Part shown: piece by piece, positions 1-64,000 of the stretch
Numbering within the stretch: position 1 is the stretch's first letter
Layout of the letters: the number at the start of each line of letters is the position of its first letter
Position numbers and translations under genes: made by a program
Notes under the pieces: model-generated
What the model saw: only the letters and a program-made list of their open reading frames with translations
The model's database searches: none
Told to the model about the DNA's origin: nothing
NCBI GenBank assembly: GCA_028871795.1
Contig: JAGWMG010000003.1
Span: 248,001-312,000, forward strand
DNA from: Alphaproteobacteria bacterium
Lineage (GTDB): Bacteria > Pseudomonadota > Alphaproteobacteria > Micropepsales > Micropepsaceae
Direction: 5' to 3'
DNA length: 64,000 nucleotides

Positions 1-1
1 C

Positions 2-688
2 AATAGACTTCAGCCCGTGTTTTCTCCGAGTTGGCAGCCGCTCACCACGGTCGCAACAAATCCAATCGTCATTCAAGCGATTTTGACGAACGCCGCAATT
101 GCCGCTGGCGCGGCGATAATTGCGGCTACGGCTAGCTGGCTGATCTGCGTAGCACTTGTTACTCGGACATGGCTGGTCGGATTTGTTGCGCCGCCGTTAG
201 TGCTCTCGTTCGTCGTTCATCCGACGTTGCGCGCCCTTGCCTGGGGTGAAGTCGCTCAAAACCTACCAATGCCAAACAACATGACCCTGGCGATTTATGC
301 AACAATCGCGCTCGGGGCGACGATTTTGCCAATGGTCGCGGTCCTTCCAATCCTCTCAGCCCTCCGCTGTATCCACCAATATCGCGACGCAGCAAGAAAT
401 TTGGGAGGGCGGCCTCGCACATTTGAGAGGAAGATTCTGTTTCCATTTGTCGCATTATCGCTGCTCGTGGGAACGGCAATCGGCTTCTCGATGGCAATGT
501 TTGACCCCTTTGTCATCCGCGTCGTTTCACAAGGATTATTTCCAAGTGTCGGATCAGTGGTCGCGGACTTTCTTGCAATTAACGATTGGGGACGCGTGTC
601 CGCGCTGTGTACGTTTGTTTTTCTTCTCACCACGGGAGCCTTTGTGATTGCTGTGCTCGTGATTTCACTGCGCGAGGTTAGGCGATGA
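2..688 (+). CDS. ABC importer permease, 5' end cut by window edge
   Basis: Inner-membrane permease of a binding-protein-dependent ABC importer of the polyamine/iron(III)/thiamine type. The frame is open to the window edge, so the real start is probably upstream; the first visible start is a GTG at 17. Several hydrophobic segments are visible, and the stretch QYRDAARNLGGRP near residues 121-133 (from the GTG) fits the EAA-type cytoplasmic loop that docks on the ATPase. The stop overlaps the next permease start by four bases, which implies coupled translation. The substrate cannot be told because the binding protein lies outside the window. Confidence 0.8.
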   Translation, partial: NRLQPVFSPSWQPLTTVATNPIVIQAILTNAAIAAGAAIIAATASWLICVALVTRTWLVGFVAPPLVLSFVVHPTLRALAWGEVAQNLPMPNNMTLAIYATIALGATILPMVAVLPILSALRCIHQYRDAARNLGGRPRTFERKILFPFVALSLLVGTAIGFSMAMFDPFVIRVVSQGLFPSVGSVVADFLAINDWGRVSALCTFVFLLTTGAFVIAVLVISLREVRR

Positions 689-1437
689 GGAACCCGCCTG
701 TCGCCTGGGATGCCCCACGACTGCCGTTAGTCGGGACAGGTGGAATTGTTCTGTTGGTTCTGATTCCCATCGCAACAATTGTCATCTTGGGTTACTCGCA
801 ACTCTCAGCCGTAAGGCCTTACCTAGCGGTTATCGATGTCCCGATTAGTGTTGTAATGGGACTTGCTGTTGCGGTCGCCGTTACAGTCGCTTCACTCTTC
901 ATCGCTGCGGCAATTCGCTGGGCGCGCTCGCCCTTTCCGATGTGGGCTTATACGGTATTTCTTACCCCAGCAGCCATACCACCGTTGTTGCTAGCATTCG
1001 GATATGCAGGTGCAGCAAATATCGGTGGCGTACAACAGGGGCCGGTGCTTGTTGCGGTAGCTCAGTTTGTCGTGTTCCTACCACTAGGCGTGTTCGCTAC
1101 GTTGAGGCGGGTCACTGCGCTTTCCGATGACCTGATACCGGCTGCGGTCAACCTCGGCGTAACGCCGATTTCAGCTATACTCACTGTGGTCGCACCCCAA
1201 ATAATGCGGGAATTGGTCCTCATTGCGACGGCTATTTTCATTCTTGGCTTCTCTGATGCAGTCTTCACGCTTTTTCTTGCGGGCCCCACACCAACGTTTG
1301 GTCAGGTGATGAATGGTTTGAGCCTCGGCGCCGCAAATAACTTGGCGTTCGCAGTAGGGATTTTCTATGTGTGTATCGTTGTGTTTGCCATCATGGTAGG
1401 CACTTTTGTTGCCTTGCTTGGTAACGCACGGCGTTAA
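685..1437 (+). CDS. ABC importer permease, second subunit
   Basis: Second transmembrane subunit of the same importer, 250 residues. It starts in an ATGA overlap with the first permease. Hydrophobic segments run through most of the protein (roughly residues 14-37, 52-75, 88-110, 113-135, 165-195, 220-245). The segment LIPAAVNLGVTP near residue 150 fits the EAA loop. With its neighbours it gives a split-permease importer (two permeases and one ATPase). The family is clear from architecture; the substrate is not. Confidence 0.8.
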   Translation: MRNPPVAWDAPRLPLVGTGGIVLLVLIPIATIVILGYSQLSAVRPYLAVIDVPISVVMGLAVAVAVTVASLFIAAAIRWARSPFPMWAYTVFLTPAAIPPLLLAFGYAGAANIGGVQQGPVLVAVAQFVVFLPLGVFATLRRVTALSDDLIPAAVNLGVTPISAILTVVAPQIMRELVLIATAIFILGFSDAVFTLFLAGPTPTFGQVMNGLSLGAANNLAFAVGIFYVCIVVFAIMVGTFVALLGNARR

Positions 1438-1453
1438 GGGGGGCGTGCGGGCG

Positions 1454-2509
1454 ATGCTTCAGGTTTCGGACGTAACTTGCAGAATCGGTAATCGAGCGAT
1501 TATCGAACGAGTGACCTTTAAGGTCCCCTCGGGAGGCAAGCTTGCACTTTTCGGAAGCAGCGGTTCCGGCAAGACGACCGTTCTCAAGGTGCTTGCTCAA
1601 ACACTTCCACCAAGTGGCGGCACAGCTGTTCTCGATGGCGCATCACTTATTTCTGATCGGGGCCCTGCAAGAGGGATTATGGTTTGGCAGAATCATGTTC
1701 TTTTTGAACATTTGACTGTCGCGGAGAACGTAGCCTTTGGTTTGATTGCTCGGAACGAGCCGGAGGCCAACATCCGCAAGAAGGTTGATGAGATTCTAGA
1801 TAAAATCGGCCTGCCTGGCTTTGCTGGGCGAAAGCTCGCTGGCTTGAGCGGCGGCGAGCGTGCTCGTGTCGCGTTTGCCAGGGCTTTCATACTTCAACCA
1901 CCACTACTCTTGCTGGACGAAGTGTTTTCAAACATCGACGTAGCAACCAAAGCACTACTCTATGGCCTTATCGACGAATATGCGAAGTTACCGCGAAACC
2001 ATGTCGTATTTGTCAGTCATAATCACGATGAGGTGGTCGCACTTGCGGACCACATCGCAATTCTGGAGGGGGGGCAGATAAAGGAATCCGGTGCGCTAAA
2101 GGATGTGTTTAGATCACCAGCGACGATTTACGGCGCATTGATCGTACCTGACAAGCTTTCGCTTTCCTGCCGTGTCAAATCCCAGGCTGATGGCAGGCTC
2201 GTGGTTGATACCGGCTTTGGAGAATTGGCAGCTGAGCGACCAGCTACTGAAACGCGCATTCGTGATGGCGCGGATGGGTTCCTAGTTTTTGCAAAAAACG
2301 ACGCGAGCATTGCGCGAACAAAGGGCGAGGGAACGATATGGGGCACATTCCTTCGCGTATTACCACTCACGAAACAACGCGCCCAAGTCGTGCTGAGAGT
2401 GGGCGATGCGCCGCTGGCAATTGAAGTCCCGCAAGAACAAGCAGTTGGTCTCGACGCCGGGGGAACGATTTACCTGAGAGTAACAGGCACATTTTTCCCA
2501 CGTGGTTAA
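1454..2509 (+). CDS. ABC importer ATPase with C-terminal TOBE-like region
   Basis: ATP-hydrolysing subunit of the importer, 351 residues, cytoplasmic face. Walker A GSSGSGKT at 34-41, Q-loop Gln at 79, signature LSGGE at 131-135, Walker B LLLLDE at 151-156 and switch His at 189 are all present. About 130 residues after the ATPase domain look like the TOBE extension of PotA/FbpC/ThiQ-type ATPases. The frame is open further upstream, but ATG 1454 follows the purine-rich AAGGGGGG at 1436-1443 and gives the usual family N-terminus (MLQVSDV). Third gene of the operon. Confidence 0.85.
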   Translation: MLQVSDVTCRIGNRAIIERVTFKVPSGGKLALFGSSGSGKTTVLKVLAQTLPPSGGTAVLDGASLISDRGPARGIMVWQNHVLFEHLTVAENVAFGLIARNEPEANIRKKVDEILDKIGLPGFAGRKLAGLSGGERARVAFARAFILQPPLLLLDEVFSNIDVATKALLYGLIDEYAKLPRNHVVFVSHNHDEVVALADHIAILEGGQIKESGALKDVFRSPATIYGALIVPDKLSLSCRVKSQADGRLVVDTGFGELAAERPATETRIRDGADGFLVFAKNDASIARTKGEGTIWGTFLRVLPLTKQRAQVVLRVGDAPLAIEVPQEQAVGLDAGGTIYLRVTGTFFPRG

Positions 2510-2716
2510 CCGCGCGGCTTGCACTCCCACCTAACAAGTAAATTGTGAGACCCAAATTTGTTGTATGTCGTAAATGCGACCCTTACAGGCGCAACGCGGC
2601 ACAGCGCACGAACCACCCCCCCCGGGGGGTACGCCAGCGGCGTTTCCCAGAATTTTGACGAGGCAGCCGCCAAACGGCCACGGACGCACGCTCAGCGTGT
2701 CGGTCACTCTACGCAT

Positions 2717-2995
2717 CTAGCGTCCAGACGAACTGTTCCGAGGGTGCCTACCGCTGGGTAGCGGCTTCACAGGCCCCCGGGCCACGCGCGCCGCGTCGAA
2801 GAAATCAGAGATGTTCGCGCCAAGGGCTATCGAGAGACGTTCCAAGACAGCGACTGTGGGATTTTCGAGCCCTCGCTCCAACCTGCTGACATACGTTCGG
2901 TCAACCTTAGCATCGACCGCCAATTTTTCCTGGGGCAAGGATCGCGCCACCCTCAGCCGCCGCAGGTTCCTCGCCACAACGATTTGCGCCCTCAT
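2717..2995 (-). CDS. XRE-family helix-turn-helix regulator
   Basis: Small DNA-binding protein of about 92 residues, nearly all a Cro/CI-type helix-turn-helix domain: ARNLRRLRVARSLPQEKLA, then DRTYVSRLERGLENPTVAVLERLSIALG and DFF. ATG 2995 is preferred to the upstream TTG at 3007 because the domain starts directly after it. It stands alone, convergent with the ABC operon. The target is unknown; such proteins often sit next to mobile elements, and a satellite-like element begins about 0.8 kb to the right. Confidence 0.75.
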   Translation of the reverse strand: MRAQIVVARNLRRLRVARSLPQEKLAVDAKVDRTYVSRLERGLENPTVAVLERLSIALGANISDFFDAARVARGPVKPLPSGRHPRNSSSGR

Positions 2996-3137
2996 GCCGT
3001 AAGGCAAGCAAACCGTGGATACTTAAAACCACGGACAATAGACCTACAATTTATAAACCGATGGTGAGTCAGAATGCCGCTGCTGCCCTCGCGGGCGGGA
3101 CCGTGTGGCGTCCCCGGCAGGGCGTAGGAGAACCAAC

Positions 3138-3524
3138 ATGATGCTGGTACTCGAAATTGCGGGTGGGGTCGTGCTTGGCGGTATAGCCTTTCTTGTGTTT
3201 GCCAATTGGACGCGAGAGGTGATGGGCATTTTGGGCGTCCTTGTTTTTGTCGCAGGTGTTCTCCTAGCGCTAATGATCGATCCGAGTTCTCTGATCCTTT
3301 TCGTAATCGGCGGGATAGGGTGGTTTTTGTACAAACGGCATGCTGAGCGTCGGGCACAACTTGAGGAAGACGAAGCACGCAACAAAGCTGGAACCAGCGA
3401 GCGCCAGCGGCGAGCCTCTCGGTTAGCTGAATTGGAGGCCACACAGAAGGTCCGGACGTTGAATCTTGGGGAGTGGTCCCAATACCAACAGCTCAAGCGT
3501 GAGCATGACGAGACCGCGAGCTAA
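3138..3524 (+). CDS. Small membrane protein with charged C-terminal tail, unknown function
   Basis: A 128-residue protein starting at ATG 3138, preceded by AGGAG at 3126-3130; an upstream GTG at 3105 has no such site. Two or three hydrophobic segments fill residues 2-65 (VLEIAGGVVLGGIAFLVFA, VMGILGVLVFVAGVLLALMI, LILFVIGGIGWFLY). A strongly charged, probably helical cytoplasmic tail follows (KRHAERRAQLEEDEARNK). I recognise no family. It lies just outside the left end of the satellite-like element and may be chromosomal or element-borne. Confidence 0.55.
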   Translation: MMLVLEIAGGVVLGGIAFLVFANWTREVMGILGVLVFVAGVLLALMIDPSSLILFVIGGIGWFLYKRHAERRAQLEEDEARNKAGTSERQRRASRLAELEATQKVRTLNLGEWSQYQQLKREHDETAS

Positions 3525-3624
3525 TTGGAGCGCTGGATTTGGAGGCACCGCAGTCAAGGTGCAGTGCGCGCACGGCGCAAATGAAAGCAATGACAGCGGC
3601 TTAGGTATTGTGCGGCCACATATT

Positions 3625-3647
3625 GGACCACTTTGCGGACCAAATCG
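3625..3647. repeat. Left-end GGACCA cluster, possible integrase arm sites
   Basis: Two GGACCA motifs at 3625-3630 and 3637-3642, 12 bp apart (about one helical turn). The second extends to GGACCAAATCG, the exact reverse complement of CGATTTGGTCC at 9633-9643 at the other end of the element. Recombinase or excisionase binding is inferred from position only. Confidence 0.35.
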
Positions 3648-3795
3648 GGCGATTTCACCGCCAATTCGACGCCGACGGAGCGTGAGCGCAGGGCACCGCT
3701 TCGGCGTAATGACGGGATGCGATCCGCGCAAGGCGGAAGGGGAGGCAGGCGGCCAGACGGCTGACACTGCCGGTTCTGTACCACCTGCTCAGCAA

Positions 3796-4323
3796 TCAGC
3801 CGTCGCCTTCGTCGCCACGCGGCGGCGCGGGCGTATGTTCAATGACTCCACTATCAACAGGGGGCGCTTGTCCGGCGGCGGCTTCCATGGCGTCCAGCCT
3901 GGCCCAGAAATCTTCAATAGAGGCGTTGGCATTGAGGTTGGCAGATCGCGACACGACGGGTCCATATCCGCGATCAACCAGTTCTCGCGCGGCGCTGAAC
4001 CGCACCTGCTCGCTCCGCGCGCCTTGGGCCAGATCAATTAGCACCTGGACGCCGAGAGCCGCACCAGTATTGAGCTTGCGCGTGAGTTCGTCACGGAGGG
4101 CGGCGAGCACCTTGGGGTTTCTCAGAAGCTCGTATGCTCGGGAACGTGCCGCCGCCCGTCCCGCGCGACCAGGACGCGCGTAGCCCGCCGCTACGGCTGC
4201 GTCCACTGCGGCGCCCGGCCTGCCGCCGTGCTCCACGTACTCACGGACAAACACGGCCTGCCGCTCGCTCAGGTCGGCGAGTATCACGGTTTTGGACTCG
4301 GGCAGGAAGGGTATTCGGCTCAT
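3796..4323 (-). CDS. Phage-type terminase small subunit (TerS)
   Basis: A 175-residue protein resembling the DNA-recognition subunit of phage packaging terminases. The N-terminal third carries the typical helix-turn-helix layout: LSERQAVFVREYVEHGG, then AAVAAGYA, then RSRAYELLRNPKVLAALRDEL. The C-terminal part is variable and acidic. No large subunit, portal or capsid gene is nearby. In satellites a lone TerS redirects packaging of a helper phage to the satellite genome; that role is inferred here. It is the last gene of the element's minus-strand module, separated from the primase gene by the candidate origin. Confidence 0.7.
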   Translation of the reverse strand: MSRIPFLPESKTVILADLSERQAVFVREYVEHGGRPGAAVDAAVAAGYARPGRAGRAAARSRAYELLRNPKVLAALRDELTRKLNTGAALGVQVLIDLAQGARSEQVRFSAARELVDRGYGPVVSRSANLNANASIEDFWARLDAMEAAAGQAPPVDSGVIEHTPAPPRGDEGDG

Positions 4324-4418
4324 GGGTGCTCACCTAAGCGACGTTGCGGCCACGCGTGACGGCAAACGGCGGTCGCCCACTGGCAATAAGACATGGGATT
4401 TCGAGGAATTCTGACGGC

Positions 4419-4540
4419 GGCGGGGGATGGCGGGGGTGCAAACCGCCGCTTCTATATTTACGCACGCTAATATGTTTTCGTAATTATAGTAGCTTGCGAA
4501 ATTCCGCACGTGGGTAGTACGTCCCCCGCCATCCCCCGCC
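4419..4540. repeat. 18 bp perfect inverted repeat around an AT-rich core, candidate replication origin
   Basis: GGCGGGGGATGGCGGGGG at 4419-4436 is the perfect reverse complement of 4523-4540. Each arm is itself two copies of a GGCGGGGG unit, giving four iteron-like units facing each other. The 86 nt core is visibly AT-rich in an otherwise GC-rich region. The structure fills the only sizeable non-coding gap in the minus-strand module, directly after the primase-helicase gene. Origin function is inferred; a transcription or packaging signal is also possible. Confidence 0.5.
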
Positions 4541-4607
4541 AAGACAGCAGAGCACAGTGAAACCCAGCGACGTGGCGCCAGAGAAACTGAGCTGTTCCGA
4601 CCGCCAA

Positions 4608-6917
4608 TCATGCTTGCCATAGGCGCCATGTTGCCACCTTCCGCTTCTTGTCTTCCCCTTGAATAAGCCTGTAGCCGCCTGACAGGCGTTCCTCTTTGGC
4701 GACGAGGTATTTGCCGAACACGACCGCGTTAAACACGTCGCGCCCCTTTCCCCCTGAAAGCTCGCAAGCCAAGTCGTATAGCTCCCTGGTCTCCGGGATA
4801 GCCCCTACGCGCGGTATGCCAAGCTCGCTAATGTCCTTAGTGCGGATCGGGTTCTCACCGAACACCTTACTCCACAGGTAGACCAGCCGCGCGAAGGCCT
4901 CGCGGTCTGGATCGTTTCGCTCTACCAGTTCGCGTGTCTTGCAGGGATCGGACGCGCCCAGCCAGAGCAACGGGCGCTGGATGAGCGCCTGCCATTCCTC
5001 GAACCGGCCGAACGTCTTGGCCTCAACTTCAGGATACCCCGCTGCGGCGTAGGCCCGAATGATGGTCAGGATGGCCGCGACCAATTCTGCCCTCATGGTC
5101 CGGGCTTCCGCGCGCGCGTCCCAGTCGTAAAAGCGTTCCTCCGGCCGCTCACGTTTAGGCAGAATTTTGCACATGAGCGCGCGGGTGCTCATGTCGCCAT
5201 GGAAGGTGAGGTTGTTCCCCGTCGCCAAGAACGTCGCGTTCGTCGGGACCCTGACCATTTCCGAGTGACCTAGCACACGGTCTTGCCATTCCGGAGATGT
5301 CAGGATTGCGCAGAGCGCGTCGCCTTCAATGGGTAGTTCGCAATTGTCGATTTGAATCACGCCATCGCCGCGCATTAGGACCGACAACAGCCGCTTGCGA
5401 TCTTCCTCGGGGCTACGCCCTTGGGACATAACAGCCGGCTCGTGGCCCGTCGCGATGATGCTCACTAGATCAGCGGCGAGGGTTTTGCCGGCGCCCATCA
5501 CTGGCGCCGAAACTGCGAACAGCGGCGCCGTTCGCAAGGCCCTACGCACGAGGGCTGTCATGGTCGCCGCTATCCAAACGGACTCTGCTTCCGACGAGGC
5601 GAACTCAAAACCGCGCACGACGCGACGCAGCTTCTGATAGCCGGCCAGTGCGTCGCTCTTGCTGGGCGCGTCGGGCACTGGCGGAAACTCGCCATTTGGC
5701 AGGAACAAGATGCCAGACTGCGTATCATAGCCCGGTGTTTGCAGAACGGTGTCGTCCGGTCGGATAGTGGGGGCTTCAACAACGCCTTTTAGTTTATTGA
5801 GTTTCCATCCGCCCACTTTTCTGACGTAGTGCCTAGCTAGATCGAACGGACATTCAGTAGGAACGGGAGCCTTCTTTCGCTCGTTCCACTTGGTGAACTT
5901 GGCAACATGCATCGCGAGTTGCTGGCAGGCTACATCAGACACTTCCCGGATGACTGACGCGTCCGTGGCTCGCCGCACGTCATCGCCTTCGTTCGTATCA
6001 CCGGCCGCCGCGACGTGCACAATCATTCCTGAGCGCTGAAACACTGGAAGTCCGGAAGCAGCAAATACCTCGTCAAGCTGCTCCAGGTTCTCCACGAGGC
6101 GCTGGGGCGCGAGGTCAATCACGGTCTCGAACTCGGACGCCTCGGAGGTCTCTAGAAGAAATGCTTGGACCTCATCAGTGCCGTATTGCTTGATGGCGTC
6201 GTCAAGTCCCAGCTTCGATCCGTCTTTGGCATTGGGCAGGCGGGCCAGATGAACGATTGCGCCGCGCTTCTTAAGCTCTACGGCAAGGCGCGCCTCCGCT
6301 GCTTGCACGCCAGGCTTCTGCGAGATGTCGCTGTCATAGCAGACAATCACGTGACGGCCACGCCAGGTGATGGCCTCAAGCTCCGGCAAGAAGACGCCGT
6401 TGTTCCGAAAGCTGTCCACGCCGCCCAGCGCAATCGTGTAAATGCCGTGTGCGCAGGCGCACAGTCCCTTGACCTCACCTTCGACCACAACGAGGGTTTC
6501 GGCCGTGTCTGTCAGCACTGCCCGCCAGTTGAAAGGCGGATTCGGTGCGAAGTACGCGAAGACCGGGCTGCCCTTGGGCTGGGCGAAGCGTTGCGGCCTC
6601 TTGGTCTTGGTGAATCCCCTGGCGGCGTCCGCGCCCAAGTACCTCACGCGAAGGAACGGCCGTTGCTCACCGTTGGCTTCGTAGGTCATCGACGCGCCGG
6701 ACAGTGGATCGAAGTAGCGGATCATCAGCGCGGGGAGTTTCTTGAAGCCTCGGTTGACCAGCATCGCGTTCTGCACAGGTTCAATGCCGGCGCGCTCCGC
6801 GATGTTCAGCGTTAGTGCGCGATTCTCAAGGTATTGGCTGGCGAGGTCATGCAAGCTTGGCTCGCACGACGCGGTTGGGCGGACGATTTCTGTGCGGCGG
6901 CGAGACAGGGCAACCAT
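4608..6917 (-). CDS. Primase-helicase (DUF3854/Toprim-like plus P-loop ATPase)
   Basis: A 769-residue replication protein of the kind carried by satellites and integrated plasmids. The N-terminal half resembles DUF3854/Toprim: VVVEGEVKGL at 143-152 holds the catalytic-type Glu, and VCYDSD at 192-197 the paired acidic residues. The C-terminal half is an ATPase with Walker A VMGAGKT around 473-479 and a Walker B-like GVIQIDN around 519-525, probably a hexameric helicase. The start ATG at 6917 overlaps the stop of the small gene upstream (TGATG), so the two are coupled. Likely job: prime and unwind the element after induction. Confidence 0.75.
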   Translation of the reverse strand: MVALSRRRTEIVRPTASCEPSLHDLASQYLENRALTLNIAERAGIEPVQNAMLVNRGFKKLPALMIRYFDPLSGASMTYEANGEQRPFLRVRYLGADAARGFTKTKRPQRFAQPKGSPVFAYFAPNPPFNWRAVLTDTAETLVVVEGEVKGLCACAHGIYTIALGGVDSFRNNGVFLPELEAITWRGRHVIVCYDSDISQKPGVQAAEARLAVELKKRGAIVHLARLPNAKDGSKLGLDDAIKQYGTDEVQAFLLETSEASEFETVIDLAPQRLVENLEQLDEVFAASGLPVFQRSGMIVHVAAAGDTNEGDDVRRATDASVIREVSDVACQQLAMHVAKFTKWNERKKAPVPTECPFDLARHYVRKVGGWKLNKLKGVVEAPTIRPDDTVLQTPGYDTQSGILFLPNGEFPPVPDAPSKSDALAGYQKLRRVVRGFEFASSEAESVWIAATMTALVRRALRTAPLFAVSAPVMGAGKTLAADLVSIIATGHEPAVMSQGRSPEEDRKRLLSVLMRGDGVIQIDNCELPIEGDALCAILTSPEWQDRVLGHSEMVRVPTNATFLATGNNLTFHGDMSTRALMCKILPKRERPEERFYDWDARAEARTMRAELVAAILTIIRAYAAAGYPEVEAKTFGRFEEWQALIQRPLLWLGASDPCKTRELVERNDPDREAFARLVYLWSKVFGENPIRTKDISELGIPRVGAIPETRELYDLACELSGGKGRDVFNAVVFGKYLVAKEERLSGGYRLIQGEDKKRKVATWRLWQA

Positions 6918-7141
6918 CAGTTCATCCCCGTTTTATCGATGACGTTCGCGCCTCGGTCGCGCAACCACTTCTTGATTGCGCCTTTGGGCATGCCAATGAC
7001 AGCAATAGCTGGTTGCCCCGCGAGGCACAGACGCATTGCGATCAGCGGCTGATTCGTGATCGCCAAGGCAACGTCAGGATTGGCCATTACGGCAGGCCAA
7101 TTAATACCTGCGACGGGCGGGAAATAGGCAAAGGGGCGCAT
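6917..7141 (-). CDS. Small protein resembling a Toprim/DUF3854 fragment
   Basis: A 74-residue protein. Its run FAYFPPVAGINWPAVMANPDVALAIT... aligns by eye with the primase next door (FAYFAPNPPFNWRAVL..TLVVVEGE), continuing to CLAGQPAIAVIG against CAHGIYTIALGG. The Glu-Gly-Glu of the Toprim site is replaced by Thr-Asn-Gln. It therefore looks like a stand-alone, catalytically dead copy of the primase's first module rather than a random frame. ATG 7141 has AGGA about ten bases upstream. It is coupled to the primase by stop/start overlap, which suggests a partner or regulator; this is inference. Confidence 0.55.
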   Translation of the reverse strand: MRPFAYFPPVAGINWPAVMANPDVALAITNQPLIAMRLCLAGQPAIAVIGMPKGAIKKWLRDRGANVIDKTGMN

Positions 7142-7151
7142 AGTGGTCGTC

Positions 7152-7364
7152 CTACTCGTTGTCCTTGCGCGTACTGGGCGCGTAGTCTCTTGGTGAGTTG
7201 GTGGCGCTGTTGGCTATTTCGATTTCCTCCATCGCGAACAAGAAATCCGCGAGGTAACGGGGCATGAGACGCCGCAACTGGCGGCGGCGCGCACGCTTTA
7301 TCTTGTTGACCGCAGAGGCTATGCGCTGGAACGTGACAACGTCAGGTTCGTCGGTAGGCGGCAT
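7152..7364 (-). CDS. Small basic/acidic protein, unknown function
   Basis: A 70-residue protein starting at ATG 7364, preceded six bases upstream by GGAG; an ATG at 7376 in the same frame lacks a good site. The middle is strongly basic (NKIKRARRRQLRRLMPRYLADF), followed by an acidic stretch. I recognise no family. Ten bases separate its stop from the next gene, so it belongs to the element's minus-strand replication module. Confidence 0.5.
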   Translation of the reverse strand: MPPTDEPDVVTFQRIASAVNKIKRARRRQLRRLMPRYLADFLFAMEEIEIANSATNSPRDYAPSTRKDNE

Positions 7365-7464
7365 TGGAGACTCCATGCTGTTGAGGCGGCGTGTCTCCCG
7401 ACCGCGTTTTGATGATGGCCCCGCTCATGGTTTGTCGCCCCTGACAAATATGATCGCTGTTTGC

Positions 7465-7665
7465 CTAGTCGGTGCGCTTTAGCGGTGCGCCATTGCGCAA
7501 CGCCCAGATGACGGGGCGCGGATAAAGCTTCAGATTTCCAATACGCACCGGCGCCGGAACAGCGCCATCAGCAACGCCTCGCTGTAGCGTCGGACGGCTG
7601 ATGCCCAACGCGGCGGCGGCTTCTTTTTCATTGAGCGGAGGCCCATCAGGGCTTGATAAGTCCAT
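7465..7665 (-). CDS. AlpA/MerR-like excisionase-type regulator
   Basis: A 66-residue DNA-binding protein. LNEKEAAAALGISRPTLQRGVADGAVPAPVRIG is a winged-helix HTH of the AlpA/excisionase type: recognition helix, then a wing ending in RIGNLKLYPRPVIWAL. A longer frame upstream is not protein-like, so ATG 7665 is chosen. It is the first gene of the minus-strand module and divergent from the integrase operon. In PICIs the AlpA homologue activates the replication module; that role fits the position here. Confidence 0.65.
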   Translation of the reverse strand: MDLSSPDGPPLNEKEAAAALGISRPTLQRGVADGAVPAPVRIGNLKLYPRPVIWALRNGAPLKRTD

Positions 7666-7772
7666 GGTCCAAACTCCCACCAAAACGCCACGCGGGCGGT
7701 TAGTTCTTACGGCCCAGAGCGACCGCCACATATACATTAGAGAAAAACTGCGAAAAAAGCAAGTGCACCTAA

Positions 7773-7801
7773 TTGCGCCCATTTTAATTATGGTGTATAA
7801 G
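7773..7801 (+). promoter_or_regulatory. Candidate sigma70 promoter for the integrase operon
   Basis: TTGCGC at 7773-7778, a 17 nt spacer, and TATAAG at 7796-7801, about 30 nt before the start at 7831. It lies in the AT-rich divergent gap between the AlpA-like gene and the integrase operon, where early regulation of such elements is expected. Confidence 0.45.
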
Positions 7802-7830
7802 AGCCACCTGAATAAACGGGATCGCATCTA

Positions 7831-8424
7831 ATGACAAAAAGAGGCCGGCCGGCCAAAGCGGAGCAGGAAGCCCTGCTGCCCATTACAATCTTGATTCCGC
7901 CGCGCCTAAAACAAGCGCTCGAAAACGAATCCAGTGCTGCTGGCCGACCGCTATCTGAGACTGTCCGCCGACGCATAGTGCAGCATGAGGATAGAGCGTC
8001 AGCTACGTCGGATGAACACCTGTCTCCACCGAGAGCACTTGGTTGGCTTATCGAACTCCACGCGAACGACATATTGCCGTACAGCCAATCGGCTGAAGAA
8101 TGGCAAGCCGAGATGAAGGCGAGTGTGCCGGCCTTGTTGCAAGAGTTGTTTGGCGGTTCCGAACAAAAGGCAGAGCAGCACAATGACAGTTTCGCTGTCG
8201 CAGCTGCGCGGTCCATTGCGCAAAAGGTGCTGCGCGCTCACCTTTTAACGAGTCGAAGCGGTAATGACTCTTGGGCAACCGCTGCTGACCTATCCTTGGC
8301 CCAGGAAATACCTTCTCTCGGTAAGCTGCAACCTACCGAACTACTGAGAATTCAAGTGGCACTGGGGTTGTCGCCATCGAATGCTACGGCGGCAGCAAAG
8401 AATCGGCGTTTGCGTAAGGAGTAG
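7831..8424 (+). CDS. Ribbon-helix-helix-like DNA-binding protein, element-encoded
   Basis: A 197-residue protein. After a basic N-terminus (MTKRGRPAKAEQEA) it shows ITILIPPRLKQALENESSAAGRPLSETVRRRIV, the beta-strand/helix/helix layout of Arc/MetJ-type repressors. The remaining 140 residues have no motif I recognise. It is followed after four bases by the integrase start, so the two are co-transcribed. A repressor or accessory recombination role is plausible, since the divergent promoter lies just upstream. Confidence 0.6.
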   Translation: MTKRGRPAKAEQEALLPITILIPPRLKQALENESSAAGRPLSETVRRRIVQHEDRASATSDEHLSPPRALGWLIELHANDILPYSQSAEEWQAEMKASVPALLQELFGGSEQKAEQHNDSFAVAAARSIAQKVLRAHLLTSRSGNDSWATAADLSLAQEIPSLGKLQPTELLRIQVALGLSPSNATAAAKNRRLRKE

Positions 8425-8428
8425 GGTG

Positions 8429-9604
8429 ATGGCGAAAAAAGCAAAAAAGCTCGCAGGCATTGATCGGCGCGGCGAAGACACGTGGCGCATTCGGTACGTC
8501 AAGGATGGAAAGCGTCGCACAGAGACGATCATGGGCACGCAAGAGGATGCTGTCGCGCGCCGTGACGTGATCCGGGTGGAAATCGCTCAGAACACATGGA
8601 CGGCGCCGACGAGCATGACGCTAAGCGAATGGGCGGTAACTTGGACCGAGCAATACCTAAGACGCGCAGTTTCGACGCGCTCCTATGACCGACAGAAATC
8701 GATCATCAATCGCCATATCGTGCCGGCGCTCGGCAAGGTTCCACTTCAGAAGCTCTCAGCGGTTCGCATCAATGAGCTATACCGCCAACTTGAAACGGGT
8801 GGCCTGCATCCTGCGACGATTCACTATGTGCACGTCGTGCTAGGGTCGTGTCTCAAGGCGGCCTTCAAGGTCGCAGCCATCGCACGCAACCCGGTGACGA
8901 ATGCATCACCTCCAAAGGCAAGCGCACAAAGCGGTGGTCACGCGCTGACACAGCCCGAGCTTGACAAGCTCCTGACCGATTTTTGCCGTGATCCGCTGTT
9001 CACAATCGTCGCTCTTGCTGCCGGCACGGGCGCGCGCGTCAATGAACTTCTAGCGCTCGAATGGTCGGCCGTCGATTGGGACACAAAGGCGCTTCGCATT
9101 GATGCGGCGCTCAAGCCCACGAGTGCCGGACTTGAGCGCGGCACCCCGAAAACCGAGCGCAGCCGTCGTACGATCCGGTTGGACGACGGGCTTGCTGCTT
9201 TGCTGAAAGCGGAGCGCGAACGGCAAGAAGCCGTGCAGCGGATGCTCCGGGGCATGGGTGGCAGTGTGGCGACGCTTCGCAGTCTGCTTCCTGAGCACGC
9301 CTTGATCTTCCCAGCCTCGCCGATAGACCCGACCAAGCCGCGCCGCCACGGTCCAATAAGCAAAGCGTTCGCTGCGCGGGCGGCAAAGCTCGGCTTTGGC
9401 GGCCTGCGCTTCCACGACCTACGGCATACGCACGCCACGCTGCTCCTACAAGCGGGCGTCCCTGTGGCGGCCGTCAGCGCGCGCCTGGGCCACGCCAACG
9501 CCGCCGTGACACTAGGCATCTATAGCCACTCCACGACAGACGCGGAGGCCGCAGCAGCGCAGGTAGCGGGTTCGCTCTTGTCGAACGTGCTCAAGGGCAT
9601 GTAG
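8429..9604 (+). CDS. Tyrosine recombinase (integrase) of the satellite-like element
   Basis: A 391-residue site-specific recombinase. It has an AP2-like arm-binding N-terminus (WRIRYVKDGKRR), a SAM-like core-binding domain (about 60-160), and a catalytic domain with Arg203 (GTGARVNELLAL), His329 and Arg332 (FHDLRHTHA), His355 (LGHANAAV) and nucleophile Tyr365 (GIYSHST). All expected catalytic residues are present. ATG 8429 follows AAGGAG with good spacing. It runs toward the tRNA-Ser gene 118 bases downstream, but I could not identify its att repeats. Confidence 0.85.
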   Translation: MAKKAKKLAGIDRRGEDTWRIRYVKDGKRRTETIMGTQEDAVARRDVIRVEIAQNTWTAPTSMTLSEWAVTWTEQYLRRAVSTRSYDRQKSIINRHIVPALGKVPLQKLSAVRINELYRQLETGGLHPATIHYVHVVLGSCLKAAFKVAAIARNPVTNASPPKASAQSGGHALTQPELDKLLTDFCRDPLFTIVALAAGTGARVNELLALEWSAVDWDTKALRIDAALKPTSAGLERGTPKTERSRRTIRLDDGLAALLKAERERQEAVQRMLRGMGGSVATLRSLLPEHALIFPASPIDPTKPRRHGPISKAFAARAAKLGFGGLRFHDLRHTHATLLLQAGVPVAAVSARLGHANAAVTLGIYSHSTTDAEAAAAQVAGSLLSNVLKGM

Positions 9605-9632
9605 AACCGCGCGCTCAAACCGGGGCCGGTGG

Positions 9633-9661
9633 CGATTTGGTCCAAGAATGGTCCATGGTCC
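9633..9661. repeat. Right-end TGGTCC cluster, possible integrase arm sites
   Basis: Three TGGTCC hexamers at 9638-9643, 9649-9654 and 9656-9661 between the integrase stop and the tRNA gene. The first lies in CGATTTGGTCC, whose reverse complement occurs at 3637-3647. A further TGGTCC at 7665-7670 covers the AlpA-like start codon. Confidence 0.35.
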
Positions 9662-9721
9662 AGGTTTGTTCGCTGAATGTGCTACCGCGTTCACATTGAA
9701 AACGGTAGGATTCTGCGGCGC

Positions 9722-9811
9722 GGACAGGTGGCTGAGCGGTTGAAAGCACCGCACTCGAAATGCGGCGTACGGGCAACTGTACCGGGGGTTCGAATCCCTC
9801 CCTGTCCGCCA
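9722..9811 (+). tRNA. tRNA-Ser (anticodon CGA)
   Basis: A 90 nt class II tRNA with encoded CCA. Acceptor strand GGACAGG at 9722-9728 pairs with CCTGTCC at 9801-9807, followed by discriminator G and CCA. The anticodon arm CCGCA-CTCGAAA-TGCGG gives anticodon CGA. A long variable arm precedes the T-arm GGGTTCGAATCCC. The gene is intact, and its 3' end serves as the integration site of the island to the right. Confidence 0.95.
9798..9811 (+). other. attL: 3' end of tRNA-Ser
   Basis: The 14 bp CTCCCTGTCCGCCA at the tRNA 3' end recurs exactly at 28717-28730, beside the second integrase gene. This is the usual signature of tRNA-targeted island integration. Confidence 0.75.
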
Positions 9812-9897
9812 GACGTTGTAATTAATTAAGCAATTTCAATATGTTATGTTCTAGAAGTTTTCTGTACCCACAAACTCACCCACAACCATCGTGCGCC

Positions 9898-10215
9898 TTA
9901 TGTTCGCTTGCGCCAATTGAGCGGCGCCGCGATGCCGATGATGCCGGCCAGATCCATGCGCCTGCCGCGCCGGATCATAACGTAGTAGCTGGCGCTGCCG
10001 AATTCGTCGCGCAGATAGCCCAACAGGCCATCATAGGGATTGCCAATATAAACAACCTCACCGTCGCGTCGGTTATTCCGGTACGGATAGACGTAGATTA
10101 GAAGTTTCGGATCGGGGTCGTCCATTAGACGCATGAACAGCTCCTCCACTCTGTTGCTGCCACCGAATATCGACGGAACGGAGCGGCGCCTTCTTCGGCC
10201 AGAGCGCTTTTTCAT
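9898..10215 (-). CDS. Island-encoded small basic protein, unknown function
   Basis: A 105-residue protein with a very basic start (MKKRSGRRRRRSVPS), then a folded-looking part (PKLLIYVYPYRNN, VVYIGNPYDGLLGYLRDEFGSASYYVMI). No family recognised. Its ATG at 10215 overlaps the stop of the His/Thr-rich frame upstream by four bases. It is the tRNA-proximal gene of the island and probably part of a small module with the AlpA-like gene. Confidence 0.5.
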   Translation of the reverse strand: MKKRSGRRRRRSVPSIFGGSNRVEELFMRLMDDPDPKLLIYVYPYRNNRRDGEVVYIGNPYDGLLGYLRDEFGSASYYVMIRRGRRMDLAGIIGIAAPLNWRKRT

Positions 10216-10445
10216 GGTGTGTTGCCCGGTGTGTGGCCGGTGTGTGGCCGGTGTGTGCCATGATGTGTGGCGCGTGTGTGGTCCGGTGTGTGGCGTGGTG
10301 TGTTCCGTCGCGCAGCAATGGCGCGTCCATCACGTCTGCCTTGCCGGAAGGCCGCCAGCAGTCCTCTCCATGTCCCCCTCTGCCACGGCTTTTCATGAGC
10401 TGCCGTCCCGGCCGATACCGAGCGATGTAAGCGGTGGCGCTTCAA
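10212..10445 (-). CDS. His/Thr/Pro-repeat frame across an 11 bp tandem repeat, doubtful gene
   Basis: A 77-residue frame whose C-terminus (HTPDHTRATHHGTHRPHTGHTP) is encoded by the tandem repeat at 10213-10310. It ends in an ATGA overlap with the next gene but overlaps the AlpA-like gene by 53 bases. A different frame starting at 10396 begins in an ATGA overlap with the AlpA-like stop and also reads through the repeat. One original gene may have run from 10396 to 10212 and been split by a copy-number change. Confidence 0.35.
   Translation of the reverse strand: MKRHRLHRSVSAGTAAHEKPWQRGTWRGLLAAFRQGRRDGRAIAARRNTPRHTPDHTRATHHGTHRPHTGHTPGNTP
10213..10310. repeat. 11 bp tandem repeat (CACACACCGGC on the minus strand)
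   Basis: Three near-perfect consecutive units of CACACACCGGC, followed by several degenerate units up to about 10310. The unit length is not a multiple of three, so each unit gained or lost shifts the frame. The whole tract stays open in more than one frame, giving His/Thr-rich peptides. Confidence 0.7.
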
Positions 10446-10662
10446 TGATCTTTACCTGCACGGGTCTCGATTTGACTGGCGACGCATCTTCCAGCGCGCG
10501 CCGCCAGGCTTCTGCGGCCTCGCGCGAAATCAGCGTTTTGCGGCCGGCCTTGAAAGGTCTCAGCCGCCCGGCCTTGATTTCGAGATAGGCAAAGCTGCGC
10601 GAGATGCTGTAGACGCGGCAAAAGGTGGCAATGTCGTAGGCCTGAGGCTCATACAGATTCAT
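10393..10662 (-). CDS. AlpA/excisionase-like HTH protein of the island
   Basis: An 89-residue protein. DIATFCRVYSISRSFAYLEIKAGRLRPFKAGRKTLISREAAEAWRRAL has the layout of the helix_turn_helix_17/excisionase family: recognition helix SISRSFAYLEI, wing KAGRKTLI, then a helix. The C-terminal 35 residues are unstructured. It is the best candidate for the island's excisionase or regulator and heads a small minus-strand module at the tRNA end. Confidence 0.65.
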   Translation of the reverse strand: MNLYEPQAYDIATFCRVYSISRSFAYLEIKAGRLRPFKAGRKTLISREAAEAWRRALEDASPVKSRPVQVKIIEAPPLTSLGIGRDGSS

Positions 10663-10765
10663 CTCGGTCGCTCCATGTGGTCAAACATGGAGAAACGCTA
10701 GAATGCCCGTTCAGCCTTGTCCAAAAGTGACCTTCATACCGATTCACAGTCGTCAAGAGTCACTC

Positions 10766-11478
10766 TCAGTCCCTGAAATGCTGCTGACGTTCCTTACGGC
10801 GCAGGTGCGTCATTGTCCCCGGCTTCACCGGTTTGCCCAATAGGACCGATACAATCGTTTCGGTTTCGATGTTCGGGGCCTTCCCTTTGAAATAGCCTTC
10901 CAGCAGAGCGAAGGTGCGGCGCAAGGCGAACGACTGAATATCTCGTGCAGGCTTGGTTTTCTGTGCGTTAGTCGATTGCCGCATGATCGCTCCGCTACCG
11001 ATCCTCCGTATCGGGCCTTCGTAAGGTTCTAAGGATGATGCCGCGTCATCGATTAGCTGCGCCAATGTCTGCATCCCCTCGCGATCTGCGGGCGGTGCGT
11101 TCCAATGAACTATGTTGATTTGGTAACACAATCCGCCCAGATCGCGATCCTCCGCGATCTCGTGCGCCAACGCGCGCAGCTTCTTGGCCAGCTTCCCTCG
11201 CCGATGTTCCGCGTGCTTGATCGGCTCGTTCTCTGCCTGCCATTCCAACTGGATGCCAGCAACAGTGCGCAGCAGCGTCTCGATTTCCACGTCGTGCATG
11301 CCGCGTCGTGTCAGCGTCGCGAGGACCTTGGCGATCTGCTTGTCCTTCCGCAGACGGCGGTAGTTCGATGCCACGGCCCGAGGAACCGAATTCTCGAACG
11401 TGGCATCCTTGTACTGTTCGAATGAGCCATTCGGATCACTGAGCACACCGAATCTCCAATCGTATCCGCTCGACCGTA
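10766..11478 (-). pseudogene. Unknown island gene truncated by the IS1111-type insertion
   Basis: The last ~230 codons read as a normal soluble protein (GYDWRFGVLSDPNGSFEQYKDATFENSV ... HLRRKERQQHFRD). The frame then runs into the IS without an internal start before the element end near 11480, so the N-terminal part was separated by the insertion. Upstream in-frame codons inside the IS are only the antisense of the transposase. The matching 5' part should lie beyond 12838; one frame there is open for 20 or more codons but I could not confirm it. Function unknown. Confidence 0.5.
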
Positions 11479-11483
11479 ATGGG

Positions 11484-11494
11484 GTGGACGCCCC
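11484..11494. repeat. Left subterminal inverted repeat of the IS1111-type element
   Basis: GTGGACGCCCC, a perfect 11 bp match to the reverse complement of 12824-12834. Confidence 0.75.
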
Positions 11495-11551
11495 CCGACG
11501 GCATCGATTGTGCCAAGGTGAGTTGTCGAACATCACCTGAGGGAGGCGTCC

Positions 11552-12583
11552 ATGAGAGAAGTTACCACAATTGGCTTGGATATCGCGAAGCACGTTTTCC
11601 ACGCCCATGGGGTAGATGCGACCGGGCATCAGGTTTTCAGCCGGAGAATCACGCGCGGCAAGCTGCTGGATTTCTTTGCCACGCAGCCGCGTTGTGTGGT
11701 GGCGCTTGAGGCTTGCGGCGGAGCCCATCACTGGGGGCGCGAGTTGATGCGCCTGGACCATGAGGTACGACTCATTCCGCCAGCCTATGTGAGACCTTTT
11801 GTGAAGCGGCACAAGAACGATGCCGCCGACGCGGAAGCCATCTGCGAAGCGGCCCAGCGCCCGAACATGCGTTTTGTCGCAGTGAAGAGCGAAGGGCAGC
11901 AGGCATCGGCACTGGTGTTCCGCACCCGCGACCTGCTGGTGCGGCAGCGCACGCAGCTGGTCAATGCGGTCCGTGGGCATCTTGCGGAATATGGCTGGGT
12001 TGCTCCCAAGGGCAGGTCCTACGTGGCACTGCTTGGCGATCTGCTGGAGGACGAGCTGGGTTCGTCGCTCCCCGAGGCCGCGCGCGCCATGTTCGAGGTG
12101 ATGCTCGGCATGATCGATGAACTCGATGAGCGGATCGCTACACTGGACAAGGAGATTGCTAGACGCACCCGCGAGGACGAAGTCGCCCGCCGTCTGATGA
12201 CCATTCCTGGCATTGGACCGGTTGCGGCCACCGCGATCGCTGCGCTGGCGCCGCCAATGGAGACCTTCCGGCGAGGCAGAGACTTTGTCGCCTGGCTTGG
12301 TCTCACTCCACGGCAAAACTCGACAGGCGGGAAGCAAAAGCTCGGGGCCATCTCGAAGATGGGTGAACGAACACTGAGGCGCCTGCTGATCATTGGCAGC
12401 AGCGCGGTCGTTCTGCAGGCCAGCAGGCACGGTGCTCCCAAAGGTTCATGGTTGGAGCGGATGCTGGAACGTAAGCCGCGCATGCTGGTGACGGTGGCAC
12501 AGGCCAACAAGACGGCACGCATCGTCTGGGCGCTGCTGATGAAGGGCGAGGATTACAAGGCTCCGGTGGCAGCGGTGGCGTAA
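11552..12583 (+). CDS. IS110-family (IS1111 group) transposase
   Basis: A 343-residue recombinase that appears intact. The N-terminal RuvC-like DEDD domain shows Asp10 (GLDIAK), Glu53 (VALEACGG) and Asp90/Asp93 (KNDAADAE). The C-terminal Transposase_20 domain shows the helix-hairpin-helix IPGIGPVAATAIAAL and the conserved LGLTPRQNSTGGK with the candidate nucleophile Ser. Transposition in this family is guided by an element-encoded structured RNA. The start ATG follows GAGGGAGG at 11540-11547. Confidence 0.9.
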   Translation: MREVTTIGLDIAKHVFHAHGVDATGHQVFSRRITRGKLLDFFATQPRCVVALEACGGAHHWGRELMRLDHEVRLIPPAYVRPFVKRHKNDAADAEAICEAAQRPNMRFVAVKSEGQQASALVFRTRDLLVRQRTQLVNAVRGHLAEYGWVAPKGRSYVALLGDLLEDELGSSLPEAARAMFEVMLGMIDELDERIATLDKEIARRTREDEVARRLMTIPGIGPVAATAIAALAPPMETFRRGRDFVAWLGLTPRQNSTGGKQKLGAISKMGERTLRRLLIIGSSAVVLQASRHGAPKGSWLERMLERKPRMLVTVAQANKTARIVWALLMKGEDYKAPVAAVA

Positions 12584-12823
12584 GCCGACCGCTCCGCCAG
12601 AGGTCGTCGGAAGACGTAGGAGGTCGAAGGAGGGTATGGCGCAACAGTCGGCGAGACGGGATCGGGAAAACCAGGGTGAATCAGTGTGCCGTGAGCACGC
12701 TATCGTGATGTGGACCCGGTCCGCGAACTCCCATTCGGGCCCGCAGCACCATCGCTGCATCCAAAGGCCGGACAGATGGCAGCATCCGACTACGTGCAAA
12801 CCCTTTTACCGCTTGCGTCTAAA
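12584..12823 (+). ncRNA. Candidate guide (bridge/seek) RNA region of the IS1111-type element
   Basis: 240 non-coding bases between the transposase stop and the right subterminal repeat. IS1111-group elements encode their target-specifying RNA in this position. I see GC-rich segments able to pair but did not derive a fold, so this is placement by family knowledge only. Confidence 0.4.
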
Positions 12824-12834
12824 GGGGCGTCCAC
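12824..12834. repeat. Right subterminal inverted repeat of the IS1111-type element
   Basis: GGGGCGTCCAC, the perfect reverse complement of 11484-11494. Confidence 0.75.
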
Positions 12835-12838
12835 AGAT

Positions 12839-13156
12839 GATTCACACGACGCGGCTAGCCGATATTCCCCGGATGGCACAGAGCCACCGTATTTGCCCGA
12901 ATGACGAGTTTTGGCGCGATTCTACCCTCCAGCGACTTGTGCGAACGTCCCCACAATTGGAGGGTGGAGCGGACACTCCAAAGGGGGTTGCGAACGCGCC
13001 CAATCGAGACCGAGGTAGAGAACGGCCTACAGCCTTCCTGCCTGCCGGTGGCCGTTGCTACGATCTCTCAGTCGTCGGCCACAATTTTTGCCTCATCCTC
13101 AAATGGCTGAGGCGCTTTTTTGCGCATGATCCTGTAGACGTTTGCTCCGGCTCTCT
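12839..13156. other. 318 bp without a recognisable gene
   Basis: Lies between the IS right end and the MFS gene stop. It may hold the severed 5' part of the gene at 10766-11478. I recognise no motif, RNA or terminator here with confidence. Confidence 0.4.
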
Positions 13157-14392
13157 TCAGTTTGACGTTGTTTCTGCGACGGAAACTGGATAGCGGCCCA
13201 AACCGATCAACATACCTGCGGCACACAGGAACAGCAGTGCACATATCTGCATGATCTGCGAGTAGCTGCCCGCCCGATCATAAGCATAGCCGAGCAAACT
13301 CGGCCCGGAGGCAGCCCCAACGGCGAAGACGCCGAACAATGCGCCATAGATGACACCATAACTTCGGAACCCGAAATAGCGCCCCACCAGATACGACACC
13401 AAGCTAAGCTCCACGCCAGTGGCGAGACCCAAGAGGATGATTGCGAGCATCGCCTCGTGATTGCTCACCACATGTTGTGACAATATCCAGGCGCCCAGTG
13501 ATGCACCGGAAAGCAGAATAGCACCGACGAGCGGTGCCCAGATCCGGTCAATCAGCCAGCCTCCGATCAGCCGACCTGTGACGATCGCGATTCCGATCAG
13601 CGAGCTCAGGGCTACAATCTCTCCCGGAGAGATGTGTACCGAACGAAGGATATTTTCCATATTCGGGAAGGGCGCAGCGCTCGCAAATGACATTGGAACA
13701 AGAGCGACGATCAAAATCCAGAATGTACGCGTGCGCAGCGCCTCTCTAAGCGTGAGATCGCCGATGGATGAGTGCTGAACTTTCTTGTTCCTAATGACGC
13801 CGATGCCTTGCGCCACGGGGAAGCCCCAGAGCACAGCGGGCGTACCGACCATTAGTGGCAGCAAGCCGATACCCACAATTGCAACGCGCCATCCGCCAAT
13901 ATTCAAGAGCCAATTCGCAAGCGGTTTTACGCTCAAAACAAACAGACCAACACCAGCTAAAGTAATCCCGAGCGCAAGGCCGCGTTGTTTAACGAATGCA
14001 CTGCTAATGGCTTCGGTGAAGGAAATGGGGGTCGCGCCAAGGCCAAACACCGCCATTGCGAGCCAGCTTGCATAGTATTGGACTATTGAACCGCTGGATA
14101 GCGCTAACGTCATGTAACTGATCCCGAGTGCCGACAGTGAAATGGCAGCGACCTTACGTGCGCCGTAACGATCAACGAAATGACCCGCCAGTGGCCCACC
14201 TAACAGAAGCGTGAAGGTCATGAGCGAAAGGCCACCGAAGATGCTTGCAAACGACCAGCCAAACTCCTTTGCTAAGATGGGGGCAAAAATACCAATCGAG
14301 TAGAACAGCAATGGTGGAAGCCCAAGCCCAGTGCCCAACATGGCCGACAGGAGGAGTCGCCAGCCAGAACGGATTTCGGAAAAGTTGTCCAA
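13157..14392 (-). CDS. MFS transporter, monocarboxylate/oxalate-formate antiporter type
   Basis: A 411-residue inner-membrane carrier with about 12 hydrophobic segments. The loop GHFVDRYGARKV after the second segment is the MFS motif A, and GGWLIDRIWAP repeats it in the C-terminal half. Layout and length match the OxlT/monocarboxylate porter group, which carries small organic acids. It is the last gene of the catabolic operon, so it probably imports the substrate acid or exports a product. The specificity is inferred from context. Confidence 0.8.
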   Translation of the reverse strand: MDNFSEIRSGWRLLLSAMLGTGLGLPPLLFYSIGIFAPILAKEFGWSFASIFGGLSLMTFTLLLGGPLAGHFVDRYGARKVAAISLSALGISYMTLALSSGSIVQYYASWLAMAVFGLGATPISFTEAISSAFVKQRGLALGITLAGVGLFVLSVKPLANWLLNIGGWRVAIVGIGLLPLMVGTPAVLWGFPVAQGIGVIRNKKVQHSSIGDLTLREALRTRTFWILIVALVPMSFASAAPFPNMENILRSVHISPGEIVALSSLIGIAIVTGRLIGGWLIDRIWAPLVGAILLSGASLGAWILSQHVVSNHEAMLAIILLGLATGVELSLVSYLVGRYFGFRSYGVIYGALFGVFAVGAASGPSLLGYAYDRAGSYSQIMQICALLFLCAAGMLIGLGRYPVSVAETTSN

Positions 14393-14457
14393 TTGTGTCT
14401 TGACGTCGTGAATTGTGCGTCCTCCCTATCCGATATCGACGACTTCAAATCTAACTA

Positions 14458-15366
14458 CTATGCCTTGCTGCCGTGCCTCAACCCGAACTTCTGATCAATT
14501 TCCATCCACTCGTTAAGACCCATGATGTTTGTAAGCTCCTGAAAATCAGGCAACGATCCTTCATCTGTGAATTTGCCTTGTCGAAGGGCGGCGAGTGTGT
14601 GTGTGAGTGCGCCGATTGTTCTGAGCATCAAGGTAATTGGATAGAAAATTATGGAGAAGCCAAGTTCGCGATATTCGTCAGGCGATAGTACAGGCGTCTT
14701 CCCCCCTTCCGCGGCATTGACGACCAGCGGGACGTCAAAGCTCTTGCCAATGATCCGCAATTCGTCGAGCGACCTGGGTGCTTCGATGAAAAGTGCATCT
14801 ACGCCCTGTGCTACATAGCGTCTGCCGCGCTCGAGCGCAGACTCCAGCCCTTCTACGCTTCGAGCATCGGTTCGGGCAATGATTGCAAAATTGATGCTCG
14901 ACCGCGCATTGAGCGCGGCTGCGAGTTTAGCCTCGGCCTCCTCTGTCGGCACGATTTGCCGCTCGACGGACATATGCCCGCATTTCTTTGGACTCACCTG
15001 ATCCTCAAGAACAATTGCGCTGATGCCCATAGTCTCATAGGTCCTTACAGTTCGAACGACATTCTTGACGTCGCCATAGCCATCGTCTGCATCGACTACC
15101 AATGGCAAGGACGTAGCGGTGGCGATGTCGCGTACAGCGCTGCTTATTTCACCGAAGCTGGCAAGCCCCAAATCAGGCAGTCCCAGTCTGCAACCGATAA
15201 GGCCGAAACCGCCGATCGATGCGGCGGTGAAGCCTGCGCGTTCGATCAGACGAGCGGATAGCGCATCAGGGGCAGCCGGCAGCAACAGGGGCGTCTCAGT
15301 GGCTAGAAGTTCAGAAAGGTTTTTTGTGGTTCTGGACATAGTTTTTTCCTTTGTGATTTTGGCCAT
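14458..15366 (-). CDS. PEP mutase/isocitrate lyase superfamily C-C lyase (2,3-dimethylmalate lyase-like)
   Basis: A 302-residue TIM-barrel enzyme. Mg-binding motif VVDADDGYGD at 90-99, catalytic loop EDQVSPKKCGH at 121-131 with the lyase Cys129, and IIARTDA downstream are typical of the lyases, not the phosphonate mutases. Members cleave 2-substituted malates (2-methylisocitrate, 2,3-dimethylmalate, petal-death-protein substrates) into a 2-oxoacid and a carboxylate. Beside LeuC/LeuD-like genes, a dimethylmalate-type lyase is the best guess. ATG 15366 has AGGGA upstream; ATG 15339 with AAAGGA is an alternative start. Confidence 0.75.
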   Translation of the reverse strand: MAKITKEKTMSRTTKNLSELLATETPLLLPAAPDALSARLIERAGFTAASIGGFGLIGCRLGLPDLGLASFGEISSAVRDIATATSLPLVVDADDGYGDVKNVVRTVRTYETMGISAIVLEDQVSPKKCGHMSVERQIVPTEEAEAKLAAALNARSSINFAIIARTDARSVEGLESALERGRRYVAQGVDALFIEAPRSLDELRIIGKSFDVPLVVNAAEGGKTPVLSPDEYRELGFSIIFYPITLMLRTIGALTHTLAALRQGKFTDEGSLPDFQELTNIMGLNEWMEIDQKFGLRHGSKA

Positions 15367-15385
15367 GGTGCTTCCCTACCGGATA

Positions 15386-15997
15386 TCAGACGGCGTAGAC
15401 CCATGGACGCTTCGCCGCGTCACGTTTCTGGAAAGCGGCAATCAATGGTTCCCGTTTGCGGGTCGCATCGATGGCATCCAGTCCCTCGAGCAGCCTCTCG
15501 CGCTGAATTGCCGGGATGTGAATGGGATGGCGATTGCCGTTGGGCGAAATGATGACCCTGTTCTCAAGATCAGCCGTCATATCGGCATGGTCGGGCGTAA
15601 TCTCCGCGGCAATGGTGGTCACCACCGCCTCGTCTAGCATGATCGGTACCATGCCGTTCATGTAGCAGTTGCTGGCAAAGATCGCGCCAAAGCTTGGCGC
15701 AATCACGGCGCGGATGCCAAAATCACGTAAGGCCCAGGCCGACCACTCGCGAGAACTGCCGCAACCGAAATTCGCTCCAGTCAACAGGAAGCGGGCATCC
15801 CGGAATGGCGTCTGGTTGAGGACAAAGTCAGGATTTTCAGATCCGTCTGCCAAATAGCGCCAGTTGTAGAACAGGCCCGAGCCGAAGCCGGTTTTCTGCA
15901 CCTTCATGATTTGATGGCCCGGCGTAATCTGATCGGTATCGATATTGTTCAGCATCAGGGGTGCCCCAATACCGGTGACTTTGACGAAGGGTTTCAT
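15386..15997 (-). CDS. Aconitase-family hydratase, small (LeuD-like) subunit
   Basis: A 203-residue swivel-domain subunit. NNIDTDQITPG near residues 17-27 and NFGCGSSREWSAWAL near 80-94 are the LeuD/IPMI signatures. The His of the common SSREH motif is Trp here, an unusual change next to the substrate pocket. Its ATG overlaps the large-subunit stop (ATGA), as expected for a heterodimer. A longer upstream frame is not used because family N-termini begin here. It forms a hydratase with the next gene; an alkylmaleate substrate is more likely than isopropylmalate in this setting. Confidence 0.8.
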   Translation of the reverse strand: MKPFVKVTGIGAPLMLNNIDTDQITPGHQIMKVQKTGFGSGLFYNWRYLADGSENPDFVLNQTPFRDARFLLTGANFGCGSSREWSAWALRDFGIRAVIAPSFGAIFASNCYMNGMVPIMLDEAVVTTIAAEITPDHADMTADLENRVIISPNGNRHPIHIPAIQRERLLEGLDAIDATRKREPLIAAFQKRDAAKRPWVYAV

Positions 15998-17412
15998 TGC
16001 AGTTTCTCCAGCCTGCGAGGATCCGATATGCAGCCCGCTATCGCTGACGCGGCAACGGTTGCGGGGCTTGCCAGATGCGAGCGCACATGCGGTCCCTGCC
16101 TGTCTTCGAAGTTCCGGTTGGTGGAGGCGATCACGCGCGCACGCGTCGAAAAGCTTTCGCCGCCGGTCGCCCCGCTCATGCACAGCGAACAGCCGGATTC
16201 ACGCCATTGGAATCCGGCATCAATGAAGATGTGATCCAGGCCCTCCGCTTCCGCTTCACGCTTGACCGTTGTCGATCCGGGTACACAGATAGCTGTGACC
16301 CTCGGCGCAACCTTGCGGCCCCGCAGAATGATCGCCGCTGCCCGTAAATCCTCAATACGGCTGTTGGTGCATGAACCAATAAACGCACCGCTGATAGGCA
16401 GACCTATCAGAGGCTTGCCCGGCTCCAGCTCGGCGTAGGCGAGCGCGCGCTCCTGCGAGGCGCGGGCAACCGCGTTAGCGGTTCGGGAGGGATCAGGCAC
16501 CACGCTGTCAATTCCGACGACATGCTCCGGGCTCGTGCCCCAGGTGATCTGCGGTGCTAATGCGGAGCAGTCGAGGGTGAGCTCGGCGTCATAGTGCGCA
16601 CCTGGATCGCTTACGAGACTACGCCAATAGTGGAGTGCATCGTCCCAGACCCTACCCCTCGGTGAGAATTCGCGGTCCTTAAGATAGGCAAACGTGATCT
16701 CGTCGGGGGCCACTAGGCCGGTGCGCCCACCAAATTCGACGGCCATGTTGCACAAAGTTAGTCGCGCCGCCATCGACATCGAGCGAACAGCGGCACCCGC
16801 AAACTCCACGGCATGACCGGTTCCTCCAGCCGCGCCGTAGCGACCGATCAGGGCCAAGATCAAATCCTTCGCGTACACGCCGGGTGCAGGCGCGCCTTGG
16901 AGATTCACGCGCATGTTTTTGGGCTTTGTCTGGATGATGGTCTGAGTGGCGAGCGCATGCTCGCTTTCACTCGATCCCACGCCCCATGCAAAGGCACCCA
17001 CTGCGCCCACCGTACAGGTATGGCTGTCTCCGCAGATGAAAGTCATACCCGGCAGCGCGATCCCTAGTTCCGGAGCGATGACGTGGACAATTCCCTGCCG
17101 AGGATCCGAAAGATTAAAGAACCGAATCTTGTGTGGAACGATGCGGGACGAAAACTCGCGGAGAAAATTGTCTCCGCCCGGCATGCGAGTCGTCATGCCT
17201 CTGCCAGGCAACGTTTCAAGCACATGATCAAGCGTACCGAAAGTGAGTTGCGGATTGCGCACTGTTCGGCCACACCGGTCCAGTTCTTTCAGCGACACCG
17301 CACCGCTGTATTCGTGCAAAAAATGTCTGTCGATATGAATAAGGTATGCCCCGTCGCCCAAATCGGCGATGACGTGGTCGTCCCATATCTTCTCAAAAAG
17401 TGTTTGAGACAT
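15994..17412 (-). CDS. Aconitase-family hydratase, large (LeuC-like) subunit
   Basis: A 472-residue [4Fe-4S] hydro-lyase subunit. Visible signatures are FICGDSHTCTVGAVGAFAWG, GSCTNSRIEDLRAA with the first cluster Cys, SGCSLCMSGATG with the other two, and STNRNFEDRQG in the substrate region. ATG 17412 follows AAAGGA; a TTG start five codons upstream is less likely. This size fits leucine-type isopropylmalate isomerase or dimethylmaleate hydratase DmdA. A lyase and a transporter instead of LeuA/LeuB nearby argues for catabolism rather than leucine synthesis. Confidence 0.8.
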   Translation of the reverse strand: MSQTLFEKIWDDHVIADLGDGAYLIHIDRHFLHEYSGAVSLKELDRCGRTVRNPQLTFGTLDHVLETLPGRGMTTRMPGGDNFLREFSSRIVPHKIRFFNLSDPRQGIVHVIAPELGIALPGMTFICGDSHTCTVGAVGAFAWGVGSSESEHALATQTIIQTKPKNMRVNLQGAPAPGVYAKDLILALIGRYGAAGGTGHAVEFAGAAVRSMSMAARLTLCNMAVEFGGRTGLVAPDEITFAYLKDREFSPRGRVWDDALHYWRSLVSDPGAHYDAELTLDCSALAPQITWGTSPEHVVGIDSVVPDPSRTANAVARASQERALAYAELEPGKPLIGLPISGAFIGSCTNSRIEDLRAAAIILRGRKVAPRVTAICVPGSTTVKREAEAEGLDHIFIDAGFQWRESGCSLCMSGATGGESFSTRARVIASTNRNFEDRQGPHVRSHLASPATVAASAIAGCISDPRRLEKLQ

Positions 17413-17469
17413 TACCAATCCTTTCAATTTTCATGTTGCTCTCCTAACTTGATACCGGGACGGTAAGCG

Positions 17470-17865
17470 TCAGAGCGACTTTAGGACTTGTTCGCCGATG
17501 GCGTGATCCTGGCTATAGCGACCACCAGCAATGCCCAACGCGCCAACAAGTGCTCCATCAATCACGATCGGAAGGCCACCGGGAATAAGGGTGATTTCCG
17601 GTTCCTTCATCACCGCATTCAGAAGAAAGGAATCGGACTTGATCATTTCGAGAACAGCTTGCGTGGACGTTTTGAAATTAACGGATGTCGTCGCCTTCCG
17701 CTGAGCAATGTCTAAATTGATATAGCCCGTCTGTTCGCTTCTAGCCGCAGCGACGATGCGCCCACCGGTGTCGACGATCGCGACCGCTATCGGTACGCCC
17801 TGCTCGCGTCCGGCCTTGACCGCTGCATTGATTAGGGCGAGCGCCACGTCGAGTGTAAGAGCCAT
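17470..17865 (-). CDS. GlcG/HbpS-family protein
   Basis: A 131-residue single-domain protein of the GlcG/HbpS/PduO-C family: ALALINAAVKAGREQGVPIAVAIVDTGG, a central helix AQRKATTSVNFKTST, then GGLPIVIDGALVGALGIAGG. Members have been reported to bind haem or cobalamin or to sense redox stress; many lie in organic-acid catabolic operons with unknown roles. ATG 17865 is preceded by AAAGG six bases upstream. It sits ten bases after the reductase stop, so the two genes are co-translated. Confidence 0.75.
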   Translation of the reverse strand: MALTLDVALALINAAVKAGREQGVPIAVAIVDTGGRIVAAARSEQTGYINLDIAQRKATTSVNFKTSTQAVLEMIKSDSFLLNAVMKEPEITLIPGGLPIVIDGALVGALGIAGGRYSQDHAIGEQVLKSL

Positions 17866-17875
17866 ATGCATCCTT

Positions 17876-19885
17876 TCAATTGCCTGTGGAATTGGGGGAC
17901 GGTGCCCAGAGGTTTTCGCCCAGATCGTGCGCCTCTCGTACCGTTGCCATGGTTGACCGGGGAATGTACGCGTCGCCGATGACATGGGTTTCGTAGCCAG
18001 CATCCTTGAGCGGCTTGACCAGTTCGTCTCTCGGTCTCCTGGGTGTGGCATAGGTGAAGAGCGAAACACCTTCAATCGCCGTTTCCCGACCGCTCATGAT
18101 GTTGCGGACTACGACACTCCCCTGCTCGAGATCGGTCTTTGGCGAAGGTTCCGACCATGGCCAGGCCTCGACGCCGCGCAGCAGCAACCGGCGATAAATC
18201 GCCTGCCGCTTCACCAGCGCTTCGTCACGGGCAAGACATTCGACCGGATTGATGATGACGACGCGAGCGAAGCGATGTGAAAGCACTTGAGCAGCCGAGT
18301 AGGTGACGTCAGTGCCATCGAAATCGTAAAGAACGGCCGTGCCGCTATCTTCGCGCATGCGCCCGAAATCGGCGATCAACGACCAGAGATCGGGTATGAT
18401 GCCCCACTCTTTCCACTCCGCGGGCAACTGAACGGGCCACAGCATTTCCCCGCCGGTCGCGACGACTACAGCGTCGGGATTTGTCGATGCGATTTCGTCG
18501 AAGGAAGCATTATGCGACAACTTGAAATTCACGCCTGCGCGCTGCGCGGCAGCGATCTGATAATCGAATATCGAACTTGCCGCTTCGCAGCCGGGCATGG
18601 AGGCATAAAGGCGCGCTTTCCCACCCAATTCCCCAGATTGCGAAAACAAGGTCACCTCATGACCGCGGGCGGCGGCGATCCATGCCGTCTCGAGCCCGGC
18701 AAGTCCGCTGCCCATGATCGTTAGACGGCGGCGCGAGGTGGCGCGCTTCGGCCACCAATCGACCTCGTCTATTCTCGCCACACGTGGATTGTTGTCACAG
18801 GCAAGCGGCTTACTGTGATGGACGACTTCGCCCCAGCAATTGTTGCCTGACACGCATTTGCGTATCATGCCATCACGGTTTTGCTGCGCTTTAATGCCCC
18901 AGGCGGGGTCGGCGAGAAGTGTGCGGCCCATCATGACGAAATCGGCTTTGCCGGACGAAAGCAGAGTTTCTGCCTGAACCGGCTCCACGATCCGTCCTGT
19001 ACTCGCTACGGGTACGCCATTGCAGTGCAATCGCAGGCGCCCAATCTCATCGGCATAGGTGCCGCGCGGCATGTGCATATCGGGTAGGTGCATGTAAAGG
19101 GTCGAGGCTTGGGTGCCCTGAACGAAATTCAGATAGTCGAGCCGGCACCCTCGAGTCAGCGCATCCGCGATCTTCCCCGCTTCATCCCAATCGATGCTGC
19201 CGGGTAATCCATCATTGCCCGGCAGCCGGATGCCGATGATGAAATGATCGCCACAGGTGGCTCTTATGCCGTCGACCAATTCGAAAAGAACCCGTATGCG
19301 ATTGGTCCGCTCCCCACCGTAGGCATCATTCCGATGATTCGACCAGGGCGAAAGAAATTGATGGTAGAGATGGCCATGGCCACTCGATATCTCGACGCCA
19401 TTGAACCCAGCTTTCTGCAAAGTCTCCGCGGCGGCAACAAAATCGTCGCGGGAAGTGGCAATCTCATCAGTGGACATGGCATGTGGCATTGTCCAGCTCA
19501 AATCGTCCGCCAAGGAAGATGGCGCGAGAGAGAAAGACTTGCGCCGAGGCCGCACATCGCCGCGACCCGTATCCTGGAGCTGGGCAATAATACCCGCGTC
19601 GCGCTTGCGCACAGCATCCGCCCACTGGCGCAGACCATCGATGCTCTGCCGCTGGTACACGCGTACTTGTGCGCCAAACACTTCTGCATGACGAAGCACA
19701 TTCAAGGGTTCGGTGACGATCAGCGACGCTCCGCCCGCGGCCCTGTTTTCATAGAACGTAATTAGCTCCGGCGTCACATCACCATTACATGCGCGGGCTG
19801 TGAACATAGATGCGAAGGCAATGCGGTTGCGGAAACGCTGCTCGCCAAGCTGCATGGCTGTGAAGAGATGGGGATAGGTCTCCAA
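17876..19885 (-). CDS. Old-yellow-enzyme reductase, dienoyl-CoA reductase/trimethylamine dehydrogenase type
   Basis: A 669-residue modular flavoenzyme: an FMN TIM-barrel (1-340) with GVEISSGHGHLYHQFLSPWSN, a linker cluster region, then an FAD/NAD(P)-binding half starting at RRLTIMGSGLAGLETAW. FadH and TMADH use four cysteines for a [4Fe-4S] cluster; here Cys344, Cys350 and Cys363 remain but the expected second Cys is Gly347. Members reduce activated C=C bonds or demethylate amines. In this operon reduction of an unsaturated acid is plausible. The cluster defect makes electron transfer uncertain. Confidence 0.75.
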   Translation of the reverse strand: METYPHLFTAMQLGEQRFRNRIAFASMFTARACNGDVTPELITFYENRAAGGASLIVTEPLNVLRHAEVFGAQVRVYQRQSIDGLRQWADAVRKRDAGIIAQLQDTGRGDVRPRRKSFSLAPSSLADDLSWTMPHAMSTDEIATSRDDFVAAAETLQKAGFNGVEISSGHGHLYHQFLSPWSNHRNDAYGGERTNRIRVLFELVDGIRATCGDHFIIGIRLPGNDGLPGSIDWDEAGKIADALTRGCRLDYLNFVQGTQASTLYMHLPDMHMPRGTYADEIGRLRLHCNGVPVASTGRIVEPVQAETLLSSGKADFVMMGRTLLADPAWGIKAQQNRDGMIRKCVSGNNCWGEVVHHSKPLACDNNPRVARIDEVDWWPKRATSRRRLTIMGSGLAGLETAWIAAARGHEVTLFSQSGELGGKARLYASMPGCEAASSIFDYQIAAAQRAGVNFKLSHNASFDEIASTNPDAVVVATGGEMLWPVQLPAEWKEWGIIPDLWSLIADFGRMREDSGTAVLYDFDGTDVTYSAAQVLSHRFARVVIINPVECLARDEALVKRQAIYRRLLLRGVEAWPWSEPSPKTDLEQGSVVVRNIMSGRETAIEGVSLFTYATPRRPRDELVKPLKDAGYETHVIGDAYIPRSTMATVREAHDLGENLWAPSPNSTGN

Positions 19886-19922
19886 GGGTCTAGGTCTCCA
19901 AGGATCGGCTCTTACCGGGTGC

Positions 19923-20249
19923 CTAATTCGTTAAGCGCTTGGCTCGTGCACCTGCTAGGATTGCATCCATGCCCCCAATCATCTGATCAACGCTCAATCG
20001 GGCCGCACCCAGTGAAACTACGTCGACGAATTTGGCCACGTCATAGAGCGATTGTGCGTACACGAAATTCTCGCCACGCATGACGACGGGAACACTGCGG
20101 ATGTCCAACATGCTGAACACTACCAACGCCCCTGGATTCTCGAGGATATTCACGAGCTCGAAGTCAATACCTCTCAATTTCAGAAATTCCTTGACTTTCT
20201 CACAGCTCGAGCAATGGCGCGCCCAATAAACTACGAGAGACAGTTTCAT
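19923..20249 (-). CDS. Glutaredoxin-like protein
   Basis: A 108-residue thioredoxin-fold protein: LVVYWARHCSSCEKVKEFLKLRGIDFELVNI with redox pair Cys-Ser-Ser-Cys, then SVPVVMRGENFV containing the cis-Pro. A C-terminal extension of about 30 residues is not typical. ATG 20249 is preceded by AAGGGGG; the frame upstream lacks protein character. It is the promoter-proximal gene of the catabolic operon, divergent from the LysR regulator. It may serve a thiol or Fe-S step of the pathway; this is inference. Confidence 0.65.
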   Translation of the reverse strand: MKLSLVVYWARHCSSCEKVKEFLKLRGIDFELVNILENPGALVVFSMLDIRSVPVVMRGENFVYAQSLYDVAKFVDVVSLGAARLSVDQMIGGMDAILAGARAKRLTN

Positions 20250-20372
20250 GGCCCCCTTGCCGTGGTTAGTGTCTCCACTGGGGCAAGTGACCTGCTGACT
20301 CACCCATCTGTTCGTTACAATCTCCGTTCCCCCGCCAGCGATCCTTTCAATTGTTGCGAAACCGTTGGGAGC

Positions 20373-20399
20373 ATGGACGGAAAGCACTGTCGCGTCCAT
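20373..20399. promoter_or_regulatory. Candidate LysR operator
   Basis: ATGGACG at 20373-20379 and its perfect inverse CGTCCAT at 20393-20399, with a 13 nt spacer, in the divergent gap between the LysR gene and the catabolic operon. The position, about 40 bases before the LysR start, suits an autoregulatory site. The arms do not show a perfect T-N11-A box. Confidence 0.4.
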
Positions 20400-20440
20400 A
20401 ATCGATTGAGCACAGCTTGTTAAGCGGGAGCTAACGATTT

Positions 20441-21340
20441 ATGGAACTTCGACATATGCGCTATTTTGTGGCTGCTGCGGAAGAACTGAACTTTACGCGT
20501 GCGGCTGAGCGACTGCACATCGCCACGCCGGCGCTCAGCGTACAGATCCGTAAGCTGGAAACGGAGATTGGCACGGACCTCTTCGTCCGTGAAGGCCGCG
20601 GCATCAAGCTTACTGAAGCAGGTAGGGTGTTCTTGGAACAAGCGCGTCGAACGCTCGCCGATGCCAACCGCAGTCTCGCGTTGGCGCGTCAAGCGGCGAA
20701 TGGGGAAATCGGCAATCTCTCAATCGGGCACAACGGACCGGCTGAGATTCTTATGTTTCCGCAAATCGTTCCAGCGTTCAAAAAACAATATCCGAACGTG
20801 CATTTCACCTTTCATAACCACAGGACTCCCCGGCAAGTTGAGATGTTACGCCGAGAAGAAATTGACGTAGGCTTTGTCTGGCAGCCCATTCCAACAGATG
20901 GGTTCGATGTGTGCGAGTTGATGAAGATACCTTTAGTCGCCGTACTACCTGAGGACCACCGGCTCGCATTGGCACCGAAAATTTCCATTAAGGATCTATC
21001 GCAGGAACCGCTAGTTTTATTTTCTCAGCTTCAGGATCATGAATCGTTCTATCAAATCGAGCAGCTATTCCTGCATGCGGGGACCATGTTAAGTGTGGCA
21101 TACGAGTCCGAGAATCTGTTGTCGATAATCAACTTCGTCTCCATGGGAATCGGCTGTAGTCTTCTTCCTGACTACACACACAGCATATTGAACCGTGTCG
21201 TATACAAGCCACTGCAACCTCCGAACATCGTGAAGGCTCTGGCAATTATCAAGAATAAGCGAAGCAGCGGTCTCACGGAACAGTTTTTCCAATTTGTAGT
21301 GGACAAGTTTTCCGTAACTACTCACATTGCGGCGAATTGA
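20441..21340 (+). CDS. LysR-family transcriptional regulator
   Basis: A 299-residue regulator. The N-terminal winged HTH MRYFVAAAEELNFTRAAERLHIATPALSVQIRKLETEIG is textbook LysR, followed by the PBP2 effector domain (about 90-290). GGGAG at 20425-20429 precedes the ATG. Divergent from the glutaredoxin-OYE-GlcG-LeuCD-lyase-MFS operon, it very probably activates that operon in response to a pathway acid. The TonB receptor and acyl-CoA ligase downstream may belong to the same regulon. Confidence 0.85.
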   Translation: MELRHMRYFVAAAEELNFTRAAERLHIATPALSVQIRKLETEIGTDLFVREGRGIKLTEAGRVFLEQARRTLADANRSLALARQAANGEIGNLSIGHNGPAEILMFPQIVPAFKKQYPNVHFTFHNHRTPRQVEMLRREEIDVGFVWQPIPTDGFDVCELMKIPLVAVLPEDHRLALAPKISIKDLSQEPLVLFSQLQDHESFYQIEQLFLHAGTMLSVAYESENLLSIINFVSMGIGCSLLPDYTHSILNRVVYKPLQPPNIVKALAIIKNKRSSGLTEQFFQFVVDKFSVTTHIAAN

Positions 21341-21621
21341 CTTGGCTTGCGTGAGGAGGCTGGTGGGCTGACGGCGAAACTTCTGTGGCTGCCGCCCGTT
21401 ATGCAAGAAGTTTCCGATCCAATGCGCGTGTGATCGAGTGCGGTCTTCTGTAAGGCCTTAGACACGGTATTTTCAGAAGCCGCCGGCCGGTATGGTGATC
21501 TGCGGACCAGGTCCAAATCTGAATCTCGAGCTTGGATGCTCACGATTCGCAACTGGGTTTCCTGATCCAGATCTGTTCGATCAATTTTATCCATTCGGAT
21601 TGTCGCCTTCTCACACCTCCT

Positions 21622-22161
21622 TTATCCGGCGTCAGGTAGATTTTGCGGTATGTTGCTCAATGCCGCCACAGCCTGCGCCGGATCTCGGTAATCCTCATTC
21701 TTCGTCAGCATGGCCCAGATGGTCCGCGCCATCTTGTTGGCCAAAGCGATCGCCACGAGCATCCTCGGCTTCCGCGCCGCCATGCGCGCCAGCCACGAAC
21801 CTTCCGGAATCGATTTACGGCCCAGCCAGTTCAGACGCGACATCGCCCCGATAATCAGCAGTCTGCGGATATCAGCCTGCCCTGGCTTCGAAATGCACCC
21901 GAGCCGCACCGCCCAGGCGATCCGCGCGGTTTGTTGGCCAGCGCGACCGACACGAGCCTTGTAAGCGATGCCAGACAGCCACTCCTTTCCGCCACTACTG
22001 TGGGCACGGGGCGTCAATCGGAGCCACGCCGCGAATTGGGGTCCAGAACGGAAAAGCGCAGCATCCGGCACAGCCGCCGCGATCGCGCTTGCAGTAATCG
22101 GCCCGATCCCCGGGATTGTCGCCAGTCGGCGACTGACGTCACTGGCGCGGTGCCACTTCAA
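21622..22161 (-). pseudogene. IS110-family transposase remnant (C-terminal part)
   Basis: About 179 codons matching only the C-terminal Transposase_20 half of an IS110-family transposase: LATIPGIGPITASAIAAAVPD, FAAWLRLTPRAHSSGGKEW, RRLLIIGAM, RKPRMLVAIALANKMARTIWAMLTKNEDYRDP. The DEDD catalytic domain is missing and the frame begins at a TTG. It is related to, but clearly different from, the intact transposase at 11552-12583. Relic of an older insertion between the LysR gene and the TonB receptor. Confidence 0.8.
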
Positions 22162-22445
22162 TCAACTGTTTGAAATCCATAACGGTATAATTGCGGGTCG
22201 AGTACAATAAACTCCTGATTAACGAACGATATGTAATCGATAATGGACACAAAATAGGATCCCGTCCAACTTCTCTAACCTAGAAAAGAATCTTCGCCTT
22301 TTTTGCGAGCGCTGGGGACAGGGGGGGCACGCGAAAGGACAGCTGTCCCTCTGGCATCACCATCCGTTCACGCGATCGGGTTGGCATTCTTTTTGGCTTT
22401 ATGAAGCCGAGCAACGGGGCGTCGGCGATTTCTTGGGAGGGGCAT

Positions 22446-24854
22446 ATGGGACGGAATTTCGTACACGAACTTTCTCAATCTTGTTCCTGGCGTACACTCA
22501 CGGCCGCAGCCCTGGGAGGTGGCCTCGCATTTCTGATCTATGGGCCGGCCGTTGCCGCCGATACCTCGTCCGATCAGTATGGCCAAATTGAAACAGTCAC
22601 CGTGACTGCCGAGAAGCGCGCGGAAAATCTCCAGAGTGTGGCAATCTCGGCCCAAGTCGTCAGCGCGCAGATGCTCAATCAGCAGAATCTAACTTCGCTC
22701 AATGATATGGTTCAAACCATTCCCTCAGTGCACATATCAGGTGTCGGTGGTGGCGGCCGAGCGAACGAGCTTTTTATTCGCGGCATTGGTTCAGGCAACA
22801 ATCAGTCTTTCGATCAATCCGTTGGTATGTTCATCGATGACATCTACCATGGTCGGTCGCGAACTAGCGGCGCGACTTTTCTTGACCTTGAGCGGGTCGA
22901 GGTATTGAAGGGACCTCAGAGCACATTCTTCGGAAATAACGCGATTGCAGGTTCCTTCAACATCGTGACCGCTAAGCCAAGCGACACGTTCGAAGGCTGG
23001 GCCCGCGCGCTTTATGGCGAAGACGGCCAATATGCGACAGAGGGCGCCATCAGCGGACCTATTACCGACACACTATCCGCGCGAGCGGCAGTGACCTTCA
23101 ACGGCCAATCCGGCTGGCTGACAAATGTGAGCACGGGGGGGCACGCGCCGGAGGAGGATAACATCGCTGGCAGGCTCACATTGCTCTTCACGCCCAACCA
23201 AGACCTCGATGCCACGCTGAAAATTGAAGGCAGCAAAAAGAACAACCGAGGTTCTTGGGGTGTGCAGGTCCTCGATTGTCCGCCGCCCTCTCCGTTTGTG
23301 ACCGCAGGATTCTGCAGCACCAGGATCGGTCTTGGTCTTCCGACGGGGCTCGGCAACAACAAGTTTGCGGATAGCGCAGGGACTGGCGACAAGCTCGACA
23401 CGGGCGAGACCGTTCTCACAGTCAATTACCGTCGATGGGATCACACTTTCACATCCATTACCGGATTTTACGACTACCACTACACCGGAAATCTGGATGC
23501 CGACTTTACGCCGCTGCCCTTATTGAATATTCAGGCCCCGGAGAAGTACCACCAGTTCAGCCAGGAGTTCCGCGTTGCTTCCCCCGCGGGGCAGTCACTT
23601 GAGTATTTGGCTGGAGCCTATTTTCAAACGGATCGCCTCTTCTTCCGGCAGGACTTCACGTATTACTTTCTGAGCCCGAAGATTGCGTCCATTCCACCCT
23701 TCGCCGCTCTCGTACCGTATCTGCCGCTCGCACAGGACGATAACTTCGGTCAGGATGAAGACAGCTATTCCGTGTTCGGGTCGTTGACCTGGAACGTGAC
23801 GGATCGTCTGAAGCTGAGCGGAGGACTGCGTGGAAGCTGGGTGCACAAGAGCTTCGACTGGAATCTGTTCTATGGAACCGGGACCCAGACCTATGGAGGC
23901 GTCGTCGCGCTGCCAGCGCCCGTAGCCACGCTTCCCGCAGCGCTGGGGCTGGGGAAAACCGGCACCATCAGCGGCGAGCGCGACGACCATGCCTGGATGC
24001 CGTCCGCCAAGATCCAATATCAGATCGACCCGGCCGCAATGGTCTACTTTTCCTATTCCAAGGGCTTCAAAGCGGGCGGCTTCAACGGCACCGACAACAC
24101 CGGCGTCGCCGCAAACCTGCCGTTCAATCCGGAAAGTGTAAATGCATACGAAGTGGGCATGAAGAGCGAGTGGTTTGACGATACGCTGCTTCTGAACGTT
24201 GACGCATTCCGCAGCGACTATAACAATCTTCAGGTTACATCAAATTTGACGTCTACCGGCGCCATCATAAGCTTGGTGACGAATGCGGCGTCGGCTCTGT
24301 CCCAAGGCATCGAATTCGACGGGCAATGGGCAGTCAGCGAGAATTTTCGCCTGGCAGCCGTGGGCACATACTTAGACTCACATTATGTCAGCTATCCAAA
24401 TGGCAGTCTCACTAATTTCCAAACGTTCTGTCGTGGCAGTTATGTACTTCCGGCTTGCACTGGCCTTCCGAATCCCGTGCCGTCGATCCAAAACCTCTCC
24501 GGTCGCCCGACGGAGTTCGCGCCTCAATTGAGCGGAAGCGTGAGCGGCACATACAGCGCGGCACTGCCAGGCAATTACCAATTGACCACCGAGCTGATTG
24601 CGATTTTCGCGTCCAGTTACTTTCTCACCAATGTCGATGATCCGCTCGTGAAGCAGAGTTCCTATGCGCGGCTCGACGCCCGGCTGACGCTTGAGAGCCC
24701 GGATCGCCGGTGGGCGCTCGATCTGATCGGGAAGAATTTGAACAATCAGATCATCGAGACATTCGCGCTTAACGTTCCGACCACGGTGGGCTCAGTTTAT
24801 GCCCAGAAGGAGGAACTCAGCAATATATCCATTCAAGTTCGCTATCAGTGGTAG
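22446..24854 (+). CDS. TonB-dependent outer-membrane receptor
   Basis: A 802-residue receptor. ATG 22446 follows GGGAGG and gives a signal peptide ending ...GPAVAA. A TonB box IETVTVTA lies near the mature N-terminus, then the plug domain (LNDMVQTIPSVHISG ... FIRGIGSG ... LERVEVLKGPQSTFFGNNAIAGSFNIVT). A long beta-barrel closes with an aromatic C-terminus (QVRYQW). The size and style match receptors for organic compounds in Caulobacterales/Sphingomonadales. Within the island it probably imports the compound degraded by the catabolic operon. Confidence 0.85.
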   Translation: MGRNFVHELSQSCSWRTLTAAALGGGLAFLIYGPAVAADTSSDQYGQIETVTVTAEKRAENLQSVAISAQVVSAQMLNQQNLTSLNDMVQTIPSVHISGVGGGGRANELFIRGIGSGNNQSFDQSVGMFIDDIYHGRSRTSGATFLDLERVEVLKGPQSTFFGNNAIAGSFNIVTAKPSDTFEGWARALYGEDGQYATEGAISGPITDTLSARAAVTFNGQSGWLTNVSTGGHAPEEDNIAGRLTLLFTPNQDLDATLKIEGSKKNNRGSWGVQVLDCPPPSPFVTAGFCSTRIGLGLPTGLGNNKFADSAGTGDKLDTGETVLTVNYRRWDHTFTSITGFYDYHYTGNLDADFTPLPLLNIQAPEKYHQFSQEFRVASPAGQSLEYLAGAYFQTDRLFFRQDFTYYFLSPKIASIPPFAALVPYLPLAQDDNFGQDEDSYSVFGSLTWNVTDRLKLSGGLRGSWVHKSFDWNLFYGTGTQTYGGVVALPAPVATLPAALGLGKTGTISGERDDHAWMPSAKIQYQIDPAAMVYFSYSKGFKAGGFNGTDNTGVAANLPFNPESVNAYEVGMKSEWFDDTLLLNVDAFRSDYNNLQVTSNLTSTGAIISLVTNAASALSQGIEFDGQWAVSENFRLAAVGTYLDSHYVSYPNGSLTNFQTFCRGSYVLPACTGLPNPVPSIQNLSGRPTEFAPQLSGSVSGTYSAALPGNYQLTTELIAIFASSYFLTNVDDPLVKQSSYARLDARLTLESPDRRWALDLIGKNLNNQIIETFALNVPTTVGSVYAQKEELSNISIQVRYQW

Positions 24855-25183
24855 CGAAGAAGGCAAGAATAACTCATCAACGATGCCATGATCGAGACGC
24901 CGCTTGAAGAGTCAAGACGCCGCATCGACGCGATATCTGTGATGCTTCGCTTGGTGGTTTGGCTCGACTGTGGTCAATTGGACGGCTCTAAAAACCTAGC
25001 GCCAAAAGACGCTGTCGAGATTTAATTTCACTGCTATTCTCAATGCTGAGGTATCAGCCGCGCAGCGCTCGTTCTGCACGCCGCCCGATAACAAGCAGAT
25101 CAAAGCAATAAACGAGAATTCGCATGAAATCCGTGTTTACCGTCAGCCGGGAAGGGCAGCGAAAAACTGAGAGGGGATCAGCG
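24855..25183. other. 329 bp gap between TonB receptor and acyl-CoA ligase
   Basis: No coding frame of protein character, RNA gene or convincing terminator seen. A promoter for the ligase may lie here but I could not place one. Confidence 0.4.
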
Positions 25184-26890
25184 ATGGATGAACTGACCGC
25201 CGCTGCTGGAGCCACTTCGCACGCAATCGCCAACAGCTATGTCAAAGGCGATTTCAGCGGCGAGCTTCTGGATAAGACGATTGGTGCGGCGCTGCGGCAG
25301 ACTGCGGCGCGTCATTCCCGCGCGGATGCCTTGGTCGTGCCGTATCAAGGCATAAAGTGGAGTTGGGCGGAACTGGACGAGCGAGTCGACCGTCTCACGG
25401 CGGCCTTGCTCTCTCTGGGGCTCGAGTTGGGAGATCGCCTTGCGATCTGGGCACCTAATTGCGCCGAATGGGTGCTCACGCAGCTCGCCACCGCGCGGGC
25501 CGGTATCATCCTTGTGACAATAAATCCGGCTTTTCGCTCGGCGGAGCTCGGACACGCACTCAAGCTCGCAGGGTGCCGCGCGTTGATCCTCGCCTCGCGC
25601 TACAAAGATACGGACATGGTTTGCATCCTGATGGACGTCGCGCCGGAACTTGCCACTGGCAAACGCAGCGGCGCCTTGCCCAAACTCGAATTCGTAATTG
25701 GCATAGGAGAGGCCACAAAATATCCAGGCTTCATCGCCTTCACGTCGCTCGCCGAGCAGGCGGCGTCGACCACGGAGCTCGCACAGGCTGAGGCGATAAC
25801 CAAACCCGACGACCCCATCAACATCCAATTCACTAGCGGCACGACAGGTGCGCCCAAGGGCGCCACGCTGACGCACCGCAATATCTTGAACAATGGCGCC
25901 AATGTCAGCGCGGCGATGGGGCTGACCGTTGCCGATCGCCTTTGCATTCCCGTTCCGCTCTATCATTGTTTTGGTATGGTACTGGGCGTCCTCGACTGCA
26001 TTGTTCATGGCACCGCTATGGTATTTCCGGGAGAGATATTCGATCCGATCAGCGTATTGTCCACTGTGCAAGAGGAGCGCTGCACGGCGCTCTTCGGTGT
26101 CCCGACAATGTTCGTCGCGGAGCTTAATCATCCGAAATTCGCGCAGTTCGACCTCTCGTCTCTGCGCACGGGCATCATGGCCGGCGCACCTTGTCCAATC
26201 GAGATTATGAAACGCGTCATCGGTGAGATGCACATGCGCGAGATCACAATCTGCTACGGTATGACCGAGACGAGCCCCGTCAGCTTCCAGACGTCTCGCG
26301 ATGCGGATATCGAAACGCGCGTATCGACGGTTGGCACGGTGCACCCCTTTGTCGAAGCCAAAGTCGTCAACATGGCAGGCACAATTGTGCCACGCGGCGA
26401 GAAAGGCGAGTTACTCGTGCGCGGCTATAGTGTGATGAAAGGCTACTGGGATGACCCCGGCCGCACGGCGGAGGTCATAGACGTGAATGGATGGATGCAT
26501 AGCGGCGATCTCGCCACGATTGATGAAAGGGGCTGTGCCCGTATTGTAGGCCGCGTGAAGGATATGATCATTCGCGGCGGGGAGAATATCTATCCGGTGG
26601 AGGTGGAGGACTTTCTCTTCCAGCATCCTGCCATAGCGGAAGTCTCGGTGTTCGGAATACCAGATGCCCGGTATGGCGAGGAGGTCTGCGCTTGGATCCG
26701 CCTGCGCGCACCGCTGACGACCGAGGAATTGGTGGACTATTGTAAGAGCCGCATCGCCCCGTTCAAAATTCCCAGACACATCCGTTTCGTCGAGAGTTTT
26801 CCGATGACCGTTACCGGCAAGATCCAGAAGTTCGCAATGAGACGCGCCATGAACGAAGAACTCCATCGCCAGGAAACCAATACGGTATGA
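25184..26890 (+). CDS. Acyl-CoA ligase (AMP-binding, FadD-like)
   Basis: A 568-residue adenylate-forming enzyme. P-loop [18 protein letters not shown], adenine motif [49 protein letters not shown] and the catalytic-Lys motif [12 protein letters not shown] are all present. It activates a carboxylic acid to its CoA thioester at the cost of ATP to AMP. The start chosen, ATG 25184, follows GAGAGGGG; an upstream ATG at 25124 is in frame. In the island it could activate the carboxylate released by the lyase, or the imported acid itself. Confidence 0.85.
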
Positions 26891-26970
26891 GGATCGAGAG
26901 GCAGATTACGTCGCACAAGTATTAATCGGATTTTCGACCGATTGCCCGTCAGTGGAAACGCGGGCGTAAA

Positions 26971-27165
26971 ATGCAACACGCTTTGTCATCGGATGCTCCG
27001 CAATCGTCTGCGAGGCGCTTTATGCGTCGTCACGATCCATACTACAAACAGATGTTTTCTCTATGGCAAAAAGAAGATTCAGAACGCCAAGCTTTGAGTG
27101 GCTCTTGCGATGACACTTTCGTGGGGGTTTTCAGTACGACCCGAGACGAGTGCAAAAAAACCTAA
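26971..27165 (+). CDS. Possible small protein, unsupported by family
   Basis: A 64-codon frame (MQHALSSDAPQSSARRFMRRHDPYYKQMFSLWQKEDSERQ...) after the acyl-CoA ligase, with no obvious ribosome-binding site and no family I recognise. Its last codons overlap the XRE remnant on the other strand. It may be non-coding. Confidence 0.2.
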   Translation: MQHALSSDAPQSSARRFMRRHDPYYKQMFSLWQKEDSERQALSGSCDDTFVGVFSTTRDECKKT

Positions 27166-27335
27166 TTCTGACTCAGTAGCTCGGCAGGGTGTGCCGTAAG
27201 AGCTTCTGCAATTCTTACCATGACAGGCAAGCTGGGCTTCCGTCTGCCGCGTTCAATTCCACCCGGATAGGAAAATCAATCTCGGCCTCGAAGGCCAACT
27301 TTTCTTGAGAGAGACCACGAGATTGAAGCCGCCGC
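27162..27335 (-). pseudogene. Frameshifted XRE-type regulator remnant
   Basis: RRLQSRGLSQEKLAFEAEID in one frame continues as SYPGGIERGRRKPSLPVMVRIAEALTAHPAELLSQN in another, with the shift inside the second helix. Joined, they make most of an XRE helix-turn-helix domain. No start codon remains; the remnant abuts the integrase stop. It probably once regulated the integrase. Confidence 0.65.
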
Positions 27336-27339
27336 TGGA

Positions 27340-28689
27340 TTATTGACGGGCCGCTTTGATCGCGACGACTTGCCCGGCTGGTTTGGGAGAATTGCAATAG
27401 TTCGCCCAGTCGTGCATCAGCCGGCGCCGCTTTTCGAACAGATCGCCGCGGCGGTAGGCGGCTTCGACTTTGTCGCCGATGGCGTGGGCAAGGGCCATTT
27501 CGGCGACTTCGCGGGGATAGTTCGTGCGTTCCGCCGCCCAATCCCGAAACGTGCTGCGGAATCCGTGTGCCGTTATGTCCGTTTTGCCGATGCGCTTGAG
27601 GAGGGCGAGGAGCGCCATGTTGCTGAGGGACTGGTTCTGTTGCCCGCCCGGGAACACGAACTTGTTCTGGCGGTTCTTTTCCATTGATTGAAGGACGGAT
27701 AAGGCTGCCTGTGACAATGGCACGCGATGTTCCCGACCAGCCTTGATTCGATCCGCTGGAATGATCCAGGTTGCCTTTTCCAGATCGACCTCGTCCCACT
27801 GCGCTCCTACCACTTCGCTCGTGCGCGCCGCGGTCAAAATCAGGAACCCAAAGGCTCGAGCTGCCGTTCCTTCGCAGCCGCGTAGCAGTTTCACAAAATC
27901 GCCAATCTCGTCATACGGCAACGCCGGATGATGTTTGACTTTCTTGACCCGGCTGCGCGCCGGCAACAAGTTCTCGATGTGCCCTCGCCATACGGCGGGG
28001 TTTTCGCCCGTGCGATAGTCACGCGCCTTTGCCCAATCGAGCACCGCTTCGATACGGCCGCGAACTCGGCTCGCTGTCTCGGTTTTGGTTTTCCAGATAG
28101 GTTCCAAAACCTTCATAACCAGGGCTGTATCGATGTCTTGCACCGGCAAGGACCCGAACACAGGATAGGCGTACATTTTCAGGCTGCTGGTCCATTGCAC
28201 AGCCTGTTTTTCGTTACGCCATCCGGGACTGTTCGCCTCGATATAGGCCTTTGCCGCGTCTTCGAACGTCATCGCCTTTGCCGTAGCTAATCTCTGGCCG
28301 CTCCGGGCGGCACGTCGTCTGTCGATAGGGTCTATTCCATCAGCTCGGAGCTTGCGACATTCGGCGGCTCTGATGCGAGCCTCCGCGAGGCTGAATTCCC
28401 GCAGAGAGCCAAGGCCCATCTCCCGCGCTCGCCCATGAAGCATGTAGCGATAAATCCAGGACCGCGCGCTGCTGGCGGTGACCTGCAGATAGAGTCCGTC
28501 GCCGTCGGGGTACATGCCCTTGGCTTTGGCGCGTGACACGAACAATGCTGTCAGACGATTTGGAATTCGAACTCTCCCACCCACAAATCTACCCACAGAG
28601 GCATCGTCGATTGTGGTGGATTGCGGCAGACGAGTCGAGACAGGTCTTATCGTTAACGCCTTGTTTTTATTCTGATTTTGAACAACCAT
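27340..28689 (-). CDS. P4-type tyrosine integrase of the 18.9 kb island
   Basis: About 449 residues. It has the DUF4102-type N-terminal region (MYPDGDGLYLQVTASSARSWIYRYMLHGRAREMGLG), a core-binding domain, and a catalytic domain with Arg (LTAARTSEVVGAQW), His-x-x-Arg (AHGFRSTFRDW), a second His (ALAH) and Tyr (EAAYRRGD). The frame extends to a TTG inside the att repeat; ATG 28689 is preferred, though a later GTG is possible. The 5' end lies about 30 bp from attR, as usual for such integrases, but here at the tRNA-distal end. Confidence 0.85.
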   Translation of the reverse strand: MVVQNQNKNKALTIRPVSTRLPQSTTIDDASVGRFVGGRVRIPNRLTALFVSRAKAKGMYPDGDGLYLQVTASSARSWIYRYMLHGRAREMGLGSLREFSLAEARIRAAECRKLRADGIDPIDRRRAARSGQRLATAKAMTFEDAAKAYIEANSPGWRNEKQAVQWTSSLKMYAYPVFGSLPVQDIDTALVMKVLEPIWKTKTETASRVRGRIEAVLDWAKARDYRTGENPAVWRGHIENLLPARSRVKKVKHHPALPYDEIGDFVKLLRGCEGTAARAFGFLILTAARTSEVVGAQWDEVDLEKATWIIPADRIKAGREHRVPLSQAALSVLQSMEKNRQNKFVFPGGQQNQSLSNMALLALLKRIGKTDITAHGFRSTFRDWAAERTNYPREVAEMALAHAIGDKVEAAYRRGDLFEKRRRLMHDWANYCNSPKPAGQVVAIKAARQ

Positions 28690-28696
28690 GGATACC

Positions 28697-28730
28697 GGCG
28701 GACAGGCCGCTATGGTCTCCCTGTCCGCCA
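28697..28730. other. attR: tRNA-Ser 3' copy within a 10 bp inverted repeat
   Basis: CTCCCTGTCCGCCA at 28717-28730 repeats the tRNA 3' end exactly. In addition GGCGGACAGG at 28697-28706 is the perfect inverse of 28720-28729, with a 13 nt spacer, so the site can form an acceptor-stem-like hairpin. CGGACAGG is also the 5' strand of the real tRNA acceptor stem. Confidence 0.7.
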
Positions 28731-29087
28731 ATCAGTTCGGCCATTTCCTGGCCGTTCGGATTGTACCCTCACAATTGGCCGAATGTGTGCGGCTATTTCC
28801 TATCTTTGCAGTCTCTCTTCCCCTGCCATCGGCGAAGGAACCCGTCGATCGGACGCCGGGTCCGCGCCCGGTTTCTGGTGGCGAGTTGGGCGGATCGGTT
28901 TCCTTCCGCGCAGAATGTAGGCGTAATCGATTCAGCGCGATCCAAAGTCAGCTAAGCCGACCATCCGACGCCAGTATCAAACCTGCTGCAATGACGGCCT
29001 CGCCAATGGCGCCGGTCTGGACAGACCAGCCAGAAGTCGCATTTAGGCCCACTGGCCAGCAATTATTTGCCCAAGTATGTTTCGATT
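28731..29087. other. 357 bp right of attR, no gene recognised
   Basis: Short open frames exist on the plus strand but none looks like a protein. This is the return to chromosomal sequence before the arsenic cluster; a promoter for 29088 may lie here. Confidence 0.4.
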
Positions 29088-29795
29088 ATGACCTCGGTGG
29101 ACACCCGCCTGTCGATAATCGTACCGACGCTGAATGAGGCGCTAACAATCGGTGCCCAACTTGCGTCCCTCGTCGATTTTCGAAGACGTGGCGTTGAAAT
29201 CGTCTTAGTTGATGGTGGTAGCAGTGACGAAACAGAACGTATCGCTCACTCATATTCTGACAAAGTCATTTTGGCTCCGCGGGGCCGCGCTTCGCAGATG
29301 AACGCCGGGGCGGCCAAAGCTAATGGCGAGGTACTGTTGTTTCTTCACGCCGACACGCTGTTACCAAAGAATGCGGATGCGCTGATCGAGAAAGCGTTTG
29401 CACGCTCGCCGCAAGTCTGGGGCCGTTTCGACGTCTGCATCGTACCTAAAAGTCCACTGCTCACCGTCGTTGCATGGATGATGAACTGGCGATCACGGCT
29501 TTCCGGCATTGCGACCGGCGATCAAGCGATGTTTGTCCGACGATCCGCCTTCGAGTCGGTCGGAGGTTTTACAGATATTCCCTTGATGGAGGATATCGCT
29601 CTTTCAAAGGCGCTGAAACGCCTAAGTACGCCAATTTGCCTGCGTGACAAGGTCACGACATTAGCCAGGCGCTGGCTGAGGCATGGTGTCGTGCGCACAA
29701 TATTGCTGATGTGGAGCCTGCGTCTGGCTTATTTCTTCGGTGCAGATACCTATAGGCTTGCGAAACGTTATGGCTATGCCCCCCGAACGCCATAG
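29088..29795 (+). CDS. Family 2 glycosyltransferase, TIGR04283 (arsenosugar-cluster) type
   Basis: A 235-residue GT-A enzyme: LSIIVPTLNEALTIGAQL, VDGGSSDET and FLHADTLLP with the metal-binding DxD-like HAD, then GDQAMFVRRSAFESVGGFTDIPLMED. The layout is that of the short TIGR04283 group found beside TIGR04282 proteins and ArsM. A hydrophobic C-terminal segment suggests membrane association. An in-frame TTG at 29067 is an alternative start. Its gene overlaps the next one, so the two enzymes act together, plausibly in making a glycosylated arsenical or lipid. Confidence 0.75.
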   Translation: MTSVDTRLSIIVPTLNEALTIGAQLASLVDFRRRGVEIVLVDGGSSDETERIAHSYSDKVILAPRGRASQMNAGAAKANGEVLLFLHADTLLPKNADALIEKAFARSPQVWGRFDVCIVPKSPLLTVVAWMMNWRSRLSGIATGDQAMFVRRSAFESVGGFTDIPLMEDIALSKALKRLSTPICLRDKVTTLARRWLRHGVVRTILLMWSLRLAYFFGADTYRLAKRYGYAPRTP

Positions 29796-30402
29796 TTCTG
29801 TCGCGGTGGCGATATTTGCAAAGGCCCCAATCGAGGGCTTTGCCAAGACGCGCCTCATTTCCCGCCTTGGGGCGAAGGGCGCAGCAGATTTGCAGCGTCA
29901 CTTGATCGAGCACGCAGTCCAGGTCGCTTGCGCCGCCAATGTCGGCCCGGTTTCATTGTGGTGTTCACCGGATATAGACCAAGACATCTTCAAGTCACTG
30001 CATGAGCGCTATGAGGTAACGCTCCGCGAACAGATCGGCAGCGATCTGGGCACGCGGATGCACCATGCATTTGTTGCGCTGACAACGGAGTCCCCGGCAC
30101 TCCTGATGGGTACCGATTGTGCGGTGATCACACCGCAACAGTTGGTGCAGTGCGCAGACCTTCTCCGTAATTACTCAGATGCGGTGTTCGTTCCAGTCGA
30201 AGACGGGGGGTATATCTTGGTCGGGTTGAAGAGCCCCTCACCAGAATTGTTCGACGCGATGCCCTGGGGAACCGAGCGTGTCATGGACGAGACCAGATTG
30301 CGCGCGCGAGCCGCGGGGCTGAAGCTGACGGAACTTCCACCGCTCTGGGATATTGACCGGCCAGAAGATTATGAGCGGGCGATTCAATGCGGCGTATTGT
30401 GA
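29770..30402 (+). CDS. TIGR04282/DUF2064 nucleotidyltransferase-like glycosyltransferase
   Basis: A 210-residue protein with a nucleotidyltransferase-like fold: VAIFAKAPIEGFAKTRLISRLG at the start, LLMGTDCAVITP in the centre and FVPVEDGGYILVGL downstream, all typical of DUF2064. The start (ATG 29770 or 29776) lies inside the end of the previous gene, giving a 20-26 base overlap. TIGR04282 and TIGR04283 genes form a standard pair in arsenosugar-type clusters; the biochemical reaction is not established here. Confidence 0.75.
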   Translation: MAMPPERHSSVAVAIFAKAPIEGFAKTRLISRLGAKGAADLQRHLIEHAVQVACAANVGPVSLWCSPDIDQDIFKSLHERYEVTLREQIGSDLGTRMHHAFVALTTESPALLMGTDCAVITPQQLVQCADLLRNYSDAVFVPVEDGGYILVGLKSPSPELFDAMPWGTERVMDETRLRARAAGLKLTELPPLWDIDRPEDYERAIQCGVL

Positions 30403-30436
30403 TGGCGACAGTCGAAACTGTCGTGGTCGTTCGCAA

Positions 30437-30856
30437 TTCCGGGGCGAGCACCACGCCAACATCGATTTTGACATAACCACCGGTTCTCGCTTTCACCCGT
30501 TCGAAATTCTGCTCTCAATTGGCTTCAAACGTGCGGTTGTCGCAGCGCTTGGCGCGCCGGCCGTGAGCGTTCCCATCTTTGAGGTATTGCTCAACGCAAC
30601 CGCGATGTTCGATCATGGCAACGTATCCCTGCCCGGGCGGCTGGATAGCCGATTGCGCTGGATCGTCGTCACGCCCGATATGCATCGCGCCCACTATTCG
30701 ATCGTCCCAAACGAGACCAACAGCAATTTCGGTTTCAATCTACCTTGGTGGGACCGCTTGCTTGGCACTTATCGCGCCCAGCCGGCGGCCGGTCACGAGG
30801 ACGTGACGATCGGCTTGGACATATTTCGCGACCCCGCACAACTTCGCCTTACATGA
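30437..30856 (+). pseudogene. Sterol desaturase/fatty-acid hydroxylase, C-terminal fragment
   Basis: The frame reads HHANIDFDITTGSRFHPFEI, then DHGNVSLPGRLDSRLRWIVVTPDMHRAHYSI and FNLPWWDRLLGTY. These are the second and third His motifs and C-terminus of the di-iron fatty-acid hydroxylase superfamily. The N-terminal ~130 residues, with the first His motif and transmembrane helices, are absent; the frame joins unrelated codons at the end of the DUF2064 gene. So only half an enzyme is left, convergent with the FAD oxidoreductase gene. Confidence 0.7.
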
Positions 30857-30891
30857 CAGGGCTCGGTAAACACAGTGTCCGCGACGGCGGA

Positions 30892-32313
30892 TTATCCAAG
30901 CAACGCAAGCAGACGCACGAGGCGCCTTGGCCAGAAGCTGAACAGTTTCGGCGTATAGAATGCGCTTGACGCCGCTTTGGAAATCTCGCCCAACGTCGGA
31001 TAGGGAAAAATGACACCGGTCAATGCGCTCAGCTTCAATTCGCGCGTGATGGCAAGCACCCACAGATGGATTAATTCACCGGCATGGTTGCCGAGTATCG
31101 AGGCGCCCAGAATAGTCCCATTACCGCGCGTGACAACCTTGATACCTCCCTTGATTTCTCTCTCAGTCTGGGCGCGGTCATTGGCCGAGAAATCAGCCGC
31201 CGTGATGCGTACGTCCGAGCCGTACTGCTTTCGCGCTTCCGCCTCCGTAAAACCGACATGGGCGAGTTCCGGATCGCAATAGGTGACCCAGGGCAATGCA
31301 CGATAGTCCACTTTGGCTGGGATGCGAAAAAGCGCATTACGAATGAAAATTCCGGCATGGTAGCTTGCCACGTGCGTGAACTGCGGACCGCTGGCGACAT
31401 CTCCAATCGCGTAGATGCGTTTGTTTGACGTGCGAAGTCGGGCATCGACCATAATGCCTTTGGGCGTAAAGGCGACACCGGCGCGATCAAGGTCGAGAGA
31501 TTCGATGCGTGGGCGGCGACCAGCCGCGACAAGAAGATGTGTGCCTATAACATGCTCACCACCAGTACCCAACGCAATCTCGATCCCGCTTTCCGCCCGC
31601 GCGATACTGTTGATTTCCGTCCCTTTGCGGATGATGATCCCTTCCGCGAGAAATTGTTGGCGCAATATCGCCGCAAATTCCGGTTCGTCCTTTCCAAGCA
31701 GCCGCGTACCTTCGAAGATCGTCACTTTACTGCCCAGCCGCCGGAACGCCTGGGCCATTTCTACGCCGATTGGACCGGCTCCGACGATCAGAAGGTGCTC
31801 CGGCCGATTTTCGAGCGAGAAGACCGTTTCATTCGTCAGCGCGGGCACGGTTTCGATCCCCGGGATTGTCGGCACAATTGCCGTCGACCCAGTTGCGATC
31901 ACGAAGCGACGGGCACGTACGCACACATCGCCGCCGCTAACCTCGCGCGTACTTGTAAAGCGCGCCTCCGCTCTTATGACGCGAACGCCCAAGCCTTCGA
32001 ACCGCCCTACCGAGTCATGTGGCGCAATTGTGGAAATGACGTCTCGTACATGCCGCATGACCGCCGGAAAATCGACCTGCGGTTCGGAACAAGTGATGCC
32101 AAAGCGACCTGATTGCCGGATGATTTGCGCGGCATGCGCCGCTGCGAGCAGGGCCTTCGACGGGACGCATCCGTAATTGAGACAATCGCCGCCCATCTGT
32201 CCGCGTTCGAACAGTACCGTACGCGCGCCAAGTTGGGCCGCACCGGCGGCGACCGACAGACCGCCCGAACCCGCACCGATCACGCAAATGTCGCACCTGA
32301 TGGTCTTTGACAT
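30892..32313 (-). CDS. FAD-dependent disulfide oxidoreductase, mercuric-reductase/lipoamide-dehydrogenase type
   Basis: A 473-residue flavoprotein: FAD motif CVIGAGSGGLSVAAGAAQLG, redox-active GGDCLNYGCVPSK, NAD(P) motif LLIVGAGPIGVEMAQAF, GDVASG and the C-terminal dimer domain (IFPYPTLGEISK). There is no HMA domain and no C-terminal vicinal Cys pair, so it is not a classical MerA. ATG 32313 is chosen; the longer frame is antisense of the next gene. It is the last gene of the ArsM operon, ten bases after the TVP38 gene; a thiol/arsenical redox role is inferred. Confidence 0.8.
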   Translation of the reverse strand: MSKTIRCDICVIGAGSGGLSVAAGAAQLGARTVLFERGQMGGDCLNYGCVPSKALLAAAHAAQIIRQSGRFGITCSEPQVDFPAVMRHVRDVISTIAPHDSVGRFEGLGVRVIRAEARFTSTREVSGGDVCVRARRFVIATGSTAIVPTIPGIETVPALTNETVFSLENRPEHLLIVGAGPIGVEMAQAFRRLGSKVTIFEGTRLLGKDEPEFAAILRQQFLAEGIIIRKGTEINSIARAESGIEIALGTGGEHVIGTHLLVAAGRRPRIESLDLDRAGVAFTPKGIMVDARLRTSNKRIYAIGDVASGPQFTHVASYHAGIFIRNALFRIPAKVDYRALPWVTYCDPELAHVGFTEAEARKQYGSDVRITAADFSANDRAQTEREIKGGIKVVTRGNGTILGASILGNHAGELIHLWVLAITRELKLSALTGVIFPYPTLGEISKAASSAFYTPKLFSFWPRRLVRLLALLG

Positions 32314-32323
32314 GGCCTCCCCC

Positions 32324-33067
32324 TCAACGGCGCCGCAGACGCCGGTAGATGATCGGTGCCAGCGAAAGTGTGGCAAGCGCCAGAATTGGAACCAGGAATG
32401 CCGGCGAGAGAATGATTCCGAGGTCGGGCTTCTGGCCGCGATCCAGAACGGAGCCCAAGCCGCTTCCGACGCTGGCATAGACCGCCGCACCGGGGATGAT
32501 GCCGATGAGCGTCCCGAGAACGAAGATCCGCAATGGCACTTCAAGAAACGCTGCAACGAGATTGATGAGCCAGAAAGGAAACAGCGGTACGAGCCGCAGG
32601 AAAAGCAGATAGTTGAACGCATTCTTGCGGAAGCCCTCCCTGAGCGCCACCAACGCCCCTTGGGTCCGGTCGCGGAAAGCTTCGCCCAAACTTGTGCGGG
32701 CCACGACGAACAACAAGGTTGCACCGAGTGTCGCCGCGATCACGGCAACGGCGGTCCCGAGTATCGTCCCGAACAGGAAGCCCGCGGTCATCGTCAAGAT
32801 GGAGGACCCGGGCAGCGACAAGGTGGTCGCAGCGACGTAAACGGCGGCGAACACAAGGATCGTTGCAAGGAGATGATCCGTCACCTGCCTCAGCAACCAA
32901 GCGCGATTGGCCGCCAAGACGTCGAAGGTCAGATAACGGTCGAGATGAACGATGAAAATTGCGGCGATTCCTAACGCGATCAGAACCGGCAGCAGCAGCA
33001 GACGGCCCCAGTTTCGGGAGCCCCGATCATGCTCCAAGTCGGAAGCGCCATGTATCGGCGTGTTCAT
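32324..33067 (-). CDS. TVP38/TMEM64-family membrane protein
   Basis: A 247-residue DedA/SNARE-associated (VTT domain) membrane protein. LPGSSILTMTAGFLFGTILGTAVAVIAATLGATLLFVVART and FNYLLFLRLVPLFPFWLINL are its core motifs. About six hydrophobic segments are visible. ATG 33067 overlaps the phosphate-permease stop (ATGA). Such genes are common in arsenosugar and mercury clusters, often next to the FAD oxidoreductase; the transported substrate is unknown. Confidence 0.8.
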   Translation of the reverse strand: MNTPIHGASDLEHDRGSRNWGRLLLLPVLIALGIAAIFIVHLDRYLTFDVLAANRAWLLRQVTDHLLATILVFAAVYVAATTLSLPGSSILTMTAGFLFGTILGTAVAVIAATLGATLLFVVARTSLGEAFRDRTQGALVALREGFRKNAFNYLLFLRLVPLFPFWLINLVAAFLEVPLRIFVLGTLIGIIPGAAVYASVGSGLGSVLDRGQKPDLGIILSPAFLVPILALATLSLAPIIYRRLRRR

Positions 33068-34137
33068 CGCGTCACAATTGACGCGATCACGGCGGAAAAG
33101 ATGGCGGCAGATGGTAGGGTTACGAGCCAAGCCATCAAGATTGTCCGCAGCGCATCACGCGCACGCGGCGGAGCATGATCGGCCACCCGCACACCGATCA
33201 GCGACCCGGCCGCGACGTGTGTCGTCGAGACGGGAAGTCCCAAAGGGGTGGCGCCAAGCACCAATAATGCAGTGCCCAGGTTTGCAAACAAGCCAGTCGA
33301 TGGCGTCATGGTCGAGACCTCCGTCGCCAGAACCGGCAACAATCGCCGGCCAGCCATGACGGCGCCACCGGTCATGGCCAATGCCGTGATAGCAATGGCA
33401 AGCGCTGGGCCCTCGCTTCGCGATATGAGCGCCGGCGTGGCGATGAACGCCGGAATCATCAAAGCTGCCATCTTTGGAACATCGTTAAGGCCGCGCGCAA
33501 AGCTCACCGCGCCACCGCTGAGCCAATGCAGCGCCAACCAGAACCTGCGCACTAAAAGAGACGGCCTTTGCGCCGGCGGTGCACAAACGAACGGGTCTTT
33601 CTTGTAGTCCGCCGGATCGCAACATCCCGGCGTCCAGTGCGGCATTCGTGCCTCCAGCGCGCGATTGAGCAGCAGCAAGACCCAGCACAGGCCGATTGCC
33701 AGAACGGGGCTGGCGAGGAGCGGCACCAGAAATTTCGCCGCGACGGTGCGGTAAGCAACGTCCCCGATACCGAACTGAACAATCGCTGCGCCGATAATGC
33801 CTCCGATCAGGGCATGCGTGGTCGATACCGGCCACCGCTGCCACGTCGCCAAAAGGACGAAGCCTGCCGCGCCTGCGAGCGCCGCCAAGGCAGCCCCGAC
33901 CGGTAATTCGGACGCACCTTTCAAGAACCCGCCACCGAACAAGGTGCCGAGTGCGCCGCCCCACATAATTGCCGCCAAACCACCTGCCAGCGTAGCGAGG
34001 ACTCCAAGAATCCAGGCCGCACGCGGCGTCGCCACGCCGCTTCCGGTCAACGCTGCGACACCTTTCGACACATCGTTGGCGCCGTTGGCCCAGGCAAGCG
34101 CCAACGTTGTCGTAGACAATATCACTGCGGAAATCAT
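33064..34137 (-). CDS. PiT-family inorganic phosphate (arsenate?) permease
   Basis: A 357-residue carrier. The duplicated PHO4 signature is visible as WANGANDVSKGVAALTGSGV near the N-terminus and SFARGLNDVPKMAAL in the second half, plus two PVSTTH motifs. About ten hydrophobic segments. Phosphate permeases also move arsenate, and PiT genes occur in arsenic clusters. The gene lies 15 bases after ArsM and overlaps the TVP38 gene, so it is part of the arsenic operon. Confidence 0.8.
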   Translation of the reverse strand: MISAVILSTTTLALAWANGANDVSKGVAALTGSGVATPRAAWILGVLATLAGGLAAIMWGGALGTLFGGGFLKGASELPVGAALAALAGAAGFVLLATWQRWPVSTTHALIGGIIGAAIVQFGIGDVAYRTVAAKFLVPLLASPVLAIGLCWVLLLLNRALEARMPHWTPGCCDPADYKKDPFVCAPPAQRPSLLVRRFWLALHWLSGGAVSFARGLNDVPKMAALMIPAFIATPALISRSEGPALAIAITALAMTGGAVMAGRRLLPVLATEVSTMTPSTGLFANLGTALLVLGATPLGLPVSTTHVAAGSLIGVRVADHAPPRARDALRTILMAWLVTLPSAAIFSAVIASIVTR

Positions 34138-34152
34138 GGGATGTTTCTTGCC

Positions 34153-35196
34153 TCAACAGCACTTGATGGGCGCCGCACCGCCCTCGACACTGGGGCTAGG
34201 TGCGCAATCGAACAATCCATAATGAACAGACCGATCGCCGATGACCTGGAAATGCGGCGCGTAGCGGGTTTGTGCAACCATGTCCGCGGTGTTGCCGCAC
34301 ACGGCCATCGCCTTGCCAGCCTCGAATCGATGATGGTCATCCAGATCGAATGCGTGGGGCGTTGCCCGAATGGTGCCTCGATAGATCGCGACTTGGCCGT
34401 AATCCTCGCAGCGGTCCTCCAAGTCCAACTTGAATGCGCGGATTGTGACCGAATGAAAGCCGACAAACCCTACCCGGTTCTCGATGTCGGGATTGTTGAT
34501 CGCCACGCGGCGGCGCTCGATGGTCCGGCTGTCGCAGCAGCCAACTTCCGCCATGAGGCGGCGGAAATCTTCCCAATAAAGCGCTCCACCGAGACATTCG
34601 CCGAGAAGGACCGGATCGGTTGCCAATTCGCTGGGGATGCGCCGGTCCGCAAACACATCGGAAAAATAGAGTTCTCCCCCGGGTCTCAGGACCCGAAATA
34701 TCTCGCGAAACACACTTTTTTTGTCAGGAGAAAGATTGAGCACGCAATTCGATACAACGACGTCCACACTGTCATCGGCAATACGTGTCGTGTTCAGATC
34801 TTCAATGTAACCCTGGCGGAATTCCACATTGGCAAAACCGAATTTCTTGGCGTGGTAGTCGCGATGCTTGCGGGCGACAGCAAGCTGCGCCTCAGTCATA
34901 TCGACGCCAATTACGCTTCCCTCGGGTCCCACCAACTGGGAAAGGACATAGCAATCGCGTCCTGCGCCGCAGCCTAGATCGAGAACACGCGCACCCTCAA
35001 GCATGTGTGGGATGGGAGAACCACATCCGTAGAATCGCGCCTTCACTTCTTCATGAACGTTGCCGAGCGCTTCGGCAATATGCGGCGCCGGCGCGCTTCC
35101 GATACAGCACGCCGACGTTTGAAGATCGGCGGAGGATTTCAAAATTTCCCCATAGTACTGCTGAACGGCTTCCAGAGACCGGCGATGTTCTGTCAT
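34153..35196 (-). CDS. arsM: Arsenite S-adenosylmethionine methyltransferase
   Basis: A 347-residue class I methyltransferase. SAM motif VLDLGCGAGRDCYVLSQLVG at 71-90, As(III)-binding cysteines in TSACC (30, 31), GCGSP (58), SNCVLN and GECLGGALYW, and the C-terminal segment CEDYGQVAIYRGTI are characteristic of bacterial ArsM. It methylates As(III) and supplies the methylated precursor for arsenosugars or volatilisation. ATG 35196 follows GGAAG; a GTG at 35220 is an alternative. It lies 30 bases after the radical SAM gene. Confidence 0.9.
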   Translation of the reverse strand: MTEHRRSLEAVQQYYGEILKSSADLQTSACCIGSAPAPHIAEALGNVHEEVKARFYGCGSPIPHMLEGARVLDLGCGAGRDCYVLSQLVGPEGSVIGVDMTEAQLAVARKHRDYHAKKFGFANVEFRQGYIEDLNTTRIADDSVDVVVSNCVLNLSPDKKSVFREIFRVLRPGGELYFSDVFADRRIPSELATDPVLLGECLGGALYWEDFRRLMAEVGCCDSRTIERRRVAINNPDIENRVGFVGFHSVTIRAFKLDLEDRCEDYGQVAIYRGTIRATPHAFDLDDHHRFEAGKAMAVCGNTADMVAQTRYAPHFQVIGDRSVHYGLFDCAPSPSVEGGAAPIKCC

Positions 35197-35226
35197 GGTA
35201 TCGATCTTCCAATTTTTCACGTCAGA

Positions 35227-36186
35227 CTATTGACTGCACGATGCGCCGCCTAAGACGCAGAACTTGGCACAATGGGGATGGTTCAGACGTACCAACCGGT
35301 TTGCCTCGGCGAGCGTGCTGCCCAACTCGAATTGGTCGTCATACGGAAGTAGCGTGCAGGATACAACGACCGGGTGATCGCCACCTTTTCGCTTGATCAC
35401 CATCCGCGATGTCGCGCACATCACATCCGAAGGTTTCTTTCCAAGAATCTCCCAGCAGTGCTCGGTGATTTCCGGCACGTCGACTGTAGCGTTCATTTCC
35501 GGAAACAACACGAAGCGATGAGGGTCCCACGCGTCTACTTCAATTTGCTCCTTGGAAAAGAGTGCCGCAAATCCGTTTCGCAGCGCTTGTTCGTCATTGG
35601 AATCGAGCATGCGCGCCGCCACTGCAATGTTGAAGCCGTTGTCGGAGAGCCATTTCAGCCCTTCGATCGCCGGCGCCCACGTGCGAGCTCCGCGCACACG
35701 TTCATGGGTCTCTGCGCCAAAGTGGTCGAGTGAGACGCGTAACACGAGTTGCCGGGGATAATTGGCGCGCAGCTCAAGCAATGCGTTTTTATGGTGTTGC
35801 ATTGGCAGCATGGCGTTCGTCAACACAAGCACACGGTAGCCTGAGTTGAGCGCGTCCATGAGCATGGCGATGATGTTGGGATTCATGAATGGCTCGCCGC
35901 CGGTGAATCCAATCTCCTCAATACCCTTGTGGTCACGTTCGGCTTCAGTGATGAATTTTCGGACGTCGCCGGAAGTCAAATACGACAGTTGGTCATTGCG
36001 GGAGCTTGATTCGATATAACATCCTTGGCACGCCAAGTTGCAGAGCGTACCGGTGTTGAACCACAAGATCTTGAGGCCTTGTGGAGCGACGACGGCCCGC
36101 GGCTCGCCTTTCGCAGTCCAATAGGGGTCTTTGAACTTGCCACAGCCGCCCACATTCCGATTGGCAATTCTAGAACATACATCCAT
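35227..36186 (-). CDS. Radical SAM enzyme linked to ArsM
   Basis: About 319 residues. NTGTLCNLACQGCYIES carries the CX3CX2C cluster motif (Cys49, 53, 56), followed by EIGFTGGEPFMNPN for SAM binding. The C-terminus has more cysteines (CTLLPYD, HPHCAKFCVLGGASC), suggesting an auxiliary Fe-S cluster. It is not the classical ArsS (which has a DUF3641 half). Position as first gene of the ArsM operon suggests it adds the adenosyl-derived moiety or modifies a partner; this is inference. A GTG at 36207 is an alternative start. Confidence 0.8.
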   Translation of the reverse strand: MDVCSRIANRNVGGCGKFKDPYWTAKGEPRAVVAPQGLKILWFNTGTLCNLACQGCYIESSSRNDQLSYLTSGDVRKFITEAERDHKGIEEIGFTGGEPFMNPNIIAMLMDALNSGYRVLVLTNAMLPMQHHKNALLELRANYPRQLVLRVSLDHFGAETHERVRGARTWAPAIEGLKWLSDNGFNIAVAARMLDSNDEQALRNGFAALFSKEQIEVDAWDPHRFVLFPEMNATVDVPEITEHCWEILGKKPSDVMCATSRMVIKRKGGDHPVVVSCTLLPYDDQFELGSTLAEANRLVRLNHPHCAKFCVLGGASCSQ

Positions 36187-36494
36187 CACAAATGCGCCAT
36201 CCCACACAAAGCATTGGCCGTATTGGTCCTGTCTCGACGCAACCGAACATTATGCTGCTACGTTGTTATTCGCTGGACCAAGGTGGAAAGTTTCATCTTC
36301 CGGCAAAATTTCTGTGTCAGGACACAATAGCAGCATCGGAAGCTGCGGCGCGCAACCGTTATTGGCAACATCAAGGCCAATGTGCAGGCATGTGGCTGCG
36401 CCATACTGGATCAATTCCAAATTACAGGACAGAATTGGGTGCGTGGGATCACAGCCCATGATAAGGGCAAATTTATCTGCATGAGGTCGTGTCC

Positions 36495-37040
36495 ATGACT
36501 TTCTTGAAGAATCTCTCTGACGACGCGTCACTTCTCGATGTGTTTCGCGCCTATCCGGCCACGGCGCGACCGCTAATCGAGTACCACGAGGCGTTGATGC
36601 GCGGAGAATCTCCGCTCAGTGTAGGTGAACGCGAACTTATCGCAGCCTATGTCTCGGGTCTGAATGCCTGCGCCTACTGCCACAGGGTCCATACCGTGAC
36701 CGCGGAAGCTTTTGGCATCGAAGAAGGCGCGCTTCAAGCGTTGCTCGATAATGTGGATACGGCTCCAGTCGATGACAGGATGAAGACCCTTCTGCGATAT
36801 GTGAACAAGTTGACACGGCTGCCTGCCCGCCTCACGAGCGCCGACGCCGAGGCGGTTTATGCCGCCGGCTGGAACGACCAGGCTTTGCACGACACCATAT
36901 CGGTATGCGCCTTATTCAATTTCATGAATCGCCTCGTCGAGGGCATCGGGGTTACGGCCGATGCGAACTATTTCCAGTTATCCGGCAAGCGTCTGTACCA
37001 AAATGGCTATGCTGGGCTCCTCAAGCTTCTGGAGACGTAA
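36495..37040 (+). CDS. Carboxymuconolactone decarboxylase/AhpD-like peroxidase-related protein
   Basis: A 181-residue all-helical protein. SGLNACAYCHRVHTVTAEAFG carries the CxxC-x3-H active site of AhpD-type alkylhydroperoxidases, and a second helical repeat follows. It is divergent from the radical SAM/ArsM operon across about 280 bases. Such peroxidase-related proteins recur in arsenosugar-type clusters, where a thiol-redox role is assumed. An in-frame GTG at 36489 is an alternative start. Confidence 0.75.
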   Translation: MTFLKNLSDDASLLDVFRAYPATARPLIEYHEALMRGESPLSVGERELIAAYVSGLNACAYCHRVHTVTAEAFGIEEGALQALLDNVDTAPVDDRMKTLLRYVNKLTRLPARLTSADAEAVYAAGWNDQALHDTISVCALFNFMNRLVEGIGVTADANYFQLSGKRLYQNGYAGLLKLLET

Positions 37041-37059
37041 AGACGAACGCAGCCTCGGT

Positions 37060-38478
37060 TCAATGCAGCGATTTCACGAAACGCTGGATGTCCGGCGACT
37101 GCTGCACCAATGTCGCCGCGAGTGCCTCAAGGTCGTCTACATCCTTTCCAGGCAAAGACAGCGCAGTAGGTATGCTATTGAACCGTCCTCTCTCTCCTGG
37201 GTCCTTGATATCGTCGAACGTCAAAGTGGCAAAATCCACAGTTACCCTTGGAAGGCCCGGCTTACGGCGCGCATTGATCCGATCGGCCCACATCTGGAAG
37301 CCATTTTTTGCCAGAGAAACGGTTTCGGTGCTCAATATATCCACGGATGCATCGAATGACGAGACAAGCATCTCGGGAATTGAAGGATCCGTGCCGTCGC
37401 GCGACCAATCGAATTCGTTGTAGACTTGGGCGTTTGCGACGATCACGAGCACCTTCGTCACACGGTCCAATGCCTGTGGTGTGAATGCACCGGCCATGTC
37501 CTCGACATTGCCGTAATGGGCAACCGGACTCATCATCGAACCTCTCACTCCGAGATTATCGGTTATCCCTCCATCGAGCAGCCGGACGACCGGCATCCGC
37601 TTCGGATAGAAATAGCGGTCGAGAGCCCTTGCCACCTGGTGCTCGCGTGTATAGGACTCGTCCGCTGCTAGTTCGTAAGGCACCCAGGAGTTTCGTCGCT
37701 CAGTGCAGTCCGAGTCGTAATTTCTGACTGCGATGGGGGCGAATATGGCAGGAACCGCCGAAGATGCCATAACGGCGTTCGCCACTGGGTAGCTATTGAG
37801 ATTCGAACACAAGAAATCGAATTGCTGCTGAATGAAGGAAAACGTCAACGCATTGTTGATGTCGCTTGCGTTGATAATAACGAACGGACGTTGGTCCAGC
37901 GACATATCGGAAAACGTCTTGTGATCGAAAACGTTGTCGTCGAGCCATTTGGCTGCCAAGTCGCCGCGGTTATAGTTTGGACGCATCAGGGAGCCGTCGT
38001 TCAGCGGATCAAGCAATTCGCTTAACATGCCTGCTTCGACATCACGTTTCAGGACCTTCTCTTCGAAATCGTCGAAGATGCGGCTTCCGAACAAGCCATA
38101 ATAGGCGGCTGTGTAGCTGCCGCCCGATACCGATGAAATCACGTCCACTTGATCCAGGAGCGCTCCGCTTCGACCGTCGACGGTAATCTTGGTGTCTCGC
38201 AGAGCCTTCAAGACCCCGTAGGAGAAAGCCGCTGCCCGGGTGCCACCGCCGGAGAACGCGAGAACAACAAATACATTCTGCGCGTTATCGCGCGGCAGAC
38301 GGCTTTTAAAATCGTAACGTGGCGCCGTGTCTGTTTCTATGAGCGGCGCGTTCCAGGTTCGGGTTGCACACCCGGACAGCGAGGCCGCAATCAGGACGGC
38401 AGGTACATAGTGAAGAAGCGTTCGGAGAACTTTTCCGCTGCAGCGCAGACAAATCGAAATGGGGTTTATGGCGCCCAT
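37060..38478 (-). CDS. Patatin-like phospholipase, lipoprotein
   Basis: About 472 residues. A signal peptide ending in SLSGC (lipobox) predicts a lipid-anchored periplasmic or outer-membrane protein. The patatin domain shows the oxyanion loop FSGGGTRAAAFSYG, nucleophile elbow SSVSGGS, and catalytic Asp in LLDGGITDNLG. Ser-Asp lipases of this class cut membrane phospholipids. It lies about 80 bases after the DoxX gene on the same strand, so it may be read from the bufferin operon promoter. Several upstream ATGs are in frame; 38478 gives the best signal peptide. Confidence 0.75.
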   Translation of the reverse strand: MGAINPISICLRCSGKVLRTLLHYVPAVLIAASLSGCATRTWNAPLIETDTAPRYDFKSRLPRDNAQNVFVVLAFSGGGTRAAAFSYGVLKALRDTKITVDGRSGALLDQVDVISSVSGGSYTAAYYGLFGSRIFDDFEEKVLKRDVEAGMLSELLDPLNDGSLMRPNYNRGDLAAKWLDDNVFDHKTFSDMSLDQRPFVIINASDINNALTFSFIQQQFDFLCSNLNSYPVANAVMASSAVPAIFAPIAVRNYDSDCTERRNSWVPYELAADESYTREHQVARALDRYFYPKRMPVVRLLDGGITDNLGVRGSMMSPVAHYGNVEDMAGAFTPQALDRVTKVLVIVANAQVYNEFDWSRDGTDPSIPEMLVSSFDASVDILSTETVSLAKNGFQMWADRINARRKPGLPRVTVDFATLTFDDIKDPGERGRFNSIPTALSLPGKDVDDLEALAATLVQQSPDIQRFVKSLH

Positions 38479-38559
38479 GGAATTGCACGTCTCATTCGCA
38501 CCCTTGGTTGGGTACAATAGCGCGGCCACTCAGTTCGAAGGGTGTGTGCTTACCACAAC

Positions 38560-39045
38560 TCAGGAGGAAAGTCTTCGCCGGATCAGGTGATCGAGCGACA
38601 ATGCACCCGGCCCGCGGAAAATGATGAAGGCAAGCGCCGTCGCCCAGCCAAGATGGGTTTCCCAGGCGTCCGGATAGACGAACATCTCGATCACTGTTGT
38701 CATGCCCAGAAGCGCGGCCGCGCTGAGTCGTGAAGCGAGTCCGAGAACCAGCAACACCGGGAAGAAAGTCTCGGAGTAAGCAGCGATGTGCGCGGCGATA
38801 GGCGCCGGAATGACCGGTATCTTGTATTCGTACTGGAATAGATAGTAGGTGCTGAGCTTGAGCGTCAGAAAACCGTCCACCTTTGTGCGTCCCGAGAGAA
38901 AAAACGTCACAGCTATGAAAATGCGCGCCGGCGTCGCCAGCAGAGTGTCGTAGGAGACGCGCTCCAGCCAACCAATGACAGTATGTCCTGTCGCAGCGAG
39001 TCCCGACATGGGCTTTGCGTCTCCAACCGATTGCTCGACTGTCAT
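38560..39045 (-). CDS. DoxX-family membrane protein of the bufferin operon
   Basis: A 161-residue protein with four hydrophobic helices in DoxX layout: LLATPARIFIAVTFFLSGRTKVDGFLTLK, AYSETFFPVLLVLGLASRLSAAALLGMTTVIEMFVYPDAWETHLGW, then ALAFIIFRGPGALSLDHL. DoxX proteins close many BufABC operons and are thought to handle electrons for the redox step. ATG 39045 overlaps the BufC stop (ATGA). Confidence 0.8.
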   Translation of the reverse strand: MTVEQSVGDAKPMSGLAATGHTVIGWLERVSYDTLLATPARIFIAVTFFLSGRTKVDGFLTLKLSTYYLFQYEYKIPVIPAPIAAHIAAYSETFFPVLLVLGLASRLSAAALLGMTTVIEMFVYPDAWETHLGWATALAFIIFRGPGALSLDHLIRRRLSS

Positions 39046-39824
39046 AGAGGTCGATCCTTTCCAGAGGTGCCGACGAAGGTTCCTGTGTCGGCCAGTGTCG
39101 CAAAATGTGTTTGAAAATCGAAGTCCGGATCGGCCCATTCGGCTTCCCGCCGGGCTTCGGCCCGGGAGGCGCCGCCATCGAATGCCAGCAACATCGCGTA
39201 GGCGCCAAGGTGCAGGCGGCGAACTTCGACCTCGCGTGCAGGGCGGATAACCAGAAGATATTCGCGCAGCTGCGGCAGGGTCACATTGTCGAAAGACGCT
39301 TCATTACGATTGAGTTCCCAGATGCGGGAGACTTGGAATGGCGAGGTCATCAAACGCGCGGACGGATGAAGGGGCAGCCGGACGTCATCGCCGCCCACTA
39401 TGGCCGCGGCGCGGCCGAGAGGACTTGCGTCTCTGGCATGGTAAGCCTCCAGGTAAGCGAACTCCAGCCTAGCCACATCTGCGAGATATGGAATGCCGGC
39501 GGTGGGCGGAAGCGCTGCGAGGAAACCGGGAAACTCAGCGCCATAGGTGAGAAGCGTGGCAATCTTCGGCGACGTTTTGGCAATGTATTCGACTGCCGCA
39601 AAGCGAAAGAACTCCTCGCCGACGAGACGCTCAACGGCCGGGAATGTATCGCGCAGCGCATCGACGAGGCGTGCGTAGACGTTGTTCTTGTATATTGTAA
39701 AGCGCCTATCGGCTCGCGATTCTCCAGGCAGGAGCAGCTTGCGCAATGCCTCCGGAACATTTGGGCCGGGCGTCGCCGTCAGATAACCGGCCATCGCGGT
39801 CTGAAACTCACGCAACGTCGACAT
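39042..39824 (-). CDS. bufC: DUF2063 partner of the MNIO enzyme (BufC)
   Basis: A 260-residue protein of the DUF2063/HvfC family: LREFQTAMAGYL at the start, FTIYKNNVYARLVDALRDTFPAVERLVGEEFF in the first domain, and YLADVARLEFAYLEAYHARDA in the second. DUF2063 proteins recognise the precursor leader and present it to the DUF692 oxidase. The gene overlaps the oxidase gene by 17 bases and DoxX by four, so the three are made in fixed proportion. Confidence 0.85.
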   Translation of the reverse strand: MSTLREFQTAMAGYLTATPGPNVPEALRKLLLPGESRADRRFTIYKNNVYARLVDALRDTFPAVERLVGEEFFRFAAVEYIAKTSPKIATLLTYGAEFPGFLAALPPTAGIPYLADVARLEFAYLEAYHARDASPLGRAAAIVGGDDVRLPLHPSARLMTSPFQVSRIWELNRNEASFDNVTLPQLREYLLVIRPAREVEVRRLHLGAYAMLLAFDGGASRAEARREAEWADPDFDFQTHFATLADTGTFVGTSGKDRPL

Positions 39825-40689
39825 AGGCGTCTCCTGCTTGCGTAGCCAGTTCGTTGGCGCGGTTGGCTTCTTCCAGCAAGACGGCTAGTTCCGGCACATC
39901 CGTGTCCCATTCGATCAAAGTGGGCCTCGCACCGATGCGAGCGATCGTTTCCTGGTAGAGATTCCACACGTCCGGGCTCACGCGGCTACCGTGATCGTCA
40001 ATCCGGACCTCAAATTCGTCTTCCTTGATGACAGAATGCCCGGCAAGATGGATTTCGTGAACAAGATTGCCGGGAATTCGCGTCAGCCAGATGCAAGGAT
40101 CAAACCCATGATTGCAGGCGCTGACATAGACATTGTTGATGTCGATCAGTAGGCCGCAACCCGACCGGTGAGCTGCCTGCGCCATGAATTCGGGTTCTGG
40201 AATTTCCGACTGCCGGAATGAAATGTAGGTTGACGGGTTCTCCACGAGAATTGTGCGCCCCAAAGTATTTTGCATTTCGTCGATGTGTTCGCAAACTAGC
40301 TTCAGCGACTCGTTTGTATATGGAATCGGCAGAAGATCGTGCAGCGAAATGCCGTCAAACCGCGACCACGCGATATGTTCCGACACCAGCGCGGGCTCGT
40401 AGCGTTCGATGAGCGAACGCCAACGCGAGAGGTGGCCGCGATCGAGCGGTTCCGCTCCAGCCAACGACATGCCGACACCATGGAATGAAAGTGGATAGGT
40501 GCCAGCAATGACTTCCAGATACGCATGCGGCGGCCCGCCCGCCCCCATATAGTTTTCCGGATGCACTTCCACGAAGGCAAGGGCAGGCTTTGTTCTCAAT
40601 AGATCGCGATAATGCGCCGGTTTAACCCCGATTCCCGCGCGTGCGGGAACCGGGGCGATGCCATCACAGCTGGGGGACCGTGAACGCAT
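39808..40689 (-). CDS. bufB: MNIO (DUF692) multinuclear iron oxidase, BufB
   Basis: A 293-residue TIM-barrel enzyme. Metal-ligand candidates are visible: VHPENYMG, SFHGVGMS, SEHIAWS, LVENPSTY, LIDINNVYVSA, HEIHLAGH, IDDHG and IEWDTD. These enzymes oxidise cysteines of a ribosomal peptide (in bufferins to thiooxazole-type groups) so that it binds copper. Located between its peptide BufA1 and partner BufC. ATG 40689 is the only good start; the first 20 codons lie within a strong hairpin (40626-40655). Confidence 0.9.
   Translation of the reverse strand: MRSRSPSCDGIAPVPARAGIGVKPAHYRDLLRTKPALAFVEVHPENYMGAGGPPHAYLEVIAGTYPLSFHGVGMSLAGAEPLDRGHLSRWRSLIERYEPALVSEHIAWSRFDGISLHDLLPIPYTNESLKLVCEHIDEMQNTLGRTILVENPSTYISFRQSEIPEPEFMAQAAHRSGCGLLIDINNVYVSACNHGFDPCIWLTRIPGNLVHEIHLAGHSVIKEDEFEVRIDDHGSRVSPDVWNLYQETIARIGARPTLIEWDTDVPELAVLLEEANRANELATQAGDAYVDVA
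40626..40655 (-). promoter_or_regulatory. Strong hairpin in the bufB translation-initiation region
   Basis: Arms CCCCGGTTCCCGC and GCGGGAATCGGGG (minus strand) pair over 13 positions with one G-U, closing a four-base loop, from codon 11 of bufB onward. No U-tract follows, so it is not a classical terminator. It could pause ribosomes or protect upstream bufA1 mRNA and so lower enzyme relative to peptide; it could also be a by-product of coding Pro-Ala-Arg-Ala-Gly. Confidence 0.4.
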
Positions 40690-40701
40690 CTATTGGATCC
40701 G

Positions 40702-41022
40702 TCAAACCGGCAGATGCGAATTCGAATCTTGTAGAGAACCATGCCCGAAAGGTGTCTTGATTTTCTCGCAGGTGCCCTTCGGTACGAGCTTCCAGGAATT
40801 CGACTGGTAATCGATCTTGGAGGTGCCGGCACAGGTCGTTCCCGGGCCAGCCTTGCAGTCGTTGTGGGCCGCCAGAGCGACCCCGTAACACTTCTCCATC
40901 GACGCCATTTGGTCCGGCGATATCTGGAGAGGAGCCGCGGCTGCCGTCGAGAGGTATCCGACCGTCGCCACAACGGCCCCCGCGGCCGCGAGGGAGGAAC
41001 GAATGGCCAAGCGTATGTTCAT
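40702..41022 (-). CDS. bufA1: Bufferin precursor peptide (DUF2282), BufA1
   Basis: A 106-residue periplasmic RiPP precursor. A signal peptide (about 1-30, ending STAAAA) is followed by [28 protein letters not shown] ... [12 protein letters not shown]. The four core cysteines at 45, 56, 64 and 85 match the DUF2282 pattern, in which the MNIO enzyme converts central cysteines for copper binding. ATG 41022 follows AGGAG. It stands second in an operon after the NPCAA-repeat lipoprotein and directly before bufB. Confidence 0.9.
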
Positions 41023-41070
41023 AATAAGCTCCTGTTTTGGGGGTGAACGAGGGTGTAATGTCTTGCCTCG

Positions 41071-41304
41071 CTAGTGAGGCGAGGCCGCGCAGGGATTCTG
41101 GGCCGCACAGGGGTTCTTTTTCGGCGCACATGGATTCTGTGCCGCACAAGGGTTTTTGGCCGCACACGGATTGGCCGTCGCCGCCGCAGGGGCACACGGG
41201 CTGTGCCCATGAACCATATTGTTGATCGACTGGCATGAAGCCAGTGCCGTACCTAGCGTAATCACCGCGCCCAGTGTAAGCGCGGATCGTGTGAACGACT
41301 TCAT
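41071..41304 (-). CDS. Cys-rich NPCAA-repeat lipoprotein heading the bufferin operon
   Basis: A 77-residue protein: signal peptide with lipobox LASC (lipid-Cys24), then SPCAP and repeated NPCAA(K/Q) units with cysteines at 37, 47, 53, 59, 66 and 72, ending in His. ATG 41304 follows GAGGAG. It lies downstream of a GTAACC-N16-CGAA promoter and 49 bases before bufA1. The regular Asn-Pro-Cys units resemble a metal-binding array or a multi-core substrate for the MNIO enzyme. A paralogue lies at 44241-44543 (both begin MKSF..S.LTLG). Function not established. Confidence 0.8.
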   Translation of the reverse strand: MKSFTRSALTLGAVITLGTALASCQSINNMVHGHSPCAPAAATANPCAAKNPCAAQNPCAPKKNPCAAQNPCAASPH

Positions 41305-41343
41305 GCCGGGATCTCCTCGAATACGATTACTTATGTGGATGTA

Positions 41344-41369
41344 TTCGGGTGCACAGTCGGAAAGGTTAC
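41344..41369 (-). promoter_or_regulatory. SigF-type promoter of the bufferin operon
   Basis: On the minus strand GTAACC (41364-41369), exactly 16 nt, then CGAA (41344-41347), about 40 bases before the lipoprotein start. This is the motif recalled for Caulobacter SigF. Two more copies with the same spacing occur at 41541 and 44139. Confidence 0.75.
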
Positions 41370-41540
41370 GTTCTGCCGCCAACCGCGATGGCCTCAGCGG
41401 CGCGAATTCCAAATGACGCGGGCAGGGCCCGATCACTCAAACGAGATCGCGGCCTTTAAGCGATGGTGTGGCATTTACACCCCGCAAAATTCCTCCGAAT
41501 GGAGTGAATCAAATAGAACCGGAACTGTTCCGACTCGCGC

Positions 41541-41566
41541 GTAACCTTTTCGACTCCGTCTTCGCA
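41541..41566 (+). promoter_or_regulatory. SigF-type promoter upstream of sigF (CGCA variant)
   Basis: GTAACC at 41541-41546, 16 nt, then CGCA at 41563-41566 (one mismatch to CGAA). It faces sigF-nrsF at 41931, with a 365 bp leader in between, and suggests autoregulation. Confidence 0.55.
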
Positions 41567-41930
41567 AATAGTTTATGAGGATGGAACGACGACAGCGGAT
41601 TCACCCCACCCGCCCCCAGCCCCCTCCGGGCGGCTCGTGCTGACGTCGGACCATCCTCACAAACCTACAAATCGTCGCACTCGCTGCCCTCAGACCAGAC
41701 GCTTGTGAAGACCGGGCTTCTGGGCGGAACCGGACGAAGCCCATAACGTGACGATGAGGCAGGATGAGGTCTTTGGACTTCGCAAATGTGTTAGAGCGCC
41801 CGTTTCGCGCATTGATAGCGCCGCAACTGTCGGTTACCTTGTCTCTCTTCAGAGCGAACTCACCTACAAGATCGAACCGCGTAGAAGCTTCGATCTCCAC
41901 ATGACGATTGAGTTCTGAGGGAGCACGCTA
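41567..41930 (+). other. 364 bp leader between the SigF-type promoter and sigF
   Basis: Contains a 22-codon frame from ATG 41574 (MRMERRQRIHPTRP...) without a clear ribosome site and a Pro/GC-rich stretch. No known RNA element recognised. If the promoter is real, sigF mRNA has a long untranslated leader. Confidence 0.35.
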
Positions 41931-42515
41931 TTGAGCGCTGGCGATACCGATGCACGCCTTAGCACGCTGATGAAAGCCGCGCAGGCCGGCGATGGCGCCG
42001 CATACGCGCAACTACTGAAGCTTGCAGTGCCAATCATAACACGCGTTGTCAGCTCGCAACATCCCTACGGTCTGGAGATCGATGATATCGTCCAAGATGT
42101 CCTGCTATCTCTCCATTACGTCCGCCACACCTACGACCCGGGGCGGCGGTTTATTCCGTGGCTTGCAACGATCGCCCATCACCGGTTGATAGATGCCCAG
42201 CGGCGGCGCATCCGAATAACCCAGAATGAAGACGCCGTTCCCGAACTCCTTGAAACCTTTTCGGACGATCAAACGAATTGGGAAGTGGCAGGCCAGGGTG
42301 ACCCCGAACTGCTCAAACGGGCGATCGCTGATCTTCCTATTGGACAAAGACACGCCGTCGAGCTGTTGAAACTGCAGGAACTTTCATTGAAGGAGGCTTC
42401 AGCCGTCAGCGGCATATCTGTCGCAGCATTGAAGGTAGCAGCCCACCGGGGAATGAAGGCGCTCCGTGCCCGTCTCACCGGCGAAGCCCCCTCGACGAAA
42501 GAAAAAGCGGAATGA
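41931..42515 (+). CDS. sigF: ECF sigma factor, SigF type
   Basis: A 194-residue sigma factor. Region 2: LEIDDIVQDVLLSLHYVRHTYDPGRRFIPWLATIAHHRLIDAQRRR. Region 4: LPIGQRHAVELLKLQELSLKEASAVSGISVAALKVAAHRGMKALRARL. It starts at TTG 41931 behind GAGGGAG; no ATG is better placed. The gene overlaps the anti-sigma gene by four bases. In Caulobacter the homologous pair answers heavy metals and controls bufferin-type operons, matching the neighbours here. Confidence 0.85.
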   Translation: MSAGDTDARLSTLMKAAQAGDGAAYAQLLKLAVPIITRVVSSQHPYGLEIDDIVQDVLLSLHYVRHTYDPGRRFIPWLATIAHHRLIDAQRRRIRITQNEDAVPELLETFSDDQTNWEVAGQGDPELLKRAIADLPIGQRHAVELLKLQELSLKEASAVSGISVAALKVAAHRGMKALRARLTGEAPSTKEKAE

Positions 42516-43201
42516 GTAAGATACGTACCGACGAGTTGATCCTGCAATTGGCCTCCGAACCGGCCCCGGTGCGGCACTTGCGTTCGCCCATGACCCGTAC
42601 CGCCATATGGCTGGCGATTTCGCTGCCTTGGGTATTCGCGATCGTTTTCGTCATGGGCTTGCGCCCGGACCTCCGTGCACAGATGTCCAATGCACACTGG
42701 TTGATCGAGCAAGGCGCCGCACTCGCGACCGCCCTTATGGCCGCCATGGCCGCATTCTGCGCAGGCGTTCCAGGCCGGCCGCGCTGGGAGCACCTTCTTC
42801 CGCTTCTGCCACTGGCGGTTTGGCTCGGCGCTCTTGGCCAAGACTGCCTTCAGGGATGGATTTCTTATGGAAGTGCGGGCCTTACGCTTCACCCGGACTG
42901 GCAATGCCTGCCGGGTATTATCATGGTTGGAATGGGACCTGCCGTCGCGATGGCGGCAATGATCCTTCGCGGTGCGCCTCTGGCGCCGATGACGACGACC
43001 GCACTTGGCGCTTTGGCTGCAGGCGGGCTCGCCGAAGTTGGCTTGCGCCTGTTTCACCAGGTGGATGCCAGTCTGATGGTGCTCGTGTGGCAGGCCGGAA
43101 CGGTTGTCGGACTTACACTCATTGCGGGGTTGTTCGGGCGGCGTGTTCTGCGGTGGCGTCATGCCGACGTGCGCAAGCACGCTTTTGACGCCAAAAATTA
43201 G
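42512..43201 (+). CDS. nrsF: NrsF-type anti-sigma factor (DUF1109)
   Basis: A 229-residue inner-membrane protein with six hydrophobic segments and a short cytoplasmic N-terminus that should hold SigF. Cysteines lie at 83, 112 and 132. The Cys in LHPDWQCLPG matches one of the two metal-sensing cysteines known for Caulobacter NrsF; the second, in a conserved L-H-C-x-E-D motif, appears replaced (LFHQVD), leaving a His. Starts in an ATGA overlap with sigF. Confidence 0.85.
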   Translation: MSKIRTDELILQLASEPAPVRHLRSPMTRTAIWLAISLPWVFAIVFVMGLRPDLRAQMSNAHWLIEQGAALATALMAAMAAFCAGVPGRPRWEHLLPLLPLAVWLGALGQDCLQGWISYGSAGLTLHPDWQCLPGIIMVGMGPAVAMAAMILRGAPLAPMTTTALGALAAGGLAEVGLRLFHQVDASLMVLVWQAGTVVGLTLIAGLFGRRVLRWRHADVRKHAFDAKN

Positions 43202-43213
43202 GAGAAAACAGCG

Positions 43214-43723
43214 ATGGTGAAACCCCGTCTTATGGTGCCAGGACTCGACCTTCCGCTCGTCGGCGGCGGGCGGTTCTCACTCGATATGGAGCAGCCTGCC
43301 GCATTCACGATGATCGTGGTCTACCGCGGATTACACTGCCCGCTCTGCAAGACTTACTTGCGCGACCTTAACGGCAAAGCGGAGGACTTCGAGTCCGTTG
43401 GCGTCACCATCGTCGCGGCAACATCGGATACGGCAGATCGCGCCGAAAAGGCTAAAACCGACTGGAATCTCGACAAGCTACGCATGGCGTACGGCATGCC
43501 GATCGAACTGGGTCGAAAATGGGGCCTATTCGTTTCGCGTGGCATCTCCGATAAAGAGCCTGCGGAGTTTCTGGAGCCTGGCCTATTTCTCGTCAGGCCG
43601 GACAAGACGTTATATGCCGCCTCAGTCCAAACGATGCCGTTTGCACGGCCAAGTTTCGCGGAAGTGCTTGGCGCCATCCACTTTGTAACCAAAAACAATT
43701 ACCCCGCGCGCGGTGAGGCCTAA
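43214..43723 (+). CDS. Peroxiredoxin-like protein (AhpC/TSA)
   Basis: A 169-residue thioredoxin-fold peroxidase. VVYRGLHCPLCKTYLRDL holds a Cys42-x-x-Cys45 site; VTIVAATSDTADRAEKAKTDW and GLFLVRPDKTLYAASVQTMPFARP complete the fold. AGGAG lies 9 bases before ATG 43214. It follows nrsF by 12 bases, so it is in the sigF operon. It probably reduces peroxides or thiols during metal stress; no signal peptide is seen. Confidence 0.8.
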   Translation: MVKPRLMVPGLDLPLVGGGRFSLDMEQPAAFTMIVVYRGLHCPLCKTYLRDLNGKAEDFESVGVTIVAATSDTADRAEKAKTDWNLDKLRMAYGMPIELGRKWGLFVSRGISDKEPAEFLEPGLFLVRPDKTLYAASVQTMPFARPSFAEVLGAIHFVTKNNYPARGEA

Positions 43724-43728
43724 AGCAC

Positions 43729-44001
43729 ATGGGGCAAAACATAAAACATGAGCATGACATTGCTTCTGGTGTGACGGACAAATCCGTTATTACCTGCCCC
43801 AGTTGCGGGTTTTCGATGACGGAGACGATGCCGCAGGACGCCTGCCAATTCTTTTATGACTGCAAGGGCTGTGGCGCTGTGCTGCGGCCGAAAGCCGGAG
43901 ACTGCTGCGTCTTCTGCTCTTATGGCTCAGTCCCGTGTCCACCGATGCAACAGCAATTGCACGTTCCGGGCGATGCCCCTGCCTGTTGCCGAGACGACTG
44001 A
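43729..44001 (+). CDS. GDCCVxC-domain protein
   Basis: A 90-residue cysteine-rich protein: TCPSCGFSMTETMP, FFYDCKGCGAVLRPKAGDCCVFCSYGSVPCPP, with two zinc-ribbon-like CxxC pairs and the GDCCVFCSYG motif that names this family of (seleno)proteins, often found near mercury or metal genes. It starts five bases after the peroxiredoxin gene. Likely cytoplasmic metal or thiol chemistry; the reaction is unknown. Confidence 0.8.
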   Translation: MGQNIKHEHDIASGVTDKSVITCPSCGFSMTETMPQDACQFFYDCKGCGAVLRPKAGDCCVFCSYGSVPCPPMQQQLHVPGDAPACCRDD

Positions 44002-44138
44002 CTGATACCTTCACACGGTTTGGTCAGATTGTAGCGCGCTGGCTCATCACAGAGCTTTCTTCATCGTCTGGACTGCGCTTGTTTGGCCGATCATCGCAGA
44101 TCGGCTCTTAAGCATTGCAACGCATGACACCTCCAAGT

Positions 44139-44164
44139 GTAACCTTTGGACTCGCCCCCGCGAA
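44139..44164 (+). promoter_or_regulatory. SigF-type promoter of the NPCAAK-repeat gene
   Basis: GTAACC at 44139-44144, exactly 16 nt, CGAA at 44161-44164. It lies 77 bases before the start of the repeat protein and matches the bufferin-operon site in both hexamer and spacing. Confidence 0.75.
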
Positions 44165-44240
44165 GAAATGGATATAGCGGCACGCTCGACCATCTACCGG
44201 CCGTCCGTAGCGTTTCAACCAGAATTCTTAAGGAGCCCAC

Positions 44241-44543
44241 ATGAAGAGTTTTCGGAAATCCATGTTGACCCTGGGTACCGCTGTCGCCATGGGAGGCTTC
44301 GCGGCCGCTTATGCGCCTGCCATTGCCGCCGGGACAAATCCATGTGCGCCAGCGGCAAGGCCCTGTCGGGCGAAACCCGTTCACACCTGCGCCGCCCACA
44401 CGCGTAGGCACCACCGCAAGCACCGTGCAGCGATGGCCAATCCGTGCGCGGCTAAAGCGAACCCTTGCGCCGCGAAGAGCAACCCATGTGCGGCAAAGCC
44501 CAATCCGTGCGCTGCAAAAACAAATCCCTGCGCGCCGCACTAA
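44241..44543 (+). CDS. Secreted Cys-rich NPCAAK-repeat protein
   Basis: A 100-residue protein with a signal peptide (1-30, ending AIAA) and eight cysteines at 35, 42, 50, 69, 76, 83, 90 and 97. Five consecutive NPCAAKx heptads fill residues 67-98, after a His/Arg-rich linker (HTRRHHRKHR). AAGGAG precedes ATG 44241. It has its own SigF-type promoter and is paralogous to the lipoprotein at 41071-41304. Possible roles: periplasmic copper sponge, or multi-core substrate of the MNIO enzyme 4 kb away. Neither is proven. Confidence 0.8.
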   Translation: MKSFRKSMLTLGTAVAMGGFAAAYAPAIAAGTNPCAPAARPCRAKPVHTCAAHTRRHHRKHRAAMANPCAAKANPCAAKSNPCAAKPNPCAAKTNPCAPH

Positions 44544-44638
44544 CCAGATTCGGCGCACCGCCATTGGGTCGCCGAACCGCAATATCCCGCATTTGTCAGG
44601 CCGGGCGACCGGCATAAATAGGTTTCGGAGTTTCAAAT

Positions 44639-45073
44639 ATGGCACGCTTTGGCAATGGCATATTCGCCGGCCTTGTCGCCACGATCGTTCTGTCCGCTTT
44701 TATGGTGATGAAGCAAATGATGGGGATGATGCCTGAGCTCGACGTCATCAACATGCTGACCACGATGTCGGGCGCATCCTCACCAGTTGTCGGGTGGCTG
44801 ATGCATTTCATGATTGGAAGCATCGTCTGGGGCGGCCTGTTCGCGCTAACCCAAGGTCATATCCCCGACGGCAACATCATTCTTCGCGACGCCATTTTCG
44901 GCGCTGGGGCATGGCTTCTCATGATGGTGATGGTGATGCCGTTGGCAGGGGCCGGACTGTTCGGCCTGCACTTCGGAATGGCTGCGCCTGTGATGACGTT
45001 CCTCCTGCATGAGGTTTTTGGCTGCACGTTGGGCGCCGTCTATGGGTTGCGTATGCAGCCAAAGGCTGCCTGA
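44639..45073 (+). CDS. DUF6789-like four-helix membrane protein
   Basis: A 144-residue protein with four hydrophobic segments (GIFAGLVATIVLSAFMVM, PVVGWLMHFMIGSIVWGGLFAL, AWLLMMVMVMPLAGAGLFGLHF, VMTFLLHEVFGCTLGAVYGL), unusually rich in Met and with His in the membrane (MHFM, LHFGM, LLHEV). Met/His content could suit copper handling. It follows the NPCAAK-repeat gene by about 95 bases and precedes the thioredoxin gene. Function unknown. Confidence 0.65.
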   Translation: MARFGNGIFAGLVATIVLSAFMVMKQMMGMMPELDVINMLTTMSGASSPVVGWLMHFMIGSIVWGGLFALTQGHIPDGNIILRDAIFGAGAWLLMMVMVMPLAGAGLFGLHFGMAAPVMTFLLHEVFGCTLGAVYGLRMQPKAA

Positions 45074-45109
45074 CCGAAGCAGTACCCCCCTATGAAAGGT
45101 ATCCCCGGC

Positions 45110-45505
45110 ATGACACGCCTTCCCAGATTGCTTCTTGCGGTTGCTCTGGGCGGCAGCCTGTTGATCGGCCCCGCCGCAGCGGCAAACCACTACACGTACA
45201 GCGCCTCGAAGTTCGGCGAGGCGCAGGCTACAGGAAAGCCGATTCTTGTCGACATTTCGGCATCCTGGTGTCCGGTCTGTAAGGCACAGAACTCTGTCAT
45301 CGAGCGTGAGCTGGCAAAGCCGGAATTCGCACGCTACGTCGTGTTCAGCGTGGATTTTGACAGCCAGAAGGATGTTGTTCGCGCCTTCAACGCGCCGATG
45401 CAGAGCACCTTGATTGTCTTTAAGGGCAAGAACGAAAAAACGAGATTGGTCGGTGTCACCGATCCAAACATCATCGATGCCATGATGCGTCGAGCGGCCG
45501 ATTGA
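45110..45505 (+). CDS. Periplasmic thioredoxin-like protein
   Basis: A 131-residue protein: signal peptide (ending PAAAA), then ILVDISASWCPVCKAQNSVIERELAKPEF with the Cys-Pro-Val-Cys site, and PMQSTLIVFKGKN. It resembles the C-terminal (gamma) domain of DsbD. With the CcdA gene twelve bases downstream it forms a split DsbD: CcdA passes electrons across the membrane, and this protein delivers them in the periplasm. ATG 45110 is preferred to ATG 45092 because it follows AAAGG. Confidence 0.8.
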   Translation: MTRLPRLLLAVALGGSLLIGPAAAANHYTYSASKFGEAQATGKPILVDISASWCPVCKAQNSVIERELAKPEFARYVVFSVDFDSQKDVVRAFNAPMQSTLIVFKGKNEKTRLVGVTDPNIIDAMMRRAAD

Positions 45506-45517
45506 GGGACATCGTCC

Positions 45518-46243
45518 GTGCTTCCCGTTGGTTCAGCGACCGTTGCTTTCGTTGCCGGCATTTTGTCGGTCCTGTCGCCATGTGTCTTGCCAATTCTGCC
45601 GATAGCGCTGGGAGGCGCTGTTGCAGCTCATCGGTTTGGCCCCATAGCGCTCTCCGCAGGCCTGGCCGTCTCGTTTACAGCCATAGGGCTTTTCGTTGCC
45701 ACGCTCGGCTTCTCCGTCGGCCTTGGCAGCGGCGCCTTCCAAATGGTTGGGGCGGTTCTGCTGGTGGTTATGGGAATCATCCTGATGGTACCGCGATTAC
45801 AGGTGGAGTTCGCCACTGTAGCGGGGCCTTTGGGAAATTGGGCCGAACAGCGTTTTGGAGGGTTCTCCACTGCCGGCCTATCGGGGCAATTTGGCCTTGG
45901 CCTGCTTTTCGGCGCCGTCTGGAGCCCCTGTGCGGGGCCTACGCTTGGTGCGGCGGCGCTTATGGCAGCGAACGGACATAACCTCATCCAAGTCACATTC
46001 ATCATGCTTGCCTTCGGTATCGGGGCGGCGGTTCCGCTTCTCGCTCTCGGAACCATATCGCGCGTGAGCCTTATGCGCTGGCGGGGCAAGATCGCCGGTT
46101 CGAGCTACGGCGCAAAGGCGTTTCTCGGCGCAATTCTGGTTCTCTTTGGAGTTTTGATCCTGAGCGGTCTAAATCAGACCATAGAGGCCTACCTCGTCTC
46201 TCATTCACCCGATTGGCTGCTGCAGCTCACAACCCGATATTAG
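45518..46243 (+). CDS. CcdA/DsbD-type transmembrane thiol electron transporter
   Basis: A 241-residue membrane protein with six to seven hydrophobic segments. LSVLSPCVLPILPIALGG and GAVWSPCAGPTLGAA carry the two conserved Pro-Cys sites of CcdA, which shuttle electrons from cytoplasmic thioredoxin to the periplasm. It starts at GTG 45518. It closes the operon that begins with the NPCAAK-repeat protein; keeping that protein's cysteines reduced is a natural role. Confidence 0.85.
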   Translation: MLPVGSATVAFVAGILSVLSPCVLPILPIALGGAVAAHRFGPIALSAGLAVSFTAIGLFVATLGFSVGLGSGAFQMVGAVLLVVMGIILMVPRLQVEFATVAGPLGNWAEQRFGGFSTAGLSGQFGLGLLFGAVWSPCAGPTLGAAALMAANGHNLIQVTFIMLAFGIGAAVPLLALGTISRVSLMRWRGKIAGSSYGAKAFLGAILVLFGVLILSGLNQTIEAYLVSHSPDWLLQLTTRY

Positions 46244-46258
46244 TCGCTTCGGTCTATT

Positions 46259-46615
46259 ATGAGTGGGAACATGCATCTATCGATTCCCGATATCACGGTC
46301 GTGGCGCGACTGCCCAAACATTTCCACTTAATCCTGAAGCCCGACAACCCTTTCTACAAATACGTCCCGGGCATTTCCGTTCTGGTCGGCGGAATGTGGA
46401 TTGTCCATCTGTTCTATTGGGGCTTCAACCAGGCTATCATCCAGCGCGCGTTGACGGCGAAGAGCATGCGCGAAGCGCAGAAGGGCGCCGTTTTGGCGGC
46501 TTTTCTGAAACTGCTGATCCCGGTTCTGGTGGTGCTGCCCGGCATCGCAGTCGTTGTTCTCTTGCCGCGTCTGTCGCAGCCGGACGAGGCCTATCCGACG
46601 CCCGCGATGGCCTGA
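46259..46615 (+). pseudogene. Sodium:solute symporter fragment (sugar SSS family)
   Basis: About 118 codons matching an internal piece of SGLT-type sugar symporters: FYKYVPGISVLVGGMWIVHLFYWGFNQAIIQRALTAKSMREAQKGAVLAAFLKLLIPVLVVLPGI. The family is usually above 500 residues, so both ends are missing. It lies between the CcdA gene and a GntR fragment and marks a decayed sugar locus. Confidence 0.75.
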
Positions 46616-46639
46616 AGGGTAATATATTTTTGGAACAGC

Positions 46640-46863
46640 CATATGCAGGAAACTTGTTTGTATACAGGACCGACATCATCCTGCGCGAGGCCGTCAAGAT
46701 GCTCACTGCAAAAGGACTGCTCGGCGCCAAGCCGCGCCAAGGTATCTGGGTTCAAACGGAAGACGCGTGGAATCTTCTGGATCCGGACGTGCTGCGCCAG
46801 CTGCCGGAACGTAAGCTGTCGTTCCCGCTGCTGATCGAATTCACGCAGATGCGCCTGGCCTGA
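46640..46863 (+). pseudogene. GntR/FadR-type regulator fragment
   Basis: The frame reads LREAVKMLTAKGLLGAKPRQGIWVQTEDAWNLLDPDVLRQLPERKLSFPLLIEFTQMRLA, then stops. This is the second half of a GntR winged HTH plus the start of an FCD effector domain of the DgoR type. The first helix and almost all of the effector domain are missing. The codons before 46640 in this frame are antisense or shadow sequence. Confidence 0.75.
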
Positions 46864-46931
46864 TCCGAAGCGCCCAGGCGAACGCCACGAAAGCTCCTCG
46901 CTCCCGCAAGCGGGTTACCGAGACATAGCAG

Positions 46932-47912
46932 TCAGGCCCGCGCCGCAAACATTAGTCTGGCGATTTCGAACCACAGTTCTCTGCGCCCATAGTCGATCGA
47001 CACTTGCGAGAAACCACGCAGGAAATTCATCCCAATCAGCAGCGCAGGGGTATCCTGTAGGCCCCAAAGATCGAAGATCTGCAAGTTTGCAATGACAACG
47101 TTGCAACCGCCGAGTGTCAGCCCGCCCAGATGAACCCTTTTGATCGTCGTGATATGGCCCTGGATGACACCGCCGGTGACACCGGTCAGCGGCACTACAT
47201 CGGGCCTGGCATATGTCGGGCTGATCTCCATCAAAGCCTGTAGCAATTTCTCATTGCCGCAGGAGACTTCGGCGCCGGTGTCGATGAAGGCCGTCACACG
47301 AACGCCGTCTGCCTTGCCGGCGGCGTTGCGCAAATGGCCATAGCGGCCGACGACGGAAACTCTTGCCTCGGCGGGAGGATTCCAACCGATGAAGGTCCCG
47401 TATTGCGGCCGCTCGATCGTCAGCGCGTGATTCTTGAAATCGAACGTCACGCGATAGCCATCGATGGCGTCGAGACCGAGATAACCGTCGGCTGCCAGCA
47501 GCGTGCGGGGCAGGACTGGCACTTCGAGGTCTTCGCGGGAAATCTGTCCGAAGGATATGCTGCTGAGTTTGACCGTTTGGGCTGGTATCGTCCGCACCAC
47601 GCCTTCCACCATCACCTGTCTCAGCCGCAACAAGCCAAGCTGGACGGCGACGTCCTCGGCAATGACGCTGCGATCAGCGCCGGTATCCACAACGAAGCGG
47701 AACGGTCCTTTGCCGTTGAGCGCGACGTCGATCGTGAGATGATTGGCGATGTCCTTGCCTGCCGCAACCTGTGCGGCATCGTTCGGCGGAAGCGGCGTGT
47801 TGGGTGGAACTTTCTGGGCTCTTGCAAGCGCGGTGTGAAATACCAACGACACCGCGCCCGCATTCACAAACCGACGGCGCGAAAACCGTTCGAGTGGCGA
47901 CAAGGCACCCAT
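46932..47912 (-). CDS. Retropepsin-like aspartyl protease, exported
   Basis: About 326 residues. The N-terminal SRRRFVNAGAVSLVFHTALARAQ looks like a Tat-type signal peptide. Two Asp-Thr-Gly sites, FVVDTGADRSVIA and AFIDTGAEVSCG, define a tandem retropepsin-like fold in one chain, so it may work as a monomer. ATG 47912 follows AAAGG; earlier in-frame starts at 47945 and 47999 are possible. It stands between decayed sugar genes and looks intact. Substrate unknown. Confidence 0.75.
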   Translation of the reverse strand: MGALSPLERFSRRRFVNAGAVSLVFHTALARAQKVPPNTPLPPNDAAQVAAGKDIANHLTIDVALNGKGPFRFVVDTGADRSVIAEDVAVQLGLLRLRQVMVEGVVRTIPAQTVKLSSISFGQISREDLEVPVLPRTLLAADGYLGLDAIDGYRVTFDFKNHALTIERPQYGTFIGWNPPAEARVSVVGRYGHLRNAAGKADGVRVTAFIDTGAEVSCGNEKLLQALMEISPTYARPDVVPLTGVTGGVIQGHITTIKRVHLGGLTLGGCNVVIANLQIFDLWGLQDTPALLIGMNFLRGFSQVSIDYGRRELWFEIARLMFAARA

Positions 47913-48036
47913 GCTGGCCTTTCCGCTGGGAATGGGTGGCTGCATATTATGTATCGTTTCACCGTGCCTGTGTCGGAAATATGTCGGAGAATTAGGCAAC
48001 CCTCCGATTTCGGCGACGACACACGATTCGATCGTC

Positions 48037-48515
48037 CTACGGCTTGACGGTGACCATCACTATTCCGTGACCCGGCACAGTTGCCGTGAAACCACCCTGC
48101 ACGGGCGGCAGATCCTGGTGCCGCCGTAGATCGCGAATACCCGCCTTGAGAGTGCCGGGGTAGCGCAATGCTTCCCTCAGGTCACCGAGATTTCGTGCGG
48201 CGCCGTACCGCGGTTGAACAGCACCACGGGGCGTCCGCCGCCTTTGAGAGGTCTCACTCAGACTTCGCTGCCGCCGCCCTTTGCCATGCGGCCGGCTTGG
48301 ACGCCCAGCGCATCCTGATCGACGGTAATAATTTCCTTGTTCAAAAGGATCGCTTTTGTCTCTTCGGTCATGGCCGAGAAGTGATCGTTGCAGATCATCG
48401 GCGGCGTCAGCGCGAGACCGTTCGGCGTCCCTTGCGGAACCTCGCCGGCGTCGCGGGCTTCGGCCGCAACCAGCGCCAGGAGCAACGCCATCGCGATCCA
48501 GAATATTTGACGCAT
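48037..48515 (-). pseudogene. GH27 alpha-galactosidase remnant
   Basis: The frame begins with a signal peptide (MRQIFWIAMALLLALVAAEA) and the N-terminal NGLALTPPM of GH27. It then jumps straight to the far C-terminal half (MTEETKAILLNKEIITVDQDALGVQAGRMAK). A TGA interrupts the expected EVWVRPL, and further frame changes follow through VVLFNRGTAPHEISVT to the natural end near 48037. The catalytic barrel has been deleted, so no enzyme is made. Confidence 0.75.
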
Positions 48516-48571
48516 GCCAATCTGCCCCTTGTTTCTCGCCTCAATACCCGATGCGCCAAGCAGCGACATGG

Positions 48572-51322
48572 TCACTTGGCGTGTCGCTTGCGCACCTTGA
48601 GGTGCGCTTTCGGCTTGGCACGCGACTTTATCTTGACGTGGGACTTCATCTTGACATGCGACTTCGCCGTGGTTCGCGCCCCGACCTTGACGAATGCCTT
48701 CACGGGCGCTGCTGCGGGTGCTCGCAATGCTTCTGCCGCCGGGCAACTCGCCTGAGCACTGGCCGGTTCAACCTGCACAAAGTAGAGGCCGATCGCGAGG
48801 CGGCCGCTGGTGGTCAGCACCATCGGCAGGGTGACGGCGCTCATGTCCGCGCCCGCTTTTTGGAAGCAGGACAATGGCACCGCGATCTTCGTCCAGCCCT
48901 TGCCACGCGCCGCTCTCAGGGCTTGCGTGAGATCGACCGTGCCCAGGGTCGTCGCATTGCCCATGGCAAGCGTCACTTGCCGTTCCGGCGCGCTGTCGAC
49001 GCGCATGTCCATCGTCAGGGTCATGCCGTCATTTGTCTGTTTGGCGAAGCTGGCGGCCCCGTCGGTCGCCGCAACGAGGCTGGCTTGGCCAACGCCGCTC
49101 CAGGTCGCGACGAGCACATCCTCCTGCTTGTTGCGGTTGCCGCGCACGGCACGCAATGCGGCGTTGGACAGCGTCGCGGGCGCAGGATCGGTGGCGACCT
49201 TCTCGCCGCTCGTATCTGCCAGCAGGATCGACCACGGCGCCGCGGCGCGTCCCGTGTCCATGATCGTGTTGAGCGTTGCGGCGGCGGACGCGGCTTCGGG
49301 CAACGTGCCCAGATTGCGCGGTGTGGCGTAAGTCAGTCCGTAGCCGTATGGGAACAGCGGAAAATAAGGCTCGGTGCCAACATTGAGCGGCGTCTGGTCG
49401 GGCGCGCGCGGCCAGGAAAAAGACAACATGCCGCGGAAATCGTAGGCCACCGCACCGTCCGGCCTCGAGAACAGCACATCGGCGACGCCTGCGCCTTCCG
49501 AACCGGGAAGCCAGGCCGCGACGAACGCTTGTGACGCATTGATTTCCGGCGTGACGTAAAGCGGTCGCCCCGAAAGGAACACGCTCACGACCGGAATGCC
49601 CTGCGCGCGCAGCCTTTGCAGCAGCTTCAGATCGCGCCGTTCGCCGGGGGCAAAATCGACATTCGGCCGGTCGCCGCGGAACTCCGCATAAGGATTTTCT
49701 CCGAACACCACGATGGCGACGTCCGGCTTCTCGGCAAAGCCGCCGTCGACGCTGAGCGTCGCCGTTCCGCCCGCTGCCTCGACATTCGCTTTGATGCCTT
49801 CGAAAATCGTATTGCCATTCGGAAAATCGGCGCGCGTATTGCCGTCGCCCTGCCAGGAAATCGTCCAGCCGCCTGCCTGCTTGGGCAGATTGTCGGCGCC
49901 GTCGCCAGCTACCAGGACATGCGCCCTCGGCGAAAGCGGAAGAATCCCGCCGTCGTTCTTCAGCAGCACCATCGACTCGCGTACCGCCTGACGCGCCACG
50001 GCGCGATGATCGGGCGAACCGAGCAGATTGTATTGTCCGGCAAAGAGCCGCGACGACGGCTTGGGCTCGCTCAACACGCCTGCGCGCAGCTTGACGCGGA
50101 GGATACGCCCCACCGCTTCATCGAGACGAGCCATAGGAATGGTGCCGGCCTTGACCTGCGCCAGGACGCTTCCATAGAGATTCTTCCAGCTGTCGGGTGC
50201 CATGTACATGTCGAGGCCCGCTTTCATCGCATCCGGGCAGTTGTATTTGTTGCAGCCATCGGGCTGGGCGTGGCCGTCCCAGTCGCCGACGACCAGTCCG
50301 TCGAAGCCCATGCGGCCTCTCAGGATATCCGTCAGAAACTGCTTGTCGCCGTGCATCTTATGGCCGCGCCAGCTCGAAAAAGACGCCATCACCGACTGCA
50401 CGCCCACCTTGATCGCGGCTTCGTACGGCGGCGCGAAGATGTCGTGCAGCGCCGGTTCGCTGTAGAGATTGTCGCCCTGGTCGTGGCCCTTGTCGGTGCC
50501 GCCGTCGCCGATGAAATGCTTGGCCGTGGCGATGACGTGTCCGCCCTTCAGGAAATCCAGATCGCCCGGTTTGCCCTGGATGCCTTCGACGATTGCAGCA
50601 GCGTAGTCGGCGACGATCCTCGGATCCTCCGAATAGCTTTCATAGGTGCGCCCCCAGCGGTCGTCGCGCACCACGGCAATCGTAGGTGCGAACGTCCAGT
50701 CGCCGCCGACGACGCGAAGCTCCTGAGCCGTGACCGCGCCGATCCTGCGCATCAGGTCGGGATCGTGCATGGCACCCAGCCCGATATTGTGCGGAAAGAC
50801 AGTGGCGCCGATGATGTGGGAATTGCCGTGGACGGCGTCCTGACCCCAGATGACCGGGATCGCCGGATGGCCCGGCGCCACACCGACGGAGGCGTTGTAC
50901 ATTTCGTCAGCGAGCTTCAGCCATTGTGGCGCCGGCGCCCTGCCGTTGCCATAGGGGCCGGAATCCCCGCCGCTCAGAATGGAACCGAGGTGATATTTAC
51001 GCACGTCGTCGGGCGTCACCCAGTCGGTATCCGCCTGGATCACCTGGCCAACTTTTTCCTCCAGCGTCATCTGGGAAAGGAACGCGGCGATCTGGGCTTC
51101 GATAGCCGGATCGCGCGCTACGCCGCTTTGGACGGCGGGCCAGATGTCGGGATGAACATCGGCCGACGTCGCGTAATCGACATCCTCTTGCGGTGCGGCT
51201 GCTGCAGGCGCCTGGTTCGCCGACGCGCTCGCGGTGCCAAACATGGAAGTGACCTCCGGCAATGAAGAACAGGCGGCGAGCGTCAGCGCGCCCACCAGTA
51301 CCAGCAACGCATTGCGCAGCAT
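48572..51322 (-). CDS. Glycoside hydrolase family 3 lipoprotein (beta-glucosidase/xylosidase type)
   Basis: About 916 residues. Signal peptide with lipobox LTLAACSS; GH3 N-domain from ~60 with TLEEKVGQVIQ, WGQDAVHG, AKHFIGDGGT and nucleophile Asp in GFDGLVVGDWDGH; C-domain with RESMVLLKNDGGILPL; and a C-terminal jelly-roll-like extension (~150 residues). It ends in a Lys/His/Arg-rich tail of about 30 residues (KSHVKMKSHVKIKSRAK...). It removes terminal glucose or xylose from oligosaccharides at the outer membrane or periplasm. Upstream in-frame ATGs at 51355 and 51382 exist. Confidence 0.85.
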   Translation of the reverse strand: MLRNALLVLVGALTLAACSSLPEVTSMFGTASASANQAPAAAAPQEDVDYATSADVHPDIWPAVQSGVARDPAIEAQIAAFLSQMTLEEKVGQVIQADTDWVTPDDVRKYHLGSILSGGDSGPYGNGRAPAPQWLKLADEMYNASVGVAPGHPAIPVIWGQDAVHGNSHIIGATVFPHNIGLGAMHDPDLMRRIGAVTAQELRVVGGDWTFAPTIAVVRDDRWGRTYESYSEDPRIVADYAAAIVEGIQGKPGDLDFLKGGHVIATAKHFIGDGGTDKGHDQGDNLYSEPALHDIFAPPYEAAIKVGVQSVMASFSSWRGHKMHGDKQFLTDILRGRMGFDGLVVGDWDGHAQPDGCNKYNCPDAMKAGLDMYMAPDSWKNLYGSVLAQVKAGTIPMARLDEAVGRILRVKLRAGVLSEPKPSSRLFAGQYNLLGSPDHRAVARQAVRESMVLLKNDGGILPLSPRAHVLVAGDGADNLPKQAGGWTISWQGDGNTRADFPNGNTIFEGIKANVEAAGGTATLSVDGGFAEKPDVAIVVFGENPYAEFRGDRPNVDFAPGERRDLKLLQRLRAQGIPVVSVFLSGRPLYVTPEINASQAFVAAWLPGSEGAGVADVLFSRPDGAVAYDFRGMLSFSWPRAPDQTPLNVGTEPYFPLFPYGYGLTYATPRNLGTLPEAASAAATLNTIMDTGRAAAPWSILLADTSGEKVATDPAPATLSNAALRAVRGNRNKQEDVLVATWSGVGQASLVAATDGAASFAKQTNDGMTLTMDMRVDSAPERQVTLAMGNATTLGTVDLTQALRAARGKGWTKIAVPLSCFQKAGADMSAVTLPMVLTTSGRLAIGLYFVQVEPASAQASCPAAEALRAPAAAPVKAFVKVGARTTAKSHVKMKSHVKIKSRAKPKAHLKVRKRHAK

Positions 51323-51426
51323 CCTGACCGCACCTTGAATCGGGACATCCCGCATTACGCCGCCGAGCGCTGTGACTTTCATCCACCTTTATCCGTTATC
51401 GAGCAGGTGAAACCGAATCTGGCGGA

Positions 51427-52293
51427 TTATAGCCTGCGGACTGCTATGCGCATCTCGATGGAAAAGCTCGCGCCGGGGCTGAGAGTCCGCGCACCCGTTA
51501 CGCTTGCCGGCTCCGGCCGGTTGAAGGCATTGGGCATGGCGCTGACGGGCTCGGCGCAGAAAAGATTCTGGCCGAGCGGCACGAAAATGTGCAGGAAGGT
51601 GCATTCCGGAGACCCTTCCAGCGAAATCGTCAGACCAAGGTCCGGCTGATCGATGCGCGCCGGGGAGCGCCAGCCGGTGTGGCAATGGTCGATAAACGGA
51701 GCCTTGTCCACCAGCGCGCCGTGGGCAAGATCGAGCAGCGGGGAGCCGGCCACATGCTCGGTCGGAATCTGAGTGCCGTTGGACTTCCACATCCCCGCCA
51801 CCGACGCGGTCAGCCGCGTTGAAGCCATACGGGGAAAGTAGGGATGGAAACCGAGGGTGGCGGGCATCGGTTTGCCGTCGCGGCTGCGTACCGTGAGGCG
51901 ATGCGTCAACCCGCCATTCGTCAGGGTAAGGATCTGTTCGACGCCATAGGTCCAGGGCCAATCGTCCGCCTCGTGGTCGTACGCCAGCACGGCCTGGTCA
52001 CGCGACAGCGAAACGACGCGCCAAGCGGTCTGCCAGCCGTGGCCGTGCAAGGAATGCGGATGGTCTCCGAAATTCCGCGTCAGACGGACCTCGCGGCCCT
52101 GAAAATGAAAGACCCCGTTCTCGATGCGGTTGGCGTACGGAACCAGTGCGAAAGTGCATGCGTCGCGCTGAGTGAAGGCGCCCCTGGGCGCGGGGCGAAG
52201 AACGTTCTTGCCCTCGAAGACGAAACGGGTCACCGCTCCACCCACCTCGGGAGCAAGATCGAGTTCCAGTCCGCCTTGCTTGAGTGCAATCAT
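51427..52293 (-). CDS. Aldose 1-epimerase (mutarotase) family protein
   Basis: A 288-residue beta-sandwich enzyme: LVPYANRIENGVFHFQGREVRL, HSLHGHGWQTAW with the catalytic-type His, LGFHPYFPR with the second His, and a C-terminal EP motif (CAEPVSAMPNAFNRP). It interconverts alpha and beta anomers so that sugar dehydrogenases act fast. The start overlaps the sugar porter stop (ATGA), tying it to uptake. Confidence 0.8.
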   Translation of the reverse strand: MIALKQGGLELDLAPEVGGAVTRFVFEGKNVLRPAPRGAFTQRDACTFALVPYANRIENGVFHFQGREVRLTRNFGDHPHSLHGHGWQTAWRVVSLSRDQAVLAYDHEADDWPWTYGVEQILTLTNGGLTHRLTVRSRDGKPMPATLGFHPYFPRMASTRLTASVAGMWKSNGTQIPTEHVAGSPLLDLAHGALVDKAPFIDHCHTGWRSPARIDQPDLGLTISLEGSPECTFLHIFVPLGQNLFCAEPVSAMPNAFNRPEPASVTGARTLSPGASFSIEMRIAVRRL

Positions 52294-53786
52294 TTGACCG
52301 TCGCTTTGATCTTCGCGTCAGGCGGCATGTGGTGCCACAGCCCCTCGATGGCCTCCAGCGTGCGGCCTTTGGTTTCCGGCACAAAGCGCATCACGAACAG
52401 CGCGGCCAGGATGGCGCCGGCGCCGTAGAGCCAATAGGCGAAACCGTGGTTGAACATGGCGTTCAGCCACGAACTGCCGTCCATCATCGGGAAGGTCTGC
52501 GACACGATGAAGTTCATTATCCACTGCGCCGCGACGGCGATGGACATCGCCTTGCCCTTGATCGAGTTCGGGAAAATCTCGGACAGCATCACCCACACGA
52601 TCGGTCCCCAGGAAAACGAAAACCCGATGATGTAGACGACCACGGCCGCGATCGCGATGTAGGACGATCCGGTCGTGCTGGCCGCGCCGGCGTGCTGCAC
52701 GGTCGCGCTGACGAGATGCATGTCAAACAGCGCGCCGATGGTGAGCATCGCGGCGGCCATGATCAGCGCACCGGCGATCAGAAGCGGCTTGCGTCCCAGC
52801 TTGTCGACCGTCGCAGTCGCAACCAAGGTGAACAGCGTCATCGTGACACCGACAAACCAAGCCGACTCAAAATAAGCGTCATTGGTCGAGGCACCCATGT
52901 TCTCGAACATCTTCGGCGCGAAATAGAGCACCGCATTGATGCCGACGACCTGCTGAAATATCGAGAGCATGATGCCGACGATCAGGACCAGCGCGCCATA
53001 GCTGAACAGCGGCCGCGTGTGCTGGACCAATGAAGCTTCGATCTCCTTCAGCGTCGATTGCGCGGCTTCGGGGCCGACCAACCGCTTGAGCAGAGCCAGG
53101 GCCTCGTTATCGCGATCCTTGAGCACAAGAAAGCGCGGCGTTTCCGGCACCAGTAGCATGCACGCGATCAAAAGCGTCGCGGGAATAGCCGCCGAGGCGA
53201 GCATGTAGCGCCAGCCCAGGTCCATAAGGAATTGGTGGTCGCGCCCGGACTGTATGCCAAAGTTAACGAAATAGACCAGGTTGATGCCAACCACGATGGC
53301 AATCTGTTGGAATGTCACCAACATGCCGCGCGTGGAAGGCGGCGCCACTTCCGCGATGTACATCGGCGCCAGCATCGACGCCATGCCGATGGCCGTTCCA
53401 CCCATCAGACGATAGAAGATGAAGGCCGGAAGCGCCTTCTCACCGGTCCCGCCGAGGATGCTCCAGCCGAATTCCGGAAAACCCGCGCCGATCGACGATA
53501 CGAAGAACAGGATGCCCGCGATCAGTAGGCCGGTTTTGCGGCCGAGGCTTGTCGAAATAGGGCCCGCGATTCCGGCGCCGAGTACGCAGCCGAGCAGCGC
53601 ACAGCCGATGGCAAATCCGGACAGAGTGTTCGCAGCGCCTTCCGCCAAATGCCGCGGAGTGACGAAGTTGTAGGTGATGGCGTCTGTCGCCCCGGAAATC
53701 ACCGCCGTGTCGTAACCGAACAACAAGCCGCCGAGCGTTGCGGCAATCGTCAGCCCGGCCACGAGTCCATAATTCGCCTTCGCCAT
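52290..53786 (-). CDS. MFS sugar porter (XylE/GalP type)
   Basis: A 498-residue 12-helix sugar:proton symporter. Signatures: GLLFGYDTAVISGA in helix 1, RLMGGTAIGMASMLAPMYIAEVAPPSTRGMLV, QQVVGINAVLYFAP in helix 7, DKLGRKPLL, and the C-terminal RFVPETKGRTLE. The length and QQVVGIN match D-xylose/glucose porters. It lies between a mutarotase and xylonate dehydratase, so xylose is the likely cargo. A LacI-type palindrome lies about 110 bases upstream. Confidence 0.85.
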   Translation of the reverse strand: MAKANYGLVAGLTIAATLGGLLFGYDTAVISGATDAITYNFVTPRHLAEGAANTLSGFAIGCALLGCVLGAGIAGPISTSLGRKTGLLIAGILFFVSSIGAGFPEFGWSILGGTGEKALPAFIFYRLMGGTAIGMASMLAPMYIAEVAPPSTRGMLVTFQQIAIVVGINLVYFVNFGIQSGRDHQFLMDLGWRYMLASAAIPATLLIACMLLVPETPRFLVLKDRDNEALALLKRLVGPEAAQSTLKEIEASLVQHTRPLFSYGALVLIVGIMLSIFQQVVGINAVLYFAPKMFENMGASTNDAYFESAWFVGVTMTLFTLVATATVDKLGRKPLLIAGALIMAAAMLTIGALFDMHLVSATVQHAGAASTTGSSYIAIAAVVVYIIGFSFSWGPIVWVMLSEIFPNSIKGKAMSIAVAAQWIMNFIVSQTFPMMDGSSWLNAMFNHGFAYWLYGAGAILAALFVMRFVPETKGRTLEAIEGLWHHMPPDAKIKATVK

Positions 53787-53894
53787 GGTGTCCCCTTTTG
53801 TAGACGCAACGTCCCGTTTTTTCCCGCCGGAATTGAAGGTTATCCCTCAATTGGGCTTGTTACCCTATTGTCCGGCGCCGCGACCGTAATGATA

Positions 53895-53904
53895 GCGTTA
53901 ACGC
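53895..53904. promoter_or_regulatory. Candidate LacI-family operator
   Basis: GCGTTAACGC, a perfect 10 bp palindrome with the central-symmetry style of LacI operators, in the 153 bp gap between the sugar porter and dehydratase genes. It would suit the LacI regulator at 57272. No second copy was found by eye. Confidence 0.4.
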
Positions 53905-53939
53905 ACTGCAAGCGCGCACGTCGTCCAAATTCAAGGGGC

Positions 53940-55718
53940 CTAATGGTTGTGCCGAGGCGTCTTGGCAGCGACGCCGCGGTATTTCACGGCAAGCTCCATC
54001 ACTGCGCCTTTGTCGAGCTGCCCGGTCGTGGCGCGGAACAGTTCCTGCCAGGGGGTCTGGCTTGCCGGGATCGGCGGAGGGGACTGCTTCTTACGCCGAG
54101 CGATTTCGTCTTCGGACAAAAGTACGTCGCAGCGGCCGCGTTCGACATCGATACGGACAGTGTCCCCCGTGCGCAGCCAAGAAAGCCCACCACCCACGGC
54201 GCTTTCGGGCGACACGTTCAGGATCGACGGACTGTCGGAAGTACCCGATTGCCGTCCGTCGCCGATGGTTGGCAGGCTGACGATGCCTTTCTTCAAAAGG
54301 GCATCCGGCGGCTGCATGTTGACGACTTCCGCAGATCCCGGCCAGCCGATGGGACCGGAGCCGCGGATCACCAGGATCGTGCGTTCGTCGATGCCGAGCA
54401 AAGGATCGTTGATGCGCGCGTGATAATCGTCGCCGCCGTCGAATACCACCACGCGGCCCTCGTAGACGCCGACGCGGCCCGGTTCGCTGAGATAGCGGCG
54501 GCGGAATTCCTCGGAAATCACGCTTGTCTTCATGATCGCGAAATCGAACAGATTGCCGCTCATCACCAAGAAGCCGGCACGCTGCTGGATGGGCGTCTCG
54601 TAGACGGCGATCATCTCGCGGTCCGTGCTTTCGCGGCCTTTGAGGTTCTCGGCCACGCTCCTGCCGGTGACGGTCAGCGCCGCGCCGTCGATCTTTCGGG
54701 CGCGCAGCAATTCGCACAGCACGGCCGGGACGCTGCCGGCGCGGTGGAAGCGCTCGCCCAGGTATTTTCCCGCCGGCTGCATGTTGACGAGCAGCGGGAT
54801 GTCGCGCGCATCCATCCAGTCCTGCGCCCCGATCTCGATGCCGGCATGACGCGCCATTGCGTGAATGTGCGGCTGAGCGTTCGTCGACCCGCCGATGGCG
54901 GCGACGGCGGCGATGGCATTGCGGAATGCTGCGCGCGTCAGGATCTTCGACGGTCGCAAATCCTCGTACGCCATTTCGACGATGCGCTTGCCGGTTGCGT
55001 AGGCCATCTGGCCGCGTTCGCGGTACGGCGCGGGGATGGCCGCGCATCCGGGCAGCGAAAGTCCCAGCGTTTCGGCGACAGCGTTCATCGTGGAAGCCGT
55101 GCCCATCGTGTTGCAGTGGCCGAGCGAGGGCGCCGACGCCGCAGCCGCGTCGATGAATTCCTCCTCGCCGATCTCGCCCGCACCGAGTTTTCGCCGACTC
55201 TTCCAGATCGCCGTGCCCGAACCGACCAGTTCGCCCTCGAACCAGCCGTCCAGCATCGGCCCGCCGGACAGAACGATGGCAGGAATATCGACGGTCGCTG
55301 CGGCCATGATCGCCGAAGGCGTGGTCTTATCGCAGCCCGTCGTCAGAACCACCGCATCAATCGGATAACCGTGCAGAATTTCGACCAATCCAAGATAGGC
55401 AAGATTGCGGTCGATGGCGGCGGTCGGCCGCCGACAATTCTCGAACAGCGGATGGGTGGGAAATTCCAGCGGCAGGCCGCCTGCGTCTCGGATGCCTTCC
55501 TTCACGCGCCGCGCCAGTTCGAGATGCACGCGATTACAGGGGTTGAGGTCGCTGCCGCTTTGCGCAATGCCGATGATCGGCCGACCCGAGCGGAATTCCT
55601 CCGGCGTGAATCCGCTGTTCATCCAACGTTCGAGATAGAGCGCCACCATGTCCGCGCGCGCGGGATCGTCGAACCACTCCCGCGAACGAAACCGTTTCTG
55701 GCCTTTGTCGGACGTCAC
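53940..55718 (-). CDS. xylD: D-xylonate dehydratase (IlvD/Edd family)
   Basis: A 592-residue Fe-S dehydratase turning xylonate into 2-keto-3-deoxyxylonate. NPCNRVHLEL, LTTGCDKTTPSAIMAA and GHCNTMGTASTMNA carry the cluster and Mg ligands. The sequence, including the C-terminus AAKTPRHNH, follows my memory of the Caulobacter XylD closely. With the aldehyde dehydrogenase next door it covers two steps of the oxidative Weimberg route to 2-ketoglutarate. L-arabonate as substrate cannot be excluded. Confidence 0.85.
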   Translation of the reverse strand: MTSDKGQKRFRSREWFDDPARADMVALYLERWMNSGFTPEEFRSGRPIIGIAQSGSDLNPCNRVHLELARRVKEGIRDAGGLPLEFPTHPLFENCRRPTAAIDRNLAYLGLVEILHGYPIDAVVLTTGCDKTTPSAIMAAATVDIPAIVLSGGPMLDGWFEGELVGSGTAIWKSRRKLGAGEIGEEEFIDAAAASAPSLGHCNTMGTASTMNAVAETLGLSLPGCAAIPAPYRERGQMAYATGKRIVEMAYEDLRPSKILTRAAFRNAIAAVAAIGGSTNAQPHIHAMARHAGIEIGAQDWMDARDIPLLVNMQPAGKYLGERFHRAGSVPAVLCELLRARKIDGAALTVTGRSVAENLKGRESTDREMIAVYETPIQQRAGFLVMSGNLFDFAIMKTSVISEEFRRRYLSEPGRVGVYEGRVVVFDGGDDYHARINDPLLGIDERTILVIRGSGPIGWPGSAEVVNMQPPDALLKKGIVSLPTIGDGRQSGTSDSPSILNVSPESAVGGGLSWLRTGDTVRIDVERGRCDVLLSEDEIARRKKQSPPPIPASQTPWQELFRATTGQLDKGAVMELAVKYRGVAAKTPRHNH

Positions 55719-55740
55719 CGATTTCTCCTCAATGGCGCCT

Positions 55741-57186
55741 TCAGGCCGATATATAGGAGGTTTTCAACTGCGTATAGAATTCCACGGCAGCAGCGCCCTG
55801 TTCGTGCGGACCATAGCTGGATTTGCGGGTCCCACCAAACGGCACGTGGTAATCGACGCCGGCCGTCGGCAGATTGACCATGGTCATCCCGGCGCGGACG
55901 TGGCGCGTGAAATGGTGGGCGTATTTCAATGAGGACGTCACGATACCGGCCGACAGGCCGAACTCGCCGGCATTCGCGACGGCCAGTGCTTCGTCGTAAT
56001 CTTTCACGCGCACGACGCTGGCCACCGGCCCGAATATCTCCTCGCAATTGACCCTCATGCCGGGATCGGTGTCGACCAGCAGCACCGGGGAGACGTAATA
56101 GCCGGGCTTTTCCAGATTCAACCGCTCGCCACCAATAACGCGGCGCGCACCTTCCTTCGCGGCGATTTCGATGTAGGACAGCACCGTGTCGAGCTGTGCC
56201 TGGCTCGCCACCGGCCCGATTCTGGTGTCGGCATCCAACGCATCGCCCACACGCAATCCCGCGACCTTGTCTCTAAGCGCGGCGACGAACCGGTCATGGA
56301 TTGCCTTCGTGACGATGATGCGGCTCGAGGCCGTGCAGCGCTGTCCGCTGGCGAAGAACGCGCCGTCCAGCGCGCATTGGACCGCACGATCCAGTTCCGC
56401 GTCGTCGAGCACGACCAGCGGATTCTTTCCGCCCATCTCCATCTGCAGCCTGGCCTGTCGTTCGACCGCGAGCCTTGCGATGCCCGCACCGACGCCTTGC
56501 GACCCGGTGAACGAGATGCCGGCCACGCGCCGGTCCGCGACTAGCGCCGTGCCCGCCACCGAGCCGCCGAATACCAAGTTGAATACACCCTTCGGCGCGC
56601 CCGCCTCCTGGATGATCTCGGCCATCGCCGCAGCGGTGGCAGGCGTGAGCGAAGCGGGCTTCAACACGACTGTGTTGCCGAAGGCGAGCGCCGGAGCGCT
56701 TTTCCAGGCCGGTATGGCGATGGGAAAATTCCAGGGTGCTATCAGCCCGAACACGCCCAGCGGCTGGCGGCAGGTGGCGACCTCCACACCAGGTCGGGTC
56801 GAATCGACGGTCACGCCCGTGCGGCGCAGCGCTTCTCCCGCGAAGAACTTGAAGATGCGCCCGGCGCGGGCGACTTCGCCGACACCCTCGGGCAGGGTCT
56901 TGCCTTCCTCACGCGCCAGCAGCCGGCCGAGTTGGTTGCGGCGTTCGAGGATCAGCGTGCCGGCGCGGTCGAGCACATCGGAGCGCACTTCCGGGCTTGC
57001 TTCGGACCAGGATGGAAAGGCTTCGCTTGCCGCCGCGATCGCCGCGCGCATTACGCTGCCCTCGTCGCTTGGCGCCCGCGCGACGACGTCTCTGGTGTCG
57101 GACGGATTAAGGCTTTCGATGCCGACGCCAGCGCCGACCCAATCTCCGCCGATCAGATGTCTCAGGGCCAAGGTTCCGCTGTCCAA
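55741..57186 (-). CDS. Aldehyde dehydrogenase, 2-ketoglutarate-semialdehyde type
   Basis: A 481-residue NAD(P)-dependent dehydrogenase. PWNFPIAIPAWKSAPALAFGNTVVLKPA, SFTGSQGVGAGIA, MEMGGKNPLVVLDDA with the catalytic Glu, and FFASGQRCTASSR with the nucleophile Cys are all present. It starts at TTG 57186 behind GGGAG, since no ATG or GTG suits the family N-terminus. In the Weimberg pathway it oxidises 2-ketoglutarate semialdehyde to 2-ketoglutarate. It lies 22 bases before xylD. Confidence 0.8.
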   Translation of the reverse strand: MDSGTLALRHLIGGDWVGAGVGIESLNPSDTRDVVARAPSDEGSVMRAAIAAASEAFPSWSEASPEVRSDVLDRAGTLILERRNQLGRLLAREEGKTLPEGVGEVARAGRIFKFFAGEALRRTGVTVDSTRPGVEVATCRQPLGVFGLIAPWNFPIAIPAWKSAPALAFGNTVVLKPASLTPATAAAMAEIIQEAGAPKGVFNLVFGGSVAGTALVADRRVAGISFTGSQGVGAGIARLAVERQARLQMEMGGKNPLVVLDDAELDRAVQCALDGAFFASGQRCTASSRIIVTKAIHDRFVAALRDKVAGLRVGDALDADTRIGPVASQAQLDTVLSYIEIAAKEGARRVIGGERLNLEKPGYYVSPVLLVDTDPGMRVNCEEIFGPVASVVRVKDYDEALAVANAGEFGLSAGIVTSSLKYAHHFTRHVRAGMTMVNLPTAGVDYHVPFGGTRKSSYGPHEQGAAAVEFYTQLKTSYISA

Positions 57187-57271
57187 AAGGCCACTCCCGA
57201 CAGATTTCCCGGCCGTATACAGCCACTTGCCGCCGTCAACGTCAAAGCTGGAACATCGAAGTGGGGAGGTA

Positions 57272-58357
57272 TTAATCCGCCTTCGGAGCCACCGCCGATT
57301 GACGCTTGACCAGAGAATAAGTGACGAGATGGTCGACCAGCTTGGGCTCGCGGCCCAACTTGCAGTCGCGGATAGCGCGCGTGACGAGATCGACGGCAAT
57401 TTCGGCCATGCTGGTGATCGGCTGGCGGATGGTCGTCAACTCGGGCCATATGGTCGCCGCAATTGCGGTATCGTCGAAGCCCACCACCGAGAGATCGCCC
57501 GGTACGTCGAGGCCTTTGCGATGCGCCACGGAGACCGTGGCCGCGGCCATGTCGTCATTACTGGCGAAGATCGCGGTGGGAATGACCTTTCGCGCCAACA
57601 GGTTCTCCGCCGCTTCCAGCCCCGAGCGGTAGCTGAAATAACCCTGCACGATCAGGTTTTTGTCGCTGCGGGCACCGGCCTCGCGCAAGGCCGCCTCGAA
57701 ACCGTGCTCGCGCTCCACACTGGCCGTCTGGTTGGGATGACCTTTGATGAATCCGATACGGCGGTGACCGAGCGATAAGAGAAAATTCGTCATTTCGCGG
57801 GCGGCGGCAAAGTCGTCGATGCGCACACACGAGGCTTCCGCGTTGAAACGCCCGGTCGCCACCGCCACCGCCGGCAGGCCCGCCGCCTTGAGTTCATCCA
57901 GCACGTCGGGGGACTCGCACAAGGGCGGCGGCAAGATCACGCCGGCGGCGCCGCCGTCGATCAGCTTTCTGACGGCGGCTCGTTCCGCCGCCGCACTGGT
58001 AAGCTCGCATTTTTCCAGGATGATCTGGGCAGTCTTGCGGCTCGTCTCATCGAGGGTGCCGACCAGGAACTCGCTCAGATAAGCCGCGCTCGGATTGCTG
58101 TAGAGCAGGCCGATGCGCGCACCTGCGGCGCCGGCCAAGCTGCGCGCCGCGGGATTGGGCGCATAATTGAGATCGTGGACGGCGGACATCACCGCGGCAC
58201 GTGTTGCGTCGCGCACGTTCTTTTCGCCGTTGACCACGCGCGAGACCGTCATCGGCGAGACGCCGGCGCGCTGCGCCACGTCGTGGATCGTCGCGGCACC
58301 GCGACGTTGTCGGCCTGGTTTTTGCGGGGTATTCGGCAACTCTTTTGTGCTGCTCAC
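57272..58357 (-). CDS. LacI-family regulator of the pentose cluster
   Basis: About 361 residues. Helix-turn-helix ATIHDVAQRAGVSPMTVSRVVNGEKNVRDATRAAV with hinge NPAARSLAG, then a periplasmic-binding-like sensor domain (GLLYSNPSA ... FASNDDMAAA ... LSVVGFDDTAIA). First gene of the minus-strand pentose module, 85 bases before the aldehyde dehydrogenase. It presumably represses the cluster until xylose or xylonate binds. The start is uncertain: GTG 58357 or GTG 58390. Confidence 0.85.
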   Translation of the reverse strand: MSSTKELPNTPQKPGRQRRGAATIHDVAQRAGVSPMTVSRVVNGEKNVRDATRAAVMSAVHDLNYAPNPAARSLAGAAGARIGLLYSNPSAAYLSEFLVGTLDETSRKTAQIILEKCELTSAAAERAAVRKLIDGGAAGVILPPPLCESPDVLDELKAAGLPAVAVATGRFNAEASCVRIDDFAAAREMTNFLLSLGHRRIGFIKGHPNQTASVEREHGFEAALREAGARSDKNLIVQGYFSYRSGLEAAENLLARKVIPTAIFASNDDMAAATVSVAHRKGLDVPGDLSVVGFDDTAIAATIWPELTTIRQPITSMAEIAVDLVTRAIRDCKLGREPKLVDHLVTYSLVKRQSAVAPKAD

Positions 58358-58465
58358 TATTGCGATCGGCCCCCTCGGCCTGACTACCACTTGGGGAAAG
58401 ACAGGCGACGCACAGCTTACCGCATCGACGCCGTCGCCTTCAAATGCCGTCTTGGGCAGGAAAGT

Positions 58466-59407
58466 CTAGTTGAGCTTGACGACATCGCCGCGCGCCGGCG
58501 GATTGCCGCTGGTGGTTGTTGCAATCGACACATGGTCGCGGACGTTCGCGACCTGGATGGTGCCGACGGTGTCCATCAGCATGTCGAGCACGACGCCGGT
58601 GGATGGATCGGTAAGCGCCTTGCCCTTGCGATAGACGTGGAAGGTCATGCCCGGCTGGATGCCCTGATCCGCACCGGCGGTGATATAGACATTGGTTCCG
58701 TCGTTATCGATCACGAAAGCCGACCACGGCACTTTCGCCATACCAATCGCAATCTTGTCCACGCTCTTCTCGATTGCGTCCTGCAACGCTTCGCCAAGCG
58801 GCGTTTTGAGGAAACCGCCCGCATTCCACTGGTATGCACCGGTCTGTCCCGTCACCTGGAAATTCTTGGCGGATGCACGTCCCTCGGCCGTTCCCGTGTA
58901 GATAATCTGGCTGGTGGTCGTGTCGATCACGCGCAAGCTAATCTCGACGACTGCTGTCTGCGAGCCGACCGTCGGGCCGCCCCCGCCAAGAAATGGAATG
59001 CCGCCGATGCCGAGCGAGGTCCCACTCGTCGCAGGTTCAAATTTGGTGACCGTGCCTTTGACGATGGCGCTGGAACCCAGGAAGTGCCCCGCCTGCGCGG
59101 CAGTTTCCGCCGTCGCGGCACCGCCCGCTCCAAGTTGCTGTTCCGCTTGCATATCCGCCATCGCCGTGCGTTCCACGACAACGAAGCGTCCATCTTTTAG
59201 CAGCGCGTTTACCAAGAGCGCGTTCAGTTCTTCGGAGGTGGCCCCGCCTTGTACCAGTTCCGGCGCCTCGAAAGCGGTGACTGAAACGCTTTTCTTCGGG
59301 CCACCGTACGGCATAGCGGCCGCGCCCTGCGCAAAGGACGGCAATGCAAAAGTTGCGGCAAACGCCAAGCTCGCCGCAGCGAGCGTCAATGCGGGCCGGT
59401 TGATCAT
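58466..59407 (-). CDS. CsgG/HfaB-like exported protein
   Basis: A 313-residue protein with a signal peptide (ending PSFAQG). KSVSVTAFEAPELVQGGATSEELNALLVNALLKDGRFVVVERTAMADMQAEQQLG followed by VKGTVTKFEPATSG and EISLRVIDTTTSQIIYTGTAEG is the CsgG/HfaB core (curli secretion channel or holdfast-anchor family). No lipobox Cys is seen, unlike CsgG. A C-terminal extension (~100 residues, GADQGIQPGMTFHVYRKG) is of the SH3-like FlgT type. No curli genes are nearby. ATG 59407 follows GGAG. Confidence 0.7.
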   Translation of the reverse strand: MINRPALTLAAASLAFAATFALPSFAQGAAAMPYGGPKKSVSVTAFEAPELVQGGATSEELNALLVNALLKDGRFVVVERTAMADMQAEQQLGAGGAATAETAAQAGHFLGSSAIVKGTVTKFEPATSGTSLGIGGIPFLGGGGPTVGSQTAVVEISLRVIDTTTSQIIYTGTAEGRASAKNFQVTGQTGAYQWNAGGFLKTPLGEALQDAIEKSVDKIAIGMAKVPWSAFVIDNDGTNVYITAGADQGIQPGMTFHVYRKGKALTDPSTGVVLDMLMDTVGTIQVANVRDHVSIATTTSGNPPARGDVVKLN

Positions 59408-59798
59408 TGGAGGTTCTCCCCTACGAATTGTTCGCAGTCTATAATTTAATGGTGCTCCTTTACGAGCATTTATTGGGTGCTCAATCGGTTGCACCGAAGG
59501 AAGTGTCGCAGTGAGCAGGTCGGGACGCAAAATCTGCCATTGCGGCAAGGGTCTTAGGAGTATCCGACCGCTGCGCTGGGTGGCGGTTTGAGCGCAACAC
59601 ACGTGGCGCAGGGCTGATCTTCATTAGTAATATAAATGATATTACAAAGATATTAGACCGTGTCCGCCTTCTCCAGAACCGCCCGTCGCGTGCGAACCCG
59701 CAGTTCGAGCTTGTCGCCTGCACGAGTCCCAACAACCGCGTCGACGATGCGCAGCGCTGGCTAAACCCGCTTCACCACCCCACAGGGCTGAAGAACAC
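59408..59798. other. 391 bp gap holding a palindromic regulator site
   Basis: No convincing gene. A visibly AT-rich core around 59620-59660 contains a 19 bp dyad (59627-59645). The rest looks like decayed coding sequence that I could not identify. Confidence 0.4.
59627..59645. promoter_or_regulatory. Candidate NsrR-type operator
   Basis: GTAATATaaatgATATTAC: perfect 7 bp arms with a five-base spacer, AT-rich, the size of Rrf2-family (NsrR/IscR) boxes. It lies about 155 bases beyond the end of the NsrR-type gene. Confidence 0.5.
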
Positions 59799-60269
59799 CT
59801 AAGCTCTGGGTGCGGATGCCGTGCCGCCATCGAGCAGACGGCGCATACGCGTCACGCGGCCGGAGTTCTGTACGACGTCGGCAAGCGTATAGCCGTCGAG
59901 CGCGAAAAGGAAAGCGGTTGCCGCTTGCCCCAGCGGCCGCCGCAGACCGCAGACCGGCCTCACCACGCAGGTGCAAGTCGTGCGGTCGAAGCATTCGACC
60001 AGATTGAAGCTGTCCTCGGTGGCGCGGACCACGGCGCCGAGATTGATGTCTGCCGGCCTGTGGGCAAGCCGCAACCCACCGCGGCGGCCGCGGACGCTTT
60101 CGACGATTCCTGCCTGGATCAGCGTCTGCGCCACCTTCACCAGATGATTGCGCGAGATGGCGTAACGCTGTGCCACTTCCGCGATCGTGTGCAAACCGTC
60201 GGGTTCCACCGCCAGAAGCATCAGCAGGCGCAGGGCAAAGTCGGTATGCAGAGTGAGCCGCACGGTCAC
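59799..60269 (-). CDS. nsrR: Rrf2-family regulator, NsrR type
   Basis: A 156-residue winged-helix regulator. TDFALRLLMLLAVEPDGLHTIAEVAQRYAISRNHLVKVAQTLIQAGIVESVRGRRGGLRLA is the Rrf2 DNA-binding domain. The ECFDRTTCTCVVRPVC loop has cysteines 93, 99, 101 and 107; three of them fit the NsrR [Fe-S] site that senses nitric oxide. It starts at GTG 60269 behind GGAG. Its classic target, an NO reductase gene, survives only as a wreck directly upstream (60385-60850). Confidence 0.8.
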   Translation of the reverse strand: MTVRLTLHTDFALRLLMLLAVEPDGLHTIAEVAQRYAISRNHLVKVAQTLIQAGIVESVRGRRGGLRLAHRPADINLGAVVRATEDSFNLVECFDRTTCTCVVRPVCGLRRPLGQAATAFLFALDGYTLADVVQNSGRVTRMRRLLDGGTASAPRA

Positions 60270-60384
60270 GTCTCCGACGGGTGCGATCGCGCGGCCGGTG
60301 CGGCCGTGCTCGTGAGCATCCGCGGGAAAGAATACGCCCAGCCGCGCAAGACCGCTGCGGAGCGACCGTCGCGGACAGATCGGC

Positions 60385-60850
60385 TTATTGTCGCACCTCG
60401 TCCGCCAGGCGCCGCAACAACGCCCTGAGTTTCAGGACGAAATCCAGCGCCATCAGCACGGCGCCGAGCGCAAAGACGACGTCGCAGGGCAGTCGCATCT
60501 GCTGTCGGTATGTCGTGGGATCGTAGAATGCCATGCTGTGCGCGTAGAGCAGTGCGATGTTGGTGGTGACGGCTCAGATCAGATGCTCGATCCGGATCCG
60601 CCCGGTCCAGAACTTGCGCGTTGCCTTGAGCAGGCTATCGTGTGTCGGCCACAAAGCCCGGAAGACCGACAACCTCCAGATGACCAACCCCGTGAAAAAT
60701 CCGATCTGCCAAAAGCGGCCGAATGCGATATACGAAAGCCCAGGTTGCCGAATCGGAACCAGCCCCCACTAATCGTGTCCATCAGGCCCAGATAATTGCC
60801 GGCCAGCGCGCCGCCGAAGGCATAATGTCGTACTTGGACTAATTCGCAGT
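60385..60850 (-). pseudogene. norB: Quinol-dependent nitric oxide reductase remnant
   Basis: Minus-strand reading gives YAFGGALAGNYLGLMDTISGGWF, then after a frameshift QPGLSYIAFGRFWQIGFFTGL, RALWPTHDSLLKATRKFWTGRIRIEHLI, a TGA in place of Trp, AVTTNIALLY, an internal deletion, and FYDPTTYRQQMRLPCDVVFALGAVLMALDFVLKL to a natural stop. These are C-terminal pieces of qNOR (NorB/NorZ). The N-terminal two thirds are gone, so there is no function. Confidence 0.8.
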
Positions 60851-60984
60851 CGCGATCCAATGCCACGATGTCGCGGCAAATGGACTCAAATGTCGAGGGC
60901 GCAGGCGCGGATCGCTCTTAAAGAAGGATTTAGCTGCGGCACGCTAGATTTGCCCGCCTTGGTAGCAGCGTGACAGGGGGCGGG

Positions 60985-61857
60985 ATGAACGAGATGAATC
61001 TGCGTGACAGTTGCCGCTCGCGCCGCGAGCGCACATCGCTCCTTTCCCGATACTCCGCCGATTTGGGGCAATGCCTGTCGCGCCAACGCTCCGAACGAGC
61101 CCTGCGTGCCGCAGCGATGGAACAGGCATTGGCAAGCCGCGCCAAGTCAGAATTCCTCGCCAACATGAGCCATGAGCTGCGCACGCCGCTCAACGCGATC
61201 ATCGGATTCTCCGATCTGATCGGCCGTCCGGCGGATCGCGAGCCGGTGTCGGTCAGAACATGCGAATACGCCGGCTTCGTCAACCGCGCGGGCAAGCACC
61301 TGCTCAATATCATTTCCGACATCCTCGACATCTCCAAGATCGAAAGCGGCACCTTCGCGCTCGACCTCGAGCCCGTCGTGCTGCGCGATGTCATCGACGC
61401 CAGCGCCGCCCTGGTCGAGTCGCGGATCAAAGAGAAGAGACAGACGCTGGCGCTGAAGCTGCCCGCGGTCCTTCCCGTGGTCCCCGTCGACAGCAGACGG
61501 GTCAAGCAGGTGCTCATCAATCTCCTGAGCAATGCACACAAGTTTACGCCCGAGGGCGGACGCATCGTGTTGACCGCGGCGTCCTGCGCCAGCGGAACAG
61601 TCACCGTTTCCGTGCATGATAGCGGCGTCGGCATGACCGCCGAAGAGATCGCCGTCGCGCTTAGGCCGTTCGGACAAGTGGGATTTAGCCAGACGCGCAG
61701 CCATGAAGGGACGGGCCTCGGGCTGCCGATCGCCAAGGCGCTGATCGAGCAGCATGGCGGCAGCTTTTCCGTCACGAGCAAGAAAAACGCCGGCACCACC
61801 GTTACGTTCACGCTTCCGGAAAACAGGGTCGCGGCGGCGAAGGAGGAGATATTATGA
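60985..61857 (+). CDS. Sensorless cytoplasmic histidine kinase
   Basis: About 290 residues. A short helical lead (~40 residues, RQRSERALRAAAMEQALASRAKSEFL) runs directly into HisKA (NMSHELRTPLNAIIGFSDLI, phospho-His in SHELR) and HATPase (LINLLSNAHKFT, DSGVGM, GTGLGLPIAKALIEQHGG). No transmembrane segment, PAS or GAF domain and no response regulator nearby. ATG 60985 follows AGGGGG. The stop overlaps the ATPase start by four bases, an unusual coupling. Confidence 0.8.
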   Translation: MNEMNLRDSCRSRRERTSLLSRYSADLGQCLSRQRSERALRAAAMEQALASRAKSEFLANMSHELRTPLNAIIGFSDLIGRPADREPVSVRTCEYAGFVNRAGKHLLNIISDILDISKIESGTFALDLEPVVLRDVIDASAALVESRIKEKRQTLALKLPAVLPVVPVDSRRVKQVLINLLSNAHKFTPEGGRIVLTAASCASGTVTVSVHDSGVGMTAEEIAVALRPFGQVGFSQTRSHEGTGLGLPIAKALIEQHGGSFSVTSKKNAGTTVTFTLPENRVAAAKEEIL

Positions 61858-63524
61858 GCCAGGCAGCAACCGATCCGGCCTCGTTACCAAAGGCGCAGTG
61901 GGAATTGTACCAGCCGAGCATGTCGCCGCGCGTCGCACATATCGTTTCGGTTTCCGGCGCCCAGGCCGTCGCCATCATCGAGCGATCCGCTGCGGCGCCG
62001 GTGCGCGTAGAAATCGGCGCGACCATGACGATCCCCACCCCGCACGCGAGCGTGGTGGGGCTTGTCTCGGCGGTGAGCGTGCCGATCCCCGACGCGACCG
62101 CGGGCCGGGATGATATCAGCCTTGTCGAACTCAATCTGGCCGGCGAGATCGTCGTGGATCGCGACACTTCGCGGCTCGTCTTTCGCCGCGGAGTCTCGAG
62201 CCTGCCCAGCATCGGCGACGGCGTGCATCTGGCCGACCGCCAGGCGCTGACCCTGGCCTATACCCAGCCGGATTCGGCGACCATCGATGTCGGCACGCTC
62301 TATCAGAACCCGACCGTACCGGCGCGGCTTCTGGTGGACGACCTGTTCGGCAAGCATTTCCTGATCGTCGGCACCACGGGATGCGGGAAATCGTCCGCTT
62401 TGACCTGCATCCTGCAGAGCCTGCTGCCGGAATACAAACAGGCTCGCGTCGTCGTCCTCGACATCCACAACGAATACTCCGCCGCGTTCGGTCAGCAGGC
62501 GGAATCGATCGACCCGTCGAGCCTCAATCTTCCCTTCTGGCTGCTGAACTTCCAGGAGCTGACGGTAGCCTTCACCAGCGCCGACGAGCATCGCGACGCC
62601 GAGACCGAAATCCTGGGCGACGCCGTGCTGTGGGCCAAACGGCGCTATTCCGACTCGTTCACGGGGCGCGCGCGCCGCTCCCTCGACGGCCAATGCATCA
62701 CTGTCGATACGCCGGTGCCGTTCCGTCTCGCCGATCTCGTCGCCTACATCGACGAACAGCTTGGCAGGCTCGATCGCACGGCGATCACCCTGCTCTACAA
62801 ACGCCTGAAGAGTCGCGTCGAAACACTGGTCAGCGACTCGCGCTACAGTTTCATGTTCGGCAGCCTGATGATCGAAGACACCATGACCGACGTGCTGGGC
62901 CGGTTGTTCCGCGTGCCGGTGGGCGACAAGCCGATCACCGTGCTCAACCTCTCCGCAGTGCCGGCGGAAATCATGGATGTTGTAATCTCGGTCGTGTCCC
63001 GCTTGGCGTTCGACCTCGCGAGCTGGAGTGACGCGCGTCTTCCGATCCTCATTGTCTGCGAGGAGGCACACCGTTATGCGCCCGCCGACGACGGCAAGAA
63101 ATTCATGCCCACAAGGCAAGCCCTCGCGCGCATCGCGAAGGAAGGCCGCAAATACGGCGTTTCGCTCGCACTCATCACCCAGAGGCCGTCCGAACTCGAT
63201 CCGACCATCCTGTCCCAATGCAGCACCGTGATCGCGATGCGTCTTTCCACCGAGCGCGATCAGAGCGTCGTGCGCGCCAACACCCACGAAGGCGCCCTGG
63301 ACCTGCTCGATTTCCTTCCGCTGCTGGGCGACCGCGAAGCCGTCGTGCTGGGCCAGGGTGTCGTGGTCCCGATGCGCATCCGCTTCAACGATCTGAGGAA
63401 CCGCAAGATCGCAGAGAACCAGCACGCCGCCTTCTCTCGTGCCTGGAAGCATTCGCAGATCGACAAGGAGACGCTGGCGGAGATCGTTCGCCGTTGGCGC
63501 GCACCCGCAAAGCCGAAGTACTGA
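61854..63524 (+). CDS. HerA-like (DUF87) hexameric ATPase
   Basis: A 556-residue FtsK/HerA-superfamily ATPase. A beta-barrel N-terminus (VSGAQAVAIIERSA ... GLVSAVSVPIP) is followed by Walker A FLIVGTTGCGKSSALT near 170-185, Walker B LPILIVCEEAHRYAP, the sensor LALITQRPSELDPTILSQCSTVIAMRL, and a C-terminal brace. HerA proteins pump or translocate DNA together with a nuclease (NurA) or with effectors in defence systems. No nuclease is visible here; its coupled partner is the histidine kinase. Confidence 0.8.
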   Translation: MSQAATDPASLPKAQWELYQPSMSPRVAHIVSVSGAQAVAIIERSAAAPVRVEIGATMTIPTPHASVVGLVSAVSVPIPDATAGRDDISLVELNLAGEIVVDRDTSRLVFRRGVSSLPSIGDGVHLADRQALTLAYTQPDSATIDVGTLYQNPTVPARLLVDDLFGKHFLIVGTTGCGKSSALTCILQSLLPEYKQARVVVLDIHNEYSAAFGQQAESIDPSSLNLPFWLLNFQELTVAFTSADEHRDAETEILGDAVLWAKRRYSDSFTGRARRSLDGQCITVDTPVPFRLADLVAYIDEQLGRLDRTAITLLYKRLKSRVETLVSDSRYSFMFGSLMIEDTMTDVLGRLFRVPVGDKPITVLNLSAVPAEIMDVVISVVSRLAFDLASWSDARLPILIVCEEAHRYAPADDGKKFMPTRQALARIAKEGRKYGVSLALITQRPSELDPTILSQCSTVIAMRLSTERDQSVVRANTHEGALDLLDFLPLLGDREAVVLGQGVVVPMRIRFNDLRNRKIAENQHAAFSRAWKHSQIDKETLAEIVRRWRAPAKPKY

Positions 63525-63549
63525 GGCCCGCAGCAAAGGCTCAACCCGT

Positions 63550-63900
63550 ATGCTGGAATCTGAAGCGCTTCTGGTTTCGGCGGCGATCGAGGCGCCGATT
63601 GCGTTTTTGATCATCCGCGCAATGCGTTGGCAAAGCCGCGGTGCGGTCCATGGCGGACTTGCGGCCGCCGTTGCGACGGCGGTGACCCATCCCCAGCTTT
63701 GGGCGGCGGCATTGTGGGCCTATCCAAGGTATGGCTATTGGCCGAGCCTCGTTGTCCTGGAAACGATCGTCGTCCTTGTCGAAGGCGTATTGATCTGTTG
63801 GATAGTCCGCCTTTCGCTTCCCCGCGCGCTGTTGCTGTCGCTGGTCACTAACACGGCGTCTTGTGCTGCCGGTTTCCTGATCAATACCTTGTCCGGCTGA
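63550..63900 (+). CDS. Small four-helix membrane protein, unknown function
   Basis: A 116-residue hydrophobic protein (ALLVSAAIEAPIAFLIIRAM, HGGLAAAVATAVTHPQLWAAALW, YWPSLVVLETIVVLVEGVLICWIV, ALLLSLVTNTASCAAGFLI). ATG 63550 follows the HerA-like gene by 25 bases on the same strand, so it is likely co-transcribed. No family recognised; it could be the membrane partner of the kinase/ATPase pair. Confidence 0.6.
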   Translation: MLESEALLVSAAIEAPIAFLIIRAMRWQSRGAVHGGLAAAVATAVTHPQLWAAALWAYPRYGYWPSLVVLETIVVLVEGVLICWIVRLSLPRALLLSLVTNTASCAAGFLINTLSG

Positions 63901-63941
63901 GCACCGCGAAGGCGTCTTGCTCCGCAGGTCCCGCCAGACCG

Positions 63942-64000
63942 TCACTGCTTGGCGAAGGAGACCTTTATCGATTCGCTATTCGATGCGCGCGAAAACAGCT
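63942..64000 (-). CDS. Possible 3' end of a gene running in from the right
   Basis: The last 18 codons of an open minus-strand frame (LFSRASNSESIKVSFAKQ, then TGA) reach the window edge. It is convergent with the membrane protein gene. Too short to identify; it may be non-coding. Confidence 0.3.
   Translation of the reverse strand, partial: LFSRASNSESIKVSFAKQ

Follow-up and report, generated by a model that had tools for sequence, protein, structure and literature searches.

An NPC-array lipoprotein at the head of a sigmaF-type bufferin operon of Micropepsaceae, a possible membrane-fixed thiol array

The window, i.e. the whole 64,000-nucleotide stretch of Micropepsaceae DNA that was analysed, carries on its minus strand a short gene for a lipoprotein with an array of Asn-Pro-Cys (NPC) units, followed by the genes of a bufferin operon, and on the opposite strand a divergent island of ECF sigma, NrsF, redoxin, GDCCVxC, a second NPC-array protein (NPC2), DUF6789, thioredoxin and DsbD/CcdA-type genes (Table 1). 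The genome to which the window belongs yielded one MNIO gene. An earlier note on this DNA had described a lipid-anchored peptide as first gene of a BufA1-BufB-BufC-DoxX operon, and both parts of this description were borne out: the reading frame is real and has a lipobox, and the same gene order was found in four operons of three genomes, namely in the window, at locus L103 (same genome as L043) and twice in genome G355 (L100 and L101).

Table 1. Genes and sequence features around the NPC-array lipoprotein gene, in window coordinates
Feature	Position	Strand	Evidence or remarks
DoxX	38560..39138	-	start codon uncertain, overlaps BufC
BufC, DUF2063 partner protein	39042..39824	-	74.9 bits; HvfC model far below cut-off
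BufB, MNIO bufferin maturase	39808..40689	-	NF050167 MNIO_BufB, 375.9 bits, cut-off 310
BufA1, DUF2282 bufferin precursor	40702..41022	-	91.6 bits
GC-rich hairpin over lipoprotein stop codon, before BufA1	41065..41085	-	RNA folding
NPC-array lipoprotein, 77 aa	41071..41304	-	signal peptide, lipobox LASC, NMVHG, SPC + 5 NPC units, C-terminal PH
SigmaF-type promoter GTAACC-N16-CGAA, lipoprotein-bufferin operon	41344..41369	-	pattern search
SigmaF-like promoter GTAACC-N16-CGCA, ECF operon	41541..41566	+	one mismatch
ECF-type sigma factor, Sigma70 regions 2 and 4	41931..42515	+	SigF type by adjacency to NrsF
NrsF anti-sigma factor	42512..43201	+	82.2 bits, cut-off 26.8
AhpC/TSA-type redoxin	43214..43723	+	SelL-related model below cut-off
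GDCCVxC domain protein	43729..44001	+	104.8 bits, cut-off 40
SigmaF-type promoter GTAACC-N16-CGAA, NPC2 gene	44139..44164	+	pattern search
Second NPC-array protein (NPC2), 100 aa	44241..44543	+	signal peptide, 6 His, 6 NPC units, without lipobox
DUF6789 membrane protein	44639..45073	+	domain match
Exported thioredoxin-like protein, CPVC	45092..45505	+	PF00085, 38.8 bits
DsbD/CcdA-type membrane protein	45518..46243	+	PF02683, 39.1 bits

Translation of the lipoprotein gene from the ATG at 41304 to the stop codon ending at 41071 gives MKSFTRSALTLGAVITLGTALASC followed directly by QSINNMVHGHSPCAPAAATANPCAAKNPCAAQNPCAPKKNPCAAQNPCAASPH, which by eye consists of a basic N terminus, a hydrophobic stretch, LASC with Cys24, NMVHG, the array and the PH end. 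The open reading frame listed here opens at a GTG at 41436, and because the sigmaF-type promoter sits inside the GTG frame, the ATG is the likely start. Cysteines are located at residues 24 (lipid), 37, 47, 53, 59, 66 and 72, so that those of the array follow each other at distances of 10, 6, 6, 7 and 6. Where the earlier note saw six evenly spaced Asn-Pro-Cys units, the repeat of six cysteine units stands, but one of them is SPC and the evenness is only rough. In the five NPCA units the residues are fixed and the codons differ (Asn AAT or AAC; Pro CCG, CCT, CCA, CCC and CCC), a pattern that points to selection at the protein level and not to a recently arisen DNA repeat. Moreover, the array is kept in the lipoprotein orthologues, which together with the codon variation is beyond chance. 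The lipoboxes of the four orthologues read, by eye, LASC, LASC, LAGC and LAAC; NMxHG is present in all four and the C-terminal PH in three of them, and the number of units per lipoprotein ranges from 4 to 8. AlphaFold2 predicted no fold (mean pLDDT 44.1, from a shallow alignment of 8 rows), comparison with solved structures gave no sequence match, and no Pfam or NCBIfam family covers the array of either NPC protein of the window.

NPC2, which the earlier note does not contain, is a paralogue of the lipoprotein (BLASTP, 45% identity, E 4e-14) with a plain signal peptide and a His-rich sequence. The DNA word for NPCA(A) occurs 18 times in the genome of the window, eight times inside the two NPC genes. 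NPC2 resembles the Asr acid-shock protein (NF033636) as an exported repetitive small protein, but the match is one of composition, and assignment to this family was rejected at 17.8 bits against a cut-off of 50. In the surrounding island, the NCBIfam NrsF model scored the NrsF product at 19.5, far under its cut-off of 300. An ECF sigma gene beside NrsF was also found in other genomes of the family, and the thioredoxin-like and DsbD/CcdA-type genes recur at other NPC loci. At locus L109 (12635-12876, plus strand) the sigmaF promoter is retained and the slot of NPC2 is taken by a short ORF without NPC units, which may be a decayed NPC2 copy.

A stem precedes BufA1 in 4/4 of the lipoprotein-headed operons; it is short in L100 and most pronounced in the other three (window, L103, L101). 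The window hairpin is a possible attenuation or processing element, and RNA folding of the whole operon-head region was not unusual (z-score -0.86). At L103 the hairpin lies at about 12650-12666 (plus strand) between lipoprotein and BufA1 and has a T run after it, so that more lipoprotein than BufABC may be produced. A scan for intrinsic terminators gave no excess (11 found, 9.1 expected). Two further observations were made elsewhere in the window. Genes for a methyltransferase (PF13847) and a radical-SAM protein (PF04055) lie at 34153-36207 (minus strand), some 2.4 kb away from the bufferin operon at its DoxX end; by eye they resemble genes of arsenic methylation or Cys-rich modification. A degenerate 11-base tandem repeat (GGTGTGTGGCC) with 7.6 copies occupies 10213-10307.

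The promoter sequence GTAACC-N16-CGAA, located upstream of the lipoprotein gene and of NPC2, is the sigmaF-binding sequence of Caulobacter crescentus (PMC3511200). With a spacer of 14 to 18, it occurs twice in the 64-kb window, both times with N16, whereas shuffled sequences gave a mean of 0.31 and reached two in 3 of 100 cases. Among other NPC genes, those at L035, L043/L103 (both copies), L066/L102, L100 and L104 have the same box upstream, and the one at L101 has it with one mismatch. It was not found at the NPC loci L058 and L063, and within the family it also stands before bufferin operons that lack an NPC gene (e.g. L107, L109, L112, L114, L118, L119). Thus, the box ties the array to the bufferin regulon in this setting and does not indicate a function of its own. 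According to PMC3511200, sigmaF of Caulobacter crescentus governs two DUF2282-DUF692-DUF2063 units in response to dichromate and cadmium, and DoxX is the last gene of one of them. The window is like this SigmaF/NrsF regulon in its promoters, its DUF2282-DUF692-DUF2063-DoxX operon and its sigF-nrsF pair; the published regulon table, in the passage covered, has no NPC-array protein, to which the window adds two, and the window island further adds redoxin, GDCCVxC, thioredoxin and DsbD/CcdA-type genes. The predicted sigmaF control of both NPC genes in this organism is thus well supported by sequence.

Inside the family, 96 genomes were surveyed, among which 6 have NPC genes, 23 have MNIO genes and 5 of the 6 NPC bearers have both. 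MNIO was therefore present in 5/6 NPC genomes and in 18/90 others (Fisher p 0.003), a value that is descriptive only, since relatedness is ignored and one clade amounts to one history. In the BufB tree, six BufB of five NPC-bearing genomes formed a single clade (support 100/98), and the remaining 19 rows all came from genomes without an NPC match; the tree took 25 of the 27 MNIO matches of the family, leaving out L105 (frame not selected) and L126 (fragment), neither of which is near an NPC gene. A close BufB without an NPC head was found at L114 (G356), and genome G366, whose assembly is 98% complete, has NPC2 in its sigmaF island and gave no match for MNIO, though the contig ends close by.

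For the class survey, a two-sequence array profile was used on 318 genomes, 124 of which have MNIO. It gave 10 hits, of which 8 are real arrays, a lower bound as the profile scored only part of the first candidates; the G316 hit (a Pro/Arg-rich frame) and the G117 hit (no frame with three units) were dropped. MNIO is adjacent to 2 of the 8, both of the same genus as the window, elsewhere in the genome for 2, and unmatched for 4. A scan of named genomes, which is not a census, gave 49 loci that passed two array-derived peptide patterns and tblastn (330 stretches matched), in records titled Proteobacteria, Nitrospirae, Rokubacteriota and cyanobacteria. The available flank contains MNIO at 3 of these 49 loci (L043, L058, L063), and at 2 of the 25 loci that extend over at least 18 kb. 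When the whole genomes of 48 of the 49 bearers were searched (L076 was left out), MNIO was found in 14, two family members (L043 and L066) included, and 34 had no match, many of these records being MAGs of unstated completeness, so that some absences may be assembly gaps. The MNIO share among NPC bearers is not above the class baseline, hence MNIO seems dispensable for the array in most of them. The earlier note had called for a survey of linkage between NPCAA repeats and DUF692 (MNIO) genes; such linkage exists inside the family, within one BufB clade, but it is not consistent outside. A tblastn search of a plasmid collection gave no NPC-array match, with a low-complexity filter that could mask repeats.

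The arrays beyond the family are frequently parts of larger exported proteins. A SoxA-TsdA-type cytochrome c domain shares one reading frame with the array at 15 of the 49 loci, and a cytochrome P460-like domain at 12 (reading frames and tblastn in both cases). PF21342 was matched in all three fusions of the former type that were scanned (L061, L051, L058); the P460 name derives from PF16694 in L041 of the class sample (33.9 bits, cut-off 27), the others being assigned by tblastn similarity to L041 or L028, and in L056, the one further such fusion scanned, Pfam matched nothing at E 0.01. Three cyanobacterial loci (L048, L077, L087) have the array joined to thioredoxin, and one locus has it joined to a YHS domain (NF041384, 160.5 bits, cut-off 70). 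At most remaining loci the array is found in a small exported protein without fusion partner, and some of these proteins show a lipobox by eye (L074, L082). In Rokubacteriota, the protein of L044 (3855-4487, plus strand) combines an exported domain without Pfam match with an NPCAAK array at its C terminus.

Neighbouring genes of the 49 loci include Sulf_transp YeeE/YedE at 10, an FGE-sulfatase-like gene at 9, a familyless exported protein at 7 and DUF302 at 6, compared with 0 each at 20 control loci, which are contig starts from the same genome set, several of them short (267,620 bases in 20 controls vs 726,710 in 49 loci). A recurrent gene set, in varying combinations, is shared by L049, L054, L056, L058, L061, L063, L071 and L072: an NPC cytochrome (SoxA-TsdA or P460-like), a small NPC protein, an exported Cys protein ending in SCPLN.TPDY, DUF302, YeeE/YedE and an FGE-like gene. 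No family was found for this set, and a literature search for the module found no paper with three of its five terms. The exported Cys protein near YeeE was considered as a proven cupredoxin and rejected, having no Pfam family and no solved relative. At L049, L054 and L061 the NPC cytochrome and YeeE occur with no MNIO nearby, whereas at L058 and L063 bufABC-DoxX accompanies the NPC-cytochrome/YeeE-type module, so that MNIO appears to have been added to it. Antoine et al. (PMC12452194) describe fusions of Buf1 domains with cytochrome c and with FGE; by this parallel, NPC arrays would occupy the slot of a metal-binding bufferin domain.

Bufferins and captophorins (Buf1 DUF2282, Buf2, Buf_EGKCG) are like the NPC lipoprotein in being small, exported and Cys-rich, in a bufferin operon with a sigmaF-type promoter; EGKCG bufferins share one Cys per repeat unit with it, and Buf2 has known lipoprotein forms. 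The lipoprotein likewise combines a signal sequence and lipobox (by eye) with six array cysteines, as expected of an MNIO precursor with Sec signal and cysteines. It differs in that no DUF2282, Buf2 or EGKCG signature was found by Pfam, NCBIfam and a look for EGKCG in the sequence, in being one gene removed from MNIO, and in belonging to a group with so many bearers without MNIO match. The NPC proteins of L079 and L045 were rejected as true BufA2, at 22.2 and 16.9 bits against a cut-off of 60. Bacterial copper storage proteins and metallothioneins also place many thiols in one small protein; the NPC lipoprotein differs from them in being exported and lipid-anchored, with a flexible NPC repeat and no match in solved structures. 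The words NPCAAK and PCAAKNPC did not occur in the literature searched, most subscription journals and supplements lying outside the search, and for looser NPCAA-like words the papers among the matches listed look unrelated. The regulon is known; what appears new and apparently undescribed is a modular exported thiol-array family of a new repeat type and its sigmaF link.

We consider it about an even bet that the lipoprotein is a lipid-anchored, periplasm-facing, flexible thiol array, induced by sigmaF together with bufferin and buffering a soft metal beside BufA1, metal binding being what we infer here. This is close to the copper array working with BufA1 that the earlier note offered as one of its two possibilities. 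SigmaF, released from NrsF by metal stress as known in Caulobacter and presumed for this organism, would transcribe lipoprotein and bufferin together. The lipoprotein would then be exported, lipidated and sorted to the outer membrane via its Gln at +2, a residue which directs lipoproteins to the outer membrane. There, the flexible array would present six thiols together with Met-x-His-Gly and the C-terminal His as soft-metal, Cu(I)-type ligands, so that BufBC-activated BufA1 would buffer in solution and the NPC array at the membrane, and the thioredoxin and DsbD/CcdA-type protein of the island would perhaps keep the array cysteines reduced. This reading is favoured by the sigmaF-type promoter before both window copies and at other NPC loci, given the dichromate and cadmium response of the Caulobacter regulon (PMC3511200), as well as by the His-rich NPC2 and the conserved NMxHG and PH of the lipoproteins. 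It also agrees with the thioredoxin and DsbD/CcdA-type genes of the island, the three cyanobacterial thioredoxin fusions, the 34/48 NPC genomes without MNIO match, the lack of an AlphaFold2 fold and the parallel to the Buf1 fusions. Against the metal array count the sulfur-related neighbours found elsewhere (YeeE/YedE, SoxA-type cytochrome), which indicate sulfur as much as copper, and the sigF deletion of Caulobacter, which gave no metal-sensitivity phenotype (PMC3511200), though that regulon lists no NPC gene. The linkage to one BufB clade counts against it too, in that it also fits an MNIO substrate.

In this alternative, raised by the earlier note, the lipoprotein would be a second, multi-core substrate of BufBC, whose NPC cysteines would become thiooxazoles (captophorin-like) in a lipid-anchored product that chelates copper. 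The lipoprotein does head four bufferin operons, and both the single BufB clade and the enrichment of MNIO among NPC genomes of the family speak for it, as do precursors in tandem and bufferins that are lipoproteins (about 16% of Buf2), both reported in PMC12452194. In Gadgil et al. (PMC13097082), 5-thiooxazoles are formed on repeated 5-mers, which FonBC modifies; yet FonBC was reported to be intolerant to Pro at all sites of the 5-mer and NPC has Pro before Cys. Since FonB belongs to a different substrate group, this intolerance only weakens the substrate reading, and NPCAA could be among the 5-mer motifs in a figure or supplement of that paper. The landscape survey sampled genes preceding MNIO genes; in the window BufA1 stands between the lipoprotein and BufB, and a gene before bufA1 could thus have been missed. 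On the other side are the bearers without MNIO match, G366 with its NPC2 (near a contig end) and L114 with its close BufB and no NPC head. As a general claim the substrate role of the repeat was not supported, with MNIO near 3/49 loci; locally it is not favoured, and for the lipoprotein we rate it unlikely.

Another explanation is that sulfur or electrons are stored and handed on by the array, as a sulfane-sulfur/persulfide carrier or thiol redox buffer to which copper is incidental. The SoxA-TsdA-type fusions, the YeeE/YedE neighbours (10/49 loci vs 0/20 controls), the thioredoxin fusions and the redoxin, GDCCVxC, thioredoxin and DsbD/CcdA-type genes of the window island would fit. However, no SoxA-type or YeeE gene is among the island genes scanned, the local partner is bufferin, and the His-rich NPC2 favours metal; we give this explanation roughly one chance in five, the same low standing as the substrate role. 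Still less probable, and in our judgement improbable, is that a loosely constrained repeat with a structural function or none is simply retained by the sigmaF island. Its patchy occurrence (6/96 family genomes), the variable unit number of the lipoprotein and the promoter kept before an NPC-less short ORF at L109 would suit such hitchhiking, but the residues are fixed while codons vary, promoter, lipobox and array are conserved jointly in divergent genomes, and the same array is reused in unrelated exported proteins.

Coming back to the metal array, we tentatively propose, with slightly less than even confidence, a broader reading in which NPCAAK arrays would be undescribed, portable exported thiol scaffolds, which occur by themselves, with a lipid anchor, or in one protein with a SoxA/TsdA-type cytochrome c, P460-like, thioredoxin or YHS domain. 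With YeeE-type, FGE-like and DUF302 genes they would form a periplasmic metal/sulfur module, and the sigmaF-bufferin system would have recruited them as a second buffer bound to the membrane. Should the array bind metal, the stress response of the bufferin system would be two-layered, with a soluble chelator made by MNIO and an unmodified, membrane-anchored thiol array under one sigma factor. If the array is modified instead, NPC, with Pro adjoining Cys, would be a new MNIO substrate motif. Either way, exported cytochromes, thioredoxins and lipoproteins of several phyla share a recurrent motif for which the members scanned gave no dedicated Pfam or NCBIfam family.
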